Both the position numbers and the translations under genes were made by a program. A stretch of DNA of 35,834 nucleotides from an uncultured Thiotrichales bacterium (GTDB lineage: Bacteria; Pseudomonadota; Gammaproteobacteria; CAIRSR01), in the NCBI GenBank assembly GCA_903824965.1, contig CAIJYR010000124.1:1-35834 (forward strand), given 5' to 3'. The notes below the pieces were generated by a model, which saw only the letters and a program-made list of their open reading frames with translations, did no database searches and was not told where the DNA came from. Every line of letters starts with the position of its first letter. Position 1 is the stretch's first letter. Below, in pieces: positions 1 through 35,834 of the stretch.

Positions 1-77
1 CACAGCTTTCAATTCGCAGCCTGAAATATCATATTTCTTATGCGGTCTTCGTCGCCTGATAGGTGGCAACTTGGGTT
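1..77. repeat. Left copy of 77-bp terminal inverted repeat
   Basis: Bases 1-77 are the exact reverse complement of 35738-35814. The match stops abruptly at 77/78, which marks the outer boundary of the repeated element on this side. Inward the match is limited only by the window edge, so the element is longer than seen. The segment 78-213 between the repeat and lgt shows no convincing gene. The two copies have different flanks, so they are two insertions of one element or an assembly joint, not the two ends of one insertion with a target duplication. Confidence 0.9.
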
Positions 78-213
78 ATGTATATTCGTAGAATAACTTT
101 TGGGTGGATCTGACAGAACGCTTACCATGAAGCATCACTTTCGTATAAGTATGTGGGAGCAACGAGGCTAGGTACGCTGATAGCCCCATTGCGTATCCTA
201 CTATAAATAATCC

Positions 214-1005
214 TCACCGTGTTTTCGTCGGCGGATAATAGGCCCACCATAACAATCCCATTCCAAGGATCGCCATTGGGAAAGAGAGCACTTGACCCAT
301 AGTGAGCCAATGCCATGCAAGGTAGCCCAGTTGAGGATCAGGCTCTCGTACTGATTCCACAGAAAAACGGAAAATACCATAGAAAAGCAGAAACATGCCA
401 GAAACTGCCATGACGGGACGGGGTTTGCGCGAGTACATCCAAAGAATCAGAAACAATACCAACCCTTCGAGGGTTGCCTCGTACAGTTGGGAGGGGTGAC
501 GTGCGAGCGGCCCACCGTGAGGAAAAACCATCCCCCAGGGTAAATCTGTCGGCTTTCCGAAGAGTTCACCGTTGATAAAGTTACCGATACGACCCGCCCC
601 AAGACCAATGGGCACCAACGGGGCAACAAAGTCCGTGAGACGGAAGAAACCAAGCTGATGACTGCGTTGGTAGAACCAAAGGGCCAACAAAACGCCCATC
701 AACCCACCCTGAAAGGACATGCCCCCTCGCCAGACCTGGATCATAGAGGCCGGATCCGCGAGATAATTCGGCAGATCGTAAAACAGGATATACCCCAAAC
801 GTCCACCGAATACCGCGCCAATGGCTCCCCAGAAAATGACATCGGCTACCTGCTCGGAGGTCAGGGGCATGCCGGAACGACGAGCGTGTCTTCGTCCCAA
901 CCACCATGCCCCCCCAAACCCTACGATGTACATTAAGCCATACCAATGGATACTGAGTGGGCCGAGTCGGACAGCAATGGGATCGATGGCAGGATAGGTC
1001 AACAT
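214..1005 (-). CDS. lgt: Prolipoprotein diacylglyceryl transferase
   Basis: Inner-membrane enzyme that moves diacylglycerol from phosphatidylglycerol to the lipobox cysteine of prolipoproteins, the first step of lipoprotein maturation. The 263-residue product is slightly shorter than the E. coli form (about 290) but spans the full family. It starts [16 protein letters not shown] and has the periplasmic-loop segment SIHWYGLMY. The Lgt signature is present as [13 protein letters not shown], followed by HPSQLYE, and there are about seven hydrophobic segments. The stop is TGA at 214-216. It is transcribed divergently from the S49 peptidase gene. In many proteobacteria lgt is followed by thyA; here the sequence downstream of lgt runs straight into the repeated element at 1-77, so that neighbour is displaced or off the window. 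Confidence 0.95.
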
Positions 1006-1150
1006 GGTAGCGGAGTTCAGTGTCCAAGGAGGCGGTGGGTTGGCAGGTTTTGGTCAAGAAACCGACGAAAGTCGTTGTTGGGAGCAACAGCGACCGTGTC
1101 GTGTGCGCAGTAGGACAAGCTACCTGAACCGTTGCAGACTATCAACCGAT

Positions 1151-1179
1151 TTGCAAGCACGCAACGATCGGGCTATATT
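1151..1179 (+). promoter_or_regulatory. Candidate sigma-70 promoter for the S49 peptidase
   Basis: TTGCAA at 1151-1156 and TATATT at 1174-1179 are separated by exactly 17 bases, a near-consensus -35/-10 pair. It faces the peptidase gene and would leave a leader of about 125 bases. It lies in the 306-base gap between lgt and the peptidase, where I see no other feature. Prediction from sequence pattern only. Confidence 0.5.
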
Positions 1180-1311
1180 CTGCTCTCATCGCCTTCGTGC
1201 TGGGAGCGCGTAAGCGTCTTTTTGAGAAGCACTTAGAGATTGGTAACCGTGGAGACGAAAACCGTCTCCTTTCCTTCCACGCTCCAAAGGGCGGGTTTGT
1301 CGGAGACGTTG

Positions 1312-2271
1312 ATGACCCAAGAGAGTGCACCACCCAACCTCAGCTGGGAACGCGATGTAATCAGTCGCTTGAGTTTTGCGGCCATTCATGAGCAGCGTCG
1401 AGCACGACGCTGGGGTATTTTCTTCAAGGGGCTGTTTTTTATATATCTTTTCACGTTACTGGGTCTCTACCTGTGGGACAGTATCTCCAGTTTTCATTTG
1501 AGCGGGAAACATACCGCCGTGGTGGACGTCAAAGGTGTGATCTCGGACAGTGGTGATGCCAACGCGAATGATATTATTGCGTCCCTACGAGCTGCATTTG
1601 AAGATTCTGATACTGTGGGCGTGATTCTACGGATCAACAGTCCGGGTGGCAGTCCGGTGCAAGCTGCCTACGTGAACGATGAAATCTGGCGCTTGCGAGC
1701 AAAGTATCCGAAAATCCCACTGTATGCGGTGGTGAGCGATATCTGTGCTTCAGGAGGGTATTATATCGCTACAGCCGCACAAAAGATTTATGCAGACAAG
1801 GGCAGTGTTGTGGGTTCCATTGGTGTACGGATGGATTCTTTTGGTTTTGTGGACGCGATGCAAAAGCTCGGCATTGAGCGGCGGTTGTTTACAGCAGGGG
1901 AACACAAGGGTTTTCTGGATCCCTTTCTTCCTGCACAACCGGAGGATGTTTCACACATCAAGAGTTTGCTTGCGCAGATTCATCAGCAGTTTATTGAGGT
2001 TGTGAAAAAAGGCCGAGGAAACCGACTCAAAGGCGATGATACGTTGTTCAGTGGCTTGATGTGGACGGGAGAGCAAGCCCAATCCTTGGGCTTAGTGGAT
2101 GGATTGGGTTCGTCCGATTTTGTGGCCCGCGAGGTATTCAAGACGGAGACGATCGAGGATTATACCCACCGGACTGGCCTTCTGGATCGTGCGCTGGAAC
2201 ATGTGGGTACGACGCTTGTACGGATCTTTCCGCAGATTTTCGCGGAGGTTACACGCCCTCGTGTGATGTGA
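1312..2271 (+). CDS. sppA: S49-family signal peptide peptidase (SppA-like, short form)
   Basis: Membrane-anchored serine/lysine-dyad protease that probably degrades cleaved signal peptides or membrane-protein fragments. From the ATG at 1312, which has GGAG seven bases upstream, the product is 319 residues. A longer in-frame start at 1240 lacks such a site. A hydrophobic anchor lies near residues 35-57 (FFKGLFFIYLFTLLGLYLW). The S49 core follows: LRINSPGGSPVQA, then the nucleophile Ser147 in CASGGYY, then Lys199 in AGEHKGFLDPF. These two positions agree with the Ser147/Lys199 dyad described for Bacillus subtilis SppA. It is the single-domain form, not the double-length E. coli SppA. Convergent with the EamA gene; no clear terminator is visible between them. 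Confidence 0.88.
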   Translation: MTQESAPPNLSWERDVISRLSFAAIHEQRRARRWGIFFKGLFFIYLFTLLGLYLWDSISSFHLSGKHTAVVDVKGVISDSGDANANDIIASLRAAFEDSDTVGVILRINSPGGSPVQAAYVNDEIWRLRAKYPKIPLYAVVSDICASGGYYIATAAQKIYADKGSVVGSIGVRMDSFGFVDAMQKLGIERRLFTAGEHKGFLDPFLPAQPEDVSHIKSLLAQIHQQFIEVVKKGRGNRLKGDDTLFSGLMWTGEQAQSLGLVDGLGSSDFVAREVFKTETIEDYTHRTGLLDRALEHVGTTLVRIFPQIFAEVTRPRVM

Positions 2272-2343
2272 TCGCTTCTCGATTGCCCCCTGTCCGGAGA
2301 GAGAGGAGGTTTTGTCTGCTGTTTAGACCCAGCCTCTGCTCCT

Positions 2344-2772
2344 CTACCCTGAGGGCCACGCGAGAACCAACACACCGACAATCACCAACGACCCACCCAT
2401 CATAAATCGGACGTTCAGTTCTTCCCCCAAGAACACTACGCCCAATAAGATTGCAAACGCAACGCTGAGTTTATCGATGGGGGCTACCAGGGAAGCAGGT
2501 GCCAGCTGTAACGCACGATAATAAAGAAGCCAAGACAAACCGGTTGCGACACCGGAGAGTATCAGAAAAGAAACCGATCGCAGTGCGAGGGTCTGTGGCG
2601 GAAACCACTCACCACGATAGGTCACGATGACTGCGATCATGATCACAATGATCACAGTTCTGATCAACGTTGCGAGATCAGCGTTGATTCCTGCAACGCC
2701 CATTTTACCGAAGATAGCCGTAAGACCTGCGAAAAACGCAGAACCCAGTGCAAAGAGCTGCCATGACTTCAT
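2344..2772 (-). CDS. Half-size EamA/DMT-family membrane transporter
   Basis: A 142-residue, very hydrophobic protein with about five membrane segments. It matches one EamA repeat: it starts MKSWQLFALGSAFFAGLTAIFGK and later has LQLAPASLVAPIDKLS and FLGEELN, typical of the drug/metabolite transporter superfamily. Most EamA proteins have two such repeats in about 300 residues. Single-repeat forms of about 140 residues are known and presumably dimerise, so this is probably complete, not a fragment. The start is supported by GGAGG five bases upstream. The substrate cannot be told from sequence. The decayed insertion element begins only about 15 bases upstream of the start codon, so the native promoter may have been displaced. 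Confidence 0.8.
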   Translation of the reverse strand: MKSWQLFALGSAFFAGLTAIFGKMGVAGINADLATLIRTVIIVIMIAVIVTYRGEWFPPQTLALRSVSFLILSGVATGLSWLLYYRALQLAPASLVAPIDKLSVAFAILLGVVFLGEELNVRFMMGGSLVIVGVLVLAWPSG

Positions 2773-2788
2773 CAGTGCCTCCGAGAAA

Positions 2789-2808
2789 CCCCGCCCTTTA
2801 GGGCAGGG
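2789..2808. repeat. IS605-like bulged hairpin 1
   Basis: Stem GCCC/GGGC around a TTTA loop, extended by CCC/GGG with a single unpaired A on the 3' side. It sits just upstream of the EamA ribosome-binding site. The same fold recurs at 2893-2913 and 31704-31724. Confidence 0.65.
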
Positions 2809-2892
2809 ATGAAAGAAGACGGTTTTAGGTAGCCATCTTCGTTACCTGATCCTTGTCTGTGCCTCTGGCCCTCAACGAGAGACCGCGAGAAT

Positions 2893-2913
2893 CCCCTGAC
2901 TTTAGTCATGGGG
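2893..2913. repeat. IS605-like bulged hairpin 2
   Basis: CCCC/GGGG outer stem, single unpaired T on the 3' side, inner stem TGAC/GTCA and TTTA loop. The flanks (GAGAAT before, AGGAAAG after) closely match those of hairpin 1. It lies about 100 bases before the tnpB relic and could be a left end of that element or a right end of another copy. Confidence 0.65.
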
Positions 2914-3007
2914 AGGAAAGCGTGAATTGTCTTGAGATTCTTGCATTGTACCGAGATGTGCTCTATCGTTGCCATCGTTGATCATACATTGAGCAGCAGA
3001 AAGACCG

Positions 3008-3571
3008 ATGAAACGCACAGGTACGCCAACCTTTGTCTTGACGATTCCACTGGTTGTAAAGCCAGAGGAGGATCGAGTCTTGACCGGGTACATGGAAGCA
3101 GGAAGGCGGTTGTATAATGCCACGCTTGACGAAGCGTTGCGTTGATATGATTTGTTGAAACCAGGCAGAGAAAGTATCGTATATTTCATTCCAGAAAAAC
3201 TATGGAAGAAGCATAAAAGTAAGAGCACTGGGATGTTTATGGAGCAATTACGTCGCAAGGCTGAAAGTGCTGGTGGCGAATGGGTCGAATGAAACACATG
3301 GGTGCTGAAGATGTCGCAGTACGATCACAGCAGCCAAGTGTATACAAAAAAGCCGCTGAGTCAGCGTTGGCATACCCTTGGAGATGGATCGGGTGTTGTA
3401 CAGCGAGATATTTATTCCGCATTTCTCGCCCGATGCGTACTTGGAAACACGCACCACCCATCCCACCTAGAAGAGATGTGGGCGGCTCAGAAACCTGCGC
3501 TGTTACAAACGGGGTGGCTGCGTCATGAACCTGCGAAGATTGAACCTTCCGGTACAATCACGGTGCAGTAG
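3008..3571 (+). pseudogene. tnpB: TnpB (IS605 OrfB / IS1341-type) pseudogene
   Basis: One reading frame keeps TnpB-like sequence through in-frame stops. The start MKRTGTPTFVLTIPLVVKPE with MEAGRRLYNATLDEALR is the usual N-terminus of this transposon-encoded nuclease family. TGA follows at 3143-3145. The frame then resumes with MFMEQLRRKAESAGGEW, meets another TGA near 3287 and ends with SQYDHSSQVYTKKPLSQRWH, then VVQRDIYSAFLA and a terminal tail. Family members are about 400-480 residues; only about 190 codons remain, so most of the RuvC-like catalytic core has been deleted. It cannot make an active guide-RNA nuclease. Fragments of the 3' region that would encode the guide RNA may survive between 3500 and 3700. 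Confidence 0.8.
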
Positions 3572-3678
3572 ACCGTCAGAGTGGGTCGTTTGTGCAAGAG
3601 GAATTGCCATCGGTCACGGCCAGGAGGTTGTAGCAGAAATGCGAGAGCCTGGAGACCCCTACGGGTTCATCCTTGAAA

Positions 3679-3701
3679 CCCCAGGGCGTAGAGCCATGGG
3701 G
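3679..3701. repeat. IS605-like right-end hairpin
   Basis: CCCCA/TGGGG outer stem with an inner GGC/GCC pair around GTAGA. It lies about 110 bases after the tnpB relic, where an IS200/IS605 right end is expected. It probably marks the right boundary of the dead element. Confidence 0.55.
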
Positions 3702-3740
3702 TGGTTTAGCACTTGGCATTGAGGAAGTTGACGTCAGGGT

Positions 3741-3825
3741 TGTCACGAGGAGTGTGACATAGACGAGAGGTGTCACCATGGGGGGTGCGACATTTCCGAG
3801 CGATGTCACAGAGGGGGGTGTGACA
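3741..3825 (+). promoter_or_regulatory. Alternating TGTCAC/GTGACA box array upstream of pilA
   Basis: Six six-base boxes start at 3741, 3754, 3771, 3787, 3804 and 3820. They alternate strictly in orientation: TGTCAC, GTGACA, TGTCAC, GCGACA (one mismatch), TGTCAC, GTGACA. Successive spacings are 13, 17, 16, 17 and 16 bases. The array lies about 85-170 bases upstream of the -24/-12 promoter, a normal enhancer distance for a sigma-54 activator. Published Pseudomonas aeruginosa work describes PilR sites as repeats containing a C/G-TGTC core, which fits these boxes. A PilR-type protein is encoded at 9852-11345. Binding by PilR is inference. Confidence 0.6.
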
Positions 3826-3909
3826 TTTTCGCGGTGATCACGAAGGAAAGGCGGTACAAGGGTGCCATAAAGATGCACAGGGCGTGATGCGTGCACCATC
3901 TGTCATGAG

Positions 3910-3925
3910 TGGCATGATAACTGCA
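3910..3925 (+). promoter_or_regulatory. Sigma-54 (-24/-12) promoter of pilA
   Basis: TGGCATGATAACTGCA has GG and GC separated by exactly 10 bases, close to the consensus TGGCAC-N5-TTGCA. The predicted transcript start is near 3936, about 60 bases before the first pilA start codon. RpoN/PilR control of pilin is the known arrangement in several gammaproteobacteria. Confidence 0.72.
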
Positions 3926-3942
3926 GGCCACAGTCGGTGACT

Positions 3943-3960
3943 GTGGATCATGCGATCCAC
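3943..3960 (+). promoter_or_regulatory. Hairpin in the pilA mRNA leader
   Basis: GTGGATC and GATCCAC pair perfectly around an ATGC loop. A second perfect palindrome, CCACAGTC/GACTGTGG (3928-3946), shares the GTGG segment, so the two stems exclude each other. If transcription starts near 3936, only the downstream stem forms in RNA. It may protect the 5' end of the pilin mRNA. No function is proven. Confidence 0.4.
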
Positions 3961-3995
3961 CATCCAATACCCAATGTTGTTACGGAGAAAGTATC

Positions 3996-4466
3996 ATGAA
4001 AAAGAATCAATCTGGTTTCACGCTCATTGAATTGATGATCGTCATCGCGATTATCGGCATTCTGGCAGCGGTTGCCCTGCCTGCTTACCAGAACTACATG
4101 ATCAAAGCGAGAGTATCAGAGGGCATCACCGATTTGGATGCCATGAAGACCATAGCTACCGAGTATGTATCGTCCAATGGTGGATTCGCAGCAACCATCC
4201 CAGGCGTAGCACTACCGACCAACCATACGTCCAATGTGGCCGGATTGACCTACACCTATACCAGCGCCACGGCTGCATCGATCATTGTCACCCTTGGAAC
4301 CCTTGGAAACGCTGCCATTGATGGCAAGTTTATCGGCGTCATTGGCGCTGTAAACGCCGATGGGACAGTCAGCTGGACGTGCGGAACCACCGCCGCAGCT
4401 AACAGCGTTGCTGTCGCTGCAACCACCACCATGTACCCCTACCTGCCAACCGCCTGTCAACATTAA
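3996..4466 (+). CDS. pilA: Type IV pilin major subunit, copy 1
   Basis: Precursor of the structural subunit of type IVa pili (adhesion, twitching motility, DNA uptake). The 156-residue product has a short leader MKKNQSG and the prepilin-peptidase site G/FTLIE, followed by the hydrophobic spine [20 protein letters not shown]. Glu at mature position 5 is kept. Two cysteines near the C-terminus (SWTCGT and TACQH) can form the usual disulfide-bonded D-region. The start is supported by GGAG eight bases upstream and by homology. It lies downstream of a sigma-54 promoter and an array of candidate activator sites. It is followed after 83 bases by a near-identical second copy with no promoter that I could recognise, so the two are probably co-transcribed. 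Confidence 0.96.
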
Positions 4467-4549
4467 CAGTAGTTGACGATTGATCGCTTGCTCGGTGTTC
4501 AAGTGTCTTAAGTGAGCATCGAGCACTCAATCCTTACGGAGAAAGTACC

Positions 4550-5020
4550 ATGAGAAAGAATCAATCTGGTTTTACGCTCATTGAACTGATGATCGTCATC
4601 GCGATTATCGGCATTCTGGCAGCAGTTGCCCTGCCTGCCTACCAGAACTACATGATCAAAGCGAGAGTATCAGAAGGCATCACTGACTTGGATGCCATGA
4701 AAACCATCGCTACCGAGTACGTATCGTCCAATGGTGGATTCGCAGCAGCCATCCCAGGCGTAGCACTGCCGACTAACCATACTTCCAATGTGGCCGGATT
4801 GACCTACACCTATACCAGTGCCACGGCTGCATCGATCATTGTCACCCTTGGAACCCTTGGAAACGCTGCCATTGATGGCAAGTTTATCGGCGTCATTGGC
4901 GCTGTGAACGCCGATGGGACAGTCAGCTGGACGTGCGGAACCACCGCCGCAGCTAACAGCGTTGCTGTCGCTGCAACCACCACCATGTACCCCTACCTGC
5001 CAACCGCCTGTCAAAATTGA
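4550..5020 (+). CDS. pilA: Type IV pilin major subunit, copy 2
   Basis: Encodes 156 residues that differ from copy 1 at only three positions: Lys2 to Arg, one Thr to Ala in the AAxIPG segment, and the last residue His to Asn. Cleavage site, N-terminal spine and both C-terminal cysteines are the same. The duplicated DNA starts at the shared leader TTACGGAGAAAGTA (about 3980 and 4534) and runs to the stop; the upstream promoter region is not included. Most differences between the copies are silent, which points to a recent duplication or ongoing gene conversion. I see no sigma-54 site in the 83-base gap, so expression probably depends on the promoter of copy 1. Confidence 0.95.
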
Positions 5021-5037
5021 ACAGGTTTGCTACGCAT

Positions 5038-5086
5038 TCGATGTCCAAGTTTTTTGTAATTCATTGATTACGAACTTGAACATCGA
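5038..5086. terminator. Long imperfect hairpin after pilA copy 2
   Basis: The left arm TCGATGTCCAAGTT...GTAAT pairs with the right arm ATTAC...AACTTGAACATCGA around a TCATTG loop, with one internal asymmetric loop (TTTT against C) and one mismatch. It starts 18 bases after the pilA stop. No T-run follows, so a 3' stabilising or rho-linked end is as likely as a classical terminator. Confidence 0.4.
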
Positions 5087-5189
5087 GTGTGTTACCGCTT
5101 GCTGCACCCGCCGAAACAGACACAACTCGTCCCGTTGCGCATAGACTTAGAGTATCATCACCTCTGGTTATCCAAAATTGGAGACGTTG

Positions 5190-5405
5190 ATGAACCTATT
5201 GCTCGCACTAAAAAACGTTGGCACCGTTGATCGCATTTTGCGCATCGTGGTGGGTCTTGTTTGCATCGCATTGGTATTCGTGGGGCCACAGACGCCATGG
5301 GGCTGGATTGGGATCGTCCCGCTCGTGACTGCGTTGCTCAGTTGGTGCCCCTTGTACACGCTCCTTGGCGTGAATACCGGCTGCAAGCACTGCAAAATCC
5401 CCTAG
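5190..5405 (+). CDS. DUF2892 (YgaP-like) small membrane protein
   Basis: A 71-residue protein starting MNLLLALKNVGTVDRILRI. It contains the NVGTVDRxLRI start, a PWGWIGIVPLVTALLSWCPLY segment and the end GVNTGCKHCK that typify DUF2892. Two membrane segments flank a short loop. ATG at 5190 is preferred over TTG at 5178 because GGAG lies six bases before it. The family includes the membrane part of YgaP-type rhodanese proteins and is often found near sulfur metabolism genes, but its function is unknown. The cysteines in the WCPLY and CKHC segments are family features. It ends 49 bases before polA. Confidence 0.8.
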   Translation: MNLLLALKNVGTVDRILRIVVGLVCIALVFVGPQTPWGWIGIVPLVTALLSWCPLYTLLGVNTGCKHCKIP

Positions 5406-5454
5406 TCAGATCGCACAAAGGTGCGAGACGCTGGAGTCATGCGTAGGGGGTGGT

Positions 5455-8106
5455 ATGTCTCTGCTGTTGGTGGACGGTTCGTCCTATCTGTTTCGTGCCT
5501 TTCATGCTTTGCCATCCTTGACCACGTCACGAGGCGAGCCGACTGGTGCCATCCTGGGTGTGGTACAGATGCTCCGCAAGCTGATGGCGGAACAGTCTGC
5601 CGAGCGATGGGCGGTGGTTTTCGATACACCAGGTCGTACCTTTCGGGACGATCTGGATCCCGCCTACAAAGCCAACCGTCCCGCCACACCTCACGAACTG
5701 ATCGCCCAGATCGAACCCCTACACGCGATGATCCGTGCCATGGGTCTGCCGATCCTCCTAATCGAAGGTGTCGAGGCAGACGATGTGATCGCAACCCTGG
5801 CTGTCCAAGCACGGGCGCAAGGTGTGCACACTGTCATTGTGACCAGCGACAAGGATCTTACACAACTCGTCGATGATCACATTACCCTACTCGATACGGC
5901 GAAGAACGTCACCGTCGATCGAGCAGCTGTCATCGCCAAATTTGGTGTCCCTCCTGAACGCATGGTGGATTACCTTACGCTGGTGGGCGACACCTCGGAC
6001 AACATTCCAGGTGTGCCGGGTGTGGGGCCGAAAACGGCAGCTCGCTGGATTGTGGACTATGGTTCCCTGGATGCGATCATCGAACAGGCAGCCGCGATCA
6101 AGGGCAAGGTGGGCGAGAGCCTCCGTGCCTCCCTGCACCAACTGCCGCTCACACGCCAGTTGATTACCCTTCGTTGCGATGTGACGTTACCCGTAGGTCT
6201 TGCTGATCTCCGCCGTGCGCCACAGAACGATGCTATCCTCAAAGAATGGCTGACCCGTTTGGAGTTTCGATCGTGGCTCAACGAACCGCCTATCCCTCTG
6301 GTCTACCAGCGGATATCGACGCTGGCGGCGCTGGATGCCTTGATCCAAACGCTTTGCGAGGCTACGCTGTTTTTCTTGGAGGTCTATACTGCGGAACCGG
6401 ACAAGACAGAGACACCAATCGTTGGGTTTTTTTGTGCGACCGAACCGGGCAAGGCTGCGTATGTACCTCTTGGATATGCCTTCGGACACCCTGACACAGA
6501 TTCTTTGGATCGGACAGAGGCGCTGACTCGGCTCAAGCCCCTCCTAGAAAATTCGAATTGCGCCAAACTCGGTCATGATCTCAAACACGCGGTCGGTGCC
6601 TTGGCCCATCATGGCATCCAACTCGTGGGTATGCGCCACGATGCCATGCTGGAATCGTATGTCTTGGACAGCACCTCTAGCCAACACGATCGGGACACGC
6701 TGGCCTCGAAGTTTCTTGGAGAGCGGCCCCTACCCTACGAAGAAGTGACTGGCAAGGGGGTGCATCGGATCTCTTTTGATCAGGTGCCGATCGAACGCGC
6801 TGCTGAGTACGCCGCAGTGGGTGCGGATGTGACCTGGCGTTTGCACCAACGCTTTTGGCCCTCCTTACAGAGCGCACCACGCCTCTGTGCGCTCTACGAA
6901 ACCATGGAAATGCCGCTGATTCCGGTGCTGGCACGCATGGAGCGCCATGGTATCTTGGTGGATCGCACCCTGTTGCGCGTTCACTCCCAGGAACTTGCGG
7001 TACGATTGCTCGCCTTAGAACAAGAGTGCCACCGTCTCGCAGGAGGTACGTTTAACCTGTCCTCTCCAAAACAGATCCAAGAGATTCTTTTTGGTCGGAT
7101 GAAACTGACTGTTCGAGAACGAACCGGTACCGGACAACCTTCCAGCGACAAAGCCGTTTTAGAACAACTCGCCGAGGAACATGAGCTTCCTCGGAAGCTG
7201 CTCGTCCACCGAACGCTCAGCAAATTGCGATCGACGTATACCGATCGGTTGCCGGAACAGATCCATCCGCGCACGGGTCGTATCCACACCTGTTTCCATC
7301 AAGCGGTGACTGCTACGGGACGCTTGTCTTCCTCGGATCCCAACCTGCAGAATATTCCTGTCCGTACCCCAGAGGGTCGACGCATTCGCGCTGCTTTTGT
7401 TGCAGCCCCTGGTTATCAATTGCTCTCGGTGGATTATTCGCAAATTGAATTGCGCATCATGGCGCATCTCTCTCAGGACGCTAGACTGGTCGCAGCGTTT
7501 GCAGAGGGGCGTGATGTTCATCGCGTAACGGCCTCTGAGGTGTTTGGTGCACCGCTGGAACAGGTCACGGAGGAGCAACGCCGATCGGCAAAGGCCATCA
7601 ATTTTGGTTTGCTGTATGGTATGTCTGCGTTTGGATTGGCACGGCAACTGGGGATTGAGCAGTCTGCTGCACAACGCTATATGGATCTGTATTTTGATCG
7701 TTACGCAGGGGTGTCGCGTTTCATGGAAGAGATCCGTGAAACTGCGAGAAAACAGGGTTTTGTGGAGACGGTGGAGGGTCGGCGTTTGCACTTACCTGCG
7801 ATTCATGCCCGCAATCGTCAACAGCGAGAGTATGCAGAACGTACGGCCATCAATGCGCCCATGCAGGGAACCGCAGCGGATATTATCAAACGCGCAATGA
7901 TTCGTGTTGATGATTGGCTGGAAGGTACTCGTATTCCTGCGCGGATGGTATTGCAAGTCCATGATGAACTGGTCTTTGAGGTTATCAAAAACGAGGTAGA
8001 AGCGGTCAGTACACAGGTACGTGAGTGCATGATCCATGCAGCACACATGTCTGTTCCGCTGGACGTTTCCGTAGGTGTGGGCGGCAATTGGGACGAGGCG
8101 CATTAA
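5455..8106 (+). CDS. polA: DNA polymerase I, with degenerate proofreading domain
   Basis: An 883-residue family A polymerase for Okazaki fragment maturation and repair. The 5' nuclease (residues 1-290) keeps its acidic residues: LLVDGSSYLFRA, VFD, VEADD and TSDKDL. The polymerase part (about 480-883) keeps motif A DYSQIELR, motif B KAINFGLLYGMS and motif C VHDELVFE. The middle 3'-5' exonuclease domain is present in full length and aligns well with E. coli, but its metal ligands are replaced. E. coli Asp355 and Glu357 align with Glu309 and Tyr311, Asp424 with Ala379, and Asp501 with Gly456; only Tyr497 (Tyr452 here) remains. Proofreading is therefore probably lost while the fold stays. The frame is unbroken and the changes are spread over the domain, so a single sequencing error cannot explain them. 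The start ATG has a G-rich site upstream. Confidence 0.97.
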   Translation: MSLLLVDGSSYLFRAFHALPSLTTSRGEPTGAILGVVQMLRKLMAEQSAERWAVVFDTPGRTFRDDLDPAYKANRPATPHELIAQIEPLHAMIRAMGLPILLIEGVEADDVIATLAVQARAQGVHTVIVTSDKDLTQLVDDHITLLDTAKNVTVDRAAVIAKFGVPPERMVDYLTLVGDTSDNIPGVPGVGPKTAARWIVDYGSLDAIIEQAAAIKGKVGESLRASLHQLPLTRQLITLRCDVTLPVGLADLRRAPQNDAILKEWLTRLEFRSWLNEPPIPLVYQRISTLAALDALIQTLCEATLFFLEVYTAEPDKTETPIVGFFCATEPGKAAYVPLGYAFGHPDTDSLDRTEALTRLKPLLENSNCAKLGHDLKHAVGALAHHGIQLVGMRHDAMLESYVLDSTSSQHDRDTLASKFLGERPLPYEEVTGKGVHRISFDQVPIERAAEYAAVGADVTWRLHQRFWPSLQSAPRLCALYETMEMPLIPVLARMERHGILVDRTLLRVHSQELAVRLLALEQECHRLAGGTFNLSSPKQIQEILFGRMKLTVRERTGTGQPSSDKAVLEQLAEEHELPRKLLVHRTLSKLRSTYTDRLPEQIHPRTGRIHTCFHQAVTATGRLSSSDPNLQNIPVRTPEGRRIRAAFVAAPGYQLLSVDYSQIELRIMAHLSQDARLVAAFAEGRDVHRVTASEVFGAPLEQVTEEQRRSAKAINFGLLYGMSAFGLARQLGIEQSAAQRYMDLYFDRYAGVSRFMEEIRETARKQGFVETVEGRRLHLPAIHARNRQQREYAERTAINAPMQGTAADIIKRAMIRVDDWLEGTRIPARMVLQVHDELVFEVIKNEVEAVSTQVRECMIHAAHMSVPLDVSVGVGGNWDEAH

Positions 8107-8249
8107 AAGTGCACCACACTTCCAGGTACATTTGGATCTATAATCAGCACCTGCCCATGGCGGCTATGGAGCAGTGGTATAGAAAAAACCTGATTTTTTC
8201 GTGAAACAATCACGGAATCGTCTGGAACCCGACACGGTGCGAGGTTGCA

Positions 8250-8333
8250 ATGATCACATGGTTTGTCAATATGGTGGGTGTCGTCCTGATTGGACTCATC
8301 GTGTGGTGGTTCTTGGTTCGTCGCGCCCGATGA
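8250..8333 (+). CDS. 27-residue single-span membrane ORF overlapping rnd
   Basis: A short ORF starting MITWFVNMVGVVLIGLIVWW and ending in a basic RRAR tail, that is, one membrane helix with a positive-inside C-terminus. It has GAGG five bases before its ATG. Its stop overlaps the rnd start as ATGA (8330-8333), a classic translational-coupling arrangement. The N-terminus resembles the membrane anchor found at the start of some small cupredoxin-like proteins, but nothing follows it here. It could be a real small protein or a leader peptide that brings ribosomes to rnd. I do not recognise a named family. Confidence 0.45.
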   Translation: MITWFVNMVGVVLIGLIVWWFLVRRAR

Positions 8334-9244
8334 CATCCCATTGCCAGCAGGATTGCCAACAGGATTGCCAAGAGGGTCTGCCCGAAACGGCAGCGTATAT
8401 CGATACCCAGGAAGCACTGGAACGTCTTTGCGCCCAGTTAGCGTTGCGCACTTTCGTTGCCTTGGACACGGAGTTTGTGCGGGAACGCACCTACCTTCCA
8501 CAGTTATGCCTCCTTCAAGTAGCGGCCCCTGGGGTATTGGCGGTGGTGGATCCGTTGGTCTTGTCCGATGTGAGCCCCCTGTGGGAGATTGTCAAATCAC
8601 GCGCCATCACAAAGGTGTTACACGCAGGACGTCAGGATCTGGAGATTTTTTACGAACACCACCAGATCGTGATCGACCCGCTGTTTGACACACAACTCGC
8701 GGCTACGTTGCTCGGCTATGGTGAACAAGTGGGGTACGGTGCTCTTGTGGAGGCTGCGTGCGGTGTTACGCTCGAAAAGGCATACACACGCACAGATTGG
8801 ACGAGTCGCCCCCTGCATCCTGGCCAGTTGCGCTATGCTGCCGATGATGTCCGTTATTTGGTGCCCCTCTACCAGCAGATGCAGCAAAAACTCGAACAAG
8901 ACGGACAACAGAGCCGCATGACGGAAGAGTGCGCAAATCTCGCAGAGGTCGCAATGTGCGGCACGTTGCCCGTGAATGCCTGGAAACGGGTGCGTGGCTT
9001 TCAGACGCTAGAAGGCAAGCCGCTCGTCCTTCTGCAACACTTGGCCGCTTGGCGCGAACAACAAGCACGGGCCGAAAACCGACCGCGCCGATGGATCGTC
9101 GCAGATGATGTGTTGTTGAAACTCGCTCGCCATCCTCCGCAGAGTTTCGAACACCTGCAACGCATCGGTGGCATCGAGATGGGTGCCTTGCGGCGCTATG
9201 GTCACGAATGGATCGCGCTACTGCATCCAGCCTCAGAAGACTAA
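8330..9244 (+). CDS. rnd: Ribonuclease D
   Basis: A DEDD-type 3'-5' exoribonuclease that trims tRNA and other structured RNA 3' ends. From ATG 8330 it has 304 residues. The catalytic motifs are ALDTEFVRE (Exo I), HAGRQDLEIF with FDTQLAATLLG (Exo II) and YAADDVRYLVPLY (Exo III, with the tyrosine of the DEDDy class). One HRDC domain follows (about residues 205-300). E. coli RNase D is about 375 residues with two C-terminal HRDC-like domains, so this is a shorter form. A longer in-frame start at 8201 reads through non-homologous sequence. The ATGA overlap with the small upstream ORF supports 8330. The N-terminus contains a 12-base triplicated repeat coding DCQQ-type units. It lies downstream of polA and is convergent with sixA. 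Confidence 0.92.
   Translation: MTSHCQQDCQQDCQEGLPETAAYIDTQEALERLCAQLALRTFVALDTEFVRERTYLPQLCLLQVAAPGVLAVVDPLVLSDVSPLWEIVKSRAITKVLHAGRQDLEIFYEHHQIVIDPLFDTQLAATLLGYGEQVGYGALVEAACGVTLEKAYTRTDWTSRPLHPGQLRYAADDVRYLVPLYQQMQQKLEQDGQQSRMTEECANLAEVAMCGTLPVNAWKRVRGFQTLEGKPLVLLQHLAAWREQQARAENRPRRWIVADDVLLKLARHPPQSFEHLQRIGGIEMGALRRYGHEWIALLHPASED
8341..8376 (+). repeat. Three 12-bp direct repeats in the rnd N-terminus
   Basis: TTGCCAGCAGGA, TTGCCAACAGGA and TTGCCAAGAGGG follow each other without gaps and encode CQQD-CQQD-CQEG in the non-conserved start of RNase D. Copy-number change would keep the frame. Confidence 0.7.
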
Positions 9245-9259
9245 ACCTAAACCGTTTCG

Positions 9260-9760
9260 TTACGACAACGCCAGCAAATCGTCCGGCCGATAGAAAAACG
9301 CCAAGACACCACTGCCAGGCTGAGGAATCCCGGGAAAAGACAATCCTAACAAGGCACCCTTACGGAAGCGGACAGTAGGCCCAGCGTTCGGCCCCAAGAG
9401 TTGCCCAGCCAATACACCCAAATCAGGTTCGTGACCAACCAACATCACCATTTCCTTCGGATCACAGATCGCCAACATTTCCAGCACGGCATGCAGGGAG
9501 TATTCTGCGCCCAGCACAACGTTTTGTACTAACCTCTCTTCCAGGCCGAGTACCGCAGCAGTGATCTCTGCCGTCTGACGCGCACGCAATCGAGGACTGG
9601 TAATGATCCGATCAGGCCGTATGCCCATTGCATGGAACACTTTGGAGACCCTGCGGTGACGCTTGACACCCGCCTCCGTGAGAGGACGTAGATCGTCATC
9701 GGGATAGACCGCTGGATCCGGTCTTTCTGCACGGGCATGACGCAATAACAACAGGTTCAT
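9260..9760 (-). CDS. sixA: SixA-type phosphohistidine phosphatase
   Basis: A small histidine-phosphatase-superfamily protein (166 residues) with the N-terminal LLLLRHARAE motif, where His8 is the phospho-accepting residue. Further conserved parts are SPRLRARQTAE and MLVGHEPDLG, which hold the catalytic arginines and the second histidine. E. coli SixA removes phosphate from histidines in phosphotransfer domains or in the PTS protein NPr. Whether this one acts on the HPt domain encoded at 22238-25003 is open. The start at 9760 is chosen because GGAGG lies five bases upstream; a longer version would begin at 9772. Divergent from pilR. Confidence 0.88.
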   Translation of the reverse strand: MNLLLLRHARAERPDPAVYPDDDLRPLTEAGVKRHRRVSKVFHAMGIRPDRIITSPRLRARQTAEITAAVLGLEERLVQNVVLGAEYSLHAVLEMLAICDPKEMVMLVGHEPDLGVLAGQLLGPNAGPTVRFRKGALLGLSFPGIPQPGSGVLAFFYRPDDLLALS

Positions 9761-9851
9761 GGTAGCCTCCAAGCCAATGGGCCAACGGGGGCCAACCCCG
9801 TGGGACGGGTGGGTATCAGCACAGACATCGAAACAACAGGGTCATCGTACC

Positions 9852-11345
9852 ATGGCGGACAGGCACCTAGCACTGATTGTTGACGACGAACCAGACATTC
9901 TAGAACTGCTGGAGATTACGATGGAACGTATGGGTATAGAAACCTGTGCGGCTTCCAACCTAGAGGAAGCTCGGTTGGCTTTGGCGCGTCGTTCGGTGGA
10001 TCTGTGCATTACCGATCTCCGCCTACCCGATGGCGATGGCACCGAACTCGTAGAACACATCCAGCGCCTTTATCCAACCATTCCGGTGGCCGTCATCACG
10101 GCACATGGAAACATGGAAACCGCCATACGCGCCCTTAAGGGAGGGGCTTTTGACTTCGTTTCAAAACCGCTTGACCTTCAGATTTTGCGCAACCTCGTCA
10201 CCACGGCATTGCAGATTTCCCGACACCCGATTTCGGATCAACCGCGTACCCGTTATCGGCTGCTCGGTCATTCGACGGCCATCCACACGGTACGCGCTAT
10301 GATCACCAAGGTGGCTCGTAGCCAAGCTCCCGTACACATCAGCGGAGAATCTGGTACCGGCAAAGAGTTGGTGGCACGACGCATCCACGAACAGGGGCCA
10401 CGCGCCGAACATCCCTTTATACCGGTCAATTGCGGTGCCATCCCCTCTGAACTGATGGAGAGCGAATTGTTTGGCCATCGTCGTGGTGCTTTCAGCGGTG
10501 CTGTGCACGAACACGATGGGTTGTTCCAGGCTGCCTCAGGGGGAACGTTGTTCTTGGATGAGATTGCCGATCTCCCGCTCTCCATGCAAGTGAAGCTGCT
10601 ACGAGCCATACAAGAGAAGGCCATACGTCCAGTAGGTGCCTCTCGTGAAGTACCTGTAGATGTGCGTCTTCTGTCCGCAACCCACAAAGATCTCGCTTCT
10701 TTGGTACAGATGGGCAGCTTCCGAAAAGATCTCTATTATCGTGTGAACGTCATTGAACTACACGTTCCCCCCTTACGCGATCGACGCGAAGACATCCCTC
10801 TGCTGCTGGAGTATTGTTTGGGTCGATGTGCGGCTTTGTCTGGCGTGCTGGTGCCGCAGGTCTCGGAGGCCGCACGCAATGCCCTGTTGTGTTATGCCTT
10901 CCCAGGTAATGTGCGAGAACTCGAAAACATTCTAGAACGTGCCATGACCTTGTGCGAACGGGGCATCATCCAAGAGGGAGACCTGTGTTTACCAGCCATC
11001 GGCCTTCCAGCCATCGCTCTTCCATCCATGGATTTGCCAAGCGCATGCTTCCCAGAATGGTCAGAATGGTCAGAATGCTCGGACAAATCCCCTGCGACTG
11101 TGCCCAGTACATCTTCCTCCGGCACGCTCCTCATAGAGGAGGTTCCTCCCACAGAAAGCGTACTCGACCCGTTCCTGGACGCCGTTGAGCGAGAAACCAT
11201 CCTACACGCGCTCCAAGAGACCCAGGGCAATCGTACCCATGCAGCACGGATCCTCGGCATCCGCCCCCGTGTCTTGCGCTACCGTCTCAAAAAACTCGGT
11301 TTAGAATCCCAGAGCGTTCGCACCTTCGGTGAAAAGGCGTCCTAA
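9852..11345 (+). CDS. pilR: PilR-type sigma-54-dependent response regulator
   Basis: An NtrC-family activator of 497 residues. The receiver domain (1-120) has the VDDEPDILELLEIT start, phospho-acceptor Asp55 in CITDLRLPDGDG, and the K of FVSKPLDL. The AAA+ domain (about 140-380) has Walker A GESGTGKE, the sigma-54 contact loop GAFSGA (usual form GAFTGA), and GTLFLDEIADLP. The C-terminus carries a Fis-type helix-turn-helix (NRTHAARILGIRPRVLRYRLKKLG). Similarity is strongest to PilR of Pseudomonas. A proline/serine-rich linker of about 60 residues with short sequence repeats separates AAA+ and HTH. No PilS sensor gene is adjacent; in many genomes pilS precedes pilR. The pilA promoter and candidate sites in this window are the obvious target. 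The start is set by homology; an upstream in-frame start at 9759 would add 31 unrelated residues. Confidence 0.9.
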   Translation: MADRHLALIVDDEPDILELLEITMERMGIETCAASNLEEARLALARRSVDLCITDLRLPDGDGTELVEHIQRLYPTIPVAVITAHGNMETAIRALKGGAFDFVSKPLDLQILRNLVTTALQISRHPISDQPRTRYRLLGHSTAIHTVRAMITKVARSQAPVHISGESGTGKELVARRIHEQGPRAEHPFIPVNCGAIPSELMESELFGHRRGAFSGAVHEHDGLFQAASGGTLFLDEIADLPLSMQVKLLRAIQEKAIRPVGASREVPVDVRLLSATHKDLASLVQMGSFRKDLYYRVNVIELHVPPLRDRREDIPLLLEYCLGRCAALSGVLVPQVSEAARNALLCYAFPGNVRELENILERAMTLCERGIIQEGDLCLPAIGLPAIALPSMDLPSACFPEWSEWSECSDKSPATVPSTSSSGTLLIEEVPPTESVLDPFLDAVERETILHALQETQGNRTHAARILGIRPRVLRYRLKKLGLESQSVRTFGEKAS

Positions 11346-11360
11346 AGACCAGATCATCCA

Positions 11361-11389
11361 TTCCAATCTGCTGCAACTTCCAATAGAAT
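11361..11389 (+). promoter_or_regulatory. Weak candidate promoter for rpsP operon
   Basis: TTCCAA and TAGAAT with 17-base spacing lie in the 91-base gap between pilR and rpsP. The -35 matches consensus at only three of six positions, so this is tentative. Confidence 0.28.
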
Positions 11390-11436
11390 GATCGACCTTT
11401 ACCTTTTTTTGCCTCGACAAGGATCCAAGATTCGCG

Positions 11437-11703
11437 ATGGTTACTATCCGCTTTTCTCGTACTGGAATGCTCAAGCGTCCGTTTTATCACATCGTTGTCA
11501 CCGACAGCCGCAGCCGCCGTGATGGCCGCTACATCGAACGAGTGGGGTATTTCAACCCCATTGCAGTAGGTGCCGATGTGCCCGTGTTGGTCAAGCTCGA
11601 TCGTGTAGAGTACTGGTTGTCCAAGGGGGCACAAACCTCTGCGGCCGTCTCCAACCTGCTCAAAGACTACCGCAAGCAACAAGCCAGCAGCGCGGCCGCC
11701 TGA
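11437..11703 (+). CDS. rpsP: 30S ribosomal protein S16
   Basis: Small-subunit ribosomal protein of 88 residues, standard length. It has the conserved start MVTIRFSRTGMLKRPFYHIV followed by SRSRRDGRYIERVGYFNP. It is the first gene of the rpsP-rimM-trmD-rplS operon, which is conserved in this order in most proteobacteria. The next gene, rimM, begins within 10 bases of its stop, so translation is probably coupled. Confidence 0.98.
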   Translation: MVTIRFSRTGMLKRPFYHIVVTDSRSRRDGRYIERVGYFNPIAVGADVPVLVKLDRVEYWLSKGAQTSAAVSNLLKDYRKQQASSAAA

Positions 11704-11711
11704 GTGTAGTG

Positions 11712-12209
11712 ATGGGGCATGTGCTTGTAGGGCGCATTGTCGGCGTCTTTGGCGTGCGAGGTTGGGTGAAGGTGCAGTCTTACACCAACCCACGAGAGAA
11801 TCTCCTGAAGTACCAACCCTGGTTGATTCGCAACGCCGATCAAGTGTACGAACGAGCGTTGTTGGACAGTCGGTTGGGCACTAAGGGGATCGTGGCTTTG
11901 CTCGCCGGTTGCACCGACCCTACCACCGCTTTGCCCCTGGTGGGTTGCGAAATTTCGGTGCCCCGCGAGGTGTTTCCAGCACCAGAAGACGGCGAATATT
12001 ACTGGGCTGACTTGGTGGGACTCCGAGCCTTCACCCTAGACGGCGTGGATCTTGGCACAGTGGTACATCTGGTAGAAACCGGTGCCAATGATGTACTCGT
12101 CGTTCGAGGCGATCGAGAGCGTCTCATCCCTTATCTCCCGGAACAGGTGGTACGGTCTGTGGATTTAGCGGAGAGACGCTTGTTGGTAGATTGGGATCCG
12201 GAGTTCTGA
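11712..12209 (+). CDS. rimM: Ribosome maturation factor RimM
   Basis: A 165-residue factor that binds S19 and helps mature the 30S head. The N-terminal barrel motif is [20 protein letters not shown] and the PRC-barrel half has [10 protein letters not shown] and [12 protein letters not shown], ending in [11 protein letters not shown] 11712 is preferred; a GTG directly before it (11709) would add one residue. Operon position between rpsP and trmD is canonical. Confidence 0.96.
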
Positions 12210-12213
12210 CGCA

Positions 12214-12951
12214 GTGCGCTTGGGTGTGATTACGCTTTTCCCAGAGATGTTTAATGCCTTGCACTACGGCATCACAGGTCGAGCGTTGCGTGCGGGTGCG
12301 TTGCATCTTGATCTCTGGAATCCGCGTGCGTACACCACCGATCGTCACCACACGGTCGATGACCGCCCCTACGGGGGTGGCCCTGGCATGGTGATGAAGG
12401 TTCAGCCGCTCTCGGAGGCTTTACAAGCCGCACGTGTGGCGCTGGGCTGTGTTGCCCCTGTGGTCTATCTTTCCCCTCAGGGACGACCCTTGACCCAAGC
12501 GGTTTTACAGGAACTCGCCACGCACTCTGCACTGATTTTCATCGCAGGTCGCTATGAGGGGGTGGATGAGCGGTTCCTCGAAACCTCGGTCGATTGGGAA
12601 TTGTCCATTGGTGACTATGTGCTGAGTGGAGGGGAATTGGCCGCTATGGTCGTGATCGACGGCATCACACGCCTCCTCCCAGGGACGTTGGGAGACCCTG
12701 CCTCAGCGGATCAAGATTCTTTTGTGCGTGGTCTGCTCGATCACCCGCACTACACCCGCCCGGAGGTATACGCCGGACAGCCAGTACCGACGGTGTTGTT
12801 GTCGGGCAACCATGAGGCTATCCGACGCTGGCGCCTGACACAATCGCTCAGTCGTACCCGCCAACGCCGCCCTGACCTGTGGTCTGGCCTTGTCCTGACT
12901 GACGAACAACAGGCACTGTTGGACATAGTTCCTCCCTGCGAGGAGTTTTGA
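12214..12951 (+). CDS. trmD: tRNA (guanine37-N1)-methyltransferase
   Basis: A SPOUT-class knotted enzyme that methylates G37 of tRNAs reading CNN codons (Leu, Pro, Arg) from S-adenosylmethionine, preventing +1 frameshifts. The 245-residue product starts at GTG 12214, four bases after rimM. Hallmarks are [50 protein letters not shown] and the knot segment [19 protein letters not shown]. One of its substrates, tRNA-Pro(CGG), is encoded at 35497-35573. Confidence 0.97.
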
Positions 12952-12963
12952 CTTTCGGATCAG

Positions 12964-12991
12964 CCCCTTCCCGATTTGCCTCAGGAAGGGG
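12964..12991 (+). promoter_or_regulatory. Hairpin in the trmD-rplS gap
   Basis: CCCCTTCC and GGAAGGGG pair perfectly around a 12-base loop. It starts 12 bases after trmD in a 119-base gap. No strong T-run follows. It may be a partial terminator, a processing site, or an L19 leader that lets rplS be expressed at a higher level than trmD. Confidence 0.4.
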
Positions 12992-13070
12992 TTTATCAAA
13001 GGCTACAGGCATTGGGTACCAGGGCAGTTATCTTTATTTCCACTTTTTAACATTGGTAGGGAGTTTTTTT

Positions 13071-13415
13071 ATGATGACCCTTCTTCAACAAGTAGAGGCC
13101 GAGCAGATGACTCGCCCCATTCCGGATTTCCGCCCAGGCGACACGGTGATCGTGCAGACCCGCGTCAAGGAAGGCGAGCGAGAGCGCCTACAGGCCTTTG
13201 AAGGGGTGGTGATTGCCCGCCGCAACCGTGGCCTTGGTTCTGCTTTCATTGTGCGCAAAATGTCCCATGGTGAGGGGGTCGAACGCACCTTCCAAACCTA
13301 CAGCCCAACGACGGCAGAGATCATCATCAAGCGCCGTGGTGCTGTACGCCGTGCCAAGCTGTATTATCTGCGCGAGCGGAGCGGTAAATCGGCACGTATC
13401 AAGGAAAAACTGTAA
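13071..13415 (+). CDS. rplS: 50S ribosomal protein L19
   Basis: Large-subunit protein at the 30S-50S interface, 114 residues, standard length. It starts [13 protein letters not shown] and contains [24 protein letters not shown] and [15 protein letters not shown]. The start at 13071 is backed by AGGGAG seven bases upstream; ATG 13074 is an alternative. The 119-base gap before it holds a hairpin. Last gene of the rpsP operon. Confidence 0.98.
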
Positions 13416-13455
13416 TCGTCATTCTGGGGCAGGATCACGCTCGGCAAGATCGGCG

Positions 13456-14502
13456 ATGACGACATTGACGTTGGTCATTCCCGGGCTGCTACGGAACACG
13501 CACGAAATAACAGAGCGTTTTCCCGCGCTAGAACGCCTATTCACCCGATCCGATCCACTGCCTGACGAGGGATCGGGGAGGGGTCTGGAGGCGTTGTTCT
13601 TCCGGCTTTTCGGTGTTCCAACCGAGGCATCGTTGCCGATTGCGGCGGTAACACACGCATTTGACAGCGCCGATCCGGTCGAATTAACGCAGGAGGGATG
13701 GATCCGCGCCGACCCTGTGTATTTGGAACCCAACCGATCCGGCATACGGTTGTTCGACCAGCGAGTGCTCACCCTCTCCCTGGACGAAGCGGAGCGCCTG
13801 GCCGCAGCACTCTCCACCGAAGAGCCTCCGACCTCGCAAGGGAACGGTCGTTTGAAGGTGCTGCATCCGACGCGGTGGTATCTACCACTGCCACTGTCTA
13901 GGGTAGACCGCATCCGCACGTCCGCTCTGTCGGTTGTGCACGGCCAGGACATTCGCGACCACCTGCCGCAGGGCGAAGACAGCAGGGCGTGGCGAAAGTG
14001 GCTCACCAGCAGCCAGATCCTACTCCACCAAAGCCCAATCAACACAGAGCGCGAAGCACGCGGCGCTTGGCCCGTCAACAGCGTGTGGCTTTGGGGTGAG
14101 GGATGCACTCCCACCGTCTCCAAGAATGGGTTTAGCCAAGTCTGGAGCGACGATCCCTTGGTCTTGGGGTTGGCCTGCCTTGCCGCGACACCCCACACAG
14201 CTACACCGACGAACGCCGAGGCTTGGCTCCGTCAGGCAGGGACACGGGATCTCATCGTCCTGCCCGATCCTGATGCGCTTGCACCCACAGAGGTTTCTGC
14301 GGGTCAGGATCAGACCTTGGGCCGTTTAGAGCAAGACTGGTTTGCACCTCTGCAAGAAGCGTTACAGACGGGTATGATCAAAAGCCTCACCCTGTACCCC
14401 TGCCCTGCCCCACCACGGTACATCACCGGATCCTGGTTGCGCCGTCGCTGGTGGCGACGTACCCGGCCATTGGCACATCGCGCTCCACCAACAGCACCTT
14501 GA
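13456..14502 (+). CDS. RpfE-type regulatory/phosphoglycerate-mutase-like protein
   Basis: A 348-residue cytoplasmic protein. Its start TLTLVIPGLLRNTHEI, the segments FDSADPVELTQ.. with IRADPVYLEPNR, and the motif PVNSVWLWGEG resemble the family annotated as regulatory protein RpfE or cofactor-independent phosphoglycerate-mutase-like in xanthomonads and betaproteobacteria, where it often neighbours recJ. I see no complete mutase active site, and the biochemical role of the family is not established. ATG 13456 is chosen because the family start begins there; the ribosome-binding site is weak. It lies 40 bases after rplS and could be co-transcribed. It is convergent with the folP fusion gene. 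Confidence 0.65.
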   Translation: MTTLTLVIPGLLRNTHEITERFPALERLFTRSDPLPDEGSGRGLEALFFRLFGVPTEASLPIAAVTHAFDSADPVELTQEGWIRADPVYLEPNRSGIRLFDQRVLTLSLDEAERLAAALSTEEPPTSQGNGRLKVLHPTRWYLPLPLSRVDRIRTSALSVVHGQDIRDHLPQGEDSRAWRKWLTSSQILLHQSPINTEREARGAWPVNSVWLWGEGCTPTVSKNGFSQVWSDDPLVLGLACLAATPHTATPTNAEAWLRQAGTRDLIVLPDPDALAPTEVSAGQDQTLGRLEQDWFAPLQEALQTGMIKSLTLYPCPAPPRYITGSWLRRRWWRRTRPLAHRAPPTAP

Positions 14503-14539
14503 GGTGTTCCAGTGCGGCTGTGAACGGTGGTACGCAAGA

Positions 14540-16204
14540 TCACGGGCCACTGCGAACCAGACGAAACCCAACGTCGCGGTCACGGTAAGCGGGTGTACTG
14601 ATGTAGCGATTGGCTACACGAAGGTGACGCGCATCCTCACTCCAACTGCCACCACGAAAGACACGATTGGCCGTATTGTGGACGTCTGCGCACACGGCCT
14701 CGCTGCCATCCGCATAGTTTTTACTGTACGCAGAACAGGTCCACTGCCACACATTTCCCAATATGTCATACAAACCCCAAGGGTTTGGCGCAAAAGAACT
14801 CACCGGTGCAGTATAGATCCACGCATCCTTCCCTTCCGCCATGCCACCGCAACAGACATCCTTTCCGTAGTTCGCATACTCGTGACTGGCAGCATTGCCC
14901 CAATAATATGGTGTGGTCGTACCCGCCCGCGCCGCATATTCCCACTCTGCTTCGGTCGGGAGACGATACGGTTTTCCGGTCTTTAGGCTCAACCATTTTG
15001 CATAGTCCATCGCATCCAGCCAGCTTACATTGATCGCTGGACGGTTTTCTCCGCCCCAACTTTCGTCAGACGCGATGCGCCCATTGGTATCGTCGACAAA
15101 ACAATTGTATTCTGTAAAGGTGACGGCATACTTTCCGAGGGAGAAACGATCCACATGCACACGATACAGTGTCTCATCCTCAGCACGCCCCTGTTCCCCT
15201 GGAGGTGAACCCATCATAAAATCTCCACCCGGAATCGTCACCACCTCTGGTTCTACGGGGCAGGCGGCCAGGACAACGGTAGGTGCCATCCAAGACAACG
15301 CCAGCAACACTGCGCCTGTAGACAAAAACAGAGATTTCCATACGATCATCACCATTCCCCCCTGCTCCTGCGCTGCTGTACGCACAGCATGACCCACCCG
15401 CAGCATCTCAAGAGTGGCCCCAACATCGTGAACACGCAAAATACTGGCCCCTTGCCAAGCAGCGATCACAGCAAGCGCAAGACTTCCATAGAGGCGCTGC
15501 GCGGTCGGTATGTTTCCCAGCATGGATTTACGAGACAGCCCAACCAGGACAGGAAGACCCAGCCCGTGCACTAGGGTATCCAAATGATGCAAGAGAAGCT
15601 GGTTGTGTAGCAGGTTCTTTCCGAATCCGAAACCCGGATCAACGACCAAACGATCCCGGGAAATGCCTGCTTCCTCGCAAATACGCACACGCGCCGCCAA
15701 AAAATCCCTGACCTCGGCCACAACATCGTGATAATGGGGTTCACGTTGCATGGTGGAAGGCTCGCCTTGCATGTGCATGAGACAGACACGCGCCGAACCT
15801 GACGCAGCAATACCCAAGGCACCAGGAACACGCAAGGCACGCACATCATTGAGAAAGGTAGCTCCCGCGCCAAGTGCTGCCGCCATCACTTCTGGCTTGC
15901 TGGTATCTACCGAGAGGGTGATCGGAAAACGAACGCGCAACGCCTCCAGGACAGGCACCACGCGCGTGATCTCTTGTTCTGCAGAAACGGGCGTCGCACC
16001 AGGGCGTGTAGACTCGCCACCCACATCAATCATGTGGGCACCCTCTGCAACCATGCAAGCTGCGCGGTCTATCGCCGCCGCAAGCGTTTCTGTGCGTCCA
16101 CCGTCAAAGAAAGAGTCCGGGGTGACGTTCAAAATGCCCATCACCTGCGGGGTGGGATGCGGTGGTTCAATGCAACTGGGCTGGGCCCCCAATCCGTCCG
16201 CCAT
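14540..16204 (-). CDS. folP: Dihydropteroate synthase fused to a SUMF1-type domain
   Basis: A single open frame encodes 554 residues. Residues 1 to about 284 form a complete FolP, the folate enzyme joining p-aminobenzoate to pterin diphosphate. Motifs are [46 protein letters not shown] and [10 protein letters not shown]. There is no stop at its normal end. The frame runs into [20 protein letters not shown] and a signal-peptide-like stretch ending VVLAACP. A formylglycine-generating-enzyme (SUMF1) type domain follows: [44 protein letters not shown] and [16 protein letters not shown]. The catalytic cysteine pair of true FGE is absent in the GGSW region. ATG at 15355 has AGGAG upstream, so the second domain (14540-15355) might also be made alone and exported. 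The start at 16204 overlaps the ftsH end by 38 bases. The rlmE-ftsH-folP order matches E. coli; glmM, which follows there, is missing. Confidence 0.85.
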
Positions 16205-18089
16205 CGGAATGATCCTCTTCGTTAGCGTCCAGACTCGGTGGATTGATCGGGGCGGATTGATCACGCGGGGTATCGTCCCATCCCTCGGGGGGGCGTGGCG
16301 CTTTGCCGGACATGATATCGTCGATCTGTGTAGCATCGATGGTTTCGTACTTGATCAGTGCTTCCGCCATCAAATGGAGCTTGTCCATGTTTTCTGTAAG
16401 CAACTTTTCAGCACGCTGGAAATTGCGATCGACGATGCTCCGAATCTCTTTGTCAATGATGTGTGCTGTTTCATCCGATACCATTTTGTGTTGCGTGACC
16501 GAGTGCCCCAAGAAAACCTCGCCCTCATCCTCCATGTAAGTCAGAGGCCCTAGTTTGTCGGAGAACCCCCAACGAGTCACCATGCTGCGAGCAATATCGG
16601 TCGCACGCTGGATGTCATTACTGGCACCCGTGGTGACACATTCTGGGCCGAAGATGATTTTCTCCGCCAACCGACCCCCGAACAAACTCGCAATCTGGCT
16701 TTCTAATCGCTGCTTGCTAAAGCTATACCGATCTTCTTCGGGCAGAAACATCGTGACACCGAGAGCGCGACCACGCGGAATGATGCTCACCTTGTAGACT
16801 GGGTCATGTACCGGCACCAAGCGCCCAATGATGGCATGTCCCGATTCATGGTAAGCCGTGAGTTTTTTCTCTTCCTCGCTCATGACCATTGAACGGCGTT
16901 CGGCACCCATCATGATCTTGTCTTTCGCCTTCTCGAAGTCTTCCATTTCGACCAGGCGTTTGTTGGATCGTGCGGCGAACAGAGCCGCCTCGTTGACGAG
17001 GTTTGCAAGATCAGCCCCCGAAAAACCAGGGCTACCTCGTGCAATGATGCCCGGCAGGACGTCCTCCGAGAGCGGCACGCGCTTCATGTGGACACGCAAA
17101 ATTTGTTCGCGACCGCGCACATCTGGCAGTGGCACGACCACCTGGCGATCAAAACGACCCGGGCGTAACAGCGCAGGATCCAACACGTCTGGACGGTTCG
17201 TCGCAGCAATGACAATGACACCCTCGCTGCCCTCAAACCCATCCATCTCTACCAGGAGTTGGTTCAAGGTTTGCTCTCGCTCGTCATGACCACCGCCCAA
17301 CCCCGCCCCACGATGACGTCCCACCGCATCAATTTCATCGATGAAAATGATACACGGCGCATGTTTCTTGGCCTGCTCAAACATATCCCGCACGCGGGAA
17401 GCACCCACGCCTACGAACATCTCGACAAAATCGGAGCCAGAGATCGTGAAGAAAGGCACCTTTGCTTCCCCTGCAATGGCCTTGGCAAGCAGGGTTTTTC
17501 CTGTGCCGGGCGGCCCTACCATGAGCACACCGCGTGGGATTTTCCCACCCAATTTCTGAAACTTCCCGGGATCACGCAAAAACTCCACGAGTTCGCTGAC
17601 CTCATCCTTGGCTTCTTCGACCCCCGCAACGTCTGCAAACGTCACTTTGACCTGATCCTCGTTCAGCATCCGCGCACGACTTTTCCCAAACGAGAGAGCA
17701 CCACGTCCCCCCGCTCCCCCCTGCATCTGGCGCATGAAAAAAATCCACACACCAATGAGCAACAACATCGGGAACCAGGAAATAAACATCTGCATCAGGA
17801 TGCCCTGTTGCTCCGGAGGACGTGCATCGATGGCGACACCATTCGCGATCAAGTCGCCCATCAGTCCTGGATCCCATGGATTGTAGGTGTTGAAGCGATC
17901 TCCGCTCTGCAGGATGCCACGAATCGATCGCTCTTCTATGATCACCCGTTGGATTCGCCCCTGTTTCACATAGGCGATAAACTGCGAGTAATCTAGGTGT
18001 TGTGAAGAAGCCTGGTGGGATCCAAAATTATTGAACACCGACATCAGGACAACCGCGATCACCACCCAGAGAATGAGATTTCTTGCCAT
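16167..18089 (-). CDS. ftsH: ATP-dependent zinc metalloprotease FtsH
   Basis: Hexameric inner-membrane AAA+ protease that degrades misfolded membrane proteins and regulators such as LpxC and sigma-32. From ATG 18089 it has 640 residues. Features are an N-terminal membrane helix ([16 protein letters not shown]), a periplasmic domain, a second helix ([17 protein letters not shown]), Walker [20 protein letters not shown], and the zinc site HESGH at 414-418. His414 has the same number as in E. coli, which supports this start. A TTG at 18098 preceded by GAGGA is an alternative that adds three residues. The C-terminal tail is acidic and variable. It overlaps the folP start. Confidence 0.98.
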
Positions 18090-18165
18090 GTCGTTCAATA
18101 GGTTATCCTCGGAATCAATCGTCAGGCCCGCAATCGTTCATCTTACCAGTGACCCTAGCGCAAAG

Positions 18166-18801
18166 CTACAGTAGGAAACGCTTTGCTAACAGATACACCT
18201 CTCGGCTTTCTGGCCGCGAGGATTTTGGTTTGCGTACCGTAACCGTTCCAAAATGGTGCTTCAACTGTCCTAGGAAGGCATCACATCCTTCGCCCTGAAA
18301 GACCTTCACGAGAAGGGATGCGCCTCGGTTAAGCACCTGCTGTGCGAATTCATCAGCCAATTCTGCGAGTTGCATAGATCTCGGCTGATCGACTGCAGGA
18401 ATCCCGCACAGATTAGGAGCCATGTCGGACAGCAGCAGATCGACACACCTGCCTCCCAGCTTTGTTAGGAGTTGCTCAGAGACCGATGGTTCCCGAAAAT
18501 CACCCTGGATACATTCTACGCCCCTAAAGGGCCCTTCGGTTGCCTTCGGCATGGGTAGAATGTCCAAGGCAAAAACACGACCGTTCGGCACCACATGGGT
18601 GGCAGCTACCTGCGACCAGCCGCCAGGCGCAGCGCCCAGGTCAACCACTGTCATGCCAGGTCGTAGGATCCGATCATGCTGCTGGATCTCTTCTAGCTTG
18701 AACGCCGATCGGGAGGGCAATCCTTGCGCACGGGCCTCTCGAACATAGGGGTCGGCATGGTGACGGGCCAACCAACGGGCACTGCTCTTCGTATGGGACA
18801 C
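18166..18801 (-). CDS. rlmE: 23S rRNA (uridine2552-2'-O)-methyltransferase
   Basis: RlmE (FtsJ/RrmJ) methylates U2552 in the A loop of 23S rRNA. The 211-residue product from GTG 18801 matches the E. coli length (209) and begins at the conserved TKSSARWLARHHADPYV. SAM-binding and catalytic parts are MTVVDLGAAPGGWSQVA, LLLSDMAPNLCG, LVKVFQGEG and KSSRPESREVYLLAK; the K-D-K-E tetrad is complete. The frame is open upstream with ATGs at 18870 and 18924, but the extra residues do not look like this family. No good ribosome-binding site precedes any of the starts. First gene of the rlmE-ftsH-folP cluster, divergent from the hybrid kinase gene. Confidence 0.92.
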   Translation of the reverse strand: MSHTKSSARWLARHHADPYVREARAQGLPSRSAFKLEEIQQHDRILRPGMTVVDLGAAPGGWSQVAATHVVPNGRVFALDILPMPKATEGPFRGVECIQGDFREPSVSEQLLTKLGGRCVDLLLSDMAPNLCGIPAVDQPRSMQLAELADEFAQQVLNRGASLLVKVFQGEGCDAFLGQLKHHFGTVTVRKPKSSRPESREVYLLAKRFLL

Positions 18802-18912
18802 GGGATGGGCGAAAACAACGCAAAATGGACGCAAGCAGAACACCGCGTCTCGGGCACGGATCTTAGCCATTTGTGCTAAAGTGCTCAACAGACTTGTCCG
18901 TGGTGTCCTGCT

Positions 18913-21900
18913 ATGCCAACCCAATTTCTCTTTTGTTTGCCTGCCCTTTGTGTCCTTGCCCTATTGCTGACAGGCCAAGCCGCACGCGCAGACACCGAAG
19001 CAGACAACTACCGTTGGGAGGGATGGAGCCTCCTGACCGATTTTCCCTCGGTGTCGGTACGATCGGGTGTGGAGGACAACAATCCGCCCTTTGCCCTCCT
19101 CACACAGGACGGTCGGGCAGATGGTTTTTCTGTTGAACTGTTACGCGCCGTGCTAGCCGCGATGGGACGAGAGGTACAATTCAGACCCGGCCCACGCACA
19201 ACCCTAGAGCAGTCCCTTAGTGAGGGAAATCTGCAAGTGCTGCCTGTCGTTGCGCGTACTCAGGATCGTAGCACCCTTTTTGATTTTAGCGTTCCTTATC
19301 TGCACATGCCGGGTACCATTGTGGTGCGCAAGGAAGACAATCGCATCCTGGGCGCGGCCGACCTCAAGGACAAAAAGGTCTTGGTCATGGCCGATGACGT
19401 GGGCGCACAGTACGTACGTCGACACCACCTCACGGATTTTGTGATCACCACCTCGTCCATTCCAAGTGCCTTGCGGCAACTGGCGAGCGGGATCGGCGAT
19501 GCTACGCTGTTACAGCAACTTACCGCGCAAGACCAGATCGATGCGTTGTCTCTGAACCTGAAAATCGTCGGACTGCCGCTCACCGACTACCAGGAATTGT
19601 GTTTTGCTGTTCGCAATGGGGACAAACGGCTTTTGGCGCTGTTGAACGAAGGTTTGTCCATTACCATGGCCAACGGCACGTTTGATCGCATTCGCCAAAA
19701 ATGGTTGATCCAACCATCCGAATATTATTCCACGTCCCAGTTTCTTTTGCCCCTCAGTGTTGCGCTTGTGGTGCTTTTGTTGGCGTGGAGCATTGGCTGG
19801 CTTTGGCAAGGTTCGTTGCGCCAGATGGTGAAGTCGCGCACCACGGAACTCTCAGAAGCCAATCGCCACCTGGCACAAGAGATGATCGAGCGTCGACACG
19901 CAGAAGACGCCATGCGTCGCCATGCCACAGAAATGGCCGATCTCTACGATCGTGCGCCCGTGGGCTATCATTCGCTGGATGCGGAAGGGGTCTTTGTGCG
20001 GATCAACGACACGGAATTGGCCTGGCTTGGCTATACCCGCGAAGAATTGTTGTGGCGTACACGCTTCCAAGATCTGTTGACCCTAGAAAGTGCCCTCACG
20101 TTTCAACGCAGTTTCCCCGATTTCAAGGAGCAGGGCTGGATCAAGGATCTGGAGTTTGACATGGTACGCAAGGATGGCAGCATCCTGCCGGTGCTTCTGA
20201 GCACGATGATTGTACGGGGGGATACCGGCGGCTACCTCATGGATCGCTCCACGGTCTATGACATTACCGAGCGACGTCGCACCGAGAATGCGTTGCGCCA
20301 ACGTGAGGCTGAACTGCGGGAAGCACAGCGCCTAGCCCAAGTGGGAAGCTGGGAGTGGGATCCCACGGAAGATGTCCTTCAGTGGTCTGCAGAACGCTAC
20401 CGCATTGCAGGCATCGAACCGATGTCGCAACCGCTGACTTACCGGAGTTTGGCACAGTTCTACACTTCTGAGAGTTTTGCACAGCTCTCGATCATAATGG
20501 AAGATGCCCTTCGATCGGGCGAGCCATACGATGGCGAGTTAGAAACCGTTCATCCCGATGGCTCGACTGGTTGGATCTACATTCGTGGTGAGGCACGGTC
20601 TGACGCACAGGGGCTGATCGTGGGTTTGCGGGGCACAGAGCAGGACATTACCCAACGCAAGCGCGTAGAAACCGAACTGCTCCGCCACCGCGAACACCTG
20701 GAATTGTTGGTGGCCGAACGGACGGCAGCACTACGAGAAAGCGAGTTGCGCTATCGTACCGTTGCCGACTTTACGGCAGATTGGGAAACCTGGCGTGGAG
20801 AAGATGGTCGTTACCGCTATGTTTCACCGGCAAGCGAGCACATCACTGGCTATCCAGCCGCTGCGTTCTTAGAAGACGCACGTCTTTTAGAGCGTATTAT
20901 TTATCCGGAGGATCGGGATCGTTTTGTGGTACACCTTGCGGAGCAGAGGGATCACGATGCCCCGATGACCATGGAGTTTCGAATCCAACGAGCGGATGGT
21001 CAGATTGCTTGGATCGAACACATTTGCCGAGCGGTCTATGATGATGCAGGGCGTTACGCCGGAAGCCGCGCCAGCAACCGCGACATTACCAAACGCAAGC
21101 AGGCAGAGGAAGCACTGCGGGAGGCGGATCAACGCAAGGATCAGTTTTTGGCCATCCTGGGGCACGAATTGCGTAACCCCTTGGCACCCATCCGCAATGC
21201 AGCCGAATTGCTGCACCAGGGTACCGCATTGACCTCCGATCAGGTACGTTGGGCAGCGGATTTGCTGAGTCGTCAGGTTTCCCACATCACCCGCTTGGTG
21301 GATGATCTCCTGGATGTCTCGCGCATCACCCGTGGGAAGGTGCAACTCCAAAGGATTCCGGTCGATCTGGCAGAAATCGCGCACCGTGCTTTGGAGCAAA
21401 CCCGACCGCTCTTGGAAGAGGCACGCCATCGGTTGCACACCAGTTTTCCGAGCCAACCCCTGACCGTGGAAGCCGATCCGGTGCGGCTTGCCCAAATTAT
21501 CAGCAACTTACTGACCAATACGGCCAAGTACACCGATCCGGGTGGCAAAGTGTGGCTGACGGTCGCTGAGGAAGCAGGACAGGCGGTTGTACAGGTCCGT
21601 GACACGGGCATTGGCATCCATCCTGAGTTGTTGCCCCGTATCTTCGACATGTTTATTCAAGAGGAGCAGGGTCTTGACCGTGCGCGGGGAGGGCTTGGCT
21701 TGGGCCTTACGCTTGCAAAGAGTCTGGTAGAAATGCACGGTGGCCAAATCGAAGCACAGAGTCCTGGTCGAGGCTTGGGGAGCACCTTTACGATGCGTTT
21801 ACCATTATGGAGGGTACACACGTTGGCAACTGTACTGCCTCCATCTACCAGCACAGAATCAAAATCTCATCAGATTCTGGTGGTAGATGACAATCCCGAT

Positions 21901-22218
21901 GTGGCGGAGTCTTTTGCGCTCTTGCTGGAAATTTGGGGACACCATGTTCACATTGTGTACGATGGCGAGTCGGCGGTCACGGCTTGTAGTCAAGTATGCC
22001 CAGACATTGTCTTTTTGGACATTGGTTTGCCTGGAATCGATGGCTATGAAACGGCACGCAGACTGCGGCAGACGGAAGCGGGACGTAGTGTCTACTTGGT
22101 AGCCGTGACAGGATACGGCCAAGAGGATGACATTGCCAAAGCGAAAGCGGCGGGTTTCGATACGCATTTGCTAAAACCTGTGGTGCCTGAGGCACTAGAG
22201 GCGTGCCTCGCCCGTTAA
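18913..22218 (+). CDS. Hybrid histidine kinase with periplasmic SBP domain, three PAS, REC
   Basis: A 1101-residue sensor. A signal peptide (1-26, ending QAARA) leads to a periplasmic solute-binding (SBP_bac_3) domain at about 45-265, of the BvgS/EvgS sensor type ([20 protein letters not shown]). A membrane helix (about 275-297) and a coiled coil follow, then three PAS/PAC units (about 340-455, 465-580, 620-735). Next come HisKA with His751 in [11 protein letters not shown], HATPase_c with [10 protein letters not shown] and DTGIGI, and a C-terminal receiver with Asp1036 in [14 protein letters not shown]. It lacks the HPt domain of BvgS. The next gene encodes an HPt domain only 20 bases downstream, so the two may form one phosphorelay. 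The ligand is unknown; related domains bind amino acids or small acids. No ribosome-binding site is obvious. Confidence 0.92.
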
Positions 22219-22237
22219 ATACGGACTGCAGAACACC

Positions 22238-25003
22238 ATGCACATCATGATCGTCGAGGACTCTCGGACGCAGGCGCGTCAGTTGCAGTTCCTCATGGAG
22301 GAACAGGGCTGGACGGCGGAATGTTTTAGCACCGCCGAAGCAGCCCTGGATCATCTGGCCCAGCACAGACCCGATTTGATTGTCGTTGATTATCACCTGC
22401 CGCGTATGAACGGCGACGATCTCGCACGTATCCTGCGTATCAACGTGCAGACGCGGGATATTCCACTGGTCATGCTCACCGATGCGGTGGGCCGTGAGAC
22501 GGAACAACGGGGTCTGGAGAGCGGCGCGGATGCCTATGTCGCGAAGTCCGAAGACACCGATGTGCTCTTGATGCGGATTGGTTCCCTGCTCCGTCGTCAT
22601 TCGGAGCGCCCCCCGAGTATCGGAAGAGAATCCCCAAGCCTCCGTCGTTCACGCATCCTCATTGTGGACGATAGTCGCACCTTTCTCGAATACCTCCAGC
22701 ACCACTTAGAACAAGACGGCTACGAAGTCACCGCAGTGGAAAGCGGCGAGGCGGCCTTGGTCTGCGTCGAAAAGGAGGCGTTTGATTGCTTGATCATTGA
22801 TCTCTTCATGCCGGGCATCAGTGGTACGGAGCTTTGTTTTCAGCTCGATGGCCTACGACGGACGGGGAAGCAGTTGTTTCAAATCATCATGTTGACCGGA
22901 AGTGATTCCAAAGACAACATGATGCGGGGACTCGAAGCGGGCGCGGATGATTTTGTCGGGAAATCAGGCGACATTGAGATTCTACGTGCACGCATTCGTG
23001 CGCTGTTGCGGCGCAAAGTATTGCACGAAGAAAATCTGCGGATTACCAAAGAGTTCCACGCAAAAGAACTGGAGCTGGCCCAAGCGCATCGCGAACGCGA
23101 AGAAGCTGAAGTACGTGCAGCACTCGCCGAAGAATTGCAGGAAACCAACCGTGCACTCGTGCTTGCGAAAGACGCCGCCGAACAAGCGAGTCGTGCAAAA
23201 AGCAGTTTTGTGGCCAATATGAGCCACGAGATTCGCACACCAATGAATGCGGTCTTGGGCTTGATTTATCTGTTAGAAAAAACAGTATTGTCTCCGGTAC
23301 AACGCAATTATCTCGATAAAACGAGACAATCTGCCCAATCTCTGCTTGGTATCCTCAATGATATTCTGGATTTTTCCAAGGTAGAAGCGGGTCGTTTGGA
23401 TCTAGAAAAAGTCCCGTTTCCCTGTGATGAACTGCTCAAAGTGCTCAAGACGATCGCAACAACCAACGTGCGTGACAAGAACATTGCGATTGTGTTTGAG
23501 ATCCCCCCCACACTCCCAAGCATTTTGATCGGCGATGCACTCCGACTGCAGCAGGTATTGTTAAATCTCATCGGCAATGCGATCAAGTTCACAAAACAGG
23601 GCGAAGTTGTTTTGTCTATTAGAATCATTACCATCGGCAGCGATGAGATCCATTTGGGTTTTGCGGTACGTGACACGGGTATCGGTATTGATGCTACCCT
23701 GCAATCGATCATCTTTGATCCTTTCAGTCAGGCCGATTCTTCTATGACGCGGCGTTTTGGCGGGACGGGTCTTGGACTCGCGATTTGCCGCCAGTTGGTC
23801 GGCCTCATGGGGGGCGAACTCGCTGTGACGAGTGAACTCGGGCGGGGTAGCACCTTTACCTTTACTGCCCGCTTTGGGCTTCCGCACAACCAAGGTGTGC
23901 AATGCGTAGACACGGCCATTCCGACCCCGACCCCCGCACCCGCCGAAGCAACGCTTGCTAATCGCTCGTTCCTGCTGGTGGAGGACAACGAGATCAACCA
24001 GCTCGTCATGCGGTGTATTTTAGAGGGTGCGGGAGCCGTGGTGGAAATTGCCAACCACGGACGCGAGGCTGTCGATCGGCTTAGGGTGTCCCCTCAACCG
24101 TCGTTTGATGCGGTATTGATGGACATACAAATGCCTGAGATGGACGGGTATGAGGCGACAAAGGCCATTCGTGCGTTGGGCCTAACGATGTTACCCATTA
24201 TTGCCATGACCGCCAATGCGTTGCCTGCGGATCGTGAACGAGCACTGCAGGTGGGGATGAATGCCCACGTTGCAAAGCCCATTGAGGTGGCTGAGTTGTT
24301 CGCGGTGCTGTCGCGTCTTGCGCCCGCGCATGTCTCAGCCTCCCTCTCTGAGAAGACGCAGACCTCCTCCCCACAGGCCGAGGATCCCTGTCCTCGCTTT
24401 CCTACGATTGTTGGCATTGATGCTACTACCGCCGCCCTGAACCTCAATGGCAATGTCCGGTTGTTGGATATCTTGTTGGAGCGGTTTCTTGAGCAATTTA
24501 CAGAGGTCGCCCATCAAACCCGCGCTGATTTAGCATCAGGTCAACACACGGCCGCCCTCCTTCGGTTACACACATTGCGTGGTGTGGCGGGAAATCTCGC
24601 GGCACACCGTGTTGCTGAGGCGGCGGGTGCGCTAGAAACGGCCCTGAAGCATTCCCCCCAGGAGGAAGATGGGGATGGGTTCGCCCCTTTGTTGTTGGCA
24701 TTACACAACGCGCTGGACGAACTGGTTCATGCGATTCATGATCATCAGGCGAAACGAAAAGCAGAGAAAGCAACCACCACCCAGATGGTTCAGCCCAGTG
24801 TTGCCCGCATGAAGGCGTTTTTACAGACGCTGGACGAAAAGGATACCGAAGCGATGGATCTTTTTCACACGTTTTCGCCCTGGTATCGAGCACACTTTGG
24901 GACGAAGTCGGGAGAGCAACTGGAAAGTGCGATTCACCGTTTTGAATTTGAGCATGCTGCATCGTTGTTCCGCACGCAGGTACAGAAAGAGTTTGCATTA
25001 TGA
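22238..25003 (+). CDS. Hybrid histidine kinase REC-REC-HisKA-HATPase-REC-HPt
   Basis: A 921-residue protein with no membrane segment. Two receivers come first, with Asp51 in LIVVDYHLP and Asp188 in [13 protein letters not shown] coiled coil (about 255-315, [17 protein letters not shown]) connects to HisKA with His330 in [14 protein letters not shown] and HATPase_c ([26 protein letters not shown]). A third receiver has Asp629 in [12 protein letters not shown]. An HPt domain follows with His778 in [11 protein letters not shown], and then an 80-residue tail. With two input receivers it can be fed by another kinase, most simply the upstream gene product, and its HPt could pass phosphate to the REC-GGDEF proteins downstream. 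The gap to the upstream gene is 19 bases and to the next 13 bases, which indicates an operon. Confidence 0.92.
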
Positions 25004-25016
25004 GGAGGTTCTTATC

Positions 25017-27017
25017 ATGACTCAAGATTCTCTCCATGCTCTAAGAAAGCCCACGATTCTGGTCGTTGATGATGAACCGGCGAATATTCACGTATTGTCG
25101 GAGATTCTCAAGAAAGAGTATCGTGTTTTATTCTCCATGTCAGGAGAAGATGGCGTGCGAGTCGCAGAAATGCACAAACCGGATCTCATTCTTCTCGATG
25201 TGCATATGCCACACATTGATGGCTTCACGACCTGCATGCGACTCAAAGAAAATCCATCTTTGCGGGATGTGCCCGTGCTCTTTGTGACGACGCAGGGTGC
25301 CTTGGATGATGAAGTCAAGGGATTCGAGGTGGGTGCTGTTGACTACATCACGAAACCAATCCATGCAGCCACAGTGATCAAACGGATACAAAGTCATCTA
25401 AAAATCAAAGACCACTGGGATGCGCTGCAACACATGATAGTGGTAGACGGTTTGACGGAGATTGCAAACCGCCGTGGGTTTGACATTGCCTTTGATCGTG
25501 AATGGCGACGAGCAGTCCGAAAGAACAATCCTTTTTCTTTGATCATGGCAGATATTGATCACTTCAAAGCTTACAATGATCACTATGGACATACGGCGGG
25601 CGATCACTGCCTACGTGCCGTTGCCAAGATATTTGATGAACAGATGAAACACACAGGCAGTCTTGTGGCACGGTATGGCGGAGAGGAGATTGTGTGCCTC
25701 CTCCCAGACACAGATTCTGCGGGGGCGCTACAAGTCACAAAGCGATTACAAGCCGCTCTGGAAGCAGCAGCCATTCCTCATGCAGTGTCGCCGATTGCAA
25801 GTTGTATTACGCTCAGTTTTGGGATTGCGACGGCCATTGCAAGCGCCGGTGTCGAACCCAATGAACTGTTGTCTCTGGCAGATCGGCTCATGTACCAAGC
25901 AAAGACGACCGGAAAGAACCGATTTGTCATTGGTGTGTTGCAAACCTCTGCCGAACGTCATAGCAACCACAGCATAGAACAAGGAGATTCTCTCCACCAC
26001 CAGAGGTATGACACACCCGTATCGAACCGAAACGCGGAACTCTGGCAGTTGAAAGGATCCAAGGAAGCGCCTACCCTGCTCATTATTGATGACGAACTCA
26101 GCCAAATCGAACTGCTGCGCGATATTCTCGGAGACAGCTACCGGATTCTCTCTGCTTTGTCAGGATCCGATGGTGTGAGACTTGCGAGCTCCGTGACACC
26201 CGACCTCATTCTCCTGGATGTCGTGATGCCACACCAGAATGGTTTTGAGGTATGCCAGCAATGCAAAGAAGACCCATTTCTGAAAGACGTCCCTATTCTC
26301 TTTGTCACAGGAAGATCATCGGTTTATGATGAGGTACACGGATTTGAAGTAGGTGCGGTTGATTATGTCACGAAACCCTTACAGCCTCCGGTGGTGCGCA
26401 ACCGAGTCAAAAATCATCTAGAGCTAAAAATGCAGCGCGATGTTTTGCGGCACCTCGCGACAACGGATGGTTTGACGGGGATAGCGAACCGCCGTGGTTT
26501 TGATGAAACGCTTGTGCGTGAATGGCTTCGATCCGTTCGTAATTGTACGCCGATTTCGTTGATCATGGCGGATGTCGATCATTTTAAAGCTTACAATGAT
26601 CAATATGGCCATCTAGCGGGTGATGACTGTCTGCGTATCGTTGCCGGTGTTTTCCACCGACAGGTGCAACGACCTGGTGATTTGGTGGCGCGGTATGGGG
26701 GCGAAGAGATTGTGTGCGTACTGCCCGATACGGATGCTTCTGGTGCGTTACAAGTGACACAACGATTACAATCGAGCTTGGCAGCGTGCGCCATTCCTCA
26801 TAAAGCATCGCCCGTTTCGAACATCATTACACTCAGCTTCGGAATCGCAACGGCTACCCATGATCCATCGGAACAACAGTCTGTCAATGCAGAGGTTTCT
26901 TCCCACCAACAGGATGTACGAGGATTATTGCGCCAGGCCGATCGGTACCTGTATGAAGCAAAGAACGCGGGTAGAAATCAGATCAAGGCAGGTATTTTTA
27001 CACACTCCACGCCGTAG
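25017..27017 (+). CDS. Double REC-GGDEF diguanylate cyclase, gene 1
   Basis: A 666-residue response regulator with two complete REC-GGDEF modules in one chain. Asp61 and Asp401 are the phospho-acceptors (LILLDVHMPHIDG and LILLDVVMPHQNG). The cyclase signatures GGEE lie at 221-224 and 561-564. The module spacing is exactly 340 residues. Both modules keep DIDHFKAYND or DVDHFKAYND, needed for metal and GTP binding. Module 2 has an inhibitory I-site RPGD five residues before GGEE; in module 1 this is HTGS, so feedback inhibition there is probably lost. Both receivers keep the conserved Lys (ITKP, VTKP). The start is fixed by a strong GAGGAGG site seven bases upstream, right after the kinase stop. 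It makes c-di-GMP from two GTP; two cyclase domains in one chain could form the active dimer internally (inference). Confidence 0.93.
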   Translation: MTQDSLHALRKPTILVVDDEPANIHVLSEILKKEYRVLFSMSGEDGVRVAEMHKPDLILLDVHMPHIDGFTTCMRLKENPSLRDVPVLFVTTQGALDDEVKGFEVGAVDYITKPIHAATVIKRIQSHLKIKDHWDALQHMIVVDGLTEIANRRGFDIAFDREWRRAVRKNNPFSLIMADIDHFKAYNDHYGHTAGDHCLRAVAKIFDEQMKHTGSLVARYGGEEIVCLLPDTDSAGALQVTKRLQAALEAAAIPHAVSPIASCITLSFGIATAIASAGVEPNELLSLADRLMYQAKTTGKNRFVIGVLQTSAERHSNHSIEQGDSLHHQRYDTPVSNRNAELWQLKGSKEAPTLLIIDDELSQIELLRDILGDSYRILSALSGSDGVRLASSVTPDLILLDVVMPHQNGFEVCQQCKEDPFLKDVPILFVTGRSSVYDEVHGFEVGAVDYVTKPLQPPVVRNRVKNHLELKMQRDVLRHLATTDGLTGIANRRGFDETLVREWLRSVRNCTPISLIMADVDHFKAYNDQYGHLAGDDCLRIVAGVFHRQVQRPGDLVARYGGEEIVCVLPDTDASGALQVTQRLQSSLAACAIPHKASPVSNIITLSFGIATATHDPSEQQSVNAEVSSHQQDVRGLLRQADRYLYEAKNAGRNQIKAGIFTHSTP

Positions 27018-28980
27018 TACCGTTCTTTTTGGAGACAATAAAAGTGGATCCATGTTCTGTTCGTACACCAAACAAACCTACGGTACTTATTATCGACGAT
27101 GAGCCGAGCAATATTCATGTCTTATCAGAGATTCTGAAGGATGCGTATCGTGTTGTCTTTTCCATGTCGGGCGTAGATGGTATACAGGTTGCAGCAAAAA
27201 ACCAACCAGACATTATTTTGCTCGATGTCAACATGCCTCATATGGACGGCTTCCATACCTGCTTGCGATTGAAACAGCATCCAGCACTAAAAGACATTCC
27301 CGTGATCTTCGTCACGATGATGGGTGCTTTGGATGATGAGGTCAAGGGATTTGAAGTGGGTGCAGTCGACTATATCACACGACCTCTTCATGCGGTAACG
27401 GTGATCAAACGGATACAAACTCATTTGAGAATCAAGGATCACTGGCATGCGCTACAGGACATGATCTTGTTGGACGGGTTGACCGGACTTGCCAACCGTC
27501 GCGGTTTTGGAGTTGCGTTTGATCGTGAATGGCGACGTGCGGTTCGTAAGCATTATCCTTTTTCTTTGATCATGGCGGATATTGACCACTTTAAAGCCTA
27601 TAACGATCATTATGGGCATACGGCGGGCGACAATTGTCTTCGCATTGTGGCGGGCGTTTTCCGTCGACAAATGCAACGACCAAACGATCTGGCAGCACGG
27701 TACGGTGGTGAGGAAATTGTCTGTTTGCTTCCGGACACGGATGCAGCGGGTGCATACCAAGTCACCAAACGATTACAAGCGAGCTTGGCTGCGTCTTCGA
27801 TTCCCCATGCAGCATCACCGATTGCAAAAATCGTCACCATCAGTTTTGGCATTGCGACGGCAACAGCAGATGCTTGTATTGAACCAAACGATTTGTTGCA
27901 CTTTGCAGATCAGCTTTTGTACCAAGCGAAGGGCAGCGGCAAGAACCGATGGGTTGCGGGTGTACTCCAGCAACCAACAGGTTCTTCTGCTGAGAAAGAA
28001 TCCATTGCCGAAACAACCAACCTATCGCATCCTCTCACAACGGACGAGAAAAAGGCACTATGGCATTCTGGAAATACAATGGAATCGCCAACCATTCTGA
28101 TCATTGACAATGATCCAAACCAGATCGAAGTGCTTACAAACATGCTCGAACAACACTACCATATTCTTTCTGCGTTGTCAGGAGAAGATGGTTTAAAGAT
28201 TGCCGATGCAGTCACGCCCGATCTGATTCTCCTCGACATGATGACACCCCATACCAGTGGTTTCCAGGTGTGTCAACAATTCAAGGGGGATGCCTTTCTT
28301 AAAGAGATTCCTATTATCTTTGTCACGGGAATGACCTCTGTATACGATGAGGCACAAGGTTTTGAGGTGGGTGCTGTAGATTATATTACACGACCTTTCC
28401 AGCCTCCTGTGGTACGTAATCGCGTCAAGAATCACCTCGAACTGAAGATGCAGCGTGATATCTTGCGACGCCTTGCCACCACCGACAGCTTGACTGGGAT
28501 TGTCAACCGCCGTGGTTTTGACGAATCACTAGCGCGTGAATGGTTTCGATCGATACGAAACCAAAGCCCGATTTCATTGATTATGGCAGACATTGATTGC
28601 TTCAAGGCATACAATGATCACTGTGGTCATCTCGCAGGGGATGAGTGTTTACATACCATTGCAAGCGTCTTGCATCGCCAGATGCAACGGCCCGGGGATT
28701 TGGCTGCACGGTATGGTGGAGAGGAAATGGTTTGTTTACTGCCCGATACGGGCGAAGCAGGCGCACTGCAAGTGACCCAGCGACTACAAGCGAGTTTGGC
28801 GCTTTGCGCCATTCCCCATCCAGCCTCGCCAGTGGCAAAGACCGTGACCCTTAGTTTTGGAATTGCGACTGCGACGAATTTCCATGCAGCATCTGGTTCC
28901 TTTGAGGCTCTTCTACAATTGGCCGATCAGTGTCTCTACGAAGCAAAAAATGCGGGTAGAAACCAAGTGAAGACTGCTTT
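25050..28980 (+). repeat. Four diverged direct repeats of a REC-GGDEF module
   Basis: The same roughly 0.9-1.0-kb module occurs four times in tandem: about 25050-25960, 26070-27000, 27075-27970 and 28085-28975. Conserved points line up. Phospho-acceptor Asp codons lie at 25197, 26217, 27224 and 28235. GGEE codons start at 25677, 26697, 27704 and 28715. DNA identity is high near the DxDxFKAYND segment. Modules 1 and 3 resemble each other (DDEVKGFEVGAVDY), as do 2 and 4 (VVRNRVKNHLELKMQRD). This shows an internal duplication first and a whole-gene duplication later. Confidence 0.9.
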
Positions 28981-28993
28981 GCTTACCCAATAA
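27044..28993 (+). CDS. Double REC-GGDEF diguanylate cyclase, gene 2
   Basis: A 649-residue paralogue of the preceding gene with the same REC-GGDEF-REC-GGDEF order. Phospho-acceptors are Asp61 and Asp398, GGEE motifs lie at 221-224 and 558-561, and I-sites RPND and RPGD are intact in both modules. Unlike gene 1, both receivers have Arg instead of the conserved signalling Lys (ITRP twice). The second receiver also has IDNDP where IDDEP is usual, so phosphorylation response is probably altered. In module 2 the DIDHFKAYND segment reads DIDCFKAYND, and GGEE is followed by Met. GTG 27044 is preferred, with GGAG nine bases upstream; TTG 27029 is an alternative. It lies 26 bases after gene 1. Whether both modules are enzymatically active cannot be told from sequence. 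Confidence 0.92.
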   Translation: MDPCSVRTPNKPTVLIIDDEPSNIHVLSEILKDAYRVVFSMSGVDGIQVAAKNQPDIILLDVNMPHMDGFHTCLRLKQHPALKDIPVIFVTMMGALDDEVKGFEVGAVDYITRPLHAVTVIKRIQTHLRIKDHWHALQDMILLDGLTGLANRRGFGVAFDREWRRAVRKHYPFSLIMADIDHFKAYNDHYGHTAGDNCLRIVAGVFRRQMQRPNDLAARYGGEEIVCLLPDTDAAGAYQVTKRLQASLAASSIPHAASPIAKIVTISFGIATATADACIEPNDLLHFADQLLYQAKGSGKNRWVAGVLQQPTGSSAEKESIAETTNLSHPLTTDEKKALWHSGNTMESPTILIIDNDPNQIEVLTNMLEQHYHILSALSGEDGLKIADAVTPDLILLDMMTPHTSGFQVCQQFKGDAFLKEIPIIFVTGMTSVYDEAQGFEVGAVDYITRPFQPPVVRNRVKNHLELKMQRDILRRLATTDSLTGIVNRRGFDESLAREWFRSIRNQSPISLIMADIDCFKAYNDHCGHLAGDECLHTIASVLHRQMQRPGDLAARYGGEEMVCLLPDTGEAGALQVTQRLQASLALCAIPHPASPVAKTVTLSFGIATATNFHAASGSFEALLQLADQCLYEAKNAGRNQVKTALLTQ

Positions 28994-29016
28994 ACCCTTG
29001 GCAGCAGGATATTACC

Positions 29017-29871
29017 GTGAAATTTACCGTTTCGGCATTCCGCGCTTGGCAAAACAAAAAGATTACCCTGTTGGGGATGTCTGGAGTTGGAAAAACCCGA
29101 TTATCGGCTACGTTACGTCGGCAGAACTGGTTCCATTACTCTGGGGATTATCGTATTGGATCACGCTACCTGAATGAGGATATTCTTGATATCATCAAAC
29201 AACAGGCTATGCAGGTGCCGTTTTTGCGCGATTTACTGCGCAATGACTGGATCTCGATTTGCAATAACATCCGTGTCGATGATTTGGGGCCTGTATTGTC
29301 TTTCGTTGGGAAGCTTGGTAATCCAGAACTCGGTGGATTGAGCTTGGCTGAATTTGTGCGTCGCCAAGCCATGTACCGCCAGGCTGAAATTGCGGCCATG
29401 CAGGATGTGCCCCTTTTTGTTCGCAAGGCACAGGAGGTCTATGGTTATCAGCACTTTGTCAATGATGTGGGGGGATCTCTGTGCGAATTGGAGTCACCCC
29501 CTGTGATTGATCTGCTCGCGCAGCATACGCTCATTCTCTACGTCAAAGTGACGACCCCCTCAGAGGAACAAGCACTCATTCAGCGTGCACAATCCGATCC
29601 AAAACCACTGTATTACCGTCCAGATTTTCTGACCGAACACTTGCCTATCTACCTTCGTGAGCATGGTTTAGAATACACTGCTGAAATTGATCCAAACGAT
29701 TTTACCCGTTGGATTTTCCCGCGGCTGTTCCACGCTCGGCTTCCGCGCTATGAAGCCATTGCTGAACCTTTTGGGTACACCGTTACTTCTCACGAGGTGG
29801 GTACAGTGTGCACGGAAAGCGATTTCCTCACACTGGTTGAGAATGCCATTGCACGCCAGATGGCGCATTAG
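29017..29871 (+). CDS. P-loop ATPase/kinase-like protein next to metA
   Basis: A 284-residue cytoplasmic protein with a Walker A motif GMSGVGKT at about residues 19-26 (ITLLGMSGVGKTRLSATL). Beyond that I cannot assign a standard family; later segments such as FVNDVGGSLCELESPPVIDLL and LYVKVTTPSEEQALI suggest a nucleoside-kinase-like fold. Genes of this type next to metA-type acyltransferases have been annotated only as ATPase. The GTG start has AGGA seven bases upstream. It follows the second cyclase gene by 23 bases and precedes metA by 18, so it is probably co-transcribed with metA and may support methionine synthesis in an unknown way. Confidence 0.75.
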   Translation: MKFTVSAFRAWQNKKITLLGMSGVGKTRLSATLRRQNWFHYSGDYRIGSRYLNEDILDIIKQQAMQVPFLRDLLRNDWISICNNIRVDDLGPVLSFVGKLGNPELGGLSLAEFVRRQAMYRQAEIAAMQDVPLFVRKAQEVYGYQHFVNDVGGSLCELESPPVIDLLAQHTLILYVKVTTPSEEQALIQRAQSDPKPLYYRPDFLTEHLPIYLREHGLEYTAEIDPNDFTRWIFPRLFHARLPRYEAIAEPFGYTVTSHEVGTVCTESDFLTLVENAIARQMAH

Positions 29872-29889
29872 TCACCTCGGAGTTTTATC

Positions 29890-30996
29890 ATGCCACTGGT
29901 TGCACACAATGAATTGCCCAGTTTCGAGCGCCTGCGCACAGAGGGTGTCAATATTCTTCCTACGGAGCGTGCCGTCCAACAAGATATTCGGGAATTGCAC
30001 ATCGGATTGTGCAATATGATGCCGGATGCTGCACTGGAGGCTACAGAGCGCCAATTTTTCCGCCTGATCGGTGAAAGCAATCCCATTGCACAATTCTACG
30101 TACACCCATTTACATTTCCAGAATTGCCACGTGGCCCTGCGGCACAAGAACACATCGCACGCTACTATGAGCCATTCGAGAAAGTCCGCGAAGAAGGATT
30201 GGATGCGCTCATTGTAAGCGGAGCCAATGTCACGCATGCCAATCTTGCACAAGAACCCTTTTGGCAGCCCTTGATGGCGATGATTGGTTGGGCGTTAGAA
30301 TCGGTGACTTCTACCTTGTGCTCTTGCCTAACCACCCATGCCGTTCTTCAATGTTGCTACGGACAGCAGCGTACCCAGATGCAGCGCAAACGTTGGGGGG
30401 TCTATTCACACCATGTGGTGGAGGATCGTCACCCGCTGGTGAAAGGTGTTAATACACGTTTTGATGTTCCCCATTCTCGCTGGAATGACGTTTCGCGTTC
30501 GCAGTTTGAGACAGCCCATGCACGTATTCTTGCAGAGAGCAATGAAGCAGGGGTACATCTTGCAGTGAGCAAGGACGGATTGCGTCTGGTTTTTTTTCAA
30601 GGCCATCCAGAATACGATACTATTTCTTTGCTGAAAGAATACAAACGGGATACCTCCCTGTATGCACAGCAGCTGATTCCACACTACCCTCCCCTTCCGG
30701 AGTGCTATTTCGGTCTACAAGAACGTTCCATTCTTGAAGAATACTGTGCACGGTTGGAATCTGCGCTGGAAAAACAGGAGACCCTTCCAGTGTTTCCAGA
30801 ACAATTGGTTAGTCGGCGCCTCGACAATACCTGGCATGACAGTGCAGAAGCCATTGTCGGAAACTGGATGGGATGCATCTACCAAGTGACACATGCAGAC
30901 CGACGCCGTCCTTTCATGGATCATGTCAATCCCGAAGATCCCTTGGATCTGGGCACACTTCCATGTACCAGTGCGGATACAAAACGCCTTTCCTAG
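29890..30996 (+). CDS. metA: Homoserine O-acyltransferase (MetA family)
   Basis: A 368-residue enzyme of the MetA family, which activates homoserine with succinyl- or acetyl-CoA as the first committed step of methionine synthesis. The core is GLCNMMPDAALEATERQFFRLIG, LIVSGANV, and the catalytic Cys146 in TLCSCLTTHA. The His/Glu pair is His239 and Glu241 in FFQGHPEYDT. It is longer than E. coli MetA (309), with a C-terminal extension of about 60 residues. Whether succinyl or acetyl is used cannot be decided safely here. GGAG lies eight bases before the ATG. Neighbours are the P-loop ATPase upstream and a secreted protein 11 bases downstream. Confidence 0.88.
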   Translation: MPLVAHNELPSFERLRTEGVNILPTERAVQQDIRELHIGLCNMMPDAALEATERQFFRLIGESNPIAQFYVHPFTFPELPRGPAAQEHIARYYEPFEKVREEGLDALIVSGANVTHANLAQEPFWQPLMAMIGWALESVTSTLCSCLTTHAVLQCCYGQQRTQMQRKRWGVYSHHVVEDRHPLVKGVNTRFDVPHSRWNDVSRSQFETAHARILAESNEAGVHLAVSKDGLRLVFFQGHPEYDTISLLKEYKRDTSLYAQQLIPHYPPLPECYFGLQERSILEEYCARLESALEKQETLPVFPEQLVSRRLDNTWHDSAEAIVGNWMGCIYQVTHADRRRPFMDHVNPEDPLDLGTLPCTSADTKRLS

Positions 30997-31007
30997 AAGG
31001 AATCTCG

Positions 31008-31682
31008 TTGAAACGCAGGCGTGTGTTGCACGTCCTGCTTGTGTTGGGTATATACCCAATGCAGGCAAAGGGTGCCGCACCAGAGGAGATCGATGTCACC
31101 ACACAAGTCATTCATGCACTGAGCAGAGCGTATTTACAAGTAGATCGCGATCTTGGTCTATGGGCACCAGCAACAGCAACCCTCATACGTACTACGCCTT
31201 TTACGGACAACAAAATGCCCATGACGGGTATCTGCAACAACCGTAGGCATTCCTCGTTCTTTTCTTATACTACATCGAATGAGGTGAGTCCGATTTCGTT
31301 TATGATCAGAACAACAGATACAGACGTCCCTCCTGTGGAATCCTTGCCACACGCATTTCCAACCGATCCGAATAGGAACTTCCATAACAATAGCAGTCCT
31401 CACAACACCAATCCGATCTATACTCTGCTACCGACGAATTTGGATCTCAGTATGGAACAAACAGTAGATCAATGGGTAAACACCGCTGCGCTCAAGTGGA
31501 TATCCGAACCAACGGGTGATGAATCCATCGGAACGGGCTATGCTGCTTTCAAGGTGCGTACCAGTTACCATCTCTATAAGACGCTGACCGTCCATGTGAG
31601 CGTAGACGATCTACTGAACCAACCCGATGCATTTCCGATCGATCGGATTAACTACACGATCGGCATGTATTGGAAGTTCTAG
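31008..31682 (+). CDS. Short secreted/outer-membrane-like protein, possible TonB-receptor remnant
   Basis: From TTG 31008, with AAGGA upstream, the product is 224 residues. It begins with a signal peptide (KRRRVLHVLLVLGIYPMQAKGA). The last 80 residues contain AAFKVRTSYHLYKTLTVHVS, then VDDLLNQ, and end NYTIGMYWKF. That is the pattern of the last strands of a TonB-dependent receptor, with the terminal Phe used by the BAM complex. Such receptors are 600-900 residues long, so this looks like a gene with a large internal deletion: signal and C-terminus kept, plug and most of the barrel lost. The middle part (about 50-140) is rich in Thr, Asn and Pro and matches nothing I know. It could also be a small genuine surface protein. 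Confidence 0.5.
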   Translation: MKRRRVLHVLLVLGIYPMQAKGAAPEEIDVTTQVIHALSRAYLQVDRDLGLWAPATATLIRTTPFTDNKMPMTGICNNRRHSSFFSYTTSNEVSPISFMIRTTDTDVPPVESLPHAFPTDPNRNFHNNSSPHNTNPIYTLLPTNLDLSMEQTVDQWVNTAALKWISEPTGDESIGTGYAAFKVRTSYHLYKTLTVHVSVDDLLNQPDAFPIDRINYTIGMYWKF

Positions 31683-31703
31683 CGTAAAGCACTCTGTCAA
31701 CCA

Positions 31704-31724
31704 CCCCCGCCTGAGGGCGAGGGG
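31704..31724. repeat. IS605-like bulged hairpin 4, upstream of clpB
   Basis: CCCC/GGGG outer stem, unpaired A on the 3' side, CGCC/GGCG inner stem and TGAG loop. This is the same architecture as the hairpins at 2789 and 2893, 28 kb away. It lies 22 bases after the preceding gene, so it may also act as a transcription terminator. Confidence 0.55.
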
Positions 31725-31749
31725 TTCTTGACTGCAAGCAAGCACAGGG

Positions 31750-31778
31750 CTTGTGTTAACCTCTCGTAGCCCCAATAT
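31750..31778 (+). promoter_or_regulatory. Candidate heat-shock (sigma-32) promoter of clpB
   Basis: CTTGTGT at 31750-31756 and CCCCAATAT at 31770-31778 with a 13-base spacer resemble the sigma-32 consensus CTTGAAA-N13/14-CCCCATNT. It lies 42 bases before the clpB start. clpB is a sigma-32 gene in E. coli. Confidence 0.55.
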
Positions 31779-31819
31779 ATATTTGGAGCAGAGCACAGCA
31801 TCCTCCAGGGTAAGCTACC

Positions 31820-34393
31820 ATGCGTATGGATCGTTTGACCAACAAGTTTCAATTGGCCCTAGCAGAGGGCCAAAGCCTCGCCGTAGGACGTGATCACCAG
31901 TTTATCGAACCCGTGCATGTGATGGTTGCCTTGCTGGATCAGCAGGGGGGAACGACACGCCCGCTTTTGCAACTGGCGAGCATGAACGTGAATGCCGTTC
32001 GTACAGGACTCGGTGAGATCCTGGATCGCCTACCACGGGTCGAAGGCTCCGGTGGCGATGTCCATCTTTCCAACGATCTGAATCGGCTCTTCAACCTGAC
32101 CGAAAAACTTGCCCTGAACCGGAAAGAAGCCTACATCAGCAGCGAATTGTTTGTACTCGCGGCCATCGAGGAACAGGGAACCTTGGGCGAGTTCCTGCGC
32201 AAAAACGGTGCTCTGAAAGCCAACGTAGAACAAGCCATCGACAAAGTGCGCGGCGGCCAGAAAATGGACGATCCCAACGCAGAAGAAAACCGCCAAGCAC
32301 TGGAGAAATTTACCGTCGATCTGACCGCACGCGCCGAACAAGGCAAGCTGGATCCGGTCATTGGCCGAGATGATGAAATCCGACGCACCATTCAGGTGTT
32401 GGCGCGGCGCACCAAAAACAACCCAGTCTTGATCGGTGAACCCGGTGTCGGAAAAACGGCAATCATCGAAGGTCTGGCAGGGCGCATTGTGAATGGTGAA
32501 GTCCCCGAAGGATTGCGAAACCGTCGTATCCTAGCTTTGGATATGGGGGCACTCGTTGCAGGTGCCAAATACCGAGGTGACTTCGAAGAACGCCTCAAGG
32601 CCGTGCTCAATGAATTGTCCAAACAACAGGGGCAGATCATTCTGTTCATTGATGAGTTGCACACTGTAGTGGGGGCAGGGAAGGCAGAGGGTGCGCTTGA
32701 TGCGGGTAATATGCTCAAACCTGCACTCGCGCGTGGGGATTTACATTGCGTGGGTGCCACAACACTCGATGAATACCGAAAATACATAGAGAAAGACCCT
32801 GCACTGGAAAGACGTTTCCAGAAGGTCATGGTAGATGAACCCTCGGTTGAGGCCACCATTGCGATTTTGCGCGGCCTCAAGGAAAAATACGAAGTACACC
32901 ACGGCGTAACCATCACCGACCCTGCTTTGGTGGCTGCAACGATTTTGTCGCACCGCTACATCACCGACCGCAATCTTCCCGACAAAGCCATTGACCTCAT
33001 GGATGAGGCCGCAGCACGTATTCGCATTGAAAAAGACTCCAAACCAGAAGCCATGGATCGACTGGAGCGACGTCTGATACAATTACGGATTGAACGAGAA
33101 GCAGTGAAGAAAGAGAAGGACGATGCATCGCTTCGTCGTCGCAAGGACATTGAGAAAGAAATCGCATCGTTGGATCGAGAACTGGCCACCCTTGAAGTGA
33201 TCTGGGAAAAAGAAAAGGCAGCCTTGACCAGCACTGCACACATCAAAGAAGAGATTGATCGGACACGTCTAGAATTGGAGACGGCACGCCGTTCGGGTAA
33301 TCTCAACCGGATGGCAGAAATCCAATATGGACGACTCCCAGAGCTAGAACAACGTCTAGCAGCTGCTACCCCCAGCAAACCACACGATCAGCTATTGCGC
33401 ACTGCGGTTACGGAAGAAGAAATCGCCGACATTGTCTCTAAGTGGACGGGTATTCCTGTCTCCAAAATGCTGGAGGGAGAACGCGAGAAACTGCTACGCA
33501 TGGAAGAAGGACTGCATCAGCGGGTGATCGGTCAAAACGAGGCGATTGCTGCGGTGTCCCATGCCATCCGTCGTTCACGGGCGGGACTGTCGGATCCCAA
33601 TCGTCCCATAGGATCTTTTCTATTTTTGGGGCCAACAGGGGTTGGCAAAACCGAGCTATGTAAAGCACTCGCGGAGTTTCTCTTCGACACCGAAGAAGCC
33701 ATGGTACGCATTGATATGTCGGAGTTTATGGAAAAACATGGCGTGGCCCGGCTGATTGGTGCGCCCCCTGGGTATGTGGGCTACGAAGAAGGGGGGTATT
33801 TAACAGAGCAGGTGCGTCGGAAACCTTACTCGGTCATTTTGCTCGACGAAATGGAAAAGGCCCATCCAGAAGTCTTTAATGTGTTGCTACAGGTCTTAGA
33901 CGATGGGCGCTTGACCGATGGTCATGGGCGTACCGTGGATTTCCGTAATACCGTGATCGTCATGACCTCCAATCTGGGGTCTCAACGCATCCAAGAGCTT
34001 TCCGGAGAAGAACGCTACGCCGTCATGAAAGAAGAAGTCATGGCACTTGTCAGCCAACAGTTTCGACCAGAACTCTTGAATCGCATCGATGAAGTGGTGG
34101 TCTTTCACCCGCTCGGTCGCGATCAGATTCGCTCGATTGCCCGCATCCAATCCGAATATCTGCGTAAACGTCTCCAAGAACGGCACATCGAACTCATCCT
34201 CACAGAGGCTACCCTGGATCATCTTGCGGCCATCGGTTTTGATCCGGTCTATGGGGCACGTCCCATCAAACGGGCGCTGCAACAGACGCTCGAAAACCCC
34301 CTCGCGCAACACCTCTTGCGCGGTGCCTTCGGCCCCGGCGACACCGTTCGCGTGGACGTTCAGGGAGGCACGTTGGATTTCCAGCGCGGATAG
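31820..34393 (+). CDS. clpB: Chaperone ClpB disaggregase
   Basis: An 857-residue Hsp100 ATPase, the same length as the E. coli protein. With DnaK it pulls apart heat-aggregated proteins. It begins [20 protein letters not shown]. The N-domain is followed by nucleotide-binding domain 1 with Walker A GEPGVGKT at 206-213, the long coiled-coil middle domain (about 405-525, [19 protein letters not shown]), and nucleotide-binding domain 2 with Walker A GPTGVGKT at 604-611. The pore-loop segments [10 protein letters not shown] and GYVGYEEGG are present. A candidate sigma-32 promoter lies just upstream. Confidence 0.98.
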
Positions 34394-34491
34394 GACAGAT
34401 AGGACATCTACGCAGGTTGTGTTATTCTATCGGTGTGTCTTGTGTTGTCTGACAGGCACACGCCCTATCGACCCACGCAACGGCTACACAC

Positions 34492-35487
34492 GTGTCTGAT
34501 CTTCCCACTCTATCGGCAATGCCCATCGAAGATATTCAGGCCTTGGTCGCCCCGGGCATGCGTGCAGTGAATGCTTTTATTTATAATCGGTTACGATCCG
34601 ATGTTGCCCTTGTCAACGAGCTTGGTAATTACATCGTTGCGGCGGGTGGAAAGCGTCTACGTCCGGCGCTGGTTCTGCTGTCGGCCCAGGCTTTTGGCTA
34701 TGCAGGGCCACACCACATCGAACTGGCTGCAGTCATTGAGTTTATTCATACTGCGACCTTGCTCCACGATGATGTTGTGGATGGGTCAGAGTTGCGGCGT
34801 GGTCGAAAGACAGCCAACCACTTGTGGGGCAATGAAGCCAGCGTTCTCGTAGGTGATTTTTTGTATTCGCGTTCGTTTCAGATGATGGTGGAGGTTCGCA
34901 GTCTGCGGGTCATGGAGATTTTGGCCAATGCCACCAATACCATCGCAGAGGGTGAGGTCATGCAGCTCATGCACTGCCATGACCCAGACACTACGGAAGA
35001 GCGTTACCTCGAGGTCATTCGCTGTAAAACGGCCAAACTCTTCGAAGCAGCGGCCGAAATTGGCGCGGTTCTTGGGGAGATCGGCTCCGCTGGCGAACAG
35101 GCCATGGCACGCTACGGCGCACACCTCGGCATTGCCTTCCAGCTCATCGATGACGTGCTTGACTACCGTGCTTCTGCCGAGGAAATGGGCAAAAATGTCG
35201 GCGACGACCTAGAAGAGGGCAAACCTACTCTGCCTCTTATCCATAGCATGCGGCACGGCACGCCTACACAAGTAGCCCTCCTACGAGAAGCCGTCTTGAC
35301 AGGAGGGCGCGACCATCTGCCAAAGGTGATGGAGGCCATTGAAAGGAATGGTTCCATTGCCTATACTGCAGAACTCGCTCGCACAGAAGCAGCCAAAGCC
35401 GTAGCAGCCCTCCAAGGACTGCCATCTAGCGTGTATCGCAATGCGCTAGAAGGTCTTGCGGGGTTTGCGGTTCATCGTCACAGTTAA
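34492..35487 (+). CDS. ispB: Long-chain (octaprenyl) polyprenyl diphosphate synthase
   Basis: Trans-prenyltransferase making the ubiquinone side chain from isopentenyl and farnesyl diphosphates; 331 residues. The first aspartate-rich motif is in LLHDDVVDGSELRRG and the second in LIDDVLDY. GGKRLRP is the substrate-binding segment. The chain length (eight is usual in gammaproteobacteria) is set by residues before the first motif and cannot be read safely here. The GTG start at 34492 has no clear ribosome-binding site; ATG 34519 is a shorter option. It stands 98 bases after clpB and 9 bases before tRNA-Pro. Confidence 0.93.
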   Translation: MSDLPTLSAMPIEDIQALVAPGMRAVNAFIYNRLRSDVALVNELGNYIVAAGGKRLRPALVLLSAQAFGYAGPHHIELAAVIEFIHTATLLHDDVVDGSELRRGRKTANHLWGNEASVLVGDFLYSRSFQMMVEVRSLRVMEILANATNTIAEGEVMQLMHCHDPDTTEERYLEVIRCKTAKLFEAAAEIGAVLGEIGSAGEQAMARYGAHLGIAFQLIDDVLDYRASAEEMGKNVGDDLEEGKPTLPLIHSMRHGTPTQVALLREAVLTGGRDHLPKVMEAIERNGSIAYTAELARTEAAKAVAALQGLPSSVYRNALEGLAGFAVHRHS

Positions 35488-35496
35488 TCTCCCTTT

Positions 35497-35573
35497 CGGG
35501 GTGTAGCTCAGCCTGGTAGAGCACTGCTTTCGGGAAGCAGTGGCCGGAGGTTCAAATCCTCTCACCCCGACCA
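35497..35573 (+). tRNA. tRNA-Pro (anticodon CGG)
   Basis: A 77-base cloverleaf. Acceptor CGGGGTG pairs with CACCCCG. The anticodon stem CTGCT/AGCAG encloses the loop TTCGGGA with anticodon CGG, which reads CCG. The T arm is GGAGG-TTCAAAT-CCTCT, the discriminator base is A, and CCA is encoded at 35571-35573. The base after the anticodon is G37, the TrmD substrate. tRNA 3' ends are common integration sites, and foreign-looking sequence begins soon after. Confidence 0.97.
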
Positions 35574-35640
35574 ATTAATCAAACGGCTACGATGGTTTCG
35601 CCGCAACCGTCTTCCCGACCTCAACCGATACCGAACGACC

Positions 35641-35834
35641 ATGTCTAAGACTCCATCGAAGATAACGCCCGATCAGCGTGAGGCTGCGGAAGCGCAGATC
35701 GCGGAGCACCACAGGACGGTTGATTATGATACTAGAGAACCCAAGTTGCCACCTATCAGGCGACGAAGACCGCATAAGAAATATGATATTTCAGGCTGCG
35801 AATTGAAAGCTGTGAGCCAGGACAAACAGAAATG
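35641..35834 (+). pseudogene. Start of a DUF262-like ORF, interrupted by the end repeat
   Basis: The frame is open from ATG 35641 to the window edge. The first 33 residues (MSKTPSKITPDQREAAEAQI, then HHRTVDYDTRE) look like the N-terminus of DUF262-domain proteins (GmrSD-type restriction factors), in which VDYDTRE is a recurring motif. Right after that Glu codon the 77-bp repeat begins (35738) and the sequence becomes the unrelated, basic PKLPPIRRRRPHKKYDISG. So the gene seems to be broken by insertion of the repeated element, although the frame stays open. A DUF262 assignment from 33 residues is tentative. If right, a defence gene sits directly downstream of tRNA-Pro. Confidence 0.4.
35738..35814. 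repeat. Right copy of the 77-bp terminal inverted repeat
   Basis: Exact reverse complement of bases 1-77. The outer boundary is at 35737/35738. The element continues at least to the window end at 35834 and is in frame with the broken ORF. Its identity is unknown: no transposase or recognised insertion-sequence end is visible in the 97 bases available. Confidence 0.9.

Follow-up and report, generated by a model that had tools for sequence, protein, structure and literature searches.

The window analysed here is a 35,834-nucleotide stretch of DNA from an uncultured Thiotrichales bacterium and corresponds to contig C124 of the genome G000, a 3.2-Mb draft assembled in 265 contigs whose relatives and gene content point to a gammaproteobacterium. 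It carries on the forward strand a type IV major pilin gene (3996..4466; Pfam Pilin, 7e-15, and N_methyl), preceded by the sigma-54 promoter TGGCATGATAACTGCA (3910..3925, +), which has the GG-N10-GC form common to about 100 other pilin promoters and whose GG is situated 85 bp ahead of the pilin start codon. Upstream of this promoter lies the subject of the present study, an array of six short boxes alternating in direction (3741..3825), and the gene for the response regulator PilR is found about 5 kb downstream. A second pilin gene (4550..5020, +), recognized by Pfam and sequence comparison, is 98% identical to the first, and neither a good sigma-54 site nor an array of its own was detected for it. 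Partial near-identical pilin copies are located at two contig ends of the same genome (C55:5287-5412 and C5:2869-3168), one of them following an S53-peptidase-like frame and lacking both an array and a good sigma-54 site.

Several other elements of the window deserve mention. Two perfect palindromes that overlap each other, CCACAGTC-GGT-GACTGTGG and GTGGATC-ATGC-GATCCAC, lie where transcription is predicted to start (3928-3960) and represent a possible operator or alternative leader hairpins; the leader containing them folded no better than shuffled sequences. A 58-bp stretch at 2769-2826, which carries CCCCGCCCTTTAGGGCAGGG and is possibly a dispersed hairpin repeat, shows 90% identity to a segment upstream of a pilin gene of a sister species, G003 (L173:309-366). 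On the reverse strand (14540-16336), one open frame combines a Pterin_bind domain of the dihydropteroate-synthase type with a following sulfatase-modifying-factor (FGE) domain, as assigned by Pfam, and may be either a real fusion or an assembly effect.

Boxes of the array and their environment

The array consists of six boxes, five of which read exactly TGTCAC and one TGTCGC, and their orientation flips at every step: boxes 1 (3741-3746), 3 (3771-3776) and 5 (3804-3809) are read from the plus strand, boxes 2 (3754-3759), 4 (3787-3792) and 6 (3820-3825) from the minus strand. The preliminary description of this DNA had listed six TGTCAC boxes, which holds for all of them except box 4, the one with a mismatch; the strict alternation it proposed, with a first gap of 13 followed by spacing of 16-17, is reproduced by the start-to-start steps of 13, 17, 16, 17, and 16 bp, and the distance of about 85-170 bases to a GG-N10-GC promoter agrees with the 86-170 bp measured to the GG of the sigma-54 site. 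A possible extra half-site, CGTCAG (3732..3737, +), occurs 9 bp ahead of box 1, shares its orientation and fits the consensus [TC]GTCA[CG] derived below for the class. Over the whole window TGTCAC is not over-represented (22 observed versus 25.1 expected), and five exact copies within 85 bp appeared in one of 2000 dinucleotide-preserving shuffles of the window, in a test of clustering that required neither alternation nor spacing nor position. Boxes 3-6 belong to a 33-bp tandem repeat (3764..3828; 2.0 copies by Tandem Repeats Finder), the two full units of which agree at 26 of 33 bases, so that one inverted pair has probably been duplicated.

With one mismatch allowed, the layout of the array occurs a single time within G000, which excludes its interpretation as a dispersed repeat in this genome, a check that the preliminary description had itself proposed. 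A second copy of a pair at C88:17935 falls inside a glycosyltransferase-like reading frame and is probably due to chance. The possibility that the array is part of a coding region was considered for the overlapping minus-strand frame 3576-3899, which gave no Pfam match, and was set aside. In the plasmid collection, matches to the query were confined to its pilin end and none involved the array; the segment between array and promoter contains no good match to the IHF consensus.

Half-site arrangement in pilin promoters of the class

For comparison, 93 pilin promoters with a good sigma-54 site were collected across the class (L066-L175 plus a few further loci); some of them share one genome, so that the set is not entirely independent. 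Words were counted de novo, with no motif supplied, over the 220 bp that precede the sigma-54 site. TGTCA was found 159 times against 35.5 expected and TGTCAC 63 times against 8.1; together with GTCAC and TTGTCA they are the most enriched words, and [TC]GTCA[CG] stands far ahead as the half-site. These half-sites cluster 60-180 bp upstream of the GG and alternate in direction. Since alternation is thus what pilin promoters of the class normally show, the contrast with simple tandem PilR sites, by which the array had been set apart in the preliminary description, does not hold. Spacing between half-sites has its peaks at 9 bp for head-to-head pairs (30 pairs), 11 bp for tail-to-tail pairs (42) and 20 bp on the same strand (23), in a histogram independent of any scoring matrix. 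With a matrix that was built from pairs near 9/11, the best-scoring pair is divergent at 11 bp or convergent at 9 bp in 50 of the 93 promoters, and a pair score of at least 10 is reached at 9/11 in 68 promoters and at other spacings in 7-39. About one quarter of the promoters lack a strong 9/11 pair, and the spacing is accordingly described as a strong tendency and no law. When 369 genomes were scanned blind for TGTCAC-N3-GTGACA-N5-TGTCAC, allowing at most one mismatch, 14 places were returned, compared to one for the reversed control, and at 11 of them a pilin gene follows shortly downstream. No description of a 9/11 spacing rule for pilin enhancers was found in the literature searched.

Against this background, it is the spacing that makes the array of the window exceptional: 16/17 bp with a period of 33 versus 9/11 bp with a period of 20 in the commonest layout. 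Steps of this length amount to about 1.5 helical turns, so adjacent boxes fall on opposite sides of the helix, while 9/11 steps correspond to about one turn; this property, already pointed out in the preliminary description, proved to be the truly unusual one. Steps of 9/11 are absent from the array, no strong partner being present at either distance, although 9/11 as a mark of membership is a tendency drawn from the present survey and not a definition taken from the literature. A search for concealed half-sites 9 or 11 bp from the strong boxes revealed weak partners only (best partner score 2.4), the pair scoring 12.1 at 3732 being an overlap with box 1 itself. Among the 369 genomes, the stretched 16/17 layout at one mismatch was encountered at three scattered places besides the array, none with a pilin-like motif in the flanks examined, and it was found ahead of no pilin gene other than that of the window. 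In two sister species the pilin promoter keeps the 9/11 arrangement when read by eye: TGTTAC-TTT-GTGACC-AAACA-GGTCAC in G001 and TGTCAT-TTT-CTGACC-TTTTG-CGTCAC in G002, with half-sites that are partly degenerate, mostly below the scoring threshold and hence not scored as 9/11. The pilin promoter of the third sister, G003, has no clear array.

PilR of the window

The pilR gene (9852..11345, +) encodes, according to Pfam, a response regulator with a sigma-54 activator domain and a Fis-type helix-turn-helix (HTH); the frame is open from 9759, and the start at 9852 was set by alignment to the first residue of the G001 protein. A search for PilR at E<=1e-110 gave one match per genome in each of 163 genomes. 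Within 9260-11345 of the window, pilR follows sixA and is located upstream of rimM-trmD, the order in G001 being sixA-pilR-rpsP-rimM-trmD. One clear PilS is encoded in G000, at C138:3244-4698, and each of the four family genomes has its best pilS match and its pilR on different contigs. Six sigma-54 activators were found in G000, and the PilR-type HTH with LRYRLKKLG is present in PilR alone, the HTHs of the other five being unrelated.

Two parts of this protein are outliers. The tether between the ATPase domain and the HTH comprises 102 residues, the maximum among 97 PilR orthologues (range 55-102, median 64; 71-81 in the sisters), and its added length includes tandem repeats of the gene within 10992..11077 (+), namely 15 bp x2.5 at 10992-11029 and 9 bp x2.8 at 11053-11077, detected by Tandem Repeats Finder and followed in translation. 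The HTH (11175..11297, +; HTH_8, 1.5e-14), when compared with 96 orthologues, displays an altered recognition helix, GIRPRVLRYRLKKLG, which begins with RPRV, whereas [ST][FLVY] occupies the first two places in all 96 others. Relative to G001, the receiver plus ATPase part is 85% identical and the HTH 70%; HTH identity among the three sisters is 85-94%. As the reading frame runs on without a break and its codons can be aligned, substitution looks likelier than a frameshift as the origin of the altered helix.

Identity of the array and origin of its spacing

Taken together, the enrichment of the half-site over the class and the predominance of pilin genes behind the places of the blind scan lead us to regard the array as, in all likelihood, an upstream PilR enhancer of the sigma-54 pilin promoter. 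It shares with such enhancers the sigma-54 site before a pilin gene, [TC]GTCA[CG] half-sites about 60-180 bp upstream, their alternation and a genome encoding both PilR and PilS. PilR would be the most likely binder because of what is established for PilR and sigma-54 pilin promoters (PMC6058289) and because the genome has a single PilR, a single PilS and a sole PilR-type HTH. Hence the earlier suggestion that the array could seat an oligomeric activator, which would most likely be PilR acting with sigma-54, gains strong comparative support from half-site, position and pilin-promoter scan, as far as sequence can tell. In the literature, PilR sites are characterized by NifA-like 5'-TGTN11AGA-3' and GTCT elements (PMC6058289). 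With the Pseudomonas aeruginosa-type enhancer of sigma-54 pilA the array has in common the pilin gene, the sigma-54 site, upstream boxes with TGTC core and the PilS-PilR pair; it differs by 16/17 steps, where the commonest layout of the present survey is 9/11, by the long tether and changed recognition helix of its PilR, and by the position of pilS apart from pilR.

According to the model proposed here, PilS would phosphorylate PilR, and phosphorylated PilR would bind the array, whose six half-sites make up three inverted pairs and may thus accommodate three dimers, equivalent to one AAA+ hexamer. The bound hexamer would loop over about 90-170 bp, open the RNA polymerase-sigma-54 complex at 3910-3925 and drive the pilin genes. 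At norVW of Escherichia coli, a sigma-54 promoter is likewise preceded by three dimer sites, which are proposed to seat one hexamer of NorR (PMC2941729, PMC6296734); NorR belongs to another activator family (GAF domain, nitric oxide) and has other target genes. For NmpR of Myxococcus xanthus, which is NtrC-like, repeated inverted sites with a preferred distance between them are also described (PMC11841059); there, two GCGCA-N5-TGCGC sites 14-15 bp apart control pilR, while the array precedes pilin.

How the spacing arose is a separate matter. The half-site is the one customary in Gammaproteobacteria, but the layout is widened from 9/11 (period 20) to 16/17 (period 33). We tentatively propose a joint change of operator and activator in this lineage, in which an operator unit of 33 bp would have been duplicated while PilR acquired a longer tether, partly through tandem repeats, and a different recognition helix. 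The most considerable competing explanation accepts the array as a PilR enhancer and opposes only the idea that these changes are connected: half-sites may serve as independent monomer or flexible-dimer sites, 16/17 may be drift that was tolerated once a tandem duplication had occurred by chance, and the changes in PilR may be unrelated. We hold this explanation to be somewhat less likely than not, and about as likely as a connected change. The 33-bp unit does resemble a simple tandem duplication, the promoters devoid of a strong 9/11 pair fit as well, and CbrB of Pseudomonas putida provides a precedent, its TGTTAC/GTAACA half-sites, close to the TGTCAC/GTGACA of the array, being recognized in both directions at subsites 12-16 nucleotides apart (PMC6296734). 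Pseudomonas CbrB binds these non-palindromic subsites at variable spacing and apparently as a monomer (PMC6296734); it is mainly monomeric in solution, uses sets of three subsites and governs another regulon, whereas the array has six regularly alternating boxes. Against unrelated drift stand, on the other hand, the strong constraint on spacing elsewhere in the class, the preservation of 9/11 in two sister species and the coincidence of three oddities (spacing, tether and helix) in one genome.

That coincidence raises the alternative that operator geometry, tether and helix coevolved, which we put forward as tentative: the long tether, together with the replaced helix, would let the HTHs reach half-sites on alternating DNA faces, 1.5 turns per step, and no longer on one face, and the changes would compensate one another. 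Over 48 genomes, a longer tether is weakly associated with fewer 9/11 steps (rho -0.35, p 0.025 among those with at least two half-sites); without the family of the window the trend is not significant (rho -0.24, p 0.14), and the coevolutionary reading therefore rests on one lineage. It is also weakened by the retention of TGTCAC, since a new helix might be expected to alter the half-site.

The same helix, unlike that of all 96 other orthologues, means that the half-site preferred by PilR could have changed, and with a spacing that departs from the usual PilR layout it might suggest the operator of some other sigma-54 activator, repressor or accessory protein recognizing TGTCAC by coincidence; we hold this to be improbable, as pilin promoters of the class are enriched in this very half-site, which here lies at a fitting distance, the remaining five sigma-54 activators found in G000 have unrelated HTHs, and the genome holds no further strong copy of the array. 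Least credible of all is a 33-bp slip product without role, with pilin expressed from other sites: the tandem structure and the 26 identical positions would be compatible with it, but despite differences at 7 of 33 positions boxes 2, 4, and 6 keep 17 of 18 half-site letters and boxes 1, 3, and 5 all 18, and both the place before a sigma-54 pilin promoter and the identity of the motif argue against it.

For the class as a whole, the survey indicates that pilin enhancers of Gammaproteobacteria favor alternating half-sites at 9/11 bp with a 20-bp period. To this arrangement the PilR-type enhancer of the window would be a natural exception accompanied by an altered activator, which makes it a testable question how enhancer geometry is limited by the tether that joins ATPase ring and DNA-binding domain; should the coevolution be true, the locus would represent a bacterial enhancer that was re-spaced in nature.

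Follow-up and report, generated by a model that had tools for sequence, protein, structure and literature searches.

The window analysed here (the whole 35,834-nt stretch of DNA, from an uncultured Thiotrichales bacterium) holds two adjoining genes that each encode a receiver and a cyclase domain twice over, in the order REC-GGDEF-REC-GGDEF. Each module is predicted to be a switchable enzyme that synthesises c-di-GMP. The locus raises the question of whether such a pair is genuine, how its four modules arose, and whether they act as equals. An initial sequence-only reading had proposed that each chain could be a covalent dimer with two phosphorylation inputs, working as an AND-gate.

The gene pair and its relatives

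Gene 1 (25017..27017) begins with ATG and specifies 666 aa, while gene 2 (27044..28993) specifies 649 aa from a GTG, which was preferred over the mechanically assigned TTG at 27029 because a GGAG lies about 9 nt upstream of it; both genes, and all features of them given below, are on the plus strand. Pfam searches bore out the domain order, with two Response_reg and two GGDEF matches per gene (E-values for the two genes of 1e-92 and 1e-94 for GGDEF, and of 6e-50 and 1e-46 for REC). The key residues had also been numbered correctly, exactly so for gene 1 (Asp61, GGEE221, Asp401 and GGEE561) and, provided that counting starts at the GTG at 27044, for gene 2 (61, 221, 398 and 558).

The two paralogues are 67.6% identical in amino acids and 45% identical at third codon positions, and their longest identical run is 22 nt; these values fit neither chance nor an assembly duplicate. 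The lower conservation of third positions than of protein indicates that the pair is under purifying selection. An equal pair, in the same order, follows the same two kinase genes and precedes the same P-loop gene in a second genome of the genus, and this recurrence at the same locus excludes the assembly artefact that had been named as one outcome that would refute the sequence-only reading. The window genome is a draft of 265 contigs, but no support was found for an assembly or sequencing artefact, and such an origin is extremely improbable for paralogues only 68% identical that occur in another genome.

The P-loop protein (GMSGVGKT, 29017-29871), directly downstream of the cyclase genes and conserved in the related species, had no Pfam match, nor had a 429 aa open frame at 13213-14502. 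A further feature of the window is a 598 aa frame (14540-16336, minus strand) that joins a dihydropteroate synthase domain to an FGE-sulfatase-like domain; in same-genus and same-family genomes, each half has its best match in a frame of its own.

The four modules are of the kind found in WspR and in DgcR of Leptospira biflexa, each having a REC and then a GGDEF domain. They resemble these proteins in module order, in the REC-to-DxLT spacing (n+5 of DgcR), in the Asp-Arg interface pair and in GGEE, and three of the four also have the RxxD inhibitory site. DgcR and WspR, however, are single REC-GGDEF proteins, whereas here each chain has two modules and two such genes adjoin; the window proteins also have GGEE[I/M] in place of GGEEF, Arg in place of Lys in the gene 2 receivers, and two types of stalk. 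PleD (REC-REC'-GGDEF) was the best PDB match by both sequence and fold search and, like the window proteins, has more than one receiver per chain, but its two adjacent receivers precede a single cyclase domain, while in the order REC-GGDEF-REC-GGDEF each receiver has a cyclase domain of its own.

The layout appears to be rare. The 3.2 Mb window genome gave 26 GGDEF matches and, among the matches listed, no other two lie in one open frame. Searches of 56 relatives and of 369 genomes from the class and 399 from the phylum, with few candidates scored in each, yielded no further tandem-module gene, nor did a seeded scan that took one genome for each of 84,980 species (best 80 of 476 kept) yield any beyond the genus. 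That scan used exact peptides with few candidates scored per genome, and phyla beyond that of the window were covered by it only, so absence elsewhere is not proven. The plasmid matches listed contained no tandem-module gene, those covering >90% of the query being single modules matched twice. Elsewhere in the phylum, junction-spanning matches had internal stop codons, and one (L132) was a cyclase gene beside a separate receiver-bearing gene. A literature search found no paper naming the REC-GGDEF-REC-GGDEF layout, and the earlier remark that no described system is known to have this four-module layout is consistent with the literature searched and the genomes sampled. Within the genomes searched, the gene pair is a genuine variant of a well-known family and is so far confined to this genus.

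Origin of the four modules

In a tree of the modules from two genes in each of two species, the four first modules formed one clade (support 100/100) and the four second modules another (100/99), and a grouping of the two gene 1 modules was rejected (AU p 7e-6). The pairing of modules 1 and 3, and of 2 and 4, is that given by the sequence-only reading, whose order of events, an intragenic duplication followed by duplication of the gene, agrees with this topology. Since loss of the inhibitory site is common to both copies of gene 1 module 1, and an Asp-to-Asn change to both receivers of gene 2 module 2, the gene duplication predates the species split.

A sister genus carries, at the same locus and directly downstream of an orthologous REC-REC-HK-REC-REC-HPt kinase, two separate hemerythrin-like-REC-GGDEF genes. 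These differ from the window pair in having one module per gene, an extra N-terminal hemerythrin-like region, and stalks that have not diverged between the genes (76% identical). The N-terminal region of the first gene falls just below the curated cut-off of PF01814 and that of the second had no PF01814 match; by eye, the first (L102 7134-8555) retains near-canonical hemerythrin metal ligands and the second (L102 8654-10054) has lost several. The first gene also has His for Arg in the inhibitory site. The two group with each other and jointly form the sister clade to all eight tandem modules, a pattern suggesting that the locus was amplified repeatedly, the sister-genus pair having probably duplicated independently. 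Fusion of two such genes is unlikely as the source of modules 1 and 2, as the sister genes cluster with each other (98-99% bootstrap) and alternative topologies are 14-23 log units worse (AU p 0.0015-0.055).

A search for gene conversion gave mixed site patterns (77 orthologue, 72 within-species and 52 cross) and no clear tracts. In gene 1 module 1 of the same-genus genome (L101 8074-10095), the C-terminal third of the module, in the C-terminal part of GGDEF1, is closer to the sister-genus copies than to its own paralogues (72/86 support), possibly reflecting retained ancestry or recombination.

Differences between the modules

In all four GGDEF domains of the window, GGEE and the catalytic Asp, Asn and Lys are conserved, with the residues for binding metal and GTP. 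The motif reads GGEEI in both domains of gene 1 (25443..25922 and 26457..26981) and in the first of gene 2 (27470..27949), and GGEEM in the second (28475..28966); across all ten modules at the locus, the fifth residue is I, L or M, while it is F in 64 of 67 other REC-GGDEF modules. The primary inhibitory site is retained in GGDEF2 of gene 1 (RPGD) and in both GGDEF domains of gene 2 (RPND and RPGD), and has been lost from module 1 of gene 1 in both species (HTGS in the window, HTGG in the relative). The R446 equivalent is replaced by K in module-1-type GGDEF domains, that of gene 1 included.

Each receiver of the window keeps the phospho-acceptor Asp and the Thr, but the full set, with acid pocket and Lys, is present only in gene 1 (REC1, 25056..25391, with Asp61 and Lys113; REC2, 26076..26411, with Asp401 and Lys453). 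In gene 2, REC1 (27083..27415) keeps Asp61 with Arg for Lys, and REC2 (28091..28429) is partly degenerate: it has Asp398 and the same Lys-to-Arg change, and in both species it has lost the second acid-pocket Asp (DD to DN) and the Met of the MP motif (MP to TP). The change to Arg affects six of the eight tandem-gene receivers, namely both of window gene 2 and all four of the related species. Of 192 distinct receiver domains in the loci compared, 179 have Lys, and none but those six has Arg. As the K109R variant of CheY can be phosphorylated but is not activated, the substitution may weaken signal transmission.

The sharpest difference between the module types lies in the alpha5/stalk helix. 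Diguanylate cyclases need to dimerise to work. In DgcR this helix is the dimer coiled coil, whose native state uses the a and d positions and whose activated state uses a and e (PMC8041772). Every 29-residue stretch was scanned for differences between module types, with 20,000 column shuffles; the stalk was not preselected, though it had earlier been noticed by eye. Residues 115-143 were the most type-specific, with identity of 0.79 within and 0.25 between types, a difference of 0.54 compared with at most 0.23 for non-overlapping stretches, and none of the 20,000 shuffles matched the stalk (permutation p 5e-5). A count made before the scan had placed 9 of 14 fixed differences between modules 1 and 2 in alpha4-beta5-alpha5 and the stalk.

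The DgcR register could be transferred with exact spacing, gene 1 residue n+5 corresponding to DgcR residue n, which places a at 130/137, d at 133/140 and e at 134/141 (PMC8041772). With this register, a slippery a-d-e heptad stalk ending at -3 from DxLT is present at identical spacing in all modules. The module-1 stalk (25359..25445 in gene 1; 27386..27472 in gene 2) has I130/L137 at a, H133/M140 at d and W134/I141 at e, and the last pair gives it more hydrophobic active-register positions than module 2. The module-2 stalk (26379..26465 in gene 1, RNRVKNHLELKMQRD; 28397..28483 in gene 2) is of ancestral-like type, with L/L at a, Q and L or I at d, and R/A at e, and resembles that of the sister genus. 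Position g129 carries K or R in module 1 but E in module 2, so that a module-2 homodimer keeps E129-R134' bridges while a mixed pair would oppose K/R129 and R134. By this crude argument, the g129-e'134 charges modestly favour like-with-like pairing between chains over pairing of modules 1 and 2 within a chain. An evolved heterodimer of modules 1 and 2 is equally expected to give the observed pattern of stalk divergence. Taken at the level of residues, these changes indicate that the modules are not equivalent and that pairing specificity and a division of labour have probably evolved.

Signalling context and possible modes of action

Two hybrid kinase genes lie directly upstream of the cyclases, in the same direction and with small gaps. 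Hybrid kinase 1 (18913..22218, plus strand) combines an SBP_bac_3 sensor and PAS domains with HisKA-HATPase and a C-terminal REC, and has a 78% identical orthologue in the same-genus genome. Hybrid kinase 2 (22238..25003, plus strand), the last kinase gene before the cyclases, has the order REC-REC-HisKA-HATPase-REC-HPt with no sensor domain found by Pfam, and its stop lies 13 nt ahead of gene 1. Orthologues of hybrid kinase 2 precede the cyclases in two relatives (L101 4843-8070; L102 3881-7135), and the window protein lacks a receiver of about 130 aa that both carry between HATPase and the final REC. The cyclase genes are probably phosphorelay output regulators, their proximity to the kinases being what points to the partnership.

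The reading favoured here, tentatively and with a little less than an even chance of being right as a whole, treats each module as a DgcR/WspR-type REC-stalk-GGDEF unit with intact catalytic residues. Phosphoryl groups from either kinase would reach the HPt of hybrid kinase 2 and pass on to the four receivers. The module-1 stalk would have changed coherently after the intragenic duplication, with the gene duplication following, and two chains would pair in parallel, each module meeting its counterpart in the other chain, so that a chain dimer would hold two stacked cyclase dimers. With hydrophobic e positions (W134 and I141) and, in gene 1, no product-inhibition site, module 1 is predicted to be biased to the active register and, in gene 1, also free of feedback. 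Module 2, with its ancestral slippery stalk (Q and L at d, R and A at e) and inhibitory site, is predicted to be switched by phosphorylation and limited by feedback. Gene 2, with its altered receivers, would probably be less phospho-responsive. That the stalks pair orthogonally, each chain holding one feedback-free, active-biased cyclase and one phosphorylation-switched, feedback-limited cyclase, with the Arg receivers still signalling, is rather unlikely.

The covalent dimer of the sequence-only reading, in which a chain's own two modules pair in parallel as a DgcR-like pseudo-dimer, is somewhat unlikely. Here the stalk changes would mark an asymmetric heteromeric coiled coil, and a single chain would be a complete enzyme with two phosphorylation inputs. 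The inter-module linker, of about 40-47 residues, variable in sequence and similar in length in all four genes, would permit such pairing, and the stalk types are size-complementary at position 141 (I against A) and kept as a pair in both species. Against this, K/R129 of module 1 would face R134 of module 2, the helices that have diverged are the pairing helices themselves, and their simple g-e' charges favour like with like. The AlphaFold2 model of gene 1 (mean pLDDT 85.7, pTM 0.68) has well-folded modules, as expected, and its pTM counts for the covalent dimer; however, inter-module geometry is not readable from the predicted chain, nor from its superposition on PleD, the nearest fold together with WspR and DgcR, which has a whole-chain rmsd of 12-20 Å. 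The invariant alignment columns fall in the second module, so the first was probably poorly covered in the AlphaFold2 input. The AND-gate is not supported, as it requires equal functional receivers on both modules and gene 2 does not fit: the receiver of its second module is degenerate in both species, making two equal inputs unlikely, and the Lys-to-Arg changes, like the missing RxxD of gene 1 module 1, add to the inequality. There was no evidence for an AND relation within gene 1.

Dosage and drift could also account for the locus, the extra modules only raising c-di-GMP output, the stalk divergence being functionally near-meaningless, and gene 2 with its altered receivers representing largely phosphorylation-independent copies. 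Loss of the Lys in six of eight receivers, the further changes in module 2 of gene 2, and the recurrent duplication of modules here in two genera are in keeping with that explanation. It is nevertheless unlikely, as every module keeps its catalytic residues, and the stalks of each type, compared across paralogues and species, are better conserved than the greater part of the protein, which is not expected from drift.

The class III adenylyl cyclases, with their C1-C2 tandem, provide an analogy, and no more than that, for two dimer-forming cyclase domains of one chain that became unequal; their regulation is unrelated, and no loss of a catalytic half-site was seen here. Fused modules whose stalks have diverged between positions amount to a natural experiment on partner discrimination and on how register bias sets activity. 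The locus offers natural paired stalk sequences for the coiled-coil switch model, together with a set of receivers in which Lys has become Arg, and its diverged pairing helices and altered receivers are of more interest than the AND-gate originally proposed.
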